From NCBI GenBank assembly GCA_021463195.1, contig JAJTXZ010000030.1, positions 1 to 52,376 of the forward strand: a stretch of DNA of 52,376 bases, written 5' to 3'. Positions 1-52,376 of this stretch are shown here, piece after piece. Position 1 is the first letter of the stretch. Each line of letters opens with the position of its first letter. Below the pieces are notes generated by a model. It ran no database searches. It saw only the letters and a list, made by a program, of their open reading frames with translations, and was not told the DNA's origin. This DNA comes from Anaerolineae bacterium (lineage in GTDB: Bacteria; Chloroflexota; Anaerolineae; UBA4142; SHND01). Both the position numbers and the translations under genes were made by a program.

Positions 1-98
1 TCATTTCGAATGCAATGAGAAATCTCGTTTGACGCGCAAGGTCGAGATTTCTCGCCTCCGCTCGAAATGACAGTTTGCGCGACTTTGTGCCAGCCCTA
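1..98. repeat. Terminal inverted repeat, left copy
   Basis: Positions 3-98 are the perfect reverse complement of 52281-52376. The first 70 bases are themselves palindromic: TCATTTCGA at 1-9 faces TCGAAATGA at 62-70, and GAGAAATCTCG at 17-27 faces CGAGATTTCTC at 43-53. This looks like a short non-coding dispersed palindrome (REP or MITE type). Its presence at both ends suggests the assembly stopped here because the element is multicopy. The short open frames across it are not credible genes. Confidence 0.85.
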
Positions 99-357
99 TT
101 GCGAAGGGTGTGCGTCACAATTTTGGGCGAATCGAATTCACTCGCAACAAATACACAAAACGTCCCTGCGGACGTTCCCGCGTGTCAATTCACGCAACGC
201 GTCATTGCGAGCCATCTCTTTAATTCTCAAGTCAGGCAAGACAATTTTCGCGCGCCAAGCGAGCTGGCGCCGCCGCTCAAGAAAATGAATTAGAATCCAA
301 AATTCCAAAGTTCAGAGCTTGTGAAATTTTGGGACGGCGTTTTTTTTAAAACAAATC
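99..357. other. Non-coding region with dispersed repeat copy A
   Basis: No credible gene. Positions 126-195 hold, on the minus strand, a copy of a two-hairpin dispersed element also found at 5347-5420 and 16088-16158. The shared core is a small hairpin around GTCCGCAGGGAC followed about 25 nt later by a GCGAATTNGATTCGC-like palindrome. A CATTGCGAGC word near 203 belongs to another common repeat, also seen inside the element at 6677-6771. The rest is downstream of the MFS gene and shows no clear terminator. Confidence 0.5.
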
Positions 358-1614
358 TTATCGTCTATCCTTGATGACAGCCGCGCTATCCGGGCGCGCG
401 AGTGGGAAACGATATAAATTCAAACCAACCAAAACCGTGACGCCCATGATGCTTGCGGCTGCCACCATCGGCGCGTTCGGGCCCAGCGCGTCAAACATAA
501 AGCCTGCCAACAGCGGACCTAAAATGCTGCCCAACGCGTTCGCCGATTGATTCAGTCCAATCACGCCGCCGCGCGCGTTCGGCGGCGCGGCAAAGGTGAG
601 CAACGCGACCAGCGATGGCAGCGCAATCCCGCCGCCGATTGCCATAAAAGGAATCATCGCGAGCAGCGACGTTAAAACGGGGAACAGCGCGAGCGACGCA
701 AATGCCAGCGCGCGCATCACATTGCCCGCGTTCACCAAATTCACTTCGCCAAAGCGTTTCACCAACGGACCCACTAGCCACGCCTGCGTAATGACGCCGA
801 CAATGCCAAGCAGTGTCAGAATCAGCGCAATCGCTTGCGTGACAAACGCTTGCGACGCGCCCGGAAAAATCAACTCTTCCGCCCACAAAACATAAATCGT
901 TTGGAACGAAAAAAAACTAAACTGCGTGCCGAACGCCACCAATAAAATCAAGGCAATCGCCGGCACGCGCAGTAAATCCCACTGACTGCGCCGCGGCGCA
1001 AGTTGCGCGGCGGCGTGATCGCGGCGGCGCTGCTCGGGCGTCAATGATTCCGACAGCATAAAGGTCGAGAGCAAAATGGTCGCGAGCGAAAAACCAGCGG
1101 CGGCAAAAAAGGGCACGCGCGGGCCAAACTGCGCGGCGAGCAAACCGCCAAACGCGGGCCCAAAAATAAAACCTAGCGAAAACGCCGCGCTGATCAAACC
1201 CATACTGCGCGTGCGCTGCGTTTCGTCCGTCACATCGGACAAATAGGCTTGCGCGACGGTAATGTTGCCGCCCGTGATACCATCAATCACTCGTGACAAG
1301 GACAAAAACAGCATCGTCGGCGCGAGCGCATTCATCAGCAGCGCGGTCAACGTGCCGATTTGCGACACAATCAAAACGGGGCGTCGCCCCAAACGGTCCG
1401 ATAAACGCCCCAATAGCGGCGCGGCGAAAAATTGCGCGGTGAAAAATATCGAAGTCAGAATCGTAATCTGCATCGCCGACGCGCCCAGTTGATTTTGCGC
1501 AAACAAGGGTAACACCGGAATCGTGATGCCCAAACCCAACACATCCACAAAAATAATCATAAAAATGGGAAACTGCGGCGAGCGCAAAAATTTTCCGATT
1601 GAATCAAACTGCAT
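358..1614 (-). CDS. MFS transporter, TetA/multidrug-efflux type
   Basis: A 418-residue major facilitator superfamily permease of the inner membrane, probably a proton-driven drug or metabolite exporter. TM1 carries FVDVLGLGITIPVLPLF, typical of the TetA-like branch. The loop after TM2 has the MFS signature GRLSDRLGRRPVLI, and the region after TM4 has LISAAFSLGFIFGPAFGG. About twelve hydrophobic segments are visible, the usual number. The start chosen is the ATG at 1612-1614, preceded by GAGAGG; a longer frame begins 22 codons upstream but has no ribosome site. The substrate cannot be told. It stands alone, divergent from the lipoprotein gene. Confidence 0.85.
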   Translation of the reverse strand: MQFDSIGKFLRSPQFPIFMIIFVDVLGLGITIPVLPLFAQNQLGASAMQITILTSIFFTAQFFAAPLLGRLSDRLGRRPVLIVSQIGTLTALLMNALAPTMLFLSLSRVIDGITGGNITVAQAYLSDVTDETQRTRSMGLISAAFSLGFIFGPAFGGLLAAQFGPRVPFFAAAGFSLATILLSTFMLSESLTPEQRRRDHAAAQLAPRRSQWDLLRVPAIALILLVAFGTQFSFFSFQTIYVLWAEELIFPGASQAFVTQAIALILTLLGIVGVITQAWLVGPLVKRFGEVNLVNAGNVMRALAFASLALFPVLTSLLAMIPFMAIGGGIALPSLVALLTFAAPPNARGGVIGLNQSANALGSILGPLLAGFMFDALGPNAPMVAAASIMGVTVLVGLNLYRFPLARPDSAAVIKDRR

Positions 1615-1719
1615 ACATTTTTTCCTCTCGCAATAAAGCTTGGGATTCGCGATGACGCGACAAATTTTAAATATATCCAATCATACCCAAAAAACCGAAT
1701 TTTGGCGCGCAGCCGTCAT

Positions 1720-1749
1720 TTGTAGCACATTCCAAATTTGTGGCATAAT
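1720..1749 (+). promoter_or_regulatory. Putative promoter of the lipoprotein gene
   Basis: TTGTAG at 1720-1725 and CATAAT at 1744-1749, separated by 18 bp, lie about 70 bp before the lipoprotein start. The match to the sigma-70 consensus is moderate. Confidence 0.4.
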
Positions 1750-1818
1750 ATTTCCGATAACGCGCATGCTTCACCCGACGCGTCCCCAACACGAACGCGC
1801 CAAGAAAGGAAAGCGAGT

Positions 1819-2346
1819 ATGAAATTCAAAGTGATGTTATTGACAGCGCTCGTGTTAGCGGCGCTTGTTGTATCCGGTTGCGGCATGGCAAAAAATCTCA
1901 TGGGGCAAAATTCCGGCACCGTTTCGGATTTGTGGGCGGACGTTCCGCCGCCGCCCGACGCCACCAAAGCCAACCTGGATATTCCTTTGCCGATGCAGCT
2001 TGCCATTCAGGGCTTTATTCAAGCCGCCAACGCCGATAACAGCAGCGACACAAAACTCGACAAGTTTGATTTCATTGCATTCCAGAGCAACCAAACCGCG
2101 GCGCAAGTGGCGGAATTTTACACGATCGAAAAAATGAAAGCGGCGGGCTGGAATGCCGATGACGCGATGGGCTGCGCAGGCGGCACGGACTCGAGCAGCG
2201 GCGTCGGCGCGGCGAGTTTTTGCGCCTTTGCTAAAAAAGGCGACGGCGGCAAAGACACCGTATTGATGATTATTCCTTATCAGGAAGAAACCGGCAAACC
2301 GACGCAAATCTTTTTCATTCGCTTTGAAGCGACCACCAAAAAATAA
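1819..2346 (+). CDS. Small secreted lipoprotein of unknown function
   Basis: 175 residues. The N-terminus is a lipoprotein signal: a charged start, a hydrophobic stretch and the lipobox VSGC near residue 21, so the mature protein should be lipid-anchored outside the membrane. The start is the ATG at 1819, with AAGGAAAG about 6 nt upstream; an upstream in-frame start has no ribosome site. The mature part (PPPPDATKANLDIPLP near residue 49, then EFYTIEKMKAAGW) resembles proteins in which a small domain compares paired residues, but I recognise no family with certainty. Single gene between its own promoter and a strong terminator. Confidence 0.75.
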   Translation: MKFKVMLLTALVLAALVVSGCGMAKNLMGQNSGTVSDLWADVPPPPDATKANLDIPLPMQLAIQGFIQAANADNSSDTKLDKFDFIAFQSNQTAAQVAEFYTIEKMKAAGWNADDAMGCAGGTDSSSGVGAASFCAFAKKGDGGKDTVLMIIPYQEETGKPTQIFFIRFEATTKK

Positions 2347-2436
2347 AGCGTTCGCGTTACGCCGTTGCCCCGTCGCGCGGCGCGTCTGGCGCGGCAAATT
2401 TCAAATTTGTTCTATCGACGCGCAATCGGCGTAAAT

Positions 2437-2482
2437 AAAAAAAGAGACGCGGGTTATAATCAACCCGCGTCTCTTTTTTTTT
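2437..2482. terminator. Bidirectional intrinsic terminator
   Basis: A 12-bp perfect stem (GAGACGCGGGTT at 2444-2455, AACCCGCGTCTC at 2462-2473) with a 6-nt loop, flanked by an A-run and a T-run. It separates two converging genes and can serve both. Confidence 0.92.
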
Positions 2483-2489
2483 ATTCGAC

Positions 2490-5219
2490 TCACGGCGCAG
2501 CATTACCTGCCATCCCCATCACTTCAATCTCATTCAGCGCCGCCACGCGCGACCAATACCAATAACCGTCCACGCTGTGGATTACAAAGCGCAATTTGTT
2601 CACCGTCACCGGTTCAGCCAAAGTGATGAGCGTGCCGCCATCCGCGTACGCTTCCACTTGTCCCACCGCGATGGGCGGGCCCACTTTATTTTTGCCCAGC
2701 CATAATTGCAGCGTGCCGCTTGTAATGTGATACGGCGTCGTCGTAGGCCCGCTGCCAAAGCCGCCCCAATCGCCGCCGGTCGGCGGCGCGCCAATCAAAC
2801 GAATGGTTTTGATTTTGACCGGTCGCTTCCATTTTAATTGAATCCATTCGCCCGCCGCGCTGGCGTCCGCATCATGTTCGACGGACATCCAACCCGTTTC
2901 ATTATCCTGCAAATTAGGATCATCGGCGGTCACTTGTTCCGGTTCACTCGACTTGGGCGCTTCGACAAATTTTCCGTCACGCAAAACTTGGAGCAAACCG
3001 CCGCGCGGCGCATTAAGCGAATCATTGCGCGCGACGGGATTCGGCGGGCCGCCGGAGGGCAGTGGAATGAAACCGCGTCGGTCATTGACGCGCGCGGGAT
3101 CGAACGGCTGATATTGGTCGTCCGCGCGATTTTCCGACGACGCGCGCGCTTTGGCGTACGGCGCCACATTCGTCCAGCCCGCGCTCGCTTCCGTCGGGTT
3201 GGTAATCGAACCGCTGACGTGTCCAAAATGACAACCGATGCAGGTCACGGTTTGACCCGGGCGCGCGTACGCGTTGCCTTGCGCGATGGTGATATAACCG
3301 CGCCGCCATTTGCTCACCACGCGCCCGGCGGCATCGCGCAGCACAACGAACGCGGGAACGTCCGCCGGAATTTGCGCGGTAAATTCGCCGCGCGGCGAAA
3401 CCGGCACGCTTGTAAATTTGATACCACGCTGTTGAATATCCTGTTTGAAACCGTCGCACGAATCGGGCCAATCGCCATAACAATACGCGCCGGTGAATTG
3501 ATTCGCCAGCAGCCACACTTCGGCGAGCGCGACGCTGCCGGGGGGGGGAGAATTATTGATAAACGGCAAGGCGAGTGGCGCGTTGGCGTACACATTCGGA
3601 TTGTGAATTGTCGCCATTTGCATCGTGCCGACGGTTTTTTGCGACCAACCATACGGTTTGGGCAGCGTATCGGAAGGCACATTCCATTGCTGCGGGTCGT
3701 CGCTGCTCTGCGTGGTAAATTGGTCGGGCATAGCAGCCCAGCCGCTGCGCGGCGCAAGCGCTTTGGCGTCCAGCGCGTCTGCCGCGCCAATATCGGCGGC
3801 GACCTGCGTTTTGGCGCTGCCGTCAATATTCATGGTGAACAATTTGTATTGCAATTTTGAACCTTGCAAATCAAACACGCGCTGCGTCGTTGGGTCGGTG
3901 TAACTTGCGCGCGTCGGCAAAGTATTGTCGGCGGTTTGGGCGTATGAAAAGAGAATCGTCCCATCGGGCATGCCGGCGGGATGAATGGCGTACGGCGGCG
4001 AAGAATCGTCCTGCGCCCACGCTTTTTCGTACGTCAATCCCGCAATCGCGTCGGGAATATTGGCGTACAACATTTCCACGCCGGGCAGCGCGACGCGGAT
4101 GCCGGTCTTTTGCGTCGAATGCACCATCGTCGTATCTTGCTGCGAGGTGAACGCGATGTACATTTTGCCGCCGTTGAAAACTAACGCGGGCTGCGCGGCG
4201 GTGTACGTATCCAAACCGGAATCTTCGGTCCGCGCCCATTCCGCATACGGCGTAAAGGCAAAACGTTGAAACGCGCTGCCGTCCGGATTCACCACATGCA
4301 AATGCCAAGTGTTGGGCGCGTCGCGGATGGCGTAACCGTTCGGCAGTTTGCCGGTTGGCGGATTAAAGGTTTCGTCCGGATTCGCGTAAATAACCGTGCC
4401 ATCTTTTAATGTCCTGTTCACGGCGCGATTGTCTATACGATTGAAAACAGCTTTGCTCGCGGGCTGATTAAAATTATTCCACCAGCGCGCAAACAAAATG
4501 CGCCCATCGGGCAGCGGTGTCGGATGCAACAAACCGCCGCGTTCCGTCGTGATGCGATGCAAATCCGAACCATCGGCATTGACAAGATACAAATTGTACG
4601 CGGCGCGTCCGTCATATTCCGAACGCGAAGGATAACGCGACGAGGCAAACACAATGCGACCATCCGCCAAATACGCGGGGAACAAATCATTCCACCATGC
4701 GTACGTTGCGTGATTGCCGTAATCGTATCCGTTTTTATTATTATTGGGAACGCTTGTGAACGCGCGGTCGGGAATCGGAATTTTGCGAAACCCGGAACCG
4801 TTGACGCCGATTTCGTACAAACGCCAGCCGTACTGGGGCGATTCCGCGTCAATGGTCGTCGCGCCCGCGAAAATAATTCTTGTCGCGTCGAATGAAACAT
4901 CGGGCGCTTGCACATCAATCAAATTGCCGGTGGACGCGGAAGGATTCGCGCCATCCACCAACGTCGTCAGCGCGCCGTTCGCGTGGCGCAGCATCAGTTT
5001 GGAACCGGGCGCGAATTTTGGCAAGCCCGAACCAAATTGGCCCGCGGGCCCCTTTTCATCGCGAAAAATATCGTCTTGCGTCGCCAAATGCGCGCGCGCC
5101 ACAAAGACAATCGCGATATCAGCGGCAGCGGTTTGCGCCGCGAACGCAGAGGAAAGCGAAAATAGGCCCAGCGCGAGCAGAGCAAACGCGCACAGGCGCA
5201 AATATAAGATGAAACGCAT
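2490..5219 (-). CDS. Exported beta-propeller protein with c-type heme motif (hydrazine synthase alpha-like)
   Basis: 909 residues. A signal peptide (hydrophobic core at about residues 5-25, ending SSAFA) sends it out of the cytoplasm. The first ~500 residues hold TolB/WD40-like repeats such as LPDGRILFARW and MPDGTILFSYA, typical of a beta-propeller. CIGCH at residues 660-664 is a CxxCH heme-c attachment motif. The C-terminal ~120 residues (WIQLKWKRPVKIKTIRLIG, then LRFVIHSVDGYW) look like a discoidin/F5-8 carbohydrate-binding fold. The propeller followed by a CxxCH segment resembles the widespread relatives of the hydrazine synthase alpha subunit; hydrazine synthesis itself is not implied, as no beta or gamma subunit or other anammox gene is present. 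A run of nine G lies at 3540-3548 in frame. Confidence 0.7.
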   Translation of the reverse strand: MRFILYLRLCAFALLALGLFSLSSAFAAQTAAADIAIVFVARAHLATQDDIFRDEKGPAGQFGSGLPKFAPGSKLMLRHANGALTTLVDGANPSASTGNLIDVQAPDVSFDATRIIFAGATTIDAESPQYGWRLYEIGVNGSGFRKIPIPDRAFTSVPNNNKNGYDYGNHATYAWWNDLFPAYLADGRIVFASSRYPSRSEYDGRAAYNLYLVNADGSDLHRITTERGGLLHPTPLPDGRILFARWWNNFNQPASKAVFNRIDNRAVNRTLKDGTVIYANPDETFNPPTGKLPNGYAIRDAPNTWHLHVVNPDGSAFQRFAFTPYAEWARTEDSGLDTYTAAQPALVFNGGKMYIAFTSQQDTTMVHSTQKTGIRVALPGVEMLYANIPDAIAGLTYEKAWAQDDSSPPYAIHPAGMPDGTILFSYAQTADNTLPTRASYTDPTTQRVFDLQGSKLQYKLFTMNIDGSAKTQVAADIGAADALDAKALAPRSGWAAMPDQFTTQSSDDPQQWNVPSDTLPKPYGWSQKTVGTMQMATIHNPNVYANAPLALPFINNSPPPGSVALAEVWLLANQFTGAYCYGDWPDSCDGFKQDIQQRGIKFTSVPVSPRGEFTAQIPADVPAFVVLRDAAGRVVSKWRRGYITIAQGNAYARPGQTVTCIGCHFGHVSGSITNPTEASAGWTNVAPYAKARASSENRADDQYQPFDPARVNDRRGFIPLPSGGPPNPVARNDSLNAPRGGLLQVLRDGKFVEAPKSSEPEQVTADDPNLQDNETGWMSVEHDADASAAGEWIQLKWKRPVKIKTIRLIGAPPTGGDWGGFGSGPTTTPYHITSGTLQLWLGKNKVGPPIAVGQVEAYADGGTLITLAEPVTVNKLRFVIHSVDGYWYWSRVAALNEIEVMGMAGNAAP

Positions 5220-5346
5220 ATTGTAATGTCAGCTTGGAGCGGAATGTTCGCATTATAATCCGCGCGCATGAACGCCGAAAATAGGAAAAAGATGCTAACG
5301 TTTGAAAAGCGCTTGGAAATCGCGGCAACTACACCACCAAATCTGC

Positions 5347-5420
5347 CTCGCAGGTTGGCAGGCGAAAACGTCCGCAGGGACGTTTCGCGCTTTGATTGAC
5401 GCGAATTGGATTCGCTCATA
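5347..5420. repeat. Dispersed two-hairpin repeat, copy B
   Basis: Contains the AACGTCCGCAGGGACGTT palindrome near 5369-5386 and, about 20 nt on, GCGAATTGGATTCGC. Same family as copies at 126-195 (minus strand) and 16088-16158. It lies in the 323-bp gap between divergent genes, which holds no credible gene. Confidence 0.6.
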
Positions 5421-5446
5421 AACGCCAATCGTAATTTTCTTTGAAA

Positions 5447-5477
5447 TTGTGGTATAGTGACGCTACCCGATTATACT
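5447..5477 (+). promoter_or_regulatory. Possible promoter of the ABC importer operon
   Basis: TATACT at 5472-5477 is a good -10 element. The best -35 candidate, TTGTGG at 5447-5452, is 19 bp away, so the assignment is weak. Confidence 0.3.
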
Positions 5478-5483
5478 AATTTC

Positions 5484-5537
5484 TCAAGTTACGCTTGAGC
5501 GCTTGTCTCGTCACGCGTAACTTGTCTCGAGGAGGAG
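5484..5537 (+). promoter_or_regulatory. Leader with alternative hairpins before the binding-protein gene
   Basis: CTCAAG at 5484-5489 can pair with CTTGAG at 5494-5499. Alternatively CAAGTTACGC at 5485-5494 can pair perfectly with GCGTAACTTG at 5515-5524. The two hairpins exclude each other, and the second ends a few bases before the strong ribosome site GAGGAGGAG at 5529-5537. The word TTGTCTCG also occurs twice. No Fur- or DtxR-type box was recognised. Confidence 0.4.
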
Positions 5538-5542
5538 AAGCA

Positions 5543-6655
5543 ATGCAAGTACGTATCCCCTTTGTCGTGATGGCGCTCGCCATCGTCTCTGCCATTTTTG
5601 TCGCGTGCGCCACCCCTGCGGTAGCGCCGACCAGCGCCCCACCCACTGCTGCGCCCGCGCAGCCCACTACCGCGCCCGCGCAACCCACTACCGCGCCGGC
5701 AGCGGAACTCAAGGGCGAATTGAATATGCTCTGCACGCCGCAGCAGGAATGGTGTGACGGGATGAAAAAAGAATTTGAAGCCAAGAATCCCGGCGTCACC
5801 GTGAACTTTGTCCGCTTGTCCAGCGGCGAAGCGCTGGCGCGTCTGCGCAGCGAAAAAGAAAATCCGCAATTCGATATCTGGTGGGGTGGTCCGATTGATT
5901 CCTTTGTCGCCGCGAAAGGCGATGGCTTGCTCGAACCCTACCAATCGCCGAATTACGCCAATATCATCAATCCGAAATTGATGCTCGACCCCGATGGACA
6001 ATGGGTTGGCATCTATGTCGGTTCGCTCGGTTTTGGCACGAACAACGATTTCCTCAAAAACAATCCAAGCGCCAAAGCGCCCACCTCAATGGACGATTTG
6101 CTCAAACCCGAGTTCAAGGGCCAAATTTTTATGGCGCATCCCGCGACCTCCGGCACGGCGTACACCTTTGTCTGCACGATTTTGCAACAGCGCGGCGAAG
6201 AAAAGGGTTGGGAATATCTCAAGCAATTCACGCAGAATGTCGCCCAGTACACCAAGAGCGGCGCGGCGCCCGTCCAATCCGTTGGTCAGGGCGAAGGCGC
6301 GCTCGGCATCGTCTTTTCGCATGATATTGTCGCCGGCATCGAAAAAGGTTTGCCCTTGACGCTTAGTTTCCCTGAAGAGGGCACCGGTTACGAAATCGGC
6401 GGCATGGGCATTATCAAAGGCGCGAAAAATCTTGACCTCGCCAAAGCGTGGTTCGATTGGGCGCTTGAACCATCAACGCAAGAACTCGGACCGAAATACA
6501 ACGCGTTCCAAGCGCCAACCGTCAAAGGCGCCACGCCATCGCGTCCCGAGTTGCTCAAAGTCAAGTTGATTGACTATGATTTCGAATGGTGCGGCAAAAA
6601 CAAAAAAGCGTTCGTAGACAAATTCACGAACGAAATCGCGCAACCGCCGCAATAG
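5543..6655 (+). CDS. Iron(III)-type ABC transporter substrate-binding lipoprotein
   Basis: 370 residues. Lipoprotein signal with cysteine in IFVACATP, then a low-complexity linker of PTTAPAQ repeats (about residues 25-55), then a type II periplasmic-binding fold. The segments FEAKNPGVTVNFVRLSSGE and NPQFDIWWGGPIDSFVAAKGDGLL match binding proteins of the Fbp/AfuA iron(III) group, which also includes polyamine and phosphonate relatives. The start at 5543 is fixed by GAGGAGGAG six bases upstream. It is followed on the same strand by a fused permease and an ATPase, making a full importer. Iron is the likeliest ligand by family, but the ligand residues cannot be confirmed by eye. Confidence 0.85.
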   Translation: MQVRIPFVVMALAIVSAIFVACATPAVAPTSAPPTAAPAQPTTAPAQPTTAPAAELKGELNMLCTPQQEWCDGMKKEFEAKNPGVTVNFVRLSSGEALARLRSEKENPQFDIWWGGPIDSFVAAKGDGLLEPYQSPNYANIINPKLMLDPDGQWVGIYVGSLGFGTNNDFLKNNPSAKAPTSMDDLLKPEFKGQIFMAHPATSGTAYTFVCTILQQRGEEKGWEYLKQFTQNVAQYTKSGAAPVQSVGQGEGALGIVFSHDIVAGIEKGLPLTLSFPEEGTGYEIGGMGIIKGAKNLDLAKAWFDWALEPSTQELGPKYNAFQAPTVKGATPSRPELLKVKLIDYDFEWCGKNKKAFVDKFTNEIAQPPQ

Positions 6656-6672
6656 TCAGTCATCAGTGATCA

Positions 6673-6775
6673 GTAGTTTGGCAATGTCGCATTTGTCATT
6701 GCGAACCGCGCTTGTTGCGATGAACTGCTTCGCATCCCTCGCAATGATATTTCGAATCTGACATTGCCAAAGTAG
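6673..6775. mobile_element. MITE-like palindromic element
   Basis: A perfect 12-bp inverted repeat, TTTGGCAATGTC at 6677-6688 and GACATTGCCAAA at 6760-6771, encloses a second one (CATTGCGA at 6697-6704, TCGCAATG at 6739-6746). Both ends are flanked by GTAG (6673-6676 and 6772-6775), possibly a target-site duplication. The surrounding bases are a degenerate CAGTNATCAGT phrase, so the element seems to have landed in another repeat. No coding capacity. Confidence 0.55.
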
Positions 6776-6842
6776 TCAGTCGTCAGGAATCAGTGAACAA
6801 TAACGAGTGTGCGCGGTGCATGCCGCGCACACTCACCACTTT

Positions 6843-9191
6843 ATGAGCGCCTCTCTTCCCATTTCTACTTCTGCCCGCGCGACGAGCGCCTCGCTCGCGC
6901 GTCGCATGCGCGAGTTTCGTCTCATCGCGCGTGACCCGGTGCTGCTCGTCGGCGTGCTGGTGGCGAGCGCATTCATTCTCACCTTTATCGTATGGCCCCT
7001 CTGGCGCGTCATCGTGCAGGGTTTCTTTACGCCTGCAGGCGAGTTTAGTCTGCAATATTTCGCGCGCTATTTCGAGCCGAGTTATGCGCGCGCCTATTGG
7101 GATATTCTCGGTTGGACGTTAGAGATGGGCATTCTGACCGCGCTCGGCAGCACCGCGCTCGGCTTTTTGTTTGCGTACACTGTCGTGCGCTGCGACATTC
7201 CGTTCAAAGGATTGGTGCATGCGCTCACTTTGCTCCCTACCATCTCGCCGCCGTTCGCCATCGCGCTGGCAGCGATTCTTTTGTTTGGGCGTTCCGGGTT
7301 CGTTACGCGCGATCTGTTAGGTATGCGTTTTGGTCCGGGCATCAACGACATTTACGGACTCGACGGCATTATCTTTTGTCAGATCATTACGTACTTTGCG
7401 ATTACGTATTTGATTCTGCGCGGTTTGCTTGAACGGATTGACCCTTCGATGGAAGAAGCCGCGCTCTCGCTCGGCGCAAGCAAGTGGCATATTTTTCGCA
7501 CCGTCACGCTGCCGTTGATGACGCCGGGCATCGCCGCCGCGTTCCTTTTGATGTTTGTGGAATCGCTCGCCGATTTGGGCAATCCAATTCTCATCGGCGG
7601 CAACATCACTGTTTTGTCAACGCAGATTTGGATTGCCGTCAACGGCGAACACGACCTGCAAAAAGGGGCCGCGTTGTCGCTCGTGCTTTTAATTCCCACG
7701 CTCACTGTTTTTGTTTTGCAGCGCTATTGGGTCTCGCGTCGTTCCTATATCGCCGTCACGGGCAAACCGACGAGCGGCGCGGCGACGTTCGTCAAAGAGC
7801 CGTTTGTGCGCTGGACGTTTATTACGTTGACGACGCTCACGCTGCTCTTGATTATCGCGCTCTACGCCACCATCTTTATCGGTTCGATCACCAAACTCTG
7901 GGGCATCAACAATTCGCTCGACCTGTCGCATTACGAAGCGGTGTTCAAGCGCGGCTTGGAGGCGATTCTCGATACGACCTTTCTTGCCGCGCTGGCGACT
8001 CCGCTCGCAGGCATCGCGGGTGTGGTCATTGCCTTTCTCGTCGTCCGCAAAACGTTTAGCGGCAAAGAAGCGGTTGATTTCATGTCGAATCTCGGCGGCG
8101 CGGTGCCGGGCACCATTCTCGGCATCGGTTATATCCTCGCCTTTATTCGCGCGCCCATGTTCGTCGTCGCCATCGTCTATGTCGCGCTCGCGTATTTCTT
8201 TGTCAGCGCCGTGACCCCAAAGACGAATTTGCGTTGGCTCATCTTTGGCATCGGTTCGCTCATTGGGATTGCGTTGGCATGGCTTTCGTATGATGAAAAA
8301 TTGCGGACGACGGGCGCGTTCAATAGCTTGAGCGGCGGATTAACTTGGCTGCCCACGCTTGAACCCACGCAGTGGTTGTATCTTGGCGTGGGCATTCTCT
8401 TGACGCTCGCGTTGGCGAGTCTCGTTTTTGTCGAGGGCAAAGCGAAACAGCGCGTCTTTTTATTGCTCGTCTTTATGGCGCTCTATTTGCTTTCGCGCGA
8501 ACTCGTGTTGTGGGTCACAGAACCAATCGCCGTGTGGGGACGCAAACAGGGCGGCGATTATTTGCCCGCTGTCATCACTACGATAGCGTCGTGGATTGCG
8601 CTCGTGTTTCAACCGCCGCTCGCGATACTTGGTTTCACCTATCTCGTTCTCGGCGGCTTTATTGTTGGAATGTGGCGCGCGCGCGCGCGTCTTGGCGCCG
8701 GCGTTATCTTGCTCGCCGTCTGCTGCGCGCTCACCTTTTATGGCGAACCGCTCGCGCTCGTTGGCAGCGCCTACATCGTGCTTGCCGCGTATGCAGTGCG
8801 TTCACTCCCCGCGACGGTGCGCGCGAGCGTCGCGTCGTTACAACAAATTGACCCGGCGATAGAAGAAGCGTCCACTTCGCTCGGCGGCGACGCGCAGCAT
8901 ACCTTTCGCCGCGTCACCTTGCCGTTGATTTTGCCCGCGTTCATCGCGGGACTCATTTTCAGTTTCGCGCGCCACATGACTTCGCTGTCGGCGATTATTT
9001 TTCTCACCACGCCGAAATGGCCCATTCTCACCGCGCTGATTTTGAGCGAAGTGGAACAGGGCGGACTTTCGCTCGCCGCCGCGTATTCGATTGTGTTGAT
9101 TGTCATTGTGCTTGCGGCGATTGGACTCTTGTATCTGTGGGCGGGGCGCGCGTTCCGCGTAGGTTCCGAAATCACAATGGGCGGAGGATAG
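6843..9191 (+). CDS. Fused two-domain iron ABC transporter permease with large insertion
   Basis: 782 residues, an inner-membrane permease of the FbpB type with both transmembrane domains in one chain. The ATPase-coupling EAA loops are MEEAALSLGASKWHIF (about residue 202) and IEEASTSLGGDAQHTF (about 672). FbpB proteins are usually about 500-560 residues. Here about 200 extra residues, with several more hydrophobic segments, sit in the second domain at about 457-657. The flanks of the insertion resemble each other (APMFVVAIVYVALAYF and PLALVGSAYIVLAAYA), as if a helix had been duplicated. The start at 6843 is preferred because upstream codons are uncharacteristic; no good ribosome site is visible. 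Works with the genes on either side. Confidence 0.82.
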   Translation: MSASLPISTSARATSASLARRMREFRLIARDPVLLVGVLVASAFILTFIVWPLWRVIVQGFFTPAGEFSLQYFARYFEPSYARAYWDILGWTLEMGILTALGSTALGFLFAYTVVRCDIPFKGLVHALTLLPTISPPFAIALAAILLFGRSGFVTRDLLGMRFGPGINDIYGLDGIIFCQIITYFAITYLILRGLLERIDPSMEEAALSLGASKWHIFRTVTLPLMTPGIAAAFLLMFVESLADLGNPILIGGNITVLSTQIWIAVNGEHDLQKGAALSLVLLIPTLTVFVLQRYWVSRRSYIAVTGKPTSGAATFVKEPFVRWTFITLTTLTLLLIIALYATIFIGSITKLWGINNSLDLSHYEAVFKRGLEAILDTTFLAALATPLAGIAGVVIAFLVVRKTFSGKEAVDFMSNLGGAVPGTILGIGYILAFIRAPMFVVAIVYVALAYFFVSAVTPKTNLRWLIFGIGSLIGIALAWLSYDEKLRTTGAFNSLSGGLTWLPTLEPTQWLYLGVGILLTLALASLVFVEGKAKQRVFLLLVFMALYLLSRELVLWVTEPIAVWGRKQGGDYLPAVITTIASWIALVFQPPLAILGFTYLVLGGFIVGMWRARARLGAGVILLAVCCALTFYGEPLALVGSAYIVLAAYAVRSLPATVRASVASLQQIDPAIEEASTSLGGDAQHTFRRVTLPLILPAFIAGLIFSFARHMTSLSAIIFLTTPKWPILTALILSEVEQGGLSLAAAYSIVLIVIVLAAIGLLYLWAGRAFRVGSEITMGGG

Positions 9192-9257
9192 GCAGATAGC
9201 AGGTAACAGGTAACAGGTAGCAAGTTCCCTAATTCCCAAGACCCATTACCTGCTGCT
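9192..9257. repeat. Degenerate palindromic phrase repeat
   Basis: AGCAGGTAA at 9198-9206 faces TTACCTGCT at 9246-9254, with the word AACAGGTAACAGGTA between. One of the many imperfect phrase repeats between genes in this window. Confidence 0.5.
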
Positions 9258-9271
9258 TGCGACATATCACC

Positions 9272-10345
9272 GTGTATTTAACTCTCGATCATATTACTAA
9301 AAAATTTCCCGGACGCGGACAGGAAGGAATAGTCGCCGCGGTGGATGATTTGTCGCTCGAAATCGGCAAGGGCGAATTTTTCACGTTTCTCGGCCCTTCG
9401 GGCTGCGGCAAGACCACCACCCTGCGTTTGATTGCGGGTTTTGAATTTCCAACTAGTGGACACATCTTGCTGGATGGCGCGCAACTAGAGCAAGTGCCGC
9501 CTAATAAACGCGATATGGCGATGGTGTTTCAGAGTTACGCGATTTTTCCGCATCTCAGTGTTTTTGAAAATATCGCGTATGGCTTGCGCATCAAAAAATT
9601 GCCGTCCGACGAGATACGCCGCCGCGTCGGTCAAATCATGGCGCAGACCAAATTGGATGGTCTGGAAAATCGGATGCCCAATCAAATGTCCGGCGGGCAA
9701 CAGCAGCGCGTCTCGCTCGCGCGCGCGCTGGTGATCGAACCCAAAGTTTTACTCTTTGACGAACCTCTGTCGAACCTCGACGCGAAATTGCGCGAAGAGA
9801 TGCGTTTCGAGATTCGCGATTTGCAGCATCGCCTCAATATCACTTCAATTTATGTGACGCACGATCAGGAAGAAGCGCTCGCGTTATCGGACCGCATCGC
9901 GATTATGAACAAAGGCAAACTCGCGCAGCTTGGCACGCCCGAAGAAATCTATGAACGGCCGCGCTCTAAATTTGTCGCGGATTTTATCGGACTGGCGAAT
10001 TTTTTGCCCGCGCAAGTGCAAACGATTCAAGATGGACGCGCGTTCGTTCGCGTAGGCGCGCATTCGCTGCAAGTAACCGCGCTGCCGAACAATACGGCGG
10101 GTCAGGCGGCGCTTATTTTCGTTCGCCCCGGCGATTTGGAAATCGCGGCGGAAACAGAGCGCGAAAATATCCTCGAAGGCAAAATCATCAAAGCGACCTA
10201 TCTTGGCGAAAAGATTGATTATCGCGTGCGCGTGGATGAAACCGAATTGCGCGTCCAAGCGGCTAAAGGCGCGCGGCGCGCGGCGGGCGAAGCGGTGCGT
10301 TTGTATCTGCCGCCTGAACGCGCGCATTTGATTGACGCCGAATAA
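9272..10345 (+). CDS. Iron(III)/polyamine-type ABC transporter ATP-binding protein
   Basis: 357 residues, the ATPase that drives the importer. Walker A is GPSGCGKTTT, the Q-loop FQSYAIFPHLSVFEN, the signature MSGGQQQRVSLARAL, Walker B LLFDEPLSNLD and the switch histidine VTHDQEEAL. The C-terminal ~120 residues form a TOBE-like domain, as in the FbpC/PotA group. The start is uncertain: GTG at 9272 fits the usual N-terminus (YLTLDHITKKFPG), and a TTG at 9257 is also in frame; neither has a clear ribosome site. Third gene of the importer operon. Confidence 0.87.
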   Translation: MYLTLDHITKKFPGRGQEGIVAAVDDLSLEIGKGEFFTFLGPSGCGKTTTLRLIAGFEFPTSGHILLDGAQLEQVPPNKRDMAMVFQSYAIFPHLSVFENIAYGLRIKKLPSDEIRRRVGQIMAQTKLDGLENRMPNQMSGGQQQRVSLARALVIEPKVLLFDEPLSNLDAKLREEMRFEIRDLQHRLNITSIYVTHDQEEALALSDRIAIMNKGKLAQLGTPEEIYERPRSKFVADFIGLANFLPAQVQTIQDGRAFVRVGAHSLQVTALPNNTAGQAALIFVRPGDLEIAAETERENILEGKIIKATYLGEKIDYRVRVDETELRVQAAKGARRAAGEAVRLYLPPERAHLIDAE

Positions 10346-10358
10346 AAAAAAATATCGC

Positions 10359-10970
10359 ATGGCGCTAAAGAAAAATCAAAGCGCGGTTTTCGCGGGCGTG
10401 TTGGGCGCGGCGCTCATCAGTTTGCCGCTGCTGGGCGCGATATTGGGTTTTTGGTGGGGCAGTCAACCTACCGCGCCGGGGTTTTCGATTGGCGCGCCAC
10501 CCGAACCGATTGAACATATAGCGTCGGCGCATCCGCTGGGCATTATTGTCAAGACCCTAAACGACGATTATTATCGCTGCGCCGGTTCGGACTTGGACGC
10601 GAGAGCGAATTGTTGGAAAAAACTCGCGACATTCAGCGAAGATCCGGCGTCGGATTCGAATAATTCAATCATTGACCCGGCAAGATTCGCGCCGCCTCCC
10701 CGCGCCGCCCGCGCGCAAAGAACGACGACCTCTATCCAGAATATAACCGGCCGGATTAACGCGACGCGCTATACGTTATTGGACGATGGCACAATATGGG
10801 TGTCGCAAGCGCGCGCCAGTACGCTGTTCAACCCACCCAAGCGCATGGACCAAATTTTTGGCGCGAGTGTGGGACTGTGTTGCGCGAGCGCATTAGGACT
10901 GGCGCTTGCTTTGTTGTGTGGACTTGTTTTTTATGGCATCTCCCAAAAAAATGGCGGCGCGGCAGCGTAA
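10359..10970 (+). CDS. Membrane protein of unknown function
   Basis: 203 residues, no family recognised. One hydrophobic segment lies at about residues 12-35 and another at about 170-195, leaving a central soluble part of about 130 residues, probably outside the membrane. The centre has two cysteines about 12 residues apart (CAGSDLDARANC). The start at 10359 (MALKKNQS) follows the ATPase gene by 13 nt. Its end overlaps the start of the endonuclease gene by 38 nt, so the genes are probably co-transcribed. Confidence 0.6.
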   Translation: MALKKNQSAVFAGVLGAALISLPLLGAILGFWWGSQPTAPGFSIGAPPEPIEHIASAHPLGIIVKTLNDDYYRCAGSDLDARANCWKKLATFSEDPASDSNNSIIDPARFAPPPRAARAQRTTTSIQNITGRINATRYTLLDDGTIWVSQARASTLFNPPKRMDQIFGASVGLCCASALGLALALLCGLVFYGISQKNGGAAA

Positions 10971-11652
10971 AACAAACTTGGAACAAACTCGGGCTGACAC
11001 GCGCGCAAGCATTCGCGCCGCCGATAAAATTCTCACGCGCGTTTTCGGCAATCCTGAATTGAAAGGCGGCGACGCGGTAGAAATATTGGTCGGTTGCATC
11101 CTCTCGCAAGCCACCACCGACACGCAAAGTAGCGCCGCGCAGCGCGCCTTGCAGGCAAAATATCCGACCTGGCAGCAGCTGCGCGACGCGCGCGTGTCGG
11201 ATATTGCGCGCGTGATTAAAGCGGCGGGACTGGCGAATGAAAAAGCGCATTACATCAAAGGCGCGCTGCAATTCATCGAACGCGAGCGCGGCGAATTCGA
11301 TTTGGATTTTTTGAATGACATGAACGAACGCGACGCGCGCAAGTGGCTGATGCAAATGCGAGGCGTCGGACCGAAAACCGCGTCCATCGTTCTGTTATTC
11401 GCGCAAAAACGCAAGGTGTTTCCCGTGGACACACATGTCCATCGCGTCACGCGGCGGCTCGGCTGGATTTCAGAAAAAACATCGGCGGAACAGGCGCACC
11501 AAATTTTGGAAGCGCTCATTCCGCCGAAACGGTATTACGCGATGCACAAAAACCTGATTCGGTTAGGACGCGAAATTTGCCGCGCGCAAAACCCGCGCTG
11601 CGAAATTTGTCCGCTCAAGGAAATGTGCGAGTATTATCAAAATTTTCACTGA
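10933..11652 (+). CDS. nth: Endonuclease III, DNA glycosylase/AP lyase
   Basis: 239 residues. It removes oxidised pyrimidines from DNA and cuts the abasic strand. The helix-hairpin-helix motif is RGVGPKTASIVLL, with the catalytic lysine at 148; the catalytic aspartate is D166 in PVDTHVHR. The C-terminal cysteines follow C-x6-C-x2-C-x5-C (CRAQNPRCEICPLKEMC), the [4Fe-4S] cluster site. The ATG at 10933 gives a short Lys/Arg-rich N-terminal extension; an ATG at 10951 is the alternative. Ends at a terminator. Confidence 0.92.
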   Translation: MASPKKMAARQRKTNLEQTRADTRASIRAADKILTRVFGNPELKGGDAVEILVGCILSQATTDTQSSAAQRALQAKYPTWQQLRDARVSDIARVIKAAGLANEKAHYIKGALQFIERERGEFDLDFLNDMNERDARKWLMQMRGVGPKTASIVLLFAQKRKVFPVDTHVHRVTRRLGWISEKTSAEQAHQILEALIPPKRYYAMHKNLIRLGREICRAQNPRCEICPLKEMCEYYQNFH

Positions 11653-11655
11653 GCA

Positions 11656-11690
11656 AAAAAATTGGCGAGTACAGCTCGCCAATTTTTTTT
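11656..11690. terminator. Bidirectional intrinsic terminator
   Basis: ATTGGCGAG at 11661-11669 pairs with CTCGCCAAT at 11675-11683 around a 5-nt loop. An A-run precedes and a T-run follows. It separates the converging nth and acyl-CoA dehydrogenase genes. Confidence 0.92.
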
Positions 11691-11701
11691 AATCCGCCTA
11701 T

Positions 11702-12895
11702 TTACCATCCTGTCAGCATCCTCGAAATCACGACACGCTGCACTTGACTCGTGCCTTCGTAGATTTGCATGATTTTCGCGTCGCGCATCCATTTCTCGAC
11801 GGGATAATCGCGCATGTAACCGACGCCGCCGAGAATTTGCACCGCGTCCGTCGTCACTTTCATTGCCGTGTCCGCCGCGAAACGTTTTGCCATGGACGCC
11901 TCTTTGTTCACGGGCAAACCTTGGTCGAGCATCCACGCCGAGCGCCACGTGAGCAAGCGCGCCGCGTCAATCTCAGTCGCCATGTCCGCGAGCATGAAAC
12001 CAATCGCCTGCAAACGCGCAATCGGTTTGCCGAATTGTTCGCGCTGCTGCGCGTAATCGGTCGCGTATTCGAATGCCGCGCGCGCGACGCCGACCGCCAT
12101 CGCGGCGACATCGGGACGCGTATGTTCGAATGTGCGCATCGCAATCAAAAAACCTTCGCCCTCTTCGCCCAACCGATTTTCTTCCGGCACAAAAACATCT
12201 TCGAGATGAATCTGCGCGGTGTGCGACGCGCGAATGCCCATCTTTTTCTCTTTTTTGACGCTTTGCACACCCATGTCCTTTTCGACAATGAACGCGCAAA
12301 TGCCATCCGCGCGCTGCGCGAGGTCCACCGTCGCAAAGATAACGTACACGTCTGCAAGGCCGCCGTTGGTGATAAATTGTTTGGTCCCGTTCAAGACGTA
12401 ACCGCCCGAAACTTTTTTCGCGGTGGTTTTCATCGAAGCCACATCGCTGCCCGCGTTCGGTTCGGTAATCGCGTAGGCGCCGAGCGCCAATTTTTTCGCG
12501 TCGGCGAGGCGCGTGAGATATTTCGCTTTTTGCGCGGGATTGCCCGCGACCATGATGGGCGTCGCGCACAAACCCGTGCCGCCCATTGCGGTAGCGATGC
12601 CCGCGCAGCCCCACGCCAATTCTTCGGTGATGACTACGGCGGTCATCGCGTTCGTGGCGCCCGCGCCGCCGTACTCTTCGGGAAACGCGTACGTCATCAA
12701 ACCCAATTCATTGCCCTTTTTGATGACCTCCCACGGAAATTCTTCCGCTTCGTCGTACTGCGGCGCGACGGGGCGAATTTCATTCTCCGCAAAAGTATGC
12801 GCGAGTTCTTGGAACTGTTTTTGTTCCTCCGAAAGGTCAAAGTACGGCTGCCGCGCATATTCCGTGCGAGTGTCCGTTTGATGTTCCATTAACAT
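11702..12895 (-). CDS. Acyl-CoA dehydrogenase
   Basis: 397 residues, a FAD enzyme for the first step of beta-oxidation. The family motifs are present: GAYAITEPNAGSDVASMKT (FAD and substrate contact), NGTKQFITNGG, and REQFGKPIARLQAIGFMLADM. The catalytic base is Glu380 in IYEGTSQ, as in short- and medium-chain enzymes. The start at 12895 (MLMEHQTD) is set by AAGGAG 5 nt upstream; the frame runs 10 codons further up without a site. Last gene of a minus-strand operon with a TetR regulator, redoxin and acyl-CoA ligase. Confidence 0.92.
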   Translation of the reverse strand: MLMEHQTDTRTEYARQPYFDLSEEQKQFQELAHTFAENEIRPVAPQYDEAEEFPWEVIKKGNELGLMTYAFPEEYGGAGATNAMTAVVITEELAWGCAGIATAMGGTGLCATPIMVAGNPAQKAKYLTRLADAKKLALGAYAITEPNAGSDVASMKTTAKKVSGGYVLNGTKQFITNGGLADVYVIFATVDLAQRADGICAFIVEKDMGVQSVKKEKKMGIRASHTAQIHLEDVFVPEENRLGEEGEGFLIAMRTFEHTRPDVAAMAVGVARAAFEYATDYAQQREQFGKPIARLQAIGFMLADMATEIDAARLLTWRSAWMLDQGLPVNKEASMAKRFAADTAMKVTTDAVQILGGVGYMRDYPVEKWMRDAKIMQIYEGTSQVQRVVISRMLTGW

Positions 12896-12905
12896 GTTCG
12901 CTCCT

Positions 12906-12967
12906 TGCATACAAGACAGTAGCAAGTAAACAGGTAAACAAATAAATCTGTTTTCCTGTTTCCCTGT
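12906..12967. repeat. Degenerate palindromic phrase repeat
   Basis: The word GTAAACAGGTAAACA faces CTGTTTTCCTGTTTCCCTG, so the RNA can fold back on itself. It fills the 80-nt gap between the acyl-CoA ligase and dehydrogenase genes of the same operon. Confidence 0.45.
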
Positions 12968-12975
12968 CTCTTTGA

Positions 12976-14673
12976 TTACGCCTTTGCTTTCGCTTTCTCT
13001 TCTTCTACCAACTGCCGTTTCAATACTTTGCCGATAAGTGTTTTAGGCAGCGCCTCGCGAAATTCGATTTGGCGCGGCACCTTATAATCAGCGACATTTT
13101 GCGCCATGTAATCAATAAGCTCTTGTTCGGTCGCCTTTGCGCCAGTCTTCAAGACGACGAACGCTTTCGGAACTTCGCCCATTTTTGGATGCGGCACGCC
13201 GATAACAGTCGCCTCTTGAATTTTTGGATGCTTGAACAATTCCTCTTCAATATCGCGCGGGAACACTTTGTAACCGCCAATAATAATCATGTCTTTTTTG
13301 CGCTCGACAATGTAAAAGAAACCGTCGTCATCCATGCGGGCGATATCGCCCGTAATCAGCCAACCATTACGTAACGTATTGACCGATTCTTCGGGCCGAT
13401 TCCAATAACCCTGAAACACTTGGGGCCCTTTGATTGCCAATTCGCCGACAGCGCCGGACGGCATTACCGTATCCGGATTTTCGGGATCCACAATCCGCGC
13501 GTCGGTCGAAGGCACCGGCACGCCGATACTCCCCGCGCGCCGTTCACCGTGCAGCGGATTCGCGTGCGTCAAGGGCGACGATTCCGTCATGCCATATCCT
13601 TCCACCAAGCGGCCCTGCGTCAACATTTCAAAGCCGGTCTGCACTTCTTGCGGCAGCGGCGCGGCGCCCGACAAACACGCCTTGATAGAACGCAGATCGT
13701 GTTTATGCACATCGGGATTATTGATAAACCCAATGTACAGCGCGGGGACGCCCGGAAAAATGGTTGGCTTGTACGCGTCAATCGCCATGAACGCCTGCGC
13801 GATTTCAAAACGCGGAAACAAAATCATCGCGCCCGCTTTGGCAATCGTCAGCAGCATCGCCACCATCATGCCGTACATGTGAAAGAACGGAATAATACAG
13901 AGCGTCACCTCTTTGCCATCCTGCGCGCCGGTGAACCACGCGACGCATTGCAGGCAATTCGCGACCAGATTGCGATGCGTCAACACCGCGCCTTTTGGCA
14001 CGCCGGTGGTGCCGCCCGTGTATTGCAGCAGCGCAATATCATCGGGCGAAATTTTGACGTTCGGTTTCGCGTCGCTCGAACGCTGCAGCATCAGTTTGAA
14101 CGAATAATCTTTCGGGTCGAGTTGAACGCGAAAACCTTCCTTTTCTTCTTTCGCCAACGTAAACAACAAGCTTGCCAATGGATGAAAATAATCTTTGATA
14201 TTCGTCGCAATCACGCGCGTGACGCGTGTATTCGCCTGCACCTTTTTAATCGCCGGATACCACTTTGTCATCGTGATGACCGTTTCCGCGCCGCAATCAT
14301 TGAGTTGGCGTTCGATTTCGTGGTCGGTATAAACCGGATTGAACGCGATGACCACCGCGCCCGCTTTCAACGCGCCGAAATAAGCGATCACAAACTGCGG
14401 CGAATTCGGAAACAGCAGCGCGACGCGATCGCCTTTTTGCACGCCGAGTTGAATTAACGCGTTCGCAAACCGATTCGCCGCCGTATCCAAATCGCGATAC
14501 GTCAAGCGTCCCGCCAACAAACGGCTGCCCAGCGCCGCCGGAAAAATTGTCGCAGGATTATTTGGAAAGCGCGCCGCCGCGCGCTCCAAAATATCCGTGA
14601 CAACCATGCCTTCGGGATACGCGATGTCTCCCGGCACGCCCGACTCGTACATCTTTTGCCATAACCTATCCAT
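12976..14673 (-). CDS. Long-chain fatty-acid-CoA ligase (AMP-forming)
   Basis: 565 residues. It activates fatty acids to acyl-CoA using ATP through an acyl-adenylate. Signature motifs in order are LQYTGGTTGVPKGAVLTHRN (phosphate loop), GYGMTESSPLTHANP (adenine pocket), TGDIARMDDDGFFYIVERKK (hinge region) and the catalytic lysine in LPKTLIGKVLKRQL near the end. Length is normal. The start at 14673 has GAGGAGAG 8 nt upstream. Together with the dehydrogenase downstream it points to fatty-acid degradation or scavenging. Chain-length preference cannot be read from the sequence. Confidence 0.92.
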   Translation of the reverse strand: MDRLWQKMYESGVPGDIAYPEGMVVTDILERAAARFPNNPATIFPAALGSRLLAGRLTYRDLDTAANRFANALIQLGVQKGDRVALLFPNSPQFVIAYFGALKAGAVVIAFNPVYTDHEIERQLNDCGAETVITMTKWYPAIKKVQANTRVTRVIATNIKDYFHPLASLLFTLAKEEKEGFRVQLDPKDYSFKLMLQRSSDAKPNVKISPDDIALLQYTGGTTGVPKGAVLTHRNLVANCLQCVAWFTGAQDGKEVTLCIIPFFHMYGMMVAMLLTIAKAGAMILFPRFEIAQAFMAIDAYKPTIFPGVPALYIGFINNPDVHKHDLRSIKACLSGAAPLPQEVQTGFEMLTQGRLVEGYGMTESSPLTHANPLHGERRAGSIGVPVPSTDARIVDPENPDTVMPSGAVGELAIKGPQVFQGYWNRPEESVNTLRNGWLITGDIARMDDDGFFYIVERKKDMIIIGGYKVFPRDIEEELFKHPKIQEATVIGVPHPKMGEVPKAFVVLKTGAKATEQELIDYMAQNVADYKVPRQIEFREALPKTLIGKVLKRQLVEEEKAKAKA

Positions 14674-14698
14674 TGCGCTCTCTCTCCTCTATAATCTC

Positions 14699-15130
14699 TT
14701 ATCTGGCTTGCGCCATCGCCTCTTCCACCGCCGCTTGTTTGAAATCTTTCGGTTCCACCTGCGCGGCATACGTGACGACGCCCGCTTTATTGATGCCATA
14801 AATGACGACGGGACTCTCGACGCCGTACAAACCAAAGACCTCTTGCTTTTGGTCGTACACCACCGGGAACTTGATGCCGAGCTGCATCAAAAACGCTTTC
14901 GCCATCGTCACGCTTGGAATCTTGCGCGTGACCGAGACCATTTCAATATCCGCTTTATTTTTTTCGTACAAATTTTTTGCCCACGACACTTGGGTTGGAT
15001 TGATTTGGTCGGGCGAAAAAGTGATGACGATTCCTTTCGTCCCTTTGAACGTCTCGAAATCGAATTCTCCGCCCGTCAAACTCATTCCTTTGAATGCAGG
15101 CGCCGCAGCGCCAATTTGCAGCAATGCCAT
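14699..15130 (-). CDS. Redoxin-like protein without cysteines
   Basis: 143 residues with the peroxiredoxin/AhpC-TSA layout: GAAAPAFKGMSLTGGEFDF, a beta strand IVITFSPDQINPTQVSWAK, and FPVVYDQKQEVFGLYGV. In true peroxiredoxins the segment after FxP contains the catalytic cysteine (PxxxTxxC); here it reads SPDQINPTQVSW, and the whole protein has no cysteine. Peroxidase activity by the usual mechanism is therefore unlikely; a binding or regulatory role is possible. The start at 15130 has ACAGGAG upstream. The acyl-CoA ligase gene begins 25 nt downstream. Confidence 0.7.
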   Translation of the reverse strand: MALLQIGAAAPAFKGMSLTGGEFDFETFKGTKGIVITFSPDQINPTQVSWAKNLYEKNKADIEMVSVTRKIPSVTMAKAFLMQLGIKFPVVYDQKQEVFGLYGVESPVVIYGINKAGVVTYAAQVEPKDFKQAAVEEAMAQAR

Positions 15131-15215
15131 AATATAAATGCTCCTGTAGATCGTAAGCGACAATCAGTTATCGGTTGACAGTAAAGCGCTAAATAACTGT
15201 CTGCCGTTGCGCTGT

Positions 15216-15953
15216 TCATCGCTTGCGCTTAACTTGACGTTTTGTATTTTTGCCTTGGCTTGTCCCACACAATACCAAGTCTGAAAACATCGCCGCGATT
15301 TCGCGCGGCGCAAGCGCGCCATCGGGCGAATACCATTCGTACAACCAGTTGCACATGCCGAGAAGCGCCAATGTCGTCACCGTCACATTCATCGGTCGAA
15401 ATTCGCCGGACGCGATACCCTGTTCCAAAATCATCGCCAGCAATTCGGCGTGACGTTTGCCTGCGCCGCGCAATCTAGTTTTGTGCGTGGCGCCGAGAAA
15501 TTTTTGTTCGTGCAGAAAAACGGTAAAGAGGTCCAACTGTTCGCACAAGGCGCCGAGATGACATTCCAGCGCGCGACGCAATTTAGCGGCGGCATTCAAA
15601 TCCGACGCGGCGATTTCTTCCAATTCTTGCGTAAAGGCGCGCGTGCCGCGTTCGCAGACCAACACCAACAATTCTTCTTTGCTGCGAAAATAGTAATAGA
15701 GCGACGCCTTTTGCATGCCTACCGCGTCGGCGAGGTCTTGCATAGATGCGCCGTGATAGCCCTTGGCTTGAAAGAGGCGCAAGGCGGCGGCAAAAATTTC
15801 GGACGGTTTATCGGATGGGGTGGAGGCAAGCGTTTGGGCGCGCGCGCTGCCATTGGACGACGGCGCGGCGCGGCGCGCGGCGGCAAGAGCCGCTGTATTG
15901 GGCGCGCGCCCATTTGCGCGCATAGACCTCGTTCGTCGAGAATGAGACGCCAT
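15216..15953 (-). CDS. TetR-family regulator of the acyl-CoA operon
   Basis: 245 residues. An unusual Ala/Arg/Ser-rich N-terminal extension of about 48 residues precedes the helix-turn-helix (SEIFAAALRLFQAKGYHGAS, then MQKASLYYYFRSKEELL, residues 51-96). The rest is a helical ligand domain. The start at 15953 is set by AAGGAG 3 nt before the ATG; a longer frame to 16046 would run into the promoter. As first gene of the operon, with an operator-like palindrome at its own transcription start, it probably represses itself and the three genes behind it, with an acyl-CoA as inducer as in FadR/PsrA-type TetR proteins. The ligand is inferred from neighbours only. Confidence 0.85.
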   Translation of the reverse strand: MASHSRRTRSMRANGRAPNTAALAAARRAAPSSNGSARAQTLASTPSDKPSEIFAAALRLFQAKGYHGASMQDLADAVGMQKASLYYYFRSKEELLVLVCERGTRAFTQELEEIAASDLNAAAKLRRALECHLGALCEQLDLFTVFLHEQKFLGATHKTRLRGAGKRHAELLAMILEQGIASGEFRPMNVTVTTLALLGMCNWLYEWYSPDGALAPREIAAMFSDLVLCGTSQGKNTKRQVKRKR

Positions 15954-15999
15954 AGTCTCCTTGCTTGGTCTGGCGCGAGCGGCTGGCGCCGCCCGCGAA

Positions 16000-16023
16000 T
16001 TTCTACCGAACGGTAGGTAGAAA
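16000..16023. promoter_or_regulatory. Probable TetR operator
   Basis: CTACCG at 16003-16008 and CGGTAG at 16011-16016 form a palindrome around AA. A wider one, TTTCTACC at 16000-16007 and GGTAGAAA at 16016-16023, overlaps it. The site lies just downstream of the -10 box, where a bound repressor would block initiation. ACCGNNCGGT-type sites are known for TetR regulators of acyl-CoA metabolism. Confidence 0.75.
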
Positions 16024-16024
16024 A

Positions 16025-16053
16025 AGTATAACATCCCTTGCGCCATCTGTCAA
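16025..16053 (-). promoter_or_regulatory. Sigma-70 promoter of the TetR/acyl-CoA operon
   Basis: On the minus strand, TTGACA (16048-16053) and TATACT (16025-16030) are separated by exactly 17 bp, close to a perfect consensus. Confidence 0.88.
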
Positions 16054-16087
16054 GGAATTTATGACGCAGTGCGTTATAAATAGCGCG

Positions 16088-16158
16088 TCGCCGCAAACTG
16101 GCGCGCGCGAGCGTCCGCAGGCGCATTCCGTGTTTTTGTTGGCGCGAATCAGATTCGT
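16088..16158. repeat. Dispersed two-hairpin repeat, copy C
   Basis: Shares GCGTCCGCAGG, a TTTTTGTTGGCGCGAAT segment and GATTCG with copies at 126-195 and 5347-5420, but is more diverged. It lies between the divergent TetR and rpsF promoters. Confidence 0.5.
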
Positions 16159-16204
16159 CCGCAAACCAAGCCCCAAACGAACTATAGCCATTTAAAAATG
16201 CGAT

Positions 16205-16233
16205 TTGCGCCTCACGTCGCCCGATGCTATAAT
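16205..16233 (+). promoter_or_regulatory. Promoter of the rpsF-ssb-rpsR operon
   Basis: TTGCGC at 16205-16210 and TATAAT at 16228-16233 with a 17-bp spacer. The leader to the rpsF start is about 120 nt; such leaders often bind the S6:S18 complex for feedback control, but I could not identify that structure here. Confidence 0.75.
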
Positions 16234-16362
16234 CTCGCCCGTTCGTTACACAATTAAATTCGCAAACTAGATTTGCGACACGCCTTTTCGCGCCGCGTCG
16301 CGCGCAGAACACGTTCGTGTCTTGCCGCCAACGCCGCGCAAACCCAGGGGAAGGAGACCCTC

Positions 16363-16809
16363 TTGTCAAACTACGAATTGACTTTTGTCTTGCGCCCATC
16401 GGATGAAGCAACTCTCACCGCCGCGCAAGAACGCATCGCCACGCAGCTGCGAAACGCCGGCGGTGAAATCGCTGCTCGCCATGATTGGGGCAGACGACGC
16501 CTCGCTTATCCCATTCAAAAAAATAACGACGCCTACTATACGACGCTCTACGTGACCCTTTCAGGCGCCGCGGTGCGCAGCATCGAACGCTTGCTCAAGC
16601 TAAACGACGAAGTCCTGCGTTATTTGGTTGTGCGCGTGGACAAATTCGTTTTGCCCCAAACTGCGGCGGCGCCAGTCGCGCCCGCGGAAGTATCTACCGT
16701 CGAAGCGCCCGTCGCCGAGACGCCCGCCGAAACACCCGTCGAAACCACGACCGCGTCAGCGGCGGAAACTATATCAGAACAACCTATCGCCGCAGCAGCG
16801 GAAGGATGA
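16363..16809 (+). CDS. rpsF: Ribosomal protein S6
   Basis: 148 residues; the first ~95 are the S6 fold (NYELTFVLRPSDEA, DWGRRRLAYPIQKNNDAYY, RYLVVRVDKFV). S6 sits on the platform of the 30S subunit and pairs with S18, encoded two genes on. A C-terminal tail of about 50 residues rich in Pro, Ala, Thr and Glu is longer than in most bacteria. The start is a TTG at 16363 with AAGGAG 6 nt before it; a longer in-frame reading from 16273 has no support. Confidence 0.93.
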   Translation: MSNYELTFVLRPSDEATLTAAQERIATQLRNAGGEIAARHDWGRRRLAYPIQKNNDAYYTTLYVTLSGAAVRSIERLLKLNDEVLRYLVVRVDKFVLPQTAAAPVAPAEVSTVEAPVAETPAETPVETTTASAAETISEQPIAAAAEG

Positions 16810-16878
16810 CAAAACTCCACACTCTGATTCGGCGTTTCTGACAAAACGCGCGAGTGTGGAAACGCGTCAAAAACGAAC

Positions 16879-17292
16879 ATGGCACGCGGTCTTAACAAAG
16901 TCATGATTATTGGCCGACTCGGACGCGATCCTGAAATGCGCTATACCCCTAGCGGCAAACCGGTCACTTCGTTCAGCGTGGCGGTCTCGCGCACGTACGT
17001 GAAACCGGAAGGAGAGCGCGTCGAAGAAACGGATTGGTTCAACGTCGTTGCCTGGCAGCGGCTAGCTGAAATTTGCAGCCAATACCTCACCAAAGGTTCA
17101 ATGGTCTATGTTGAGGGACGCCTCGAAACTCGCAAGTGGGAAGGCGAAGACGGGCAAAAACATTATCGCACCGAAGTCGTCGCCAGCGATGTCAATATTC
17201 TCGACCGCAAAGGACGTCCGGACGAAAGCGGCGCCATGGATTCCGCATTAGGCGACATCGGCGCGCCCGGTTTGGACGAACCGTCCATTTAG
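16879..17292 (+). CDS. ssb: Single-stranded DNA-binding protein
   Basis: 137 residues. The N-terminal OB fold is clear: LNKVMIIGRLGRDPEMRYTP, TSFSVAVSRTY, TDWFNVVAWQRLAE and GSMVYVEGRLETRKWEG. The C-terminal linker is short and the tip is acidic (LDEPSI) rather than the common DDIPF, so partner binding through the tip may differ. It lies between the genes for S6 and S18, the order found in most bacteria. Confidence 0.95.
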   Translation: MARGLNKVMIIGRLGRDPEMRYTPSGKPVTSFSVAVSRTYVKPEGERVEETDWFNVVAWQRLAEICSQYLTKGSMVYVEGRLETRKWEGEDGQKHYRTEVVASDVNILDRKGRPDESGAMDSALGDIGAPGLDEPSI

Positions 17293-17443
17293 GTTGCATC
17301 CGAAAAATTTCGCGATCAATCTGTTTGATGCGCGCGCTTGGCGAAATGGCTGAATACAGCGCCAAGCCAAGTTTTCGCGGAGACAAATTCGCTAAAACAC
17401 TCACAGCGCATTGCCTGAAAACTAAGGAGCATTTAATAAAGTT

Positions 17444-17800
17444 ATGGAAAATCAATCTCGCAGCAGTTCCGGTCCGCGCAGCGGCGGCCCCGGCGGACCG
17501 CGCGGGCCCCGTTCCGACCGCGGCGGCGACCGCGGTCAAGGTGGACGCGACGGACAACGGCGTTTCGGACCGCCACAACGCCGCTTTTGCATCTACTGCA
17601 AAGACAAAAATAAAGTCATTGATTACAAGAACGGCGAACAACTGCGCCGCTACCTGACCGACCGCGGCAAGATTCGCCCACGCCGCAAAATCGGCACCTG
17701 CGCGCGCCATCAACGCGAACTTGCGGTCGCCATCAAGCGCGCGCGTCATCTGGCGCTCTTGCCGTACGCGCCCGAACATGTGCGCGGAATGAACGCTTGA
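17444..17800 (+). CDS. rpsR: Ribosomal protein S18
   Basis: 118 residues; the C-terminal ~75 are S18 ([49 protein letters not shown]). The cysteines in FCIYC and GTCARHQ suggest a zinc-binding form. The first ~45 residues are a Gly/Arg/Pro-rich extension with RGG-like repeats, probably disordered and RNA-contacting. AAGGAG at 17424-17429 is 14 nt from the ATG, an unusually long spacing. Confidence 0.93.
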
Positions 17801-17832
17801 TTCCGCCGCAGTCGTTTAACCAAAATCATTAG

Positions 17833-17867
17833 GGCATAGGCGACGTGCGCGTCTATGCCTTTTTTTA
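17833..17867 (+). terminator. Intrinsic terminator after rpsR
   Basis: GGCATAG at 17833-17839 pairs with CTATGCC at 17853-17859, the stem extending inward through a G-U pair. Seven or more T follow, ending just before the next start codon. Confidence 0.85.
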
Positions 17868-17870
17868 ACT

Positions 17871-19157
17871 ATGCCCAAAAAGAATTCTCTTCCAAATGAA
17901 TCGCGCAAACAATCGCGCATGCGCGAGCGCGATCAAGAACAACAACGCGTCCTCTTTATCGCGCTTGGCATCATCGCCGCCCTCATTGTTATCATCCTCG
18001 CCGTCGGCTATTGGCGCGTCGTCATTGCCGTGCAGGACGAAACTATCGCCACCGTCAACGGCGTCCCGCTTAAAGTGCGCGATTATCAGGCGCGCGCGCG
18101 TTTCGACGCGCAAACCATCCTCGCGCGCATGAACAGCATTCAGGAAGCGTTTCAACAATTCGACGCCAATGATCCCGCAATGTCTTCGCTCGTTCAATAT
18201 TATCAGAATCAACTGGCGCAAGACCAACAAGCGCTGCAGCAAGCGCCAAGCAAAGCGCTGGAAAATTTGATTGACGACGAACTCGTCCGCCAAGAAGCTG
18301 CCCGACGCAACATCACCGTCACCGCCGCCGACATTGACCGTGAAATCGAACTCTCGGTCAATGAAAATCTTGGCTATGAGCGCCCCACCACGACGCCGAC
18401 CGCAGGGCCTTCGCCGACGCCGACCAACACGAACACGCCAACCTTGACGCCCACCAATACCGCGACGCCCTCCATCTCGCCGACGGCAACCGCAACTCTT
18501 TCGGCGACGCTCGTTCCAACGCCAACCGAAGGTCCAACCGAAATGCCCGCGCCGACGCAAACGCCATTGAGTCCCGAAGCGTACAAAACCGAAGTGGCGA
18601 AACTCTACGAAAATCTCGGCAAGATGAAAATCAGCATTGACGATTATCGCAAAATCGTCGCGGTGGATTTGCTCCGACAGCGTTTGAACGACGCGCTTGG
18701 CGTCGAGGTCAAAACCACTGCCGAACAAGTGCATGTGGAACACATTCTGGTCAAGACGTTTGAAGAAGCGCAAGCAGTGGAAACGCGGCTGCGCGCGGGC
18801 GAAGATTTTGCCGCGCTCGCCGCCGAACTCTCGATTGATCCAAGCGCCAAAACCAACAAGGGCGATCTCGGTTGGGCGACGCGCGGACAGTTTATCCAAG
18901 AATTTGATACTGCCGCGTTCAGTTTGCCCATATTGCAAATTAGCGAACCCATCACCACTTCATTTGGCGTGCATATCATCCAGGTTCTTGAAAGAGACGC
19001 GAACCGCGCGCTGGATGCCAACGCGTTGGCGCAGGCGCGCGCGAGCGCGTTGACCGATTGGCTGCAATCCGCGCGCGCCGCCGCCGCCAGTTCCATTCTC
19101 CGTTACTTTGACGCCCAGTACATTCCCAGCGAACTCAAAAAACTAACCTCGTCATAA
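17871..19157 (+). CDS. Membrane-anchored PpiC/SurA-type peptidyl-prolyl isomerase
   Basis: 428 residues. A charged N-terminus and one membrane segment (about residues 27-50) anchor it with the bulk outside. A SurA/PrsA-like N-terminal chaperone region follows (TVNGVPLKVRDYQARARF, LIDDELVRQEAARRN). Then comes a Pro/Thr/Ser linker of about 65 residues with repeated TPT (about 165-232), and a parvulin rotamase domain at about 285-380 (HVEHILVKTFEEAQ, DLGWATRGQFIQEFD, FGVHIIQVLERD). It should help fold exported proteins. The TPT linker splits the chaperone region, an unusual position. Own terminator follows. Confidence 0.9.
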   Translation: MPKKNSLPNESRKQSRMRERDQEQQRVLFIALGIIAALIVIILAVGYWRVVIAVQDETIATVNGVPLKVRDYQARARFDAQTILARMNSIQEAFQQFDANDPAMSSLVQYYQNQLAQDQQALQQAPSKALENLIDDELVRQEAARRNITVTAADIDREIELSVNENLGYERPTTTPTAGPSPTPTNTNTPTLTPTNTATPSISPTATATLSATLVPTPTEGPTEMPAPTQTPLSPEAYKTEVAKLYENLGKMKISIDDYRKIVAVDLLRQRLNDALGVEVKTTAEQVHVEHILVKTFEEAQAVETRLRAGEDFAALAAELSIDPSAKTNKGDLGWATRGQFIQEFDTAAFSLPILQISEPITTSFGVHIIQVLERDANRALDANALAQARASALTDWLQSARAAAASSILRYFDAQYIPSELKKLTSS

Positions 19158-19162
19158 GCGAA

Positions 19163-19195
19163 AACGCCGCGCAGAAACTGCGCGGCGTTTTTTTT
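19163..19195 (+). terminator. Intrinsic terminator after the isomerase gene
   Basis: AACGCCGCGCAG at 19163-19174, loop AAA, CTGCGCGGCGTT at 19178-19189, then T-run. Confidence 0.93.
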
Positions 19196-19232
19196 ATATT
19201 CACGCGCTCGCTCAAGCGGGCAGCGTCTCTTG

Positions 19233-19282
19233 AAAAAACCAGCGCGCTGTTCTTGTTTGGGGTTCCAAAAAAGAACAGCGCG
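19233..19282 (-). terminator. Intrinsic terminator of the minus-strand methyltransferase gene
   Basis: CGCGCTGTTCTT at 19243-19254 pairs with AAGAACAGCGCG at 19271-19282, with an inner TTGG/CCAA pairing. On the minus strand the hairpin is followed by a T-run (A-run at 19233-19238 on the plus strand). Confidence 0.8.
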
Positions 19283-19287
19283 TCACG

Positions 19288-20217
19288 TCAAGCTTGTCGC
19301 TGCAACAAAACCGCCGCTTGAAAACCATACGCGCGCGGGACAAAGGCGCGCACTTGGAACCATCTGCTCCAACGTTGTTTTACAAACGCAGTGTCATAAA
19401 ACACTTGGTCGGCGCCCGAAACGCGACGCAGCGCCGCCATTTCAAAGCCATCGCGTCGCAATCCGGCGCGCGCTTCCAATCCAACCACTTGCGCGCGAAT
19501 GCCCGAACCATAATCTTCGCCGCCGGCTAACATGTCCTCAAGCATTTGCGTGTCATGAATCGTCACATACACATAGCCGCCGGGGCGCGTGATGCGCTTT
19601 AATTCCAACAACCACATCTCCGCCAATTCGGAAATATGCGTCATAACCGAGCCGGCGAAAATCAAATCAAAATAACGGTCCTCGAAGGGCAGATGCGGAA
19701 AAGTCGTCGTCATCACAAACTGAAAGGGTGGCGACAAAAAATCCGCGCACCAGGCGATGTGACGCGCGCTAATATCCACGCCCCACAGCTCGGAAGTTTG
19801 CGCGTGCGGATATAGCCAACGCAACATGCGCGCGGCGGCGCAGCCCCATTCCAACACACGCTGCCCGGGCGAAAAACAAAAACCGGCGTTCTCCAAAATC
19901 CCGCTCATCGTCTGAATATCCGTTTTGCCCGAATTCAGATAGACCTCTGCTGTTTTGCCATAGCCCATCCATAAATCTTGCGGCGGCGTCGGCAAACCAA
20001 ATTCGTCACGCGGTAACGAATCGAGCCGCTTGCGCAAAACATATTCCGGCGCGGCGGGCGCATGCGGATACAATTTCGCAGCCAGTCGCGGCGTGACTTG
20101 GAGTTCCCAATCAATCAGGTCGTGCAGCGATTTGGCGCGACGCACCAGCGCGTTCGACAAGCGCGCCACCGGCGGCGAGAGCCAAGTTTTGAGTGGATTG
20201 GACGATGTTCGAGGCAT
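19288..20217 (-). CDS. SAM-dependent methyltransferase, class I
   Basis: 309 residues. The SAM-binding loop is RVLEWGCAAARMLRWLYP, followed by LWGVDISARHIAWC and FDLIFAGSVMTHISELAE, the layout of Rossmann-fold methyltransferases (Methyltransf_11/25). About 110 residues precede the SAM domain, mostly helical. The substrate is unknown; similar proteins occur among glycan- and envelope-modifying enzymes. ACGGAG lies 8 nt before the ATG at 20217. Last gene of the long minus-strand run. Confidence 0.8.
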   Translation of the reverse strand: MPRTSSNPLKTWLSPPVARLSNALVRRAKSLHDLIDWELQVTPRLAAKLYPHAPAAPEYVLRKRLDSLPRDEFGLPTPPQDLWMGYGKTAEVYLNSGKTDIQTMSGILENAGFCFSPGQRVLEWGCAAARMLRWLYPHAQTSELWGVDISARHIAWCADFLSPPFQFVMTTTFPHLPFEDRYFDLIFAGSVMTHISELAEMWLLELKRITRPGGYVYVTIHDTQMLEDMLAGGEDYGSGIRAQVVGLEARAGLRRDGFEMAALRRVSGADQVFYDTAFVKQRWSRWFQVRAFVPRAYGFQAAVLLQRQA

Positions 20218-20282
20218 AAATCAGCTCCGTGACGATACGAACGCATAAAATTCTTTTGGGGCGCGCGGAACCAAAACGCGCA

Positions 20283-20702
20283 TCACTTGATCGGTTCCGC
20301 GAAAAAGAACCGATGCGCCGCGCGCATGCAGCGATCTTGGATGACCACCAAGCCCGCTTTTTCCGCGCGCGCGGCGGCTTGTTCATTGCGCACGCCTTCT
20401 TGCATCCAAATCACTTTCGCCCCAAGCGCAATCGCTTCTTGTGTTACCGGCGGAACAGCTTCGGAATGTAAAAAAATTTGCACGGTATCAATTTGGATTT
20501 CGCGCGGAATCGCCGTTAAATTCGGATACACTTTTTCGCCCAGAATTTCCTGCGCGCGCGGATTGACGGGAATTATTTTATAACCGTGCGCTTGCATATA
20601 TTTCGCCACCGCGTGACTCGGCTGTTCCGCGCGCGCAGAAACGCCAACGACCGCAATCGTTTTGGTGTCGCGCAAAATTTGTTTGACTTGGTCGGGAGAC
20701 AT
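20283..20702 (-). CDS. CoA-binding domain protein (YccU-like)
   Basis: 139 residues forming one Rossmann CoA-binding domain: TIAVVGVSARAEQPSHAVAK (nucleotide loop), GYKIIPVNPRAQEILGEKVY, KVIWMQEGVRNEQAA and VIQDRCMRAAHRFF. Members bind CoA or acyl-CoA; their biological role is poorly known. The histidine kinase gene ends 20 nt upstream. Confidence 0.85.
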   Translation of the reverse strand: MSPDQVKQILRDTKTIAVVGVSARAEQPSHAVAKYMQAHGYKIIPVNPRAQEILGEKVYPNLTAIPREIQIDTVQIFLHSEAVPPVTQEAIALGAKVIWMQEGVRNEQAAARAEKAGLVVIQDRCMRAAHRFFFAEPIK

Positions 20703-20722
20703 GGCAGCGGGTCGAAAATTCG

Positions 20723-22111
20723 TTATTTGCTTTGTTGAAACGGCAGCGCGATTTTAAAACAGGTGTAACCGGGTTTTGATTCGATGGCGATGCGCCCGCG
20801 ATGTTTTAAAACAATAATGTTGTACGAAATGTGCAAACCCAAGCCCGTGCCTTTGCCGACGGGTTTCGTCGTAAAGAACGCTTCAAAGATGCGCGCTTGG
20901 ATTTCGGGTGGAATACCAGGACCGTTATCGCAAATTTCCACGCACACGTTGTCGGGTTCGGGATACGTGCAAAGCGTAAGTTCGCCTTGCCCTTGCATCG
21001 CGTCAATCGCGTTATCAATGATATTCGTCCACACCTGATTGAGTTCGCTCGCATACGCTTCGATTTTGGGCAAGCCGCGCGTGTAATTGCGATGAATCAC
21101 GATGCCGTGTTTCCATTTGTTGCGCAAAATCGTCAACGTATTTTCCAACCCATCGTGAATATCAATTTCTTGCAGCGGCGCTTGGTCGAGATACGAATAC
21201 TCTTTCATCGCCTTGACGATGTTGGAAATGCGTTCCGCGCTGTCCGCGATTTCGGCGAGGAGCGAAATGCTCGCGCCGCGCGCGCCGGTCCATTCAATCA
21301 CCAACGGCAGCGTTTGGTCGTCGAACACGCTGTCCCACTGTTCCAATTTTTCGCGCGTGAATCCCAATGCGACCAAGCGCGGCGCGACTTCCCACGGTTC
21401 CGCCACATTGTGCGCGTCAAGCCAATCTTGAATCTCGCTCTCGTAATCGGAACGCGTGATGGCGTCCAACGTTTGCGCGTGCTGCGTGTTTTCGTCAAGC
21501 TGCGCGCGCAAGTCCTTCAAAACTTGGCGCTGCGCCGCCGGCACATCCAAGCCGTCCAGTTGAACCGTCAACGCTTCAAGCCGCCCCAAATCTTGGCGCA
21601 ACTGCGCCGCGCCGCGTTTCACTGCCGCCGCCGGATTATTCAATTCGTGCGCGATGCCTGCCGCCAATGTGCCGAGCGACGCCATTTTTTCGCGCTGCTG
21701 CAACGCCGCGTTCGTGGAGCGCAGGCGTTGTCCGAACGTTTTCAAAATCGCGCGCGCCGAACTGGGACTCCAATCCAACAACGCCATAAACATCTCTTGG
21801 TCAATTCGCATCACGCGCGCGTTGGTCAAAGCAATGACGGATGCGGAACGCGGCGCTTGGTCCACCACGGCCATTTCGCCAATCACTTCGCCTGCGCCAC
21901 GCTCCGCCAGCACCACTTCCGCGTCGCCGGCTTTTTTGCGAATTTGAAATTTGCCTGTCACGACGATATACATCGAATCGCCAATCTCGCCTTCGCGGAT
22001 GAGATAATCGCCCGGTTTCAATTCGAGCTGTTCGCTCATCGCCACGAGGCGCTCGAGCGCGTAATCGTCAAGACCGGAAAAAAGGGGAATGGCGCGGAGA
22101 AAGTCGTTCAT
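20723..22111 (-). CDS. Soluble histidine kinase with N-terminal cyclic-nucleotide-binding domain
   Basis: 462 residues. Residues 1-130 are a cNMP-binding domain (LKPGDYLIREGEIGDSMYIV, GAGEVIGEMAVVDQAPRSAS). The dimerisation helix carries the phosphorylated histidine, H155, in AAGIAHELNNP. A helical insert of about 120 residues separates it from the ATPase domain, which has N (WTNIIDNAIDAM), G1 (DNGPGIPP), F (IFEAFFTTKP) and G2 (GKGTGLGLHIS) boxes. No membrane segment. The probable partner is the response regulator/reductase fusion at 22734-24389, with a toxin-antitoxin module between them. Confidence 0.88.
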   Translation of the reverse strand: MNDFLRAIPLFSGLDDYALERLVAMSEQLELKPGDYLIREGEIGDSMYIVVTGKFQIRKKAGDAEVVLAERGAGEVIGEMAVVDQAPRSASVIALTNARVMRIDQEMFMALLDWSPSSARAILKTFGQRLRSTNAALQQREKMASLGTLAAGIAHELNNPAAAVKRGAAQLRQDLGRLEALTVQLDGLDVPAAQRQVLKDLRAQLDENTQHAQTLDAITRSDYESEIQDWLDAHNVAEPWEVAPRLVALGFTREKLEQWDSVFDDQTLPLVIEWTGARGASISLLAEIADSAERISNIVKAMKEYSYLDQAPLQEIDIHDGLENTLTILRNKWKHGIVIHRNYTRGLPKIEAYASELNQVWTNIIDNAIDAMQGQGELTLCTYPEPDNVCVEICDNGPGIPPEIQARIFEAFFTTKPVGKGTGLGLHISYNIIVLKHRGRIAIESKPGYTCFKIALPFQQSK

Positions 22112-22129
22112 TTGCGAACAAGTCGTAAA

Positions 22130-22420
22130 TTAAATTGCCGCTTCGTGGCGAATCTCTTCCAAAATTCGCGAGACTTGTTCCTCAGAGTCAAGATGACGCG
22201 TGAGAACTTGAGCGGTTGTTTCCAATACTTGGTTTGCCGAAAGCTTGGCTAAATCAATCCGCAAACTCTGTCCCACATAGAATTTGACAAGCGCTTCAGG
22301 TGACATATCGCGCGTTTGCGCGACACGCTCAAGTGAGCGGATAACGTCAATCGAAAGTGTGAGCGTCAATTCGCTGCTCGGACGCCCTCGAAAGCGCAAT
22401 TCAAATCCTTCTTCGGTCAT
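22130..22420 (-). CDS. Probable antitoxin of a BrnT-type module
   Basis: 96 residues. The N-terminal part (FRGRPSSELTLTLSIDVIRSLERVA) fits a short ribbon-helix-helix DNA-binding domain; the rest is helical and acidic. It starts 4 nt after the stop of the BrnT-like frame, with AGGAT before the ATG, the coupling expected of a toxin-antitoxin pair. The sequence is not a close match to classical BrnA, so the family name is inferred from its neighbour. Confidence 0.6.
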   Translation of the reverse strand: MTEEGFELRFRGRPSSELTLTLSIDVIRSLERVAQTRDMSPEALVKFYVGQSLRIDLAKLSANQVLETTAQVLTRHLDSEEQVSRILEEIRHEAAI

Positions 22421-22424
22421 AATT

Positions 22425-22727
22425 TTATCCTGCAGCTTTATACTTTTTTCTTTCTGTGCGTGTTACCGAACGCGCGGAAAGAATTCGCGTGCGTTGGATT
22501 CGTTCCACATAAACCGCGAGCAAGAGCCGGCGGGAAAACGAGTAACCAATGATGAAATCGCGAACTTTATCATCGTCATCCAGAGACGCATCTCCTGTTT
22601 GATAAAACGGGTCAAAAAACACTTCTGCCGCTTCTTGAAATGTGACGCCATGTTTGACGATATTAGCGTTGGCTTTTTCACTGTCTCACTCGAACTCGCG
22701 TCCCTCTAATTGATAGATGATTTCCAT
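22425..22727 (-). pseudogene. BrnT-like toxin gene broken by a nonsense codon
   Basis: Reading from the ATG at 22725-22727 gives MEIIYQLEGREFE, then TGA at 22686-22688, then DSEKANANIVKHGVTFQEAA and on in the same frame to a normal end (TRTERKKYKAAG). BrnT ribonuclease toxins have FEWD at this place, so TGG has become TGA at codon 14. The remaining 100-codon frame is intact. A GTG at 22622 could restart a fragment lacking the first 35 residues. A sequencing error is possible. Confidence 0.8.
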
Positions 22728-22733
22728 GCCAAT

Positions 22734-24389
22734 TCATACTGTAGCTAGATATTCATGCACCATCGAAATCGCGGTACTGCCTTCACCCACCGCCGCCGCG
22801 ACGCGATTGCGCGCGCCGAAACGCACATCGCCCGCCGCGAACACGCCGGGGATATTCGTTTCCAATAACATCGGTTCGCGCGTCAATTTCCAATCGAGCG
22901 ACAATTTGCCATTTTCATCTTTGAGTTGTTGTCCCGTCAACACATTTCCTTTCGCCGACAACCGCAATAAATCGCGCGCAAATTCTGTGCGCGGACGCTG
23001 ACCGATGAAAACAAACAACGCCGCGCCCGACAGCGTTTCCTCCGCGCCCGTTTTGCGGTCGCGCACCGTCACCGCTTCAAAATTTTCTGTGCCGTGCAGC
23101 ACTATCGGTTCGATGCCATAGCGCAATTCAATTTTGGGATGCGCTTCCAACGCGTCGGTCAGATATTGCGACGTGGACAATTCACTCCGCACGAGCATCG
23201 TTACCTTGACGCAATAGCGCGCGAGGAACAGCGCGTTTTGCGCCGCTGAATTCGCGCCGCCCACGACGAACACATGTTGGTCTTGGAAAAACATCGCTTC
23301 CGTGTACGCCGCGCCGTAATAGACGCCTTTGCCCGTGAGTTCCGCCGCGCCCGGAATATCCAAAATGTGAAACGACGCGCCCGTTGTAATCAAAACGGTT
23401 TTCGACACAATTTCCGTGCCATCTTCCAAGACCAAAATCCGATACGGGTCCTGGACGCGCAAATTCACCACGCATTGCGTCGCCAAAATTTCGGCGCCAA
23501 AACGCTGCGCCTGCGTCAACGCGCGCCGCGTCAAATCCAACCCCGAAAGCCCCGATGGAAAGCCCAAATAATTTTCAATTTTCGGACTGCTGCCTGCCTG
23601 TCCGCCCGGCGCTTCGCGTTCAATCACAATCGTTTTCAAACCTTCCGACGACGCATACACCGCCGCCGCAAGCCCCGCCGGTCCGCTGCCCACAATCGCC
23701 AAATCGTACACCTCGCGCGCGGGTTTTGTTTGCAAACCAATTTTTTCCGCGAGCTGTCGCGTCGTCGGTTCGACGAGAAATGTCCCATCGGGAAAAAAGA
23801 TTGTCGGAATTTTTACTTGGCCGTTCAACGCGCCTTCGACGAGCAATTTCGCTTTGGCGTCTTTTTCAACGTCTAAAAATTGATACGGCACTTGATAGCG
23901 CGCGAAAAATTCTTTTGCCTCGTGGCACGCTTGCGACCACAACGTGCCCGCGACGCGAATGCCTTCATACGGAATGCGCGCGGACGAATTCCATTCCGCG
24001 AGCAAATCATCCAAAATCGGATACAAGCGGTCTTCGGGCGGGTCCCACGGTTTCAATAAATAATAATCGAGTCCGACTTGATTGATGCTGCTAATCGCCG
24101 CTTCAGTGTCCGCGTATGCCGTGAGCAAAACTTTTTTCGCTTCGGGAAAAATTTCGCGCGCCTCATTCAAAAATTCCGTGCCGGTCATGCGCGGCATCCG
24201 TTGGTCAACTAAAAAAAGCGCGACCGTTTCGCCGCGCTGCTGCAATTTTTGCGTCGCGTCCAACGCCGCCGCGCCCGAATCGGCGCGCACGATTTTATAA
24301 TCTTTGGCGTACCGCGGATTCAAATCACGATACACCGCGTTCAACACGGCAGGTTCGTCGTCGGCGATGAGAATGTTGGGCTTGGGCAT
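22734..24389 (-). CDS. Response regulator fused to thioredoxin-like and thioredoxin-reductase-like domains
   Basis: 551 residues. Residues 1-125 are a receiver domain with acidic pair D10/D11, phosphoacceptor D62 (LVDQRMPRM), T90 and K113. Residues about 140-220 form a thioredoxin-like domain (GTLWSQACHEAKEFF, KIPTIFFPDGT) with only one active-site-region cysteine. From 225 on is a flavoprotein like thioredoxin reductase: FAD loop VGSGPAGLAAA, GGQAGSSPKIENYLGFP, NADPH loop FVVGGANSAAQNALFLA, and FAD-binding AAGDVRFGARNRVAAAVGEG. The redox CxxC expected near residues 355-365 is missing (GVYYGAAYTEAMFF). So signal reception and FAD/NADPH chemistry are joined, but ordinary disulphide reduction is unlikely. 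Confidence 0.9.
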   Translation of the reverse strand: MPKPNILIADDEPAVLNAVYRDLNPRYAKDYKIVRADSGAAALDATQKLQQRGETVALFLVDQRMPRMTGTEFLNEAREIFPEAKKVLLTAYADTEAAISSINQVGLDYYLLKPWDPPEDRLYPILDDLLAEWNSSARIPYEGIRVAGTLWSQACHEAKEFFARYQVPYQFLDVEKDAKAKLLVEGALNGQVKIPTIFFPDGTFLVEPTTRQLAEKIGLQTKPAREVYDLAIVGSGPAGLAAAVYASSEGLKTIVIEREAPGGQAGSSPKIENYLGFPSGLSGLDLTRRALTQAQRFGAEILATQCVVNLRVQDPYRILVLEDGTEIVSKTVLITTGASFHILDIPGAAELTGKGVYYGAAYTEAMFFQDQHVFVVGGANSAAQNALFLARYCVKVTMLVRSELSTSQYLTDALEAHPKIELRYGIEPIVLHGTENFEAVTVRDRKTGAEETLSGAALFVFIGQRPRTEFARDLLRLSAKGNVLTGQQLKDENGKLSLDWKLTREPMLLETNIPGVFAAGDVRFGARNRVAAAVGEGSTAISMVHEYLATV

Positions 24390-24394
24390 GTTTG

Positions 24395-24480
24395 AAAGCT
24401 CAAAGCGAAAAGTTAAAAGCTAAAAGTTTCGCCTTTGGCTTGGCATTTTTAGCTTTGAACTTTTAACTTTTTACTTTTTT
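24395..24480. repeat. Palindromic phrase repeat, AAAAGTTAAAAGC family
   Basis: The left arm contains AAAAGTTAAAAGCTAAAAG and the right arm AGCTTTGAACTTTTAACTTTT, so the transcript folds into a long A/U hairpin ending in a T-run on the plus strand. The same family recurs at 44270-44359. Confidence 0.6.
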
Positions 24481-24486
24481 ATTTTA

Positions 24487-25104
24487 TCACGTTTTTTTCA
24501 TCACCAAGAGCTCTTCGTTCCCTTTGCGCGGTTTGATGGAATCGGACGGAAATTCGCGGTGCAATAATTTCAAGCCGCGCTGCGTCAGCTGGGAAATCAA
24601 TTCATCGGGCTTGACGGTAAAGGGTGGACCGCCCACGCGTTCGTTGAGCGGAAGCGCGAGGGCGATGTACTTGCCGCCCTTTTTCAAAACGCGCGCAATC
24701 ATATCCGCGTATTCCTCGCGCCGCTTGGGGTCAAGCGCGCAATAACAGGTGTATTCCAAAACGTAATCGAATGTGTCATTCCATTCTTGCGGCAGTTGAA
24801 ATAAATCGCCCTGCCAAATTTCATATTGAGACGCATCGTCCATCAACGCGCGCATTTGCTCAACCGCCTCGCGCGCAAAATCCACCGCGACGACCTCAAA
24901 GCCATGCCGCGCAAATTCGCGCGCGTCATGTCCGCGTCCCGCGCAGGGGACAAGGATTCGCCCCGGCGGAAACTCACCGGAACGAATCAGACGTTGAAAC
25001 ACCGGCGTCGGCGTTCCAATATCCCAACCCGCTGTGCCGCGCTGATAATCGCGTTCCCATTTGGAGGAAGAGTTGACGTTGTTGATCTCGGGAGGAACAT
25101 CCAT
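24487..25104 (-). CDS. TPMT-family SAM-dependent methyltransferase
   Basis: 205 residues. SKWERDYQRGTAGWDIGTPT at the N-terminus and RILVPCAGRGHDAREFA (SAM loop) followed by VVAVDFAREAVEQM match the thiopurine S-methyltransferase family; bacterial members methylate thiols, halides or tellurite. The start at 25104 (MDVPPEIN) lies 5 nt after the HicB stop, so translation may be coupled to the antitoxin gene. A near-copy of its first coding part lies upstream of the HicA gene at 25613-25660. Confidence 0.8.
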   Translation of the reverse strand: MDVPPEINNVNSSSKWERDYQRGTAGWDIGTPTPVFQRLIRSGEFPPGRILVPCAGRGHDAREFARHGFEVVAVDFAREAVEQMRALMDDASQYEIWQGDLFQLPQEWNDTFDYVLEYTCYCALDPKRREEYADMIARVLKKGGKYIALALPLNERVGGPPFTVKPDELISQLTQRGLKLLHREFPSDSIKPRKGNEELLVMKKT

Positions 25105-25109
25105 TGGCA

Positions 25110-25331
25110 CTATGAGGCAAACTGATAAATTGCAGGACGATAGCGCGGTTCGGGGATTGGTTTGCCTTCCGCGTGCGCGGCTTCCAGCCACGCGGCTTTG
25201 GCGATTTCTACTTGCTTGAGCGCTTCTTCGGGAGTTTCACCAAACGCCGAACATGCCTCTAAATCAGGAATGTCTGCGATATAACCTTCGTCTTCCGCGC
25301 TATAAAAAATGTTGATGTGATAGTCTTTCAT
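25110..25331 (-). CDS. HicB-family antitoxin
   Basis: 73 residues. HINIFYSAEDEGYIADIPDL and CSAFGETPEEALKQVEIAK are the partial RNase-H-like fold of HicB antitoxins. No separate DNA-binding tail is visible, as in short HicB forms. Its ATG overlaps, as ATGA, the stop of the reconstructed HicA frame, the normal arrangement of a hicAB pair. Confidence 0.85.
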   Translation of the reverse strand: MKDYHINIFYSAEDEGYIADIPDLEACSAFGETPEEALKQVEIAKAAWLEAAHAEGKPIPEPRYRPAIYQFAS

Positions 25332-25581
25332 TCTCCATCCTCCATCTCTAAATTATACCGTTCTACCAATTTGAGAAATTGACGAATCTGATAGGGCTTG
25401 CTTTGCCGCGCGCATTTTGTAAATTGACCAGTTCATTCACGCGCGGATGTGTAAAAATGTGATGACTGCCTTTGACGCGCGACAAGCGAAAACCAAACGC
25501 TTCAACCAACGCAATCATATCACTGAATGAAATGTTCTTTGAACCAGCAAGGGCCCGTTCAAAAATTTTTCGTCTGTTCAT
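25328..25581 (-). pseudogene. HicA-family toxin gene with a one-base frameshift
   Basis: The start at 25581 (MNRRKIFERALAGSKN) has AGAAGG 6 nt upstream. The double-stranded-RNA-binding-like toxin fold is visible with the catalytic histidine in KGSHHIFTHP. After VNLQNARGKA the frame goes wrong and stops at 25363. In the next frame the sequence continues KPYQIRQFLKLVERYNLEME to a TGA that overlaps the HicB ATG. Inserting one A near 25398-25400 would give a normal 84-residue toxin. So a single base has been lost, by mutation or sequencing error. Confidence 0.82.
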
Positions 25582-25612
25582 TCGATTACCTTCTGGCAAA
25601 TTTTCAATGCCC

Positions 25613-25660
25613 CGCCGCGCTGCTAATCGCGTTCCCATTTGGAGGAAGAGTTTACGTTGT
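25613..25660 (-). pseudogene. Fragment of the TPMT-like methyltransferase gene
   Basis: 48 bases nearly identical to 25035-25082, the start of the methyltransferase gene. Translated in that frame it reads NVNSSSKWERD, then TAG in place of the tyrosine codon, then QRG. The similarity ends on both sides, so this is a relic of a partial duplication. Confidence 0.7.
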
Positions 25661-25704
25661 GTGTTGGTGAATATGTCATTTTGCGTGCCTTGTTTGGGGA
25701 GAAT

Positions 25705-25785
25705 AGTTGCCAACGGATACGAAAAGCGGATAAACGGATGCGCGCGTCCCCTATCCGTTCATCCGTTTGTTATCCGTTGGCAACT
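25705..25785. repeat. Palindromic intergenic repeat
   Basis: AGTTGCCAACGGATA at 25705-25719 faces TATCCGTTGGCAACT at 25771-25785 exactly. Inside, AAACGGATG near 25732-25740 faces CATCCGTTT near 25760-25768. A long, nested hairpin just downstream of dprA on the minus strand. It has no clear T-run on that strand. Confidence 0.65.
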
Positions 25786-25792
25786 GCCCCAC

Positions 25793-26707
25793 CTAAAACA
25801 ACGTTCCCTGCTGTGGCGGCGCTGCATCTTTTTCTTTCTCAGTGTCATGCGCATAAATCTCCTCCGCCAACGCGTCAAAATCCACCGCGTCCATTTCCAA
25901 TCGCCGCGCGCCGCCTTTCAATAATCCTTCCGTGCCTTCGCTGCCGGGAATCGCATACACCAAACGTCCTTGCTTGCGCGCGCGTTCGGCGGTGTCCATG
26001 CTGCCGCTTTTTTGGCCCGCTTCCACCACAATGACCGCGCGGCTCAAACCGCTAACCAACCTATCGCGTGCCATCAGTTGCGGACCACGCGGCGGCGCGT
26101 TCGGCATCAATTCCGAAATGAGTGCGCCGTGCGAGGCGATGCGCGCGGCAAGTTCCGCATTTTCGCGCGGATGAATCACGCGAATGCCCGAACCCAACAC
26201 CGCGATTGTTCGCCCATCTTCCGCGTCCAATGCGCCGACATGCGCCGCCGTATCAATCCCCATCGCCAAGCCGCTCACCACACGCAACCCGCGCAGCGCC
26301 AATTCACGCGCGAGCGTAGTGGCGATTTCAATCGCCCCCTCCGAAGCCGCGCGCGTCCCCACAATCGCCACCGCGTTTTCATCGCCCTTTTTTATCGCGC
26401 CGCGCGCAAACAAAATCACGGGCGCGTCTTTTAACTCGCGCAATTGTTTTGGAAAACGCGCGTCGTCCCACGTCAACAAATCAATTTCATCTTCCGCCAG
26501 CGCGTAAATTTCTTCCTCGAATTTTTCCGGACGCAGCGCGCGCAAATTTTCAACCATCGTTTCGGTCACGCGCGGAATTTCCAACAACTGTTCATCCGTA
26601 GCGTCAAAGATGGATTCGACATCGCCGAATTGTTCAAGCAATTTTTTCGCCGTCGCGCCGCCGAGCCCGGAAAGGGAGGCGAGCGCGAGCCAATGAGCTT
26701 TGGACAT
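25793..26707 (-). CDS. dprA: DNA-processing protein DprA
   Basis: 304 residues. It loads RecA onto incoming single-stranded DNA during transformation. An N-terminal helix-hairpin-helix/SAM-like part (SLSGLGGATAKKLLEQFG) precedes the Rossmann core with VAIVGTRAASEGAIEIA, VVSGLAMGIDTAAHVGAL, AVLGSGIRVIHPRENAEL and RDRLVSGLSRAVIVVEAG. The usual C-terminal winged domain seems absent or much reduced. It follows the RecQ fusion gene on the same strand, fitting a shared role in DNA uptake or recombination. Confidence 0.93.
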   Translation of the reverse strand: MSKAHWLALASLSGLGGATAKKLLEQFGDVESIFDATDEQLLEIPRVTETMVENLRALRPEKFEEEIYALAEDEIDLLTWDDARFPKQLRELKDAPVILFARGAIKKGDENAVAIVGTRAASEGAIEIATTLARELALRGLRVVSGLAMGIDTAAHVGALDAEDGRTIAVLGSGIRVIHPRENAELAARIASHGALISELMPNAPPRGPQLMARDRLVSGLSRAVIVVEAGQKSGSMDTAERARKQGRLVYAIPGSEGTEGLLKGGARRLEMDAVDFDALAEEIYAHDTEKEKDAAPPQQGTLF

Positions 26708-26714
26708 TGTTCAT

Positions 26715-26786
26715 GTAGGGGCAAAGCATTTTCAGAAACGCGCGCGACTCGACAAACAATCGCGAATGAAAATGCTTTGCCCCTAC
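26715..26786. repeat. Perfect 20-bp inverted repeat between dprA and the RecQ gene
   Basis: GTAGGGGCAAAGCATTTTCA at 26715-26734 faces its exact complement at 26767-26786, with a 32-nt spacer. The right arm contains the stop codon of the RecQ fusion. It is probably a dispersed palindromic element that can also form a hairpin in the transcript. Confidence 0.75.
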
Positions 26787-29700
26787 CTATCTGTGTGAAT
26801 CGTTTTCGTCAGCGTCAACACGACAATACTCGCACCCCCGCCGCGCTGCAACACGCGCGCCGCTTCTTGTAACGTCGCGCCCGAATCGTACAAATCATCT
26901 ATCAACAAAATATGTTTGCCGCGTACATCGCCCTTTAACGCGAATGCGCCGCGCACATTTGCCTGTTTTTGCGCGAGCGAAATCATTTCCTTTTGTTGTT
27001 TCGCCGCGCGCGTTTTGACGAGGATGCCGAACAGCGCGGCGATTTTCAATTCTTCTGCCAACGCGCGCGCCAAATTTTCAACGGGGTCAAATTCGCGCGG
27101 CATCGAAGGCGGCACGGGAATCACCGCGTCGAATTTTGGCAAACCATTTTGCGCGCGCAGCAATTCCGCCCACCGCGCCGCGAGTTCGCGCGCGAGATTG
27201 CGTTCGTCGCGATATTTGTAGCGAAACGCGAGGTCGCCAACCACGCTGCGATTTTGCGTGTCGCCGTCAAAGCGGGAATGAAAATCCAACGCCCAGCCCG
27301 CGCGCCAGGGCCCATACAACGCGCGTGTATGCGGTTGCGCCAGAAATTCATCAATCGCGTCGTCGGGAGGGGGGGGAGGGAGAGTGGAGACTGGAGATTG
27401 GAGATTAGGGGATTGGGGGATTGGAGATTGGAGATTGGGTGATTGGGTGATTGGGTGATTCGATGTTTGCCCGAGAATGGGTAAAACGTGCGCGGCGTAT
27501 TTTTCGACTTTGGTTCGTCCAATCCCTTTGATTTGCAACAACGCTTGCGGTGATTGCGGTCTATGCAGAACCAGCTCGCGCAGCGTCTCGTCAGAAAAGA
27601 CAACATAGGGCAGAACATTTTCTTGACGCGCTTGAGCGGTGCGCCACGCGCGTAATTTTTGAAAAAGGTCAGCGTCAAACTCTAACGCAATCGGCGCGTC
27701 GTTTGGTTGCGCGGCATTTTGAATTTCGGCGGGAATCAAATATCCTTTGTCATTTTGTTTCAGCGCGCCGTGTTCAATCAACACATCCACTTGCAGCGTA
27801 ACGTCAATCCGACTCTGTCCTTGTAACCGCCCATACAACGGGTGGTCATGAAATTTTTCCACGCGCTGCGATTCCGAACCAACCAAAAGTTTTGCGACGC
27901 CACTGCGCGGCATTTGCCCCGGCGCGCTTGCCACACATTCCACAATCAAATCAATCGTCGCGGTAGAATCAAAATCCCGAATCACTTGCAAAATTTCTTC
28001 GCCATATCGTTCAATGATTTCCGCGCCGAGCGCGTTATAGCCGCGCAACTCGGACAAGGTTTGCGGTCTCCCCGTTGCCAAACGGCGCAAAGTTTCATCG
28101 CCGAACAAAACGTAATCAGGCGTGCCGCGTGTCTGCGCTTCTTGCCGCCGCCATTCGCGCAATGGTTCAAGCGGCAAATCTTTCAATGGCGTTTTTGCTG
28201 ATACGGTTGGCAATGGCGCGGAAATATTTGGCGCAATATCATGTTCGCGTTTCCACGCTTCAACGACACAACGAATTTGCGCGTAATCAATTTCTTCGGG
28301 CAGCCGCGCTTTTAGCGGCGCAAGGTATCCCGCCGAACCAACCGCCTCTATCGCCGCGCGAATTTGTTTTTGCAATTCTTGCGACACAACGCGATTTACG
28401 TCCACTTGTCCTTGCGCGATGAGTTGCGCGAGATGCGAATAAATGGTGCCAATGGTCAAACCGCGCTGCGCGGCGATTTGTTCGGGCGTCAATCCTTGCG
28501 CTACAAGTTGCCCGCTCAACGCGACGGTGCCGCCCGCTTCGCGTTCGGCGTACGCGCGCGCCAATTCGCTCGGCTGCGGTGGACGAATGTTTGTTTGAAT
28601 CGCCGCGCGCGCTTTTAGCGCGTGTTCGCCGCGCGGCGTCAACGTGAGCGTCGGGTATTCGCCGCCGACTTGTTTCAAGTAACCGTCGTCGAATAATTGC
28701 TGAATCAAATTTTCCAAATCACTTTTGCGTAACGCCACCAATTTTCCGTAATGCGGCGATTTCGCAAAATACTGAACGTCTTTGGCTTTTGAACCTTTCA
28801 AAATATCCGCGAGTTTGCCCTTGCCGATTTTGCGTTGAAACGCTTGCGCCGCTTCCAAAACAGTGAGCGGAATTTGTTCCGCGTCCGTCGCCGCCGCGCG
28901 CATCGCTTTTTGTTCGTCGCGCATTTCGGCGCGCGCCACATCGTTGTCGCAGCACAACGGCGCGGTCGCATCGCCGCTGTCGCCAAAATAATCGAGAATG
29001 GCGCGGCGGCGGCACGCGTTCGTTTCCGCGTACGAAACAATTTTTCCCAACAAGCGGCGTTTGTGATTTTTGCGCGCCTCCACTTGATTCGCGATCTCGC
29101 GCAAAATTTTTTCGTTCAATGGTTTGACATCCACGCGCATCACGCCAAATTCATCATACGGTTCGCGTTGAATCAAACCGCCCGCCTCCAATTGTTCCAG
29201 CGCGACTTTGACCGTCGTTTCGCGCAAGCCCAAAATTTGTTCCACGTTCACCAAACTGATTTGGCGATGTTTGGCGAGATGTTGATGCACCGCGCGCAAA
29301 TTGTCTTCCGTCGGCGAATCATTGGCGATGAACGATTCGTGCAGCGCGGTATCTTTGGGGGAATAAATCAGCGTCGCCCGCGCGGGCAAACCATCGCGCC
29401 CCGCGCGGCCCGCTTCTTGATAATACGCTTCCACCGTGCCGGGCATCGTGTAATGCAAAACGAAACGCACGTCGGGACGGTCAATGCCCATGCCGAACGC
29501 GTTGGTGGCGACGACGAGCGGCAAATCGCCCGCCATGAAGGTATCTTGAATCGCCGCGCGCGTGTCGTTTTCCAAACCCGCGTGATAGTGTTCGGCGGGC
29601 AAGTTACAAACTTGCCGAACGAAATCGGCGACTTCTTCGGTATCGCGGCGCGTGCCGGCGTAAATGATGCCCGCGCCCTCGACGTTTGACAAAAACTCGC

Positions 29701-30382
29701 GCGTCAACCGCAATTTCGCTTTTACATCGGGCGCGTTCAACACTTCCAAATACAAATTTTCGCGATTAAAGCCCGTGACAAGTTTTTCGGCGCGTTCGAT
29801 GCCGAGCATTTTGATAATGTCGTCTTGAACGCGCGTTGTCGCCGTCGCGGTGAGCGCGAGCGTGACAGGCGGATTAAACTCGCGGCGCGCGTCGGCAATG
29901 CGTAAATAATCGGGGCGAAAATCATGACCCCACTGCGAGAGACAATGCGCTTCGTCAATGGCGAGCAAACTCAACTGCGCGCGTTTGAGCGCGCCGCGAA
30001 AAGCGCCGCTGGACAAACGTTCGGGCGCGACGAGAACGATTTTGTATTGTCCGCGCGCGAGCGCGTCGAGGCGTTTGTCTTGTTCGGAAACCGCGAGCGT
30101 GGAATTGATGAACGTCGCCGCGATGCCGCGCCGCGTCAACGAATCGGTTTGATCTTTCATCAACGCAACGAGCGGCGAAATCACCAGCGCGGTGCCATCC
30201 TGCACGAGCGCGGCGATTTGATAAATGAGCGATTTGCCCGAACCCGTCGGCATGACGACGAGCGTATCGCGTTTATTCAAAACATGACGCAGCGCGTCAA
30301 TTTGACCGGGGCGAAACGCGGGATACTTGAAATATTTTTCGAGCGCGGCGTGCAATGCCGCGTCGTCAATGGGAGTGGACAC
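26783..30382 (-). CDS. RecQ-family helicase fused to a ComF-like phosphoribosyltransferase domain
   Basis: 1199 residues, about twice a usual RecQ. Helicase core: MPTGSGKS (44-51), DEAH (143-146), YYQEAGRAGRDG (about 325). A zinc/RQC region follows (CRRRAILDYFGDSG, LCCDND; winged helix SPHYGKLVALRKSDLENLIQ), then an HTH_40-like domain (LTPEQIAAQRGLTIGTIYSH), a first HRDC (about 735-810), an RQC-like repeat, and a second HRDC (about 895-970). A linker made of a genomic repeat (973-1007) leads to a ComF-type domain with the PRPP loop LLIDDLYDSGATLQEA near 1160. The ComF-like domain and the neighbouring dprA suggest a link with DNA uptake. The start is a GTG without a clear ribosome site. Confidence 0.9.
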   Translation of the reverse strand: MSTPIDDAALHAALEKYFKYPAFRPGQIDALRHVLNKRDTLVVMPTGSGKSLIYQIAALVQDGTALVISPLVALMKDQTDSLTRRGIAATFINSTLAVSEQDKRLDALARGQYKIVLVAPERLSSGAFRGALKRAQLSLLAIDEAHCLSQWGHDFRPDYLRIADARREFNPPVTLALTATATTRVQDDIIKMLGIERAEKLVTGFNRENLYLEVLNAPDVKAKLRLTREFLSNVEGAGIIYAGTRRDTEEVADFVRQVCNLPAEHYHAGLENDTRAAIQDTFMAGDLPLVVATNAFGMGIDRPDVRFVLHYTMPGTVEAYYQEAGRAGRDGLPARATLIYSPKDTALHESFIANDSPTEDNLRAVHQHLAKHRQISLVNVEQILGLRETTVKVALEQLEAGGLIQREPYDEFGVMRVDVKPLNEKILREIANQVEARKNHKRRLLGKIVSYAETNACRRRAILDYFGDSGDATAPLCCDNDVARAEMRDEQKAMRAAATDAEQIPLTVLEAAQAFQRKIGKGKLADILKGSKAKDVQYFAKSPHYGKLVALRKSDLENLIQQLFDDGYLKQVGGEYPTLTLTPRGEHALKARAAIQTNIRPPQPSELARAYAEREAGGTVALSGQLVAQGLTPEQIAAQRGLTIGTIYSHLAQLIAQGQVDVNRVVSQELQKQIRAAIEAVGSAGYLAPLKARLPEEIDYAQIRCVVEAWKREHDIAPNISAPLPTVSAKTPLKDLPLEPLREWRRQEAQTRGTPDYVLFGDETLRRLATGRPQTLSELRGYNALGAEIIERYGEEILQVIRDFDSTATIDLIVECVASAPGQMPRSGVAKLLVGSESQRVEKFHDHPLYGRLQGQSRIDVTLQVDVLIEHGALKQNDKGYLIPAEIQNAAQPNDAPIALEFDADLFQKLRAWRTAQARQENVLPYVVFSDETLRELVLHRPQSPQALLQIKGIGRTKVEKYAAHVLPILGQTSNHPITQSPNLQSPIPQSPNLQSPVSTLPPPPPDDAIDEFLAQPHTRALYGPWRAGWALDFHSRFDGDTQNRSVVGDLAFRYKYRDERNLARELAARWAELLRAQNGLPKFDAVIPVPPSMPREFDPVENLARALAEELKIAALFGILVKTRAAKQQKEMISLAQKQANVRGAFALKGDVRGKHILLIDDLYDSGATLQEAARVLQRGGGASIVVLTLTKTIHTDR
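27381..27460. repeat. Phrase repeat inside the RecQ fusion gene
   Basis: Tandem degenerate copies of TGGAGATTGGAGATT and GATTGGGTGATTGGGTGA. On the minus strand they encode HPITQSPNLQSPIPQSP and more without breaking the frame. Similar words occur between genes at 40843-40920 and 45649-45705 and inside the gene at 36231-36326. A run of eight G lies beside it near 27369-27376. Confidence 0.75.
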
Positions 30383-30425
30383 GCGGGGTATTGTCTAACG
30401 AATCCAAAAAGTTTTCAAGTGGCAA

Positions 30426-30851
30426 TCAACTTGCTTTTTTCAAACGTTCCAGCGCTTTTTCTACGATGGTGATGAAATTTACTTGGAGGACATCAAGCGG
30501 GAGAATTTGTTCGCGCTTGGACTTTCGACCACGATGAAGATGGTGCGGATGTGTTGCGATTTCGGGGTGATGCGGCGCATCGTCATATTGAAAAATGCGG
30601 TTGCCTTGCGCGTCATAGTAAACATAAGCGTAATCTTGTTCACGCACAATCGTTTCATAATTGAGCGCGGCGCGGACATACAGTTTTGACCCATCGCGAA
30701 AAACCAACACGGCATCAATCAGTTCAAAATTCACGAGGTCATCTTGTTCGGGAAAACGAAAAGCGGAAGATTCAGAATCAAACGACTCTGGATGTTCCGC
30801 TATAAATGTTTTGATGCGCCAATAATAATCACGCAGTTTGCCGTTTGCCAT
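30426..30851 (-). CDS. TumE-like toxin (DUF6516)
   Basis: 141 residues. VLVFRDGSKLYVRAALNYE, YYDAQGNRIFQYDDAPHHPE and ATHPHHLHRG match the DUF6516/TumE family, which includes ribosome-independent toxins. The paired histidines (APHHPE, HPHHLHRG) are probably functional. The ATG at 30851 overlaps the end of the upstream antitoxin-like gene by 23 nt; AAAAGG is just before it. The frame is complete, unlike the other two toxins in this window. Confidence 0.68.
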   Translation of the reverse strand: MANGKLRDYYWRIKTFIAEHPESFDSESSAFRFPEQDDLVNFELIDAVLVFRDGSKLYVRAALNYETIVREQDYAYVYYDAQGNRIFQYDDAPHHPEIATHPHHLHRGRKSKREQILPLDVLQVNFITIVEKALERLKKAS

Positions 30852-31236
30852 TGGCAACCTTTTTCTTTAGTTGTTTGTACGCGTGATAATAAACGCGCCA
30901 ATCGAAATAATCGAATTCGTCTTCGTCAATTTCGGCGGCTTGAAACTTGCGATAAAATTCAGCCGACGACATTTTGTATTTCTTTTCGTAACTCTGTAAT
31001 TTGCGTTCGGTTTCGGCGAGATATTGCGCGGGTGTCTTGGGGCGATTCTTTTTGGCGAGTTTGGTCTCCAACTGGCGCAGCGCGCGGATTTTGTCGAGTT
31101 CTTGGCGCGGTAGTACGGCAACAACCAAGTCCGAGTCTTGTACGCGAATTTCCACAGGCGTAGACGACTTTTTGGCGCGTTCAATTAACTGCGCGACGGT
31201 CGTATTGGCTTCGGGAAACGTCAAGGGACGTGACAT
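30829..31236 (-). CDS. Probable antitoxin partner of the TumE-like protein
   Basis: 135 residues. The N-terminus (NTTVAQLIERAKKSSTPVEI, then DSDLVVAVLPRQELDKI) looks like a Phd/AbrB-size DNA-binding antitoxin domain. The C-terminus is charged with YEKKYKMSSAEFYRKFQ and DEFDYFDWRVYYHAY, a tail often found in antitoxins next to DUF6516 proteins. The start at 31236 has AAAGGAA upstream. Gene order and overlap support a toxin-antitoxin pair; the family assignment is by context. Confidence 0.6.
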   Translation of the reverse strand: MSRPLTFPEANTTVAQLIERAKKSSTPVEIRVQDSDLVVAVLPRQELDKIRALRQLETKLAKKNRPKTPAQYLAETERKLQSYEKKYKMSSAEFYRKFQAAEIDEDEFDYFDWRVYYHAYKQLKKKVANGKRQTA

Positions 31237-31302
31237 TTTTGGATTTCCTTTCATGCGACAATTCTACAAGATAGAATGGCGCTTGGCAATCGCAATCGTT
31301 TC

Positions 31303-33192
31303 TTACGCGCGCACCTTCACTTGCTCCAACAATTCCGCCACCGTGTCGTATCTTCCGAACGAGGGCATGATATAGACGCCTTGCGCGAATTCGAGCAACT
31401 CGCTCCATAACTCGCTCGCGATTTTCAATCCTTCCGCGCGTCCGTTATCGCCCGCGCGGCGCATTCGTTCGCGGATTTCATCGGTGAGCGTGATGCCGGG
31501 AACTTCGTTGTGCAAAAATTCCGCGTGGCGCGAACTGGCAAGGGGTAACACGCCCGCGAGCATTGGCAATTCCAATTTTCCAAATTCATCCGCGTAACGT
31601 TTCAAAAATTCGCGCGCAATTTTTGGCTCGAAAACCGGCTGGGTCAAACAAAAATCCGCGCCCGCCTCGATTTTTTTGCGGAGCGTCTTGAGTTCACGCG
31701 CGACATCACGCGCATTCGGGTCGCACGCGACGCCCGCCGTGAATGAACACGGCGCGCCAATCGAGGTTCCCGCGTGGTCAATCCCCTCGTTAAAGTGCTG
31801 CTTGATGAGTTTCACCAAACCGGAAGGCACAATGTCGTACGCGTCCGTCGCTTGCGGATAATCGCCCGTCGCGGCGGGATCGCCCATGCACGCGAAAATG
31901 TTTCGCACGCGCAGCGCGTGCGCCGCCATCAAATCGCCATGCACGCGCAATAAATTTCTGCCGCGCACGGGAAAATGCAAAACGCTTTCCATGCCGATTT
32001 CGGTTTGAACCAAATGCGCGACTGCCCACGCGCTCATTCGCATTTGCGCGCGCGGCGAATCGGCGACGTTAATGACATCCGCGCCCGCTTGTTTCAGAAT
32101 CAGCGCGCCCGCGAGAACTTGATCAGGATTGAAACCGCGCGGCGGCGACATTTCGACGCTGACGACAAAATGTCCCGCGTCGAGTTTTTGTCGCAGCTGC
32201 GTTGGCGGCTCGTGCGCGAGCGGTTTCGTTTCTGGTTCATTCGACGCGATGGTGGCGCTGCGCGGGCGTTTTTTTGCCGTGCGCGCGTACGCGTCGAGCG
32301 CGAGGCGCATAAGGTGAATATGCTGCGGTGTTGTGCCGCAACAGCCGCCGATGAGATTCACGCCTGCTTCGGCGAAACGGCGCGCGTAATCGCCGAAATA
32401 ATCGGGCGCCGCAGGATAAAAAATTCTGCCGCCTTGCGCTTTAGGAAAACCGGCATTCGGCTGCGCGGAGAAATATATCATGCCCGGGCGACGCGGGTCA
32501 TCGCGCACCGTGTGAATGATTTGTTCGATGACAGATAAAACGCGCGCGGGTCCGACGGAACAGTTGACGCCAATCACGTTCACTTTGAGCGCGGCGAGCG
32601 CGTGCGCGACTTGGACCGGCGTGTACCCGTATTGCGTCACGCCGTCATTCGTGAACGTCATTTGCGCGATGATTGGAATTGGCGCCGCCAATTCCTGCGC
32701 CGCGCGAATCGCTTCGGTGATTTCCGGGAGATGGCTGAACGTTTCAAAAATCAGCGCGTCCGGTTTTTCGGAAATCAGCGCGGCGATTTGTTCGCGGAAC
32801 GCGTCGTGCGCCTCTTGGCGCGAAACGGAACCGACGGGCGCGAGCTGCACGCCGAGCGGGCCGACGGACGCGGCGACAAACGCGTTTTTGCCCGACGCGT
32901 TCACCGCCGCGCGCGCGAGTTTCACGCCCGCCGCGTTAATTTCAGCGACGCGATTTTCTAAACCGTGTTCGTTAAGTTTGAAACGATTCGCGCCGAACGT
33001 GTTGGTCTCAATCACTTCCGCGCCCGCGCGCAAATATTCTTTGTGCAGTTCTTGCACAAGCGCGGGCTGCTCCAGATTCAGCGCGTCAAAACTTTGCTCG
33101 AACGCGGCGCCGTGCGCGTACAACAAGGTGCCGGTCGCGCCGTCGCAGAGCAAGGGCGTCTGCGCGAGTCGCGCGAGAAAAGTGTCAGGCAT
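31303..33192 (-). CDS. Bifunctional homocysteine S-methyltransferase/methylenetetrahydrofolate reductase
   Basis: 629 residues. Residues 1-300 are a homocysteine S-methyltransferase (LLCDGATGTLLYAHG, EVIETNTFGANRFKL), with the zinc cysteines C211 (GVNCSVG) and C284/C285 (IGGCCGTTP). Residues about 333-629 are a MetF-type reductase (HFVVSVEMSPPRGFNPDQV, DVINVADSPRAQMRMS, FCLTQPVFEPKIA). The enzyme can make methyl-THF and pass methyl groups to homocysteine, closing the methionine cycle served by the ahcY and metK genes at 44-47 kb. The start at 33192 lies 2 nt after the LysM gene stop. Of its two methyl donors, THF or a betaine-like compound, the sequence does not decide. Confidence 0.9.
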   Translation of the reverse strand: MPDTFLARLAQTPLLCDGATGTLLYAHGAAFEQSFDALNLEQPALVQELHKEYLRAGAEVIETNTFGANRFKLNEHGLENRVAEINAAGVKLARAAVNASGKNAFVAASVGPLGVQLAPVGSVSRQEAHDAFREQIAALISEKPDALIFETFSHLPEITEAIRAAQELAAPIPIIAQMTFTNDGVTQYGYTPVQVAHALAALKVNVIGVNCSVGPARVLSVIEQIIHTVRDDPRRPGMIYFSAQPNAGFPKAQGGRIFYPAAPDYFGDYARRFAEAGVNLIGGCCGTTPQHIHLMRLALDAYARTAKKRPRSATIASNEPETKPLAHEPPTQLRQKLDAGHFVVSVEMSPPRGFNPDQVLAGALILKQAGADVINVADSPRAQMRMSAWAVAHLVQTEIGMESVLHFPVRGRNLLRVHGDLMAAHALRVRNIFACMGDPAATGDYPQATDAYDIVPSGLVKLIKQHFNEGIDHAGTSIGAPCSFTAGVACDPNARDVARELKTLRKKIEAGADFCLTQPVFEPKIAREFLKRYADEFGKLELPMLAGVLPLASSRHAEFLHNEVPGITLTDEIRERMRRAGDNGRAEGLKIASELWSELLEFAQGVYIMPSFGRYDTVAELLEQVKVRA

Positions 33193-33194
33193 AT

Positions 33195-34385
33195 TTATTT
33201 CCACACAAACGTCCGCGTCTCGCTCGGCGGACTGACCGCGCAGGGTTGTGTCGCATCGGGCGACGCGGGGCCGCAGCCGACGCCGCGGACGACGACGATG
33301 TACCACGTATATTCGGTATTGGGGATGCCTGAAGGTGAAGCATCGAGGCGATACAACGTCGCGCGCCCGGCATCGAACGCGCGCGTGATTTCGTTTTCGC
33401 CGTCGCTATAGCGCAATGAAAGAATGTACGCTGACGAATCGGGCAGCACGCCGACGGCGGTCCATTGAAAAATGGCGCTGCCTTGAACTTGGGCGTTTGC
33501 GCCGGGTGACAAGAGCGCGGGCGCGTTGTACGTGTATTGCGGCGTCGGCGTCACCGTGCGTTCCACCAAACGCGTCGGCGTCCAAGTCGGCGTCCATGCG
33601 CCCACCGGAATCGTTATCGCCTGCCCGACGCGAATGGTGGTATTGGACATTTTGTTGACCGCCATGATGGCGTCAACGGTCGTGCTGAACGCTTTAGAAA
33701 TGGTGCCGAGATTGTCGCCCGCCTGCACGTAATAAACAACAACCCCCGCTGTCGGCGTGGGGGTTGTGGCTTGAGCGGTCGTTTGATTGTTAGCAAAGGG
33801 CAGGAGCGTCGGGGTATTGAATGTCTGCCCGGTAGTCGTTTGAGTGGGCGCAAGAGTTAGCGTTGGCGCCAAAGTGGACGGTTCATTGCTCGCGCCGGGT
33901 TTTGGCGTTGGCGTCGGCTGCGGAATCAAAAGTTTGTCGCCGACATGAATAATATCGCTCGACAAATTGTTGGCGTCGCGGATTTGGTCCACCGTGACAT
34001 TGAATTTATCCGCAATTATAATCAGCACATCGCCGCTCTTGACAATGTATTCAACCATGTAGGGCGTGGGCCGCCGCGTCGGGACGGCGGTTTCCGTCGG
34101 CGGCGCGGGAGTCGCGGTAATGACGAGGGTGCCGGGCGCGCGCGGCGTGCGCGTGCGCGTCAATGTGCCGGACGAGGTGGCGGCAGAATTTTGCGGCAGT
34201 CCCGAAAAAAAGAGCAGCAGCCCCGCGACCAACGCCACGACAGCGACCGCGCCGACGACCAGCCACGGCGAAAAAGAATTCTCTTCACCCAAATGCGCTG
34301 GCACGCGCTGCACCATACGTTCGATGCGCCACGGTTCCGGCGGTTTATTGCGCGGGCGATTGCTTGGCGGAAGATTACTGGACAT
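33195..34385 (-). CDS. Membrane-anchored LysM-domain protein
   Basis: 396 residues. A cytoplasmic N-terminus of about 38 residues, one membrane helix (about 42-62), then an outer part. LysM domains, which bind N-acetylglucosamine-containing glycans, lie at about 108-153 (YIVKSGDVLIIIADKFNVTV) and 217-262 (YYVQAGDNLGTISKAFSTTV), joined by Pro/Thr-rich linkers. The C-terminal ~110 residues look like a fibronectin-type beta domain (PALLSPGANAQVQGSAIFQW). Probably a cell-wall-associated sensor or scaffold. Its gene begins 8 nt after the response regulator gene. Confidence 0.85.
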   Translation of the reverse strand: MSSNLPPSNRPRNKPPEPWRIERMVQRVPAHLGEENSFSPWLVVGAVAVVALVAGLLLFFSGLPQNSAATSSGTLTRTRTPRAPGTLVITATPAPPTETAVPTRRPTPYMVEYIVKSGDVLIIIADKFNVTVDQIRDANNLSSDIIHVGDKLLIPQPTPTPKPGASNEPSTLAPTLTLAPTQTTTGQTFNTPTLLPFANNQTTAQATTPTPTAGVVVYYVQAGDNLGTISKAFSTTVDAIMAVNKMSNTTIRVGQAITIPVGAWTPTWTPTRLVERTVTPTPQYTYNAPALLSPGANAQVQGSAIFQWTAVGVLPDSSAYILSLRYSDGENEITRAFDAGRATLYRLDASPSGIPNTEYTWYIVVVRGVGCGPASPDATQPCAVSPPSETRTFVWK

Positions 34386-34393
34386 GAAACGTT

Positions 34394-35089
34394 CTAACTT
34401 GGCGCAAAACGATAACCTTGACCGCGCACAGTCAAGAGATAAATCGGGTTGGAAGCATCCGGCTCGATTTTTTCGCGCAAACGTCGGATGGCCACATCCA
34501 CCAGATTGGTTTTGCCAAAATAATCATAGCCCCAGACATCGCGCAGCAAAGTTTCGCGTTCGAGCAAACGGCCGGCGTGCATCATCATATAATGCAAGAG
34601 TTCCAATTCAATCGGCGTGAGGGCGATTTCTTTGCCGCGAATCACGGCGGCGCCGCGATCCAAATCGAGCGCGACTTGGCCGCGCGTTTGAACGCGCGCT
34701 TCCTTTTCGGTCCCCTTCATCCGTTCCACGCGCGCCAGCGCCGCGTGCACGCGCGCCAATACTTCTTTGAATTCAAACGGTTTGCCGATGTAATCGTCCG
34801 CGCCAAGCTCAAGCCCCTTGACCACGTTGTCGGTATCGCCCAACGCCGAGAGCATGATGACCGGTACGGTCGAAATGGCGCGCACATCGCGCAGCATCTC
34901 AAAGCCGTCACGCTGCGGCATCATCACGTCGAGCAAAATTACGTCAATGGGATTGGCGCGAAATACTTTTTCGCCTTGCAAGCCGTTGGTGGCGCTCAAG
35001 ACTGAAAATGCGCTGCGTTCAAACTGCACGCGCAGTAAATCCACCATTTTGGGGTCGTCGTCAACGATGAGGATTCTTTTTTGTTCCAT
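34394..35089 (-). CDS. OmpR/PhoB-family response regulator
   Basis: 231 residues. Receiver domain with D10-D12 acidic cluster, phosphoacceptor D54 (VILLDVMMP), S81 and K103; C-terminal winged helix at about 135-230 (EIALTPIELELLHYMMMHAG, VDVAIRRLREKIEPD, LLTVRGQGYRF). It binds DNA when phosphorylated. No histidine kinase gene is adjacent, so it is an orphan here. It heads a minus-strand group with the LysM protein and the homocysteine methyltransferase/MTHFR gene and has a clear promoter. Confidence 0.92.
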   Translation of the reverse strand: MEQKRILIVDDDPKMVDLLRVQFERSAFSVLSATNGLQGEKVFRANPIDVILLDVMMPQRDGFEMLRDVRAISTVPVIMLSALGDTDNVVKGLELGADDYIGKPFEFKEVLARVHAALARVERMKGTEKEARVQTRGQVALDLDRGAAVIRGKEIALTPIELELLHYMMMHAGRLLERETLLRDVWGYDYFGKTNLVDVAIRRLREKIEPDASNPIYLLTVRGQGYRFAPS

Positions 35090-35136
35090 AGAACTGCATC
35101 ATACGCGCCGCGCGAATCAAAGGTCGCGGCGGGGTG

Positions 35137-35164
35137 ATTCTAGCATAGGTTCAACAAATGACAA
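35137..35164 (-). promoter_or_regulatory. Promoter of the response regulator gene
   Basis: On the minus strand TTGTCA (35159-35164) and TAGAAT (35137-35142) with a 16-bp spacer, about 48 bp before the start codon. Confidence 0.65.
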
Positions 35165-35200
35165 ATGAACAATCCGCAATAGGCGCGGCGCAAAAAACGT

Positions 35201-36955
35201 CTAACTTGGGCGCGCGCGCCAAAAAAGCAGCAGCGCGGCGGCAAGCGCGACGAACGAAATCACCGCGCCGCTCACGCGCGGCATTGTCGTCCCCCAACGC
35301 GTCGTGACCGTGTGAACGCCCGCGGGAATATCCAATGCAATCAACCCTTGTTCGCCATACGGCTCAATGGAGACGGACGCGCCATCTACCGTCGCCGTCC
35401 AGCCGGGGAAATAGCGCGTGTAAAACATGACACGGGCAGGGGTATCGGCATTGACGCGAATCGTATCGCCCAAGGCGCGGCGCTCTAACAATTCGATGCT
35501 GCCATTGCCTTGCGCGATGACCGCTTTGGTTGTGATATTCCCCGCGCGATATTGTTCCACCAGCGGCGAGTCTTGCGGACGTTCCTGAATCCAAATCGTA
35601 TCGCCCAACAATTCGCGGTCTTGGACCTGAAAATCCATCAGCGTATTCCAAGTAAAACGCGCGTCGGTGTATTGCGGCTGCGCGAACGGGAACATTGAAA
35701 ACGCGATGAGGAGCGAAAAAATGAGCGCGGCGCGAAAGGTATCGTCGGCGGACACAACGCGCACCGCCGCGCCCGCGAGGAACGCCAGCGCGAACGCGCT
35801 CACAAACAACATCCGCCATGGGAATTGCGCGAACGCCACAATCGGCGCGGCAAGTTCCCACAACGGCATCGCAATGGATAGCATCGCAAGCGCCGCCGCG
35901 AGCGTGACGAGCGCGAAATATATCATTTGCGCGCTCGCGCGTTCCGCGCGTTTCAACGTAAACAGCGCGAGCATGCCAAAAAACAGCGGCATAATGCCGA
36001 GCTGCAAACTGAATTGGTCATTGCCGTTGAGACCCGCATAGCCGTAACCCCAAAATGGCGAGAGCAGCTGCGACGGATTCAAAAAGTGCAACCGAAAATT
36101 GAAAAAACCGCCGATGAGCGGATCATTCGTCAGATATTTTTGTTCCAACGCGACGGGCAGAAAAAATACGGCAGCGATGGCGACGCCCCACGCGAGCGCG
36201 AGAAAGGAACGGAGGAGGGATGAAGAGGCGATAGAGTGAAAGAGTAAAGGGGTGAATAGGTGAATGGGTGATTGGGTGATTGGACGATTCTGTTGTCTGT
36301 TGTCTATCGCCCGTCGCCTGTCGTTCCACCACAGTACGAGAATGTATCCCAAAATGACCGGCGAAAAAAGCGCCGTCATTTGCGCGTGTGTCAAAAGCAT
36401 TGCGCCGTACGCGAGCGCGGCAAGCGGAATGTACAACGCGCGGCGCGTCGCAAAAATCTGATAACATGCCCACAAGATGAACGGCGGAAACACAAACGCG
36501 AGAAATTCCGGCATCGCGCCGCGCACGTACACGTCCACCACATGATACGGCGCGAACACATACGCGACGCCCGCGACCAAACCCGCGTTTTTATCCAGCG
36601 CGCGCGACGCGAATAAATACATCCCTAACGCGCTCGCAAACCAGCCGACCGCTTCCAGCGCTTTGATGGCGGCTGGAAAATCTAAACCGAGCAGATGAAA
36701 AAATTCCGCGCCATAGTACGGCAGCGGCGCGAGGATGAGCCATACAGGATAGCCATACCCAAACACCATGTCCGTCGCCCAACGCGGATAGAGCGCGCCG
36801 TCGCGCAATGCCGCGTCGAACATTTGCATAAAGTATACGGTATGCCGCGCGTCATGCGCGAACATGAAATAGCCGGGCGCGGTGAGCGGCGCGGCGAGAA
36901 GCGTCGTCAGCGCGAGGAGAACAAAGAGGTGCGGAGAAAAAATATTTGCGCGCAT
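35201..36955 (-). CDS. Polytopic membrane protein, PTPS-related family (paralogue 3)
   Basis: 584 residues with about 12-13 membrane segments and an outer C-terminal domain. AHDARHTVYFMQMFDAALRD, YPRWATDMVFGYGYPVWLI and AYVFAPYHVVDVYVRGAMPE match the '6-pyruvoyl-tetrahydropterin synthase-related' membrane family, a group related in architecture to GT-C glycosyltransferases; the acidic AHDARH motif would be the active-site-like loop. The function is unproven. Residues about 210-241 (RAIDNRQQNRPITQSPIHLF) come from an inserted phrase repeat. The start at 36955 is a choice; a TTG at 36985 is also in frame. Confidence 0.78.
   Translation of the reverse strand: MRANIFSPHLFVLLALTTLLAAPLTAPGYFMFAHDARHTVYFMQMFDAALRDGALYPRWATDMVFGYGYPVWLILAPLPYYGAEFFHLLGLDFPAAIKALEAVGWFASALGMYLFASRALDKNAGLVAGVAYVFAPYHVVDVYVRGAMPEFLAFVFPPFILWACYQIFATRRALYIPLAALAYGAMLLTHAQMTALFSPVILGYILVLWWNDRRRAIDNRQQNRPITQSPIHLFTPLLFHSIASSSLLRSFLALAWGVAIAAVFFLPVALEQKYLTNDPLIGGFFNFRLHFLNPSQLLSPFWGYGYAGLNGNDQFSLQLGIMPLFFGMLALFTLKRAERASAQMIYFALVTLAAALAMLSIAMPLWELAAPIVAFAQFPWRMLFVSAFALAFLAGAAVRVVSADDTFRAALIFSLLIAFSMFPFAQPQYTDARFTWNTLMDFQVQDRELLGDTIWIQERPQDSPLVEQYRAGNITTKAVIAQGNGSIELLERRALGDTIRVNADTPARVMFYTRYFPGWTATVDGASVSIEPYGEQGLIALDIPAGVHTVTTRWGTTMPRVSGAVISFVALAAALLLFWRARPS
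36231..36326. repeat. Phrase repeat inside a membrane-protein gene
   Basis: Contains GGTGATTGGGTGATTGG and TTGTCTGTTGTCTATCG words. On the minus strand it encodes DRRRAIDNRQQNRPITQSPI and neighbours, in frame, in a loop between membrane helices. The same words occur in the RecQ gene and at 37648-37692. Confidence 0.75.
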
Positions 36956-36971
36956 GAAAAAATATTTCGCC

Positions 36972-37033
36972 AAATAAAAAATCAAAAATTATTGCGTAAC
37001 GTGAGTTACGCGGTAATTTTTGATTTTTTATTT
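36972..37033. repeat. Perfect nested inverted repeat between two membrane-protein genes
   Basis: AAATAAAAAATCAAAAATTA at 36972-36991 faces its exact complement at 37014-37033, with GCGTAAC/GTTACGC at 36994-37000 and 37005-37011 inside. The right arm carries the last codons of the upstream gene (stop at 37006-37008). Confidence 0.75.
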
Positions 37034-38934
37034 CGGTTTGCTCCGCGTCTATGCCAGATCAATAACCCAACTGCAATCAACAACGAAATTCCCGAAATGA
37101 TTGTTCCCACCGTACGCGGCAGCGTGTCTTCAAACCGCAACCACAAACCATGTTCGCCTTGCGGCAGCGTCACCTTGATGCGCCCGTACGGCGGCTCGAT
37201 TTCAATCGGCAGTTCACGCACGATTTCATTCGAACGCGAGGGCGTCAAATACGCGCGCCAACCCGGATACATTTGCGTATTAAACACAATCGTCACGTCG
37301 CCGTTGGGCGCGTTGTAATCCACGCGTTCGCCCGTCGCGCGCGCGCCGTCTTTGGTGACGCGAATGAAAAGCCAATCGGGCAAACCGTTGAAATCAATTT
37401 TGGAATTGACGCGCTTGCCCGCGACATAATTGTCCGCAAGCGGCGACCAGCGCGGCTGTTCATCCGCATACACGGTCGTACCGGTCATTTCATTTGCGGA
37501 GCTCTCGAACGCCATCAAGCCCGCCAAACTCACGGGCCCTTCTTTTGGCTCTAGAATAATTTGCGCGGTGATATAAGAAAAACTGCCGAGAATGACGAAC
37601 GCGGCAAGCGCGACCAGAGACAAACTGAACGTTGATTGTTTGCGCGCCGTTGTCGGTTGTCTGTCGTCGGTTGTCAGTTGTCTATCGTCTTCCAACAGCA
37701 TCACGCTCCCGCCCACCACCGCCAACGAAACCAGCGTGAGCGTGAGCAAACGCCAGGGAAATTGCGCCACGCTCGCCAGCCCAAACGCACGCCACACGGG
37801 CAAAGAAATTTCAAACATCAAGAAAACCACGGCGAACGTGAGAACGAGGAAGAATAAAATATACGCGCGTTTTCGATTTGGATTTTTCGCGATGGCAAAC
37901 AGCGCAAAGAACGCGAGAACGACCGGCACAAGCCCGAGTTGAAACGAAAGTCCATCCACGGGCCCGAGATTGCTGATGCCGAAACCCCACAACGGACTGA
38001 ACAGTTGAAACGCCGCGACGAAATGGTCTTGATAATCGTAATAGTTTTGCGTCCATTGCGCGACGTTGATATAACGATATTCCGAAATCAACGGCAGCAT
38101 AAAAATCGCGGTCAAGCCCAAGCCCAATGCCACCGCGCCGAGCGTCGGCAGCGCGCCGCGAATCAAGCCAAAAATATTTTCGCGCGCGAAAAATTCGACC
38201 TGCGGCGCGCGCGCGCGTAACACCAAAAACACAATCCACGCGGCGAGAACGAATGTAAACAAAAGCGCGATGCCGTTGTGCGCGAACACCATGCCCGCGT
38301 ACGCGAACGCCGCAAACAAGACGCTGCGAATTGTTCGGTCGTTCACCGTGCGGTAAAACGCCCAGAGCGTCAAGGGTAAAAACACCAACGCGACCGATTC
38401 CGCCAGCGCCGCGCGCACATACACATCAATCAAATGGTACGGCATGAATACGTACAACAAGCCGGCGAGAAACGCGGCATTTTTATTTTCAAACACGCGT
38501 TTGACAAACCCGTACATCGCCAAGCCGGACAAGACCCACGCCAGCGCAAAAACAATTTTTACGCTGGTCACAAAATCAAAACCGACGAGATGAAAAAATT
38601 CGCCGACATAGAACGCGAGCGGGCCGTAAATATTAAAAAGCGGATAACCGTAACCGTACGTCATGTCGGGAAACCAGCGCGGATACAACACGCCGTCGCG
38701 GAACACGCGGTCAAATTCAAACAAGAAATAAACGGAATGCCGCGCGTCGTGCGCGCCCCAAAAATATCCGACTTGCAGCAAGGGGCCCAGCGCCAACAAC
38801 GAAATGAGCGCGAGCGCAACCGCGTGACGGTCGAGTGTCACCTTGAGGCCGGCGCGCGCGAGCAGACGACGCAGCGCATCCAAGCCGCCGTTATCTAGCG
38901 AACGATTGATCGAAATGGCAGATTTCTCTGTCAC
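37006..38934 (-). CDS. Polytopic membrane protein, PTPS-related family (paralogue 2)
   Basis: 642 residues with many membrane segments; the same motifs as its neighbour: AHDARHSVYFLFEFDRVFRD, YPRWFPDMTYGYGYPLFNI and YVFMPYHLIDVYVRAALAE, and a soluble C-terminal part with NTQMYPGWRAYLTPS. About 45 extra residues precede the first helix. The GTG start at 38934 overlaps the stop of the gene before it (GTGA), so translation is coupled. Residues about 414-429 (DRQLTTDDRQPTTARKQ) derive from a phrase repeat. Probably an envelope glycan enzyme by analogy with GT-C proteins; not proven. Confidence 0.78.
   Translation of the reverse strand: MTEKSAISINRSLDNGGLDALRRLLARAGLKVTLDRHAVALALISLLALGPLLQVGYFWGAHDARHSVYFLFEFDRVFRDGVLYPRWFPDMTYGYGYPLFNIYGPLAFYVGEFFHLVGFDFVTSVKIVFALAWVLSGLAMYGFVKRVFENKNAAFLAGLLYVFMPYHLIDVYVRAALAESVALVFLPLTLWAFYRTVNDRTIRSVLFAAFAYAGMVFAHNGIALLFTFVLAAWIVFLVLRARAPQVEFFARENIFGLIRGALPTLGAVALGLGLTAIFMLPLISEYRYINVAQWTQNYYDYQDHFVAAFQLFSPLWGFGISNLGPVDGLSFQLGLVPVVLAFFALFAIAKNPNRKRAYILFFLVLTFAVVFLMFEISLPVWRAFGLASVAQFPWRLLTLTLVSLAVVGGSVMLLEDDRQLTTDDRQPTTARKQSTFSLSLVALAAFVILGSFSYITAQIILEPKEGPVSLAGLMAFESSANEMTGTTVYADEQPRWSPLADNYVAGKRVNSKIDFNGLPDWLFIRVTKDGARATGERVDYNAPNGDVTIVFNTQMYPGWRAYLTPSRSNEIVRELPIEIEPPYGRIKVTLPQGEHGLWLRFEDTLPRTVGTIISGISLLIAVGLLIWHRRGANRNKKSKITA
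37648..37692. repeat. Phrase repeat inside a membrane-protein gene
   Basis: TTGTCGGTTGTCTGTCG and TTGTCAGTTGTCTATCG words. On the minus strand they encode EDDRQLTTDDRQPTT in frame, in a loop between membrane segments. Confidence 0.7.
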
Positions 38935-40571
38935 CGATTTTCCTCAATCCGAATTTCGGTCGCGCCCGTTTCCGTCGGCGCGGGTTGACCCGTCGCGGTC
39001 GGATAAACGCCGAGTTGCAAATGATAACCTTCGGGCGGACCATCCAAATTAATTTGCACGGCGCGCGTATCGCTAAACACTTGGCCCGGCGCAAGTTGCA
39101 GAGTCGAAAGCGCGCCGCCTTGCGGTTTTTCATCCGTCGCGCCCCACACCTTGCCGTTTTCATCCACGACGCGCAAGAACACAGTGTAATCGCGATTGGG
39201 TTGTTTCAGCGCTTGCCACGTCAACGCGAGTTCCACCGTCGCGCCGTGTCGCCATACACCGGGCGGACGCGTGATGGTCGCGTCGAGCAGCGCGAGTTCA
39301 TTATTAAAAATCGCGCGCGCGGGTTGCGTCGGATTCAAATCCAAAAACTGCGGCGCCAAATACGGATACACCGCCAACACCGGCGCAATCACCAACGCGG
39401 CAAGCAGCGGAATTTCCGCAAAGCGTTCATCGGTCCAAACCAACGCGCCCGCGACCAATGCCAATGTCAACGCGACAAAACTCAACAGCTGAAACGGATA
39501 TTGCAACACAAAACTCAACGTAAAATTCCAAAGCGGTTCCAACCACGGCAGCATCAACGTCAACAGCGCGCCCGCCAACAAAAGATTGACGACGACGACG
39601 CGATACGCGACATTGGCGCGCGCGTGATCGCGGCCGTGACGGAATAATAGCGCGCACGTCAGAAGGGTCAATCCCAACGCGGCGATGCCGATTTGGTACG
39701 CCGCCGTTTCGTCCGCGCGTTCGGGCGTAAATACGCCGCGCGGTTGCGCGCTGCCCCACGTCGCCGCGAGAAATTGGAATGGATACACAAACGCGGGCGT
39801 AAAACCATTCGGCGAAAATATTGACGCGGCCCCAAGCAGCGTCGGCGCGCGGACGGCAAACCCCAACGCCAGTCCAAGCGCAATCGCAAATAGCGCGCGC
39901 AGAACCTTGCCGCGCGCGCGCGTCAGACACGCCACCCATACCATCGCGAAAACGCCGAATGCGATAGCAAGTCCGGTATGCGTCAATGTTAGCGCCAATA
40001 GCGCGAGCGTCGGCGCAATCAACGTTCGCCAATTATTTTCAAGGCGTTCCAACGCATACAGCGTGAGCGGAAACAGCGCGTACGCCACCGCTTCGCCGAA
40101 CGCGCCGCGCTGATATACGATTGCGATGTGATAGGGAAAATATAAATAGAGCGTCGCGGCAAGCAGCGCGCCCGCGTCATTTTTCAAAACGCGTTTTGCC
40201 AACAGAAACAGCGCGTACGCCGAGACGATGAACGCGAGCGCGTACACCGTTTTCACCGCGTCGAGATACGTCAAACCAAAACGCCGCAAAATTTCCGCCA
40301 ACCAATACGCGAACGGACCGTCCATACGCAGCGCGTCGAACGCGCGCCCCCACGTCGGCGTCCACGTCAACACGCTGCCGAGATGCCGCTCAAGGTCAAT
40401 GACATTATAAATGGCGGCATATCCGGTATGCGATTGAAAAAAGCCCGGATACCACAGCGGAGCGATTGCGAAAACCGAAAGAAGCAGAGCGAGGATGGGA
40501 TATAGGATATTGACATTGACGCTTGCGGCGCGCTTGGAGACGCGCTCGCTGCGTCGAAGCTTTACGGACAC
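38931..40571 (-). CDS. Polytopic membrane protein, PTPS-related family (paralogue 1)
   Basis: 546 residues from the GTG at 40571. The first membrane helix follows at once (ILYPILALLLSVFAIAPLW); the family pattern is present but more diverged (TGYAAIYNVIDLERHLGSVL, YLYFPYHIAIVYQRGAFGEA). About eleven hydrophobic segments are followed by a C-terminal soluble domain of about 170 residues of beta-sandwich type (YTVFLRVVDENGKVWGATDE, YHLQLGVYPTATG). The frame continues upstream to 40670 without another likely start, but the promoter lies there, so the mRNA should begin at the GTG itself. Confidence 0.75.
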   Translation of the reverse strand: MSVKLRRSERVSKRAASVNVNILYPILALLLSVFAIAPLWYPGFFQSHTGYAAIYNVIDLERHLGSVLTWTPTWGRAFDALRMDGPFAYWLAEILRRFGLTYLDAVKTVYALAFIVSAYALFLLAKRVLKNDAGALLAATLYLYFPYHIAIVYQRGAFGEAVAYALFPLTLYALERLENNWRTLIAPTLALLALTLTHTGLAIAFGVFAMVWVACLTRARGKVLRALFAIALGLALGFAVRAPTLLGAASIFSPNGFTPAFVYPFQFLAATWGSAQPRGVFTPERADETAAYQIGIAALGLTLLTCALLFRHGRDHARANVAYRVVVVNLLLAGALLTLMLPWLEPLWNFTLSFVLQYPFQLLSFVALTLALVAGALVWTDERFAEIPLLAALVIAPVLAVYPYLAPQFLDLNPTQPARAIFNNELALLDATITRPPGVWRHGATVELALTWQALKQPNRDYTVFLRVVDENGKVWGATDEKPQGGALSTLQLAPGQVFSDTRAVQINLDGPPEGYHLQLGVYPTATGQPAPTETGATEIRIEENR

Positions 40572-40578
40572 GCCCGCG

Positions 40579-40607
40579 ATTATAGAATGGCTGATAGCAG
40601 ATGGCAA
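40579..40607 (-). promoter_or_regulatory. Promoter giving a probable leaderless transcript
   Basis: Minus strand: TTGCCA (40602-40607), 17-bp spacer, TATAAT (40579-40584). The GTG start at 40571 begins 8 nt after the -10 box, where transcription should start. Confidence 0.75.
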
Positions 40608-40663
40608 ATCGCAAAGGACGCATTGCGCCGCGCGCGCGCCCAAAAATTCGGCGCGCGCGAATT

Positions 40664-40692
40664 TTGACAAAGCCGTATGCGCATGTTATATT
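40664..40692 (+). promoter_or_regulatory. Promoter of the SAM riboswitch-mtnA unit
   Basis: TTGACA at 40664-40669 and TATATT at 40687-40692 with a 17-bp spacer. The early leader forms a hairpin (CTCACAGA at 40701-40708, TCTGTGAG at 40724-40731) before the riboswitch. It is divergent from the promoter at 40579-40607. Confidence 0.88.
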
Positions 40693-40786
40693 CGTGCGCG
40701 CTCACAGAGTCAGTGATTTGGATTCTGTGAGTTATTGTGTGCGTTCCGTTTCGATGGAGCGTCTTGCAAATTGAATAGCTGGACAA

Positions 40787-40992
40787 CTCATCCAGAGGAG
40801 GCGGAGGGAACGGCCCTATGATGCCTCGGCAACCGATTTGGAGATAGAGACTAGAGACCAGAGAATAGAGATTGAACAATGCGCGCAATCTCCAATCTCC
40901 AATCTCCATTCTTTACTCTCTAAACCCCGGTGCCAATTCCGTCAGGTCCTCGGGTCTGTCGCATTGACGACGCGAGCAATCTGAAAGATGAG
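40787..40992 (+). promoter_or_regulatory. SAM-I (S-box) riboswitch aptamer with enlarged P3
   Basis: The S-box core is plain: CTCATC opens P1 at 40787, AGAGGAGGCGGAGGGAACGG at 40794-40813, CCCTATGATGCC, GGCAACC at 40828-40834, then GGTGCCAATTCC at 40929-40940, P4 (CTCG and GTCG facing CGAC and CGAG), and GAAAGATGAG closing P1 at 40983-40992. It binds S-adenosylmethionine and should switch mtnA off when SAM is abundant. The P3 hairpin, usually short, holds about 95 nt here because a phrase repeat lies in its loop. Confidence 0.95.
40837..40924. repeat. Phrase repeat within the P3 arm of the riboswitch
   Basis: GAGATAGAGACTAGAGACC and AGAATAGAGATTG face CAATCTCCAATCTCCAATC and CCATTCTTTACTCTCT. 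This gives a long imperfect hairpin. It is the same family as the repeat between ahcY and metK (45649-45705). Confidence 0.8.
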
Positions 40993-41015
40993 GCGGAGCC
41001 GCCACGTTTTGCGTA

Positions 41016-41041
41016 TCTCCCCTTGTGGGAGAATTTTTTTT
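41016..41041 (+). terminator. Expression-platform terminator of the riboswitch
   Basis: TCTCCC at 41016-41021 pairs with GGGAGA at 41027-41032 and is followed by eight T, ending 4 nt before the mtnA start. The GGGAGA arm is also the only ribosome-site-like sequence, so the hairpin could act on transcription, translation or both. I could not identify the antiterminator. Confidence 0.8.
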
Positions 41042-41045
41042 GCCT

Positions 41046-42086
41046 ATGCGAACACTGGAATTAAACGACAATATTGTGCGAATGATTGACCAGCGCAAAT
41101 TGCCGCGCGAATTGGTGTACGTCGAAATTCGCGATTACGAAACGATTGGGCGTTCCATCAAGGAAATGTGGGTGCGCGGCGCGCCGGCGATTGGCGCAGC
41201 AGCGGGGTTCGGCATGGCGCTCGCGGCAATGCATTCAACCGCGGCGACGCGCGACGATTTGATTCAGGAATTGGAACGCGTGGGACGCGAATTGTACGCC
41301 ACGCGTCCGACAGCGGTGAATCTCGGTTGGGCAATCAAGCGCATTATGAAAAAATTGCGCGACGCGAATTTGTCGGTGAATGATTCGCGCGCGTTGGTGA
41401 TTGCCGAAGCGCACGCGATTGCGGAAGAGGATGTGGCGTTGAATCAACGAATGGCGGAATTTGGCGCGTCGCTCATTAACGACGGCGACACGATTCTCCA
41501 TCACTGCAACACGGGTCCGCTCGCGACGGTGGACGTTGGCACGGCATTGGGCTGCATTATCGAAGCGCACAAGCAGGGGAAAAAGATTCATGTGTTGGTT
41601 GACGAAACGCGGCCCCGTTTGCAAGGCGCGCGTTTGACGGCGTGGGAATTGATGCAGTACGGCGTGCCGATGACGTTGATTGCGGACAACGCGGCGGGGC
41701 ATTATTTGTATCGCGGGATCGCGACCAAAGTTTTTTACGGCGCAGACCGCGTTGCCGCGAACGGCGATGTGGCAAACAAAATCGGTTCGTACAAACTTGC
41801 CGTCGTCGCGCGCGAAAACAATGTGCCGGTCTATTCCGTCATGCCAACGTCAACGATTGATATGTCGCTCGCAAGCGGGCGCGAAATTCCGATAGAGGAA
41901 CGCGGCGAAGAAGAGGTGACGACGATTGATGGGGTGCGTTTCGCGCCCGTTGGAGTCAAGGTTGGCAATCCTGCGTTCGATGTGACGCCGAATAAATATC
42001 TGACCGCGCTTGTGACAGAGCGCGGGATTGTGTATCCGCCGTTCACGGAGAATTTGTTGCGAATTATGGACAGTGTGGAGGGGTGA
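41046..42086 (+). CDS. mtnA: S-methyl-5-thioribose-1-phosphate isomerase
   Basis: 346 residues. It converts methylthioribose-1-phosphate to methylthioribulose-1-phosphate in methionine salvage. RGAPAIGAAAGFGMALAA, ARPTAVNL-like TRPTAVNLGWAI, the catalytic cysteine near 154 (HHCNTGPLATVD) and aspartate near 234 (FYGADRVAANGDVANKIG) are all present. The start at 41046 (MRTLELND) follows the riboswitch terminator; an upstream in-frame start at 41025 would lie within the terminator. Control by a SAM riboswitch agrees with the role. Confidence 0.95.
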   Translation: MRTLELNDNIVRMIDQRKLPRELVYVEIRDYETIGRSIKEMWVRGAPAIGAAAGFGMALAAMHSTAATRDDLIQELERVGRELYATRPTAVNLGWAIKRIMKKLRDANLSVNDSRALVIAEAHAIAEEDVALNQRMAEFGASLINDGDTILHHCNTGPLATVDVGTALGCIIEAHKQGKKIHVLVDETRPRLQGARLTAWELMQYGVPMTLIADNAAGHYLYRGIATKVFYGADRVAANGDVANKIGSYKLAVVARENNVPVYSVMPTSTIDMSLASGREIPIEERGEEEVTTIDGVRFAPVGVKVGNPAFDVTPNKYLTALVTERGIVYPPFTENLLRIMDSVEG

Positions 42087-42089
42087 AAG

Positions 42090-42425
42090 ATGACGTTAAC
42101 AGTGGAACTGACCCTTGAACAGATTGCTGATGCAATCCGCTACTTGTCGCCCGAAGAACGTATAACTCTTTTTCATTTGATTGCAGCCCCAAGCGCAACG
42201 GAAAAAAATGTTGCAATAGATTCCATCTCCCAAGTTGCGGAACAAAAAGAGGCGTATGCTGTCGCACGCGCGGAACTAGACCGAGAACTCGCAGCGGCAG
42301 CGCAAGCGCTGTTGCCTGATTATGTGAATGACAAGGAACTTGCCGCTTTTGCAGCGCTTGATGGTGAGGATTTCATTCGCGATTCGCTTGGATTTTTTGC
42401 AAGAACTTTTGAAAAAGATTTTTGA
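42090..42425 (+). CDS. Small protein of unknown function, antitoxin-like
   Basis: 111 residues, not recognised. LTVELTLEQIADAIRYLSPE followed by ERITLFHLI resembles the start of several small toxin-antitoxin partners. The middle is helical and charged, the end acidic (EDFIRDSLGFFARTFEKDF). It begins 3 nt after the mtnA stop with GGAGGGG before it, so it is translated with mtnA. Its stop overlaps (TGATG) a possible start of the DUF3800 gene. Confidence 0.55.
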   Translation: MTLTVELTLEQIADAIRYLSPEERITLFHLIAAPSATEKNVAIDSISQVAEQKEAYAVARAELDRELAAAAQALLPDYVNDKELAAFAALDGEDFIRDSLGFFARTFEKDF

Positions 42426-42445
42426 TGCTCTGCGCGGAAATCGAA

Positions 42446-43063
42446 ATGACCTACTTTGTTTTTGTTGATGAGAGTGGAAATTTACGTGATCGTTCGGGAC
42501 GGTTTTTCGTAATCGCGGGCGTTGGTACGCAAAATCCACGCGAGTTGAGTGGCATTGTAAAAAAGATTCGAGCGTGGCTCAAGCAGCGCGGAAAACAATA
42601 TCAGAATATTGTCGAGTTGCGTTTCTCTTCAGCGGGGCGAGAAACGCGCATCAAGTTCTTTGAGATGTTGGGGCAAATTTCCGACGCACAGCTTTACTTG
42701 CTGATTATTGAAAAGGATCGTTTTCCAATCGAGAGCGCACCTGAAATTTTTGCAAGAGCCGCGCACCCACTGTTCACAAAAATTTTATCTGATTTTCCTC
42801 ACGCTGATTTTGTGCTTGATAAACAATTCACAAATCCTACGCAGCGCGCCAAAGTAAATCGAGAATTGGAAGCACGCATAGGACAAAATCTAAGAATAGA
42901 GCATGGGAACAGTCAGACCGATATGTGTTTGCAAATTGCTGACTTTGTGGCAGGGGCGGGGATGGCAAAGTACCAAAATGAAGAAGAGGAATACCTGGAG
43001 ATTGTGGCGCAAAAGATTGCTTTTGAACGGATGGTTAGCTGGTCGGAAATAGAAAAATGGTAA
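42446..43063 (+). CDS. DUF3800 domain protein
   Basis: 205 residues. YFVFVDESGNLRDRSGRFFV at the N-terminus is the hallmark of DUF3800; the acidic residues of FVDESG and QIADFVAGA resemble an RNase-H-like nuclease core. The family is common on mobile DNA and beside toxins; its activity is not established. The start at 42446 fits the family; an ATG at 42425, overlapping the previous stop, is the alternative. With the preceding gene it forms a two-gene insert between mtnA and the adenosine kinase gene. Confidence 0.75.
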   Translation: MTYFVFVDESGNLRDRSGRFFVIAGVGTQNPRELSGIVKKIRAWLKQRGKQYQNIVELRFSSAGRETRIKFFEMLGQISDAQLYLLIIEKDRFPIESAPEIFARAAHPLFTKILSDFPHADFVLDKQFTNPTQRAKVNRELEARIGQNLRIEHGNSQTDMCLQIADFVAGAGMAKYQNEEEEYLEIVAQKIAFERMVSWSEIEKW

Positions 43064-43152
43064 GCCGCCAAAGCGCCGATTTATCTCTCGCGCGTAGAGA
43101 AGGTGAACCGCTGTGAACAGCCGAACAGCCACTTTGGTCTTATGCTTACCAT
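43057..43152 (+). ncRNA. Structured tandem element, copy 1
   Basis: ATGGTAAGC at 43057-43065 pairs perfectly with GCTTACCAT at 43144-43152; inside, CCAAAG (43068-43073) pairs with CTTTGG (43132-43137), and TCTCT and AGAGA form a third small stem. The core is copied 118 bp downstream. It overlaps the last codons of the DUF3800 gene. The sequence matches no riboswitch I know; it could be an RNA motif or a palindromic DNA element. Confidence 0.55.
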
Positions 43153-43169
43153 CTTTGCTTGGATTATAT

Positions 43170-43275
43170 CACAGATGATAAACCGCCAAAGCGCCGATTT
43201 ATCTCTCGCGCGCAGAGAAGGTGGACCACTGAAAGCAGCCGTCCAGCCACTTTGGGCTTACGCTTACCATCTGTG
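43170..43275 (+). ncRNA. Structured tandem element, copy 2
   Basis: CACAGATG at 43170-43177 pairs with CATCTGTG at 43268-43275, so the outer stem is kept by a different sequence than in copy 1. CCGCCAAAGCGCCGATTTA at 43183-43201 is identical to copy 1, and CCAAAG/CTTTGG and TCTCT/AGAGA are preserved. It ends 46 nt before the adenosine kinase start. Confidence 0.55.
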
Positions 43276-43321
43276 CTGGAATTGTAGCATACACGTCAAA
43301 CACCCTTAACGGAGTAATTTC

Positions 43322-44269
43322 TTGAGCGTCGTTTTAACCGGCAGCATTGCCTACGATTACATCATGTCCTTTCCGGGCTATTTCAAGGACCATATTATCC
43401 CCGAAAAAATTCACGAGCTTTCCGTTTCCTTTCTCGTGGATTCGATGAAAAAACAGCGCGGCGGGATCGCGCCGAATATCGCGTATACCCTCGCGCTGCT
43501 CGGCGAACGGCCAAAGATTATGGCGACGGTGGGCGAAGATTTTGAAGATTATCGCCGCTGGCTCGAATTGCATTTCATTGACACCTCCGCCATTATCGCC
43601 ATCCCCGACGAATTCACCGCCTCTTTTTTTGTTTCCACCGACAAAGCGCAAAATCAAATCGCGTCATTCTATACCGGCGCGATGGCGCACGCGCATCGCG
43701 TTTCGTTTCACGATCACGTGAATGGCAATATTGAACTCGCGGTCATTTCGCCCAATGACCCGCGCGCGATGACGCAATATGTCACCGAGTGCAAAGAAAT
43801 GGGCATCCCGTACATTTATGACGCGTCGCAACAAATCATTCGCTTGAGCGGCGACGATTTACGCCAAGGGTGCACGGGTTCCAAAATGATTGTGCTGAAC
43901 GATTACGAGCTCGAGATGTTGAAAAATAAAACGGGTTGGACGCAGGACGAAATCGCCGCGCAAACCGAAACGCTCATCGTCACCCACAGCGAAAACGGTT
44001 CCAAAATTTATCAAGGCGAACGCGTCGTCGAAATTCCAATTGCGCCGCCGCATCAAATCGTCGAACCGACCGGCACGGGCGACGCGTATCGCGCGGGCAT
44101 CATCAAAGGCGTGCTGCATAATTTTTCGTGGGAATTCACCGGGCGGCTGGGCGCGCTTGCCGCGACCTATGCGCTCGAAGAATACGGCACGCAAAGCCAT
44201 CGTTATACATTAGCAGAATTTATCGAACGCTTTAAACAAGAATTCGGAGAATGGAAAGAGCTGGAAAAG

Positions 44270-44287
<18 letters not shown>
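43322..44287 (+). CDS. PfkB-family adenosine kinase
   Basis: 321 residues. GSIAYDYIMSFPGYFKDHI, HELSVSFLVDSMKKQRGG and NDYELEMLKNKTGWTQDE strongly resemble the mycobacterial-type adenosine kinase (AdoK/CbhK). The PfkB catalytic motif is PTGTGDAYRAG with the base aspartate. It phosphorylates adenosine released by the AhcY encoded next, pulling that reversible reaction forward. The TTG start at 43322 has GGAG 7 nt before it. The last codons and the stop are part of a phrase repeat, which gives the tail KELEKLKAQS. A sugar kinase of the same family is the alternative. Confidence 0.85.
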
Positions 44288-45634
<1,347 letters not shown>

Positions 45635-45648
45635 AAAGATTAGAGCTT

Positions 45649-45707
45649 GGAGATTAGAGACTAGAGATTTGAAATAAAATCTTCAATCTCTAATCTCTAG
45701 TCTCTTT
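45649..45707. repeat. Palindromic phrase repeat, GAGATTAGAGACTAGAG family
   Basis: AGATTAGAGACTAGAGATT at 45651-45669 faces AATCTCTAATCTCTAGTCTC at 45685-45704, followed by a T-run. It may weakly terminate ahcY transcripts, yet metK begins within 15 nt. Same family as the insert in the SAM riboswitch. Confidence 0.65.
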
Positions 45708-45717
45708 TTTGAAAATC

Positions 45718-46932
45718 ATGTCAACCACATTCATGACTTCGCCCAAGCTCCTGTTCACGTCAGAATCGGTGACAGAGGGGCATCCCGATAAAGTTTGCGA
45801 CCAAATTTCAGATGGCGTGTTGGACGCGGTTTTCGCCCAAGACCCGTATGGGCGCGTGGCGTGCGAAGCGGTCGCGAGCGGCGGACTCGTCGGGGTCTTT
45901 GGCGAAATTACCACCACCGCGCATTTCGACGCGTATGAAATTGTCAAGAACACCTTGCAGCAAATCGGCTATACCGACAGCGCGTATTGTCTCGATTACA
46001 AAACAGCGGGCATTCTCGTCGCCATCAAAAAACAATCGCCCGATATTGATATGGGCGTGAGTCAGGCGCTCGAAGCCAAAGCCGGCGACGCCGATCCGAT
46101 TGACCAAATCGGCGCAGGCGACCAAGGAATGATGATTGGCTTTGCGTGTAACGAGACGGAAGAATACATGCCGTGGACGATTTCGCTCGCGCACAAATTG
46201 GCCAAACAGCTCACCCTCGTTCGCAAAAACGGCACGCTGCCCTACTTGGGGCCCGATGGCAAATCGCAAGTGACGGTTGAATACGCGCACGGCAAACCAG
46301 TGCGCGTGGATGCCGTTGTCATTTCGACGCAGCATCTTGACGACGTGTCACAAGCGCAAATCGCGCGCGATGTGCGCAAGCACGTGATTGACGCGATTGT
46401 CCCCGCCGAGATGCTCGATGTCAACACAAAATTTTTCATCAACCCCACCGGCCGTTTCAACATCGGCGGACCGATGGGCGACGCGGGTTTGACGGGACGA
46501 AAAATTATTGTGGACACGTACGGCGGCGTCGCGCGACACGGCGGCGGCGCGTTCAGCGGCAAAGACCCAACAAAGGTGGATCGCAGCGCCGCGTATGCCG
46601 CGCGCTATGTGGCAAAAAATGTCGTCGCCGCCGGACTCGCGGAACGTTTTGAACTCCAAGTCGCGTACGCGATTGGCGTCGCGCATCCCGTTTCCATCAA
46701 CGCGGAAACGTTCGGCACGGAAAAAATTCCGCACGACAAAATTATGGAACTCGTGCGCGCGCATTTCGATTTGCGTCCCGCCGCGATTATTCGCGATTTG
46801 AATTTGCGCCGCCCGATTTATCAACCGACTGCCGCTTACGGCCACTTTGGACGGCACGACATTGACGCGCCATGGGAAGCGATGGACAAGGCGGAAATCT
46901 TGCGCCACGAAGCGGGTTTGAACGGAAAATAG
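45718..46932 (+). CDS. metK: S-adenosylmethionine synthetase
   Basis: 404 residues. It makes SAM from methionine and ATP. The methionine/ATP motifs [36 protein letters not shown] and [19 protein letters not shown] are complete, and length is normal. The start is uncertain: ATG at 45718, TTG at 45709 and ATG at 45733 are in frame and none has a good ribosome site; the intergenic repeat occupies that position. A strong terminator follows. Confidence 0.96.
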
Positions 46933-46935
46933 GAT

Positions 46936-46981
46936 AGCGTAAAAAAATCGGAGCGAAAATGCGCTCCGATTTTTTTACGCT
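46936..46981. terminator. Bidirectional-looking intrinsic terminator after metK
   Basis: A perfect 20-bp stem: AGCGTAAAAAAATCGGAGCG at 46936-46955 faces its complement at 46962-46981 around a 6-nt loop. The T-run is part of the stem. Confidence 0.88.
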
Positions 46982-47012
46982 ACTCTTTTGCTCGCGCAGC
47001 GTCAAAAACGGA

Positions 47013-47018
47013 TATAAT
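47013..47018 (+). promoter_or_regulatory. -10 element of the murA promoter
   Basis: TATAAT at 47013-47018, 71 bp before murA. The nearest -35 candidate (TTGCTC near 46988) is 19 bp away, so only the -10 is firm. Confidence 0.5.
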
Positions 47019-47089
47019 CTATTGGAATGATTCGCGTTAGCGCGAACATTCGCTTCAGGCAAATTTCAAGGAAACGAGTTTAGGAAAAT

Positions 47090-48424
47090 ATGCAAGCTAC
47101 CTTTGCCTATCGCATTCGCGGCGGGCATCCTGTGCGCGGCGAAATCAAAACGCTCGGCGCGAAAAACTTTGCGACCAAAGCGATGGTCGCCGCGCTATTG
47201 AGCGAAAAAACGACGACGCTGACCAATGTTCCGCCCATCGGCGATACGGACATTACGCGCGAAATGTTGGAATCGGTTGGCGTGCGCGTGAAATGGCATG
47301 AGGGCGCGATGACGATTGCCCCTGCGCTGATGAAATCGTCGCATGTGCCGACGCCGCATTCAGGCAGCAATCGCATCCCGATTCTTTTGCTCGGCGCGCT
47401 GCTGCATCATTGGACGGAAGTGTTTGTGCCCGTGCTGGGCGGCTGCAAAATCGGCGCGCGCGGCGTGGATTTTCATCTCGCCGCGATTCGCGCGTTCGGC
47501 GGCATTATCGAAGAGACGGATGATGGTTTTGTCGCGCGGCGACAAGGCAAATTGCGCGGCGCGCAAATCAATTTGCCCTATCCGAGCGTCGGCGCGACCG
47601 AAACCAGTTTGTATCTCGCCGTGCTGGCGGAAGGGCGCACCGTGATTACGAACGCGGCGATGGAACCGGAAATTTTTGAATTGATTACGATGCTGCGTTC
47701 GATGGGCGCGATTATTTTCACCACGCCGAACCGCGAGATTCGCATTGACGGCGTGCCCGCGTTGAATGGCACGAATATGCCGATTCTCGGCGACCGCATC
47801 GAAGCCGCGTCATGGGCGTGTCTCGCGTGCGCGTCGGACGGCGATATTACAGTGCATGGGATTCGTCCCGAAACACTCGGCAATTTTTTGTCGTACTATC
47901 AACTCGTCGGCGGCGGCATTGAACTCAAGGGCGCGGAAAGCATTCGCTTTTTCCGGCGCGACGCGATTCGCCCGACGATGATTGAAACAGATGTGTATCC
48001 GGGCTTTTCGACCGATTGGCAGCAGCCGTTTGCGATTTTATTGACGCAAGCGGATGGCATTTCGGTGATTCACGAAACGGTGTACGAAAAACGTTTCGGC
48101 TATTTGAAAGCGTTAAACAAACTCGGCGCGAAAACGCAGTTGACCACGCATTGTTTGGGCAGTGTGCCGTGTCGGTATCGCGATGGCGGGCACGAACACA
48201 GCGCCATCATCATGGGCCCGACGCCGTTTCACGATGCGGACGAAATCACGATTCCTGATTTGCGCGCCGGACTTGCGTACGTCATTGCCGCCGCGATTGC
48301 GCCGGGCGAAACGCAAGTGAACGGCATCGCGTTTTTGGAACGCGGCTACGGTGACATTGTGCCGCGTTTGACGGCGATGAATTTGCAGATCGAAAAAATA
48401 ATGCCGTCGCAGTCCGAACGATAG
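47090..48424 (+). CDS. murA: UDP-N-acetylglucosamine 1-carboxyvinyltransferase
   Basis: 444 residues, the first committed enzyme of peptidoglycan synthesis, adding enolpyruvate to UDP-GlcNAc. IKTLGAKNFATKAMVAALL holds the conserved Lys-Asn pair. GGCKIGARGVDFHLAAI carries the catalytic cysteine (Cys115 in E. coli). YPGFSTDWQQPFAILLTQAD contains the catalytic aspartate, and PDLRAGLAYVIAAAIAPGE the conserved Arg. Somewhat longer than usual. AGGAAAAT precedes the ATG. Supports a cell wall containing peptidoglycan. Confidence 0.9.
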   Translation: MQATFAYRIRGGHPVRGEIKTLGAKNFATKAMVAALLSEKTTTLTNVPPIGDTDITREMLESVGVRVKWHEGAMTIAPALMKSSHVPTPHSGSNRIPILLLGALLHHWTEVFVPVLGGCKIGARGVDFHLAAIRAFGGIIEETDDGFVARRQGKLRGAQINLPYPSVGATETSLYLAVLAEGRTVITNAAMEPEIFELITMLRSMGAIIFTTPNREIRIDGVPALNGTNMPILGDRIEAASWACLACASDGDITVHGIRPETLGNFLSYYQLVGGGIELKGAESIRFFRRDAIRPTMIETDVYPGFSTDWQQPFAILLTQADGISVIHETVYEKRFGYLKALNKLGAKTQLTTHCLGSVPCRYRDGGHEHSAIIMGPTPFHDADEITIPDLRAGLAYVIAAAIAPGETQVNGIAFLERGYGDIVPRLTAMNLQIEKIMPSQSER

Positions 48425-48662
48425 AGTTTGAGAATAATGTGGACGCTCAGACCTTTCGCGTTTCCGAAAATTCAAAAGATCTTTTTGGGCTAATGGTTCA
48501 AAATATGATCTGCATCGCTATAGCCGCCGCGTAAAAAAGCGCGCTCGCGCCAATCGACGCGGGCGGTTTCGAGCGCTTTGATTTTGTTTGGCGCGTTCAC
48601 GCGCATTTCAATTCGCGCGCGACCAACCGCAGCCGCAATTAGTTTTCCGTTTGTGAAAGATA
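48425..48662. other. Gap after murA with a possible gene remnant
   Basis: No complete gene. On the minus strand 48490-48660 reads FAISFTNGKLIAAAVGRA, then RIEMRVNAPNKIKALETARV and on to DADHILNH and a stop, with codon use like the neighbouring genes. No convincing start is seen (an ATG gives only 38 residues), so it may be a decayed or very small gene. Confidence 0.3.
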
Positions 48663-48690
48663 TTGCAAAACGTCCTTCGCGTGTTATAAT
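48663..48690 (+). promoter_or_regulatory. Promoter of the GDP-sugar genes
   Basis: TTGCAA at 48663-48668 and TATAAT at 48685-48690 with a 16-bp spacer, about 90 bp before the reductase gene. Confidence 0.7.
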
Positions 48691-48777
48691 CGCCGCGCGC
48701 GCAAGCCCTTCACAAAGGATCGTGGCGTCGCGCTCGATTATGTTTTGTTTCGTTCTGCCGCGTTTAAAAGGAGAAGC

Positions 48778-49740
48778 GTGCGCGTACTGATTACCGGCAT
48801 TTCCGGTTTTGCGGGCAGTCATCTCGCCGATTATCTCTTGGCGCAAAATGATCCAACGCTCGAATTGGTCGGCGTATCGCAAAACGGCGGTGAAAATGCG
48901 CCAACGGATGCCCGAATCCGGTTTATCGTTGGCGACTTGAGCGCCCCGCGTTTTACCGCCGAACTTTTCGCGCAAATTTCCCCCGACCGCGTTTATCATC
49001 TCGCCGCGCAAGCGTTCGTGCCGATTTCGTGGCAAGACCCGTGGGCAACGTTGGAAAATAATATCCGCGCGCAGACGAATCTGTTGCACGCCGCCGCGCA
49101 GCAAAAATCCAACGCGCGTATTCTCATTGTCGGCTCGAATGAAGAATATGGCCGCGTCACGCCCGCCGATTTGCCGATTGACGAAGACACGCCGCTGCGC
49201 CCCGACAGTCCGTACGGCGTGAGCAAAATCACGCAGGATTTTTTGGGGCTGCAATATTTTCTCAGCCATCAGTTGCGCATTGTCCGCATGCGCCCATTCA
49301 ATCACATCGGCCCGCGTCAAAATGAACGTTTCGTCGCGGCGAATTTCGCCAAACAAATCGCCGAAATCGAAGCGGGCAAACGCGCGCCAAAACTGCGCGT
49401 GGGCAATCTGGCCGCGCAGCGCGATTTTAGCGATGTGCGCGATATAGTGCGTGGTTATGTCTTGGCATTGGAACGCGGAAACGCGGGGGATGTGTATAAT
49501 ATTGGTTCGGGCAAACCGCGCGCCGTGCGCGAATTGGTCGAAACGTATCAACATTTGGCGCGCGTCCCATTTGAAATTGAATACGACGCGGAGCGAATGC
49601 GCCCGTCCGACACACCGATCAGTTATTGCGACGCGGCCAGATTCAAAAACGCGACCGGGTGGGCGCCGCAATTTTCATTTCACGAAACACTGCGCGCGAT
49701 TCTAGATTATTGGCGCGGGCGAGTGGCGCATAACGCATAA
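48778..49740 (+). CDS. GDP-4-dehydro-6-deoxy-D-mannose reductase-like SDR enzyme
   Basis: 320 residues, extended short-chain dehydrogenase. The NAD(P) loop is [18 protein letters not shown], the catalytic tyrosine and lysine are in [14 protein letters not shown], and [20 protein letters not shown] is typical of GDP-6-deoxy-4-keto-mannose reductase (Rmd). The GTG start at 48778 has AAAAGGAG 5 nt before it; the longer frame from 48745 is less likely. The GDP-mannose dehydratase gene that makes its substrate follows. Product would be GDP-D-rhamnose; a related epimerase function is possible. Confidence 0.85.
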
Positions 49741-49798
49741 CCGCGGACAACGCGCGTATCGTCAAGCGCGCGCAATAAACACGAGGTATTTTTTTAGC

Positions 49799-50791
49799 AT
49801 GGCACATCAGACAGCCATTATTTCAGGAGTCACCGGGCAAGATGGAAGTCATCTCGCCGATTTTTTATTGGAAAAAGGATATAACGTCATCGGTCTGGTG
49901 CGGCGCACCAGCACGGTCAATTTTGAACGCATCGCGCACATTCAAGACAAAATCACGATCGTGCAAGCCGATTTGTTGGACGAAGTTTCGCTGATTGATG
50001 TGCTGCGCGAATACCGCCCGCGCGAAGTGTACAATCTCGCCGCGCAAAGTTTTGTGCCGACTTCGTGGAAACAGCCGGTGTTGACCGGCGAAGTCACCGC
50101 GCTCGGCGTAACGCGCATGTTGGACGCGATTCGCATCGCGGATCCGGCGATTCGTTTTTATCAAGCGTCGTCATCGGAAATGTTCGGCAAAGTCCGCGAA
50201 GTGCCGCAAACGGAAAAGACGCCGTTTTATCCGCGTTCGCCTTATGGTGTCGCCAAAGTGTATGGGCATTGGATAACGATCAATTATCGCGAATCGTACA
50301 ATTTGTTCGCCTGTTCTGGCATCTTGTTCAATCACGAGGGCCCGCGGCGCGGTTTGGAATTTGTGACGCGCAAAGTCGCGCACAGCGCGGCGAAAATCGC
50401 GTTAGGTTTGGCTAAAGAGCTGCGCTTGGGCAATCTGGAGGCGAAACGCGATTGGGGGTACGCGCCCGATTACGTGCGCGCGCAGTGGCTGATGCTGCAG
50501 CAAGACCAGCCGGACGATTACGTGATTGCGACAGGCAAAGAGCATTCGGTGCGCGATTTGTGTCGCATTGCGTTCGAGAGCGTAGATTTGGATTACACGC
50601 GCTATGTGATTGAAAATAATCCACAGGATCTGCGCCCCGCCGAAGTGGACCATCTTTTAGGCGACGCCAGCAAAGCGCGCGCGAAACTCGGCTGGGAACC
50701 AAGCGTCACATTCGAGCAAATGATTCAACTCATGGTCGAGGCGGATTTGGCGGCATTGAAAAAGACATATAACTTGATCGGTGACGCGTAG
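49799..50791 (+). CDS. gmd: GDP-mannose 4,6-dehydratase
   Basis: 330 residues. It converts GDP-mannose to GDP-4-keto-6-deoxymannose. [20 protein letters not shown] is the NADP loop; [20 protein letters not shown] carries the catalytic Ser/Glu, and [20 protein letters not shown] the Tyr and Lys. [19 protein letters not shown] is characteristic of the family. GAGG lies upstream of the ATG. Follows the Rmd-like gene by 58 nt. Confidence 0.95.
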
Positions 50792-50841
50792 CAAGTGACA
50801 AAAAAGATATTGTCTGCTACCTACTCTCTGTTACCCAAAAC

Positions 50842-52266
50842 ATGACCTACACGATTAAATTTGGCACGGACGGCTGGCGCGGCGTCATCGCCGAAGATTA
50901 CACGTTTGATAATGTGCGACGCGCGGCGCAAGGCGTAGCGACCTATTTCGCGCGGAATCATCAGGCGCGCGAACGCGGCATGGTTATTGGTTACGACCAT
51001 CGTTTCGCGTCGGAAAATTTCGCGGCGGCGGCGGCGCAGGTTTTGGCGGCGAATGCTATTCCCGTGCTGTTGACCGAAATCGGCACGCCGACGCCGGTCA
51101 TTTCATACGCGGCAATCGCAAACAAAACGGCGGGCGCCATCAATATCACCGCGTCACACAATCCCGGCACCGACAACGGTTTCAAAGTGCGAAATGAATT
51201 TGGCGGCGCGGTGCCGCCCGATGTCTTGAAAGAAATCGAAGCGTTAATCCCCGCGACATCGGACGTACAACGCGCGCCGCTGCGCGATGCGCTCGCCGCA
51301 GGTTCGATTAAAAAATTCGACGCCAGCGCGGCGTATCTCGAACATTTGCCCGACATGATTGACGTCGCGCCCTTGAAAAACGCGGATTTGCGCATCGTGC
51401 ATGACCCGATGTGGGGCGTCGGCAGCGGCTGGCTGAAACGCATTTTGGACGGCGACAAAACGACGGTTACGGAAATTCACAGCGGGCGCAATCCGATTTT
51501 TCCCGACATGCAACGCCCCGAACCGATTCCGCCAAATACCGCGCGGTTGCAAGAAACGATTCCGGCGGCTCGCGCGCACGCGGGTTTTCTCACCGACGGC
51601 GATGCCGACCGCGTGGGTTTTGTCGCGGAAAACGGACGCTTTATCAATCAACTCGAAGTGTACGCGCTGCTCGCGTATTATCTTTTGGAAATTCGCGGCT
51701 GGCGCGGACCCATTGTCAAGACGATTTCGACGACTTCGATGTTGAACAAACTCGGCAAAATTTATAACGTGCCGGTATATGAAACGGGCGTCGGTTTCAA
51801 ATTCATCGCGCCGAAAATGTTGGAAACGAACGCGATGATTGGCGGCGAAGAATCGGGCGGTTTTGCCGTGCGCGGACACATGCCCGAACGCGACGGAATT
51901 TTAATGTCGCTCTTTTTGCTCGACTTGATGGTAAAACTCGATAAAACGCCGACGCAGTTGCTCGACCATTTATTCAGCATCGTCGGCGCGCATTATTACG
52001 ATCGCATTGACACGCCCTTTCCGCCCGAACGCAACGCGGCGGTGCGCGCGCACATCGCGGCGCAAAAACCAACTGACATCGCCGGTATTCCCGTCGTCAA
52101 CATTAACACGCTCGACGGTTTTCGCTACGAGATGAATGATGGCGGCTGGCTGCTCATTCGCTTTTCAGGCACCGAGCCGTTGATTCGCGTATACACCGAA
52201 ACGACGCACGGCGACAAGGTGCAGGAAATTTTGCAGGCGGGGTTAAAGTTGGCGGGGTTAAAGTAG
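50842..52266 (+). CDS. Phosphomannomutase/phosphoglucomutase
   Basis: 474 residues, alpha-D-phosphohexomutase family. FGTDGWRGVIAEDYTFDNV opens domain 1; the phosphoserine is in NITASHNPGTDNGFKV; the metal loop is FLTDGDADRVGFVAENG; the sugar loop GGEESGGFAVRGHMPERDGI; and the phosphate loop RFSGTEPLIRVYTE. It interconverts hexose-6- and hexose-1-phosphates; beside gmd, mannose-1-phosphate for GDP-mannose is the likely product. The guanylyltransferase is not in the window. Start 50842 is clear from the family, though the ribosome site is weak. Confidence 0.92.
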   Translation: MTYTIKFGTDGWRGVIAEDYTFDNVRRAAQGVATYFARNHQARERGMVIGYDHRFASENFAAAAAQVLAANAIPVLLTEIGTPTPVISYAAIANKTAGAINITASHNPGTDNGFKVRNEFGGAVPPDVLKEIEALIPATSDVQRAPLRDALAAGSIKKFDASAAYLEHLPDMIDVAPLKNADLRIVHDPMWGVGSGWLKRILDGDKTTVTEIHSGRNPIFPDMQRPEPIPPNTARLQETIPAARAHAGFLTDGDADRVGFVAENGRFINQLEVYALLAYYLLEIRGWRGPIVKTISTTSMLNKLGKIYNVPVYETGVGFKFIAPKMLETNAMIGGEESGGFAVRGHMPERDGILMSLFLLDLMVKLDKTPTQLLDHLFSIVGAHYYDRIDTPFPPERNAAVRAHIAAQKPTDIAGIPVVNINTLDGFRYEMNDGGWLLIRFSGTEPLIRVYTETTHGDKVQEILQAGLKLAGLK

Positions 52267-52280
52267 CCAGTAATAGCTAG

Positions 52281-52376
52281 TAGGGCTGGCACAAAGTCGC
52301 GCAAACTGTCATTTCGAGCGGAGGCGAGAAATCTCGACCTTGCGCGTCAAACGAGATTTCTCATTGCATTCGAAAT
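52281..52376. repeat. Terminal inverted repeat, right copy
   Basis: Exact reverse complement of 3-98. Contains GAGCGGAGGCGAGAAATCTC and the facing GAGATTTCTC. The sequence stops two bases short of the full palindrome. Confidence 0.9.

What the first reader, a model, noticed from the sequence alone, without database searches (positions are those of the whole stretch)
6843..9191. Iron permease with a 200-residue membrane insertion bordered by similar helices
The second permease half contains several additional hydrophobic stretches before its EAA loop. The segments on each side (APMFVVAIVYVALAYF; PLALVGSAYIVLAAYA) look like two versions of one helix, suggesting insertion with duplication. ABC permeases rarely tolerate insertions in the core.
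Basis: partly seen in the sequence, partly recalled or inferred. Interest (0 to 1): 0.52.

Follow-up and report, generated by a model that had tools for sequence, protein, structure and literature searches.

The report
ABC permease with six-helix membrane insert
An ordinary two-half nutrient-import permease of a Chloroflexota bacterium carries an extra, well-conserved bundle of about six membrane helices in an outward-facing loop; the whole lineage has it, it resembles no catalogued domain, and the transporter probably takes up phosphorylated compounds rather than iron.

Summary
One open frame (window 6843-9191, 782 aa) is an FbpB/AfuB-type two-half permease, and its second half contains about 198 extra residues (window 8154-8747) that relatives of 548-614 aa lack. 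The insert lies in the outward-facing loop between helices 3 and 4 of that half, before but not inside the EAA coupling region. It is predicted to fold by itself as six membrane helices plus one short helix, and the core still superposes on Thermus FbpB (489 of 490 residues). It is no accident of one genome: 42 of 90 distinct full-length relatives carry it, as one clade of Chloroflexota, under purifying selection. No Pfam, NCBIfam or PDB relative was found. Not supported: the 'duplicated helix' (the named pair scores like other helix pairs) and 'iron' (the adjacent binding protein keeps the sugar-phosphate ligand residues of AfuA). Pantoea and Rhizobiaceae AfuB permeases are also long, but by an unrelated N-terminal extension. 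Its function is inferred only: an accessory membrane module that stabilises or tunes the importer. New variant of a known kind.

The parts
5543..6655 (+). Substrate-binding protein of the AfuA/P5PA kind, putative lipoprotein
   Evidence: best solved relatives AfuA 4r72 (E 2e-67), 8x1a, P5PA 6wce; AfuA ligand residues Y103, H205, D206, E229 kept in 32 of 32 binding proteins of long-form loci
6843..9191 (+). Two-half type I ABC importer permease, 782 aa, with insertion
   Evidence: (PF00528 48 bits, cut-off 26.4)
7428..7478 (+). First EAA (coupling-helix) motif, residues 196-212
   Evidence: strongest internal repeat pair, residues 196 and 666
7800..8153 (+). Second half, helices 1-3 (residues 320-437), shared with insert-free relatives
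8154..8747 (+). The insertion, residues 438-635: six predicted membrane helices plus one short helix
   Evidence: pLDDT 91.7, pTM 0.85 when folded alone
8157..8213 (+).
8223..8282 (+). Insert helix b (461-480)
8364..8429 (+). Insert helix c (508-529)
8436..8546 (+). Insert helix d (532-568), long; includes the conserved WGR segment
8562..8609 (+). Insert short helix (574-589), probably interfacial
   Evidence: its interfacial place is inferred from topology
8619..8669 (+). Insert helix e (593-609); of the insert helices the most like core helix 4
   Evidence: (40-nt DNA match 8616-8655 with 8748-8787, 70%)
8679..8735 (+). Insert helix f (613-631)
8769..8846 (+). Core helix 4 of the second half (643-668), leading into the EAA loop
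   Evidence: aligned with helix 4 of the short forms
8838..8888 (+). Second EAA (coupling-helix) motif, residues 666-682
   Evidence: (L666-A676 invariant in 54 sequences)
9257..10345 (+). ATP-binding subunit (PotA/PhnT2-like, with TOBE_2 domain)

Best explanation
A standard type I ABC importer permease of the FbpB/AfuB kind in which, once, in the ancestor of a Chloroflexota lineage, an independently folding six-helix membrane module was inserted into the outward-facing loop between helices 3 and 4 of the second half. An even number of helices keeps both coupling helices on the cytoplasmic side, so the core works as usual: the AfuA-type binding protein delivers a phosphorylated metabolite (probably a sugar phosphate), the ATPase closes and the substrate is admitted. 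The module packs beside the core in the membrane and, most likely, stabilises the single-chain permease or tunes its gating or binding-protein docking. Shown by computation: insertion, place, topology, single origin, selection, intact core fold, ligand residues. Inferred: substrate, lateral packing, role.
For: Insert present in 42 of 90 distinct full-length proteins with a clear length gap, 753-820 against 548-614 aa. On a tree built without the insert the 42 are one clade, SH-aLRT 100, next to ten short-form Chloroflexota proteins; the same for 46 in a second tree. Own order: 17 of 20 genomes have it, 10 of 10 of the best ones. Insert model: pLDDT 91.7, pTM 0.85 alone. Core: Z 28.5, rmsd 3.2, 489 of 490 residues of FbpB 9j4r_A. 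Inside loops positive (mean K+R 2.1-3.2, D+E 0.3-0.5) and outside loops near neutral. dN/dS 0.11-0.35 in the insert, 0.06-0.11 in residues 20-437, 15 pairs of six genomes. Binding-protein ligand residues.
Against: The insert diverges much faster than the core: 22-46% identity outside the genus against 61-82%, as a loosely constrained filler would. No neighbour beyond the binding protein and ATPase is shared by many loci, so context gives no role. No solved relative suggests a function; no model coordinates were available, so packing was not seen. AfuA's Thr60 is Pro here.
Confidence: 0.6

Rival explanations
1. The insert arose inside the protein by duplication of the helix 3-helix 4 hairpin, so its helices are decayed copies of core helices.
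For: Residues 592-607 against 636-651 rank 2nd of 190 helix pairs by family profile at 16 residues and 4th of 153 at 20, p 0.006 against helix 4 of insert-free relatives; DNA 8616-8655 and 8748-8787 are 70% identical; 34-residue windows 424/622 and 587/631 score above the known half-1/half-2 pair 89/375.
Against: The 34-residue shuffles do not keep hydrophobic register and do not discriminate.
Confidence: 0.15
2. The insert is a captured foreign membrane protein or domain, grafted whole, that keeps a function of its own, such as substrate sensing or a docking site for the membrane-anchored binding protein.
For: It folds alone with high confidence, its boundaries are sharp, it has conserved residues (alignment columns G38, R130, Q153, R179 of A2), it is kept throughout the clade, and no relation to the core is found.
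Against: No free-standing homologue: Pfam and NCBIfam nothing beyond chance hits, each family matching at most 2 of 42 members, PDB sequences only 6u8y_D at E 0.003, Foldseek best E 0.42, VIA best Z 7.4 to designed bundles; in 400 Chloroflexota genomes the only clear matches are permeases.
Confidence: 0.3
3. The insert is neutral membrane ballast: a tolerated loop expansion that is only kept folded and harmless.
For: Fast divergence and relaxed dN/dS relative to the core; sister proteins in Chloroflexota also have 14-25 extra residues in this loop, so the site tolerates growth.
Against: dN/dS well below 1; kept in all 42 proteins of the clade as sampled; small length range except for one loop.
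Confidence: 0.25
4. Artefact: frameshift, chimeric assembly or pseudogene.
For: In two relatives the assembly breaks inside this region (L024 has a run of N, L025/L037 lie on two contigs), and L023 is reported with one internal TAG.
Against: Same open frame and same length in six genomes of the genus and in dozens of other assemblies.
Confidence: 0.01

Closest known systems
FbpB, ferric ion importer permease of Thermus thermophilus (PDB 9j4r)
   Same: Single chain with two permease halves; 489 of 490 residues superpose, Z 28.5, rmsd 3.2.
   Different: No insert; only 22% identity; our operon's binding protein is not of the iron type.
AfuABC (hexose/heptose phosphate importer) and P5PAB (pyridoxal phosphate) of Actinobacillus
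   Same: Binding protein of the same subfamily with Y103, H205, D206, E229 and the S148-G149-T150 phosphate site kept (papers PMC4546632 and PMC8427247, passages read); same gene order binding protein-permease-ATPase as afuABC.
   Different: Thr60 is Pro. AfuB-type permeases of Pantoea and Rhizobiaceae (740-767 aa) owe their length to an N-terminal multi-helix extension of about 150 residues and lack this insert. The Actinobacillus AfuB sequence itself was not examined.
PhnU2 (TIGR03262, putative 2-aminoethylphosphonate permease)
   Same: Best NCBIfam model, 248 bits.
   Different: Far under the curated cut-off of 593.25; the model has 546 positions and no room for the insert.
Short-form permeases of Chloroflexota, Clostridium, Negativicutes, Paenibacillus (548-614 aa)
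   Same: 41-51% identity to the window protein, same operon, AfuA-type binding proteins.
   Different: No insert; Chloroflexota members have 14-25 extra residues in the same loop.
MalF P2 domain of the maltose permease (recalled, and passages of PMC8134467)
   Same: A large segment on the outer face of one permease half of a type I importer; there it moves around the binding protein MalE.
   Different: MalF P2 is a soluble domain (recalled), placed between other helices; ours is hydrophobic and predicted membrane-embedded.

Membership tests
Type I ABC importer permease (BPD_transp_1, PF00528) | Matches the Pfam model over its cut-off | tested here: met
   48 bits against 26.4, residues 105-299
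Type I ABC importer permease (BPD_transp_1, PF00528) | EAA coupling motif in each half | tested here: met
   Residues 196-212 and 666-682
Type I ABC importer permease (BPD_transp_1, PF00528) | Permease fold | tested here: met
   Predicted model against 9j4r_A: Z 28.5, 489 of 490 residues
Ferric iron transporter FbpABC | Iron-type binding protein (FbpA) in the operon | tested here: not met
   Closest solved relatives are AfuA (E 2e-67) and P5PA (E 2.8e-63); the iron-utilization protein 1d9v only E 1.1e-5
Ferric iron transporter FbpABC | Transports Fe3+ | not testable with these tools
   Needs binding and uptake assays
AfuABC sugar-phosphate importer | Ligand residues of AfuA | tested here: met
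   Y103, H205, D206, E229, S148, G149, T150, S37, G38 and Q269 kept in the window protein; T60 is P
AfuABC sugar-phosphate importer | N-terminal multi-helix extension seen in Pantoea/Rhizobiaceae AfuB | tested here: not met
   Absent in the window protein; no profile relation of that extension to the insert
AfuABC sugar-phosphate importer | Uptake of glucose-6-phosphate or related compounds | not testable with these tools
   Needs the delta-uhpT complementation assay
PhnU2 / PhnS2 (TIGR03262, TIGR03261) | Score over the curated cut-off | tested here: not met
   248 of 593.25 bits and 215.9 of 392.75 bits
MalF-P2-like periplasmic domain | Soluble domain on the outer face | tested here: not met
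   Insert hydropathy peaks and predicted membrane helices
ECF transporter S-component (six-helix membrane binding unit) | S-component fold | tested here: inconclusive
   Not among the Foldseek or VIA rows shown for the insert; a missing match shows nothing

The most novel reading that the evidence does not exclude
The insert is a new, independently folding six-helix membrane domain with no relative outside these permeases, kept for a function of its own in the importer. Permeases served by AfuA-type binding proteins have gained unrelated membrane modules at least twice at different sites: this insert in Chloroflexota, an N-terminal extension in Proteobacteria, and possibly a further first-half insert in one Deinococcus. 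The family would thus show how ABC importers acquire accessory membrane domains.
Probability: 0.4. Interest if true: 0.6.

Novelty: new variant of a known kind. Interest (0 to 1): 0.42.

Why it matters
Type I importer permeases are usually compact, and large additions are few and mostly soluble (recalled). A clade-wide, conserved, membrane-embedded insertion of six helices that leaves the core intact shows that the outward-facing helix 3-4 loop can carry a whole membrane module, and gives a natural with/without pair (long and short forms with the same kind of binding protein) for testing what such modules do. It also adds to the case that many 'iron ABC transporter permease' labels on AfuA-type operons are wrong.

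Tried and rejected
Duplication of flanking helices: tested in four ways and left as a minor rival. Known family for the insert: Pfam and NCBIfam on all 42 inserts, PDB sequences with the insert profile, Foldseek and VIA on the insert model; only chance-level hits. The absence of a family from those structure lists excludes nothing. Insert elsewhere: of 7 of 400 Chloroflexota genomes matching the insert profile, five are permeases (own genome included) and two (G127, G209) are chance hits, since their loci L124 and L125 give no match to the permease. No plasmid record covers 80% or more of the long permease, 0 of 1675 records with a match. No viral contig encodes a relative of the insert.

Homology with the AfuB N-terminal extension: none detected, probability 1.5%. 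A relative with a 757-residue open frame, G061, looked like another insertion but is a frame change near the 3' end. Genome context: beyond binding protein and ATPase no neighbour is shared by more than 10 of 58 loci. Paper searches for an insertion of this kind gave nothing relevant (search listings only); this library lacks most subscription papers. A guess that the spacer 6653-6810 is a dispersed repeat was not borne out. A search in E. coli genomes for an AfuB-like permease by DNA found only partial matches, none covering 80% of the query, so it was not used.

Rows dropped: fifteen loci (L003-L008, L023-L025, L037, L066, L073, L074, L100, L111) were left out before alignment as partial, weakly related or doubled, and eleven identical proteins were merged, leaving 90. 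In one search loci were a chosen 34 long and 24 short. In one search five distant rows were left out, and row L136 took a wrong 1004-residue frame by my script's error, so I read nothing from it; that script also gave no usable sister for the N-terminal group.

Full report
WHAT IS THERE. Window 6843-9191 (+) encodes one 782-residue protein between an extracellular binding protein gene (5543-6655) and an ATP-binding subunit gene (9257-10345). Pfam finds the importer permease domain (48 bits, cut-off 26.4). NCBIfam's best model, PhnU2, scores 248 bits against a cut-off of 593.25, so no curated equivalog applies. Both halves carry an EAA coupling motif; residues 196 and 666 start the strongest internal repeat.

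THE INSERTION. I searched 60 related genomes and one genome for each of 84,980 species (103 of 146 matching stretches encode a relative, the best 80 kept, 79 loci). By the tblastn spans, 38 of those 79 loci run through the insert, two of them (L073, L074) fragments, and 41 do not. After removal of partial and duplicate entries, 90 distinct proteins fall into two length classes: 42 of 753-820 aa and 48 of 548-614 aa. The difference is one block, residues 438-635 of the window protein (window 8154-8747), occupied in all 42 long proteins and, apart from ragged edges of about four residues on each side, empty in the short ones. In the 42 long proteins it measures about 174-201 residues. It lies after helix 3 (GIGYILAF) and before helix 4 (PLALVGSAYIVLAAYAVRSLP) of the second half, that is, in the outward-facing loop and ahead of the coupling helix.

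TOPOLOGY AND STRUCTURE. AlphaFold2 on 54 aligned proteins gives pLDDT 82.9 and pTM 0.82 for the whole; the insert alone, with 36 sequences, gives 91.7 and 0.85. The insert helices are residues 439-457, 461-480, 508-529, 532-568, 574-589 (short), 593-609 and 613-631. Six membrane crossings are needed to keep helix 4 and the EAA loop inside. The charge pattern agrees: in 42 proteins the three inside loops average 2.1-3.2 Lys+Arg and 0.3-0.5 Asp+Glu, the outside loops being neutral or slightly acidic, except for the longest (net +0.8), which contains the short helix. The full model superposes on Thermus thermophilus FbpB (9j4r_A) over 489 of its 490 residues, Z 28.5, rmsd 3.2, spanning model residues 46-777 (Foldseek target TM-score 0.82). 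The core is therefore predicted intact. I had no coordinates, so where the insert packs is inferred.

WHO HAS IT. A tree built without the insert columns puts all 42 long proteins on one side of a branch with SH-aLRT 100; their neighbours are ten short-form Chloroflexota proteins, which have 14-25 extra residues in the same loop. A second tree with 46 long proteins agrees. This fits one gain and no observed loss. In the window's order 17 of 20 genomes match the insert profile, and 10 of 10 of those at least 90% complete and at most 5% contaminated. In 400 genomes drawn across the phylum, 27 have a family member at E 1e-70 or better; five match over the whole length and 22 only in about the first 430 model positions. 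Of those 22 I read eight (G022, G038, G059; G061, G073, G195, G331, G397): none has the insert. The insert profile alone matched 7 of the 400, five of them these permeases and two chance hits. Thirty-seven of the 38 insert-bearing loci have a title naming a Chloroflexota group (for Litorilinea and Candidatus Aquidulcis the phylum is partly recalled); L054 is titled only 'bacterium', but falls among Caldilineaceae in the tree.

SELECTION. Between the window protein and members outside its genus the insert is 22-46% identical and the core halves 61-82%. Among six genomes of the genus, 15 pairs, dN/dS is 0.11-0.35 in the insert and 0.06-0.11 in residues 20-437. The insert is thus looser than the core but still under purifying selection.

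IS IT A DUPLICATION? Against helix 4 of 30 insert-free relatives 5.5% of shuffles reach its score. Helix e (592-607) is closer to helix 4: 2nd of 190, p 0.006 before correction for six tests, and a 40-base DNA match of 70% in this window. Profile-profile comparison of the whole insert finds no relation to half 1 (0.3%), half 2 (1.1%) or the short forms (0.8%), while half 1 against half 2 gives 97.4%. Duplication is not excluded for helix e but is not supported in general.

IS THE INSERT A KNOWN DOMAIN? With Pfam and NCBIfam no family matches more than two of the 42 inserts, and the best E-value is 0.0022. The PDB sequence search with the insert profile gives one weak match, 6u8y_D, E 0.003. 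Foldseek's best E is 0.42; the best VIA score is 7.4 over 128 residues, to designed helix bundles, a level that the tool itself calls common. So no known relative was found, with the limit that no library of predicted cellular structures was at hand.

NOT IRON. The binding protein's closest solved relatives are AfuA (4r72, E 2e-67), 8x1a and P5PA (6wce); the iron-utilization protein 1d9v follows only at 1.1e-5. [quoted passage not shown] PMC8427247 (passages) names further ligand residues and the pyridoxal-phosphate protein. In the window protein Tyr103, His205, Asp206, Glu229, Ser37, Gly38, Ser148, Gly149, Thr150 and Gln269 are kept and Thr60 is Pro; Y103, H205, D206 and E229 are kept in 32 of 32 binding proteins of long-form loci and 22 of 23 of short-form loci. 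A phosphorylated metabolite, probably a sugar phosphate, is the likeliest substrate; this is inferred.

OTHER LONG RELATIVES. Beside AfuA-like binding proteins on Pantoea and Rhizobiaceae plasmids lie permeases of 740-767 aa, one annotated afuB. Their extra length is an N-terminal multi-helix extension of about 150 residues, not this insert, and it shows no profile relation to the insert (1.5%). One Deinococcus protein of 806 aa has an N-terminal extension and further hydrophobic blocks in its first half. So accessory membrane segments were gained at different places in this group.

MECHANISM. Shown by computation: the insertion, its site, a topology that keeps both coupling helices inside, a predicted intact core, one origin, purifying selection, an AfuA-like ligand site. 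Inferred: normal alternating access with a phosphorylated substrate, lateral packing of the module, and a role in stability, gating or docking of the binding protein. Precedents for change on this face: periplasmic loop 2 is the only notable difference between PotB and PotC (passage of PMC11414716), and MalF's P2 loop shows rigid-body motions around its binding protein (passages of PMC8134467).

VERDICT. It is a new variant of a known transporter type, of moderate interest.

Noticed in passing
window 5543-6655: The binding protein next to the 'iron' permease is of the AfuA/P5PA subfamily and keeps the sugar-phosphate ligand residues; the iron label is probably wrong for this whole group.
   Followed up: yes
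L129:6030-8252, L131:6026-8248, L139:2123-4375: AfuB-type permeases of Pantoea and Rhizobiaceae have an N-terminal multi-helix extension unlike the Chloroflexota insert; an inositol monophosphatase family gene follows the operon in L129 and L131, in keeping with a phosphorylated substrate.
   Followed up: partly
L130:4882-7302: A Deinococcus plasmid permease of 806 aa has an N-terminal extension and further hydrophobic blocks inside its first half; one sequence only, not checked for frame errors.
   Followed up: partly
L024 and L025/L037, inside the insert region: Two related assemblies (G011, G007) break within the insert region, at nearly the same place.
   Followed up: partly
L123 (G228): A long-form permease with an additional stretch of about 30 residues in the outer loop of the insert.
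   Followed up: no
L082, L089, L092, L098 (clusters 5 and 6): In 7 of 24 short-form loci (Clostridium and kin) genes that look like a sensor kinase and an AraC-type response regulator follow the importer, suggesting two-component control there; the labels are my reading of the sequences.
   Followed up: no
window 2490-5219 (-): A 909-residue protein with weak matches to the hydrazine synthase alpha middle domain and F5/8 type C domains and a CxxCH motif (TCIGCH), upstream of the operon; also present upstream in one relative, L038.
   Followed up: no
window 6653-6842: The spacer between binding protein and permease holds near-direct repeats (6646-6674/6766-6794) and inverted repeats (6674-6693/6755-6774); only a 24-base piece recurs once elsewhere in the genome.
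   Followed up: yes
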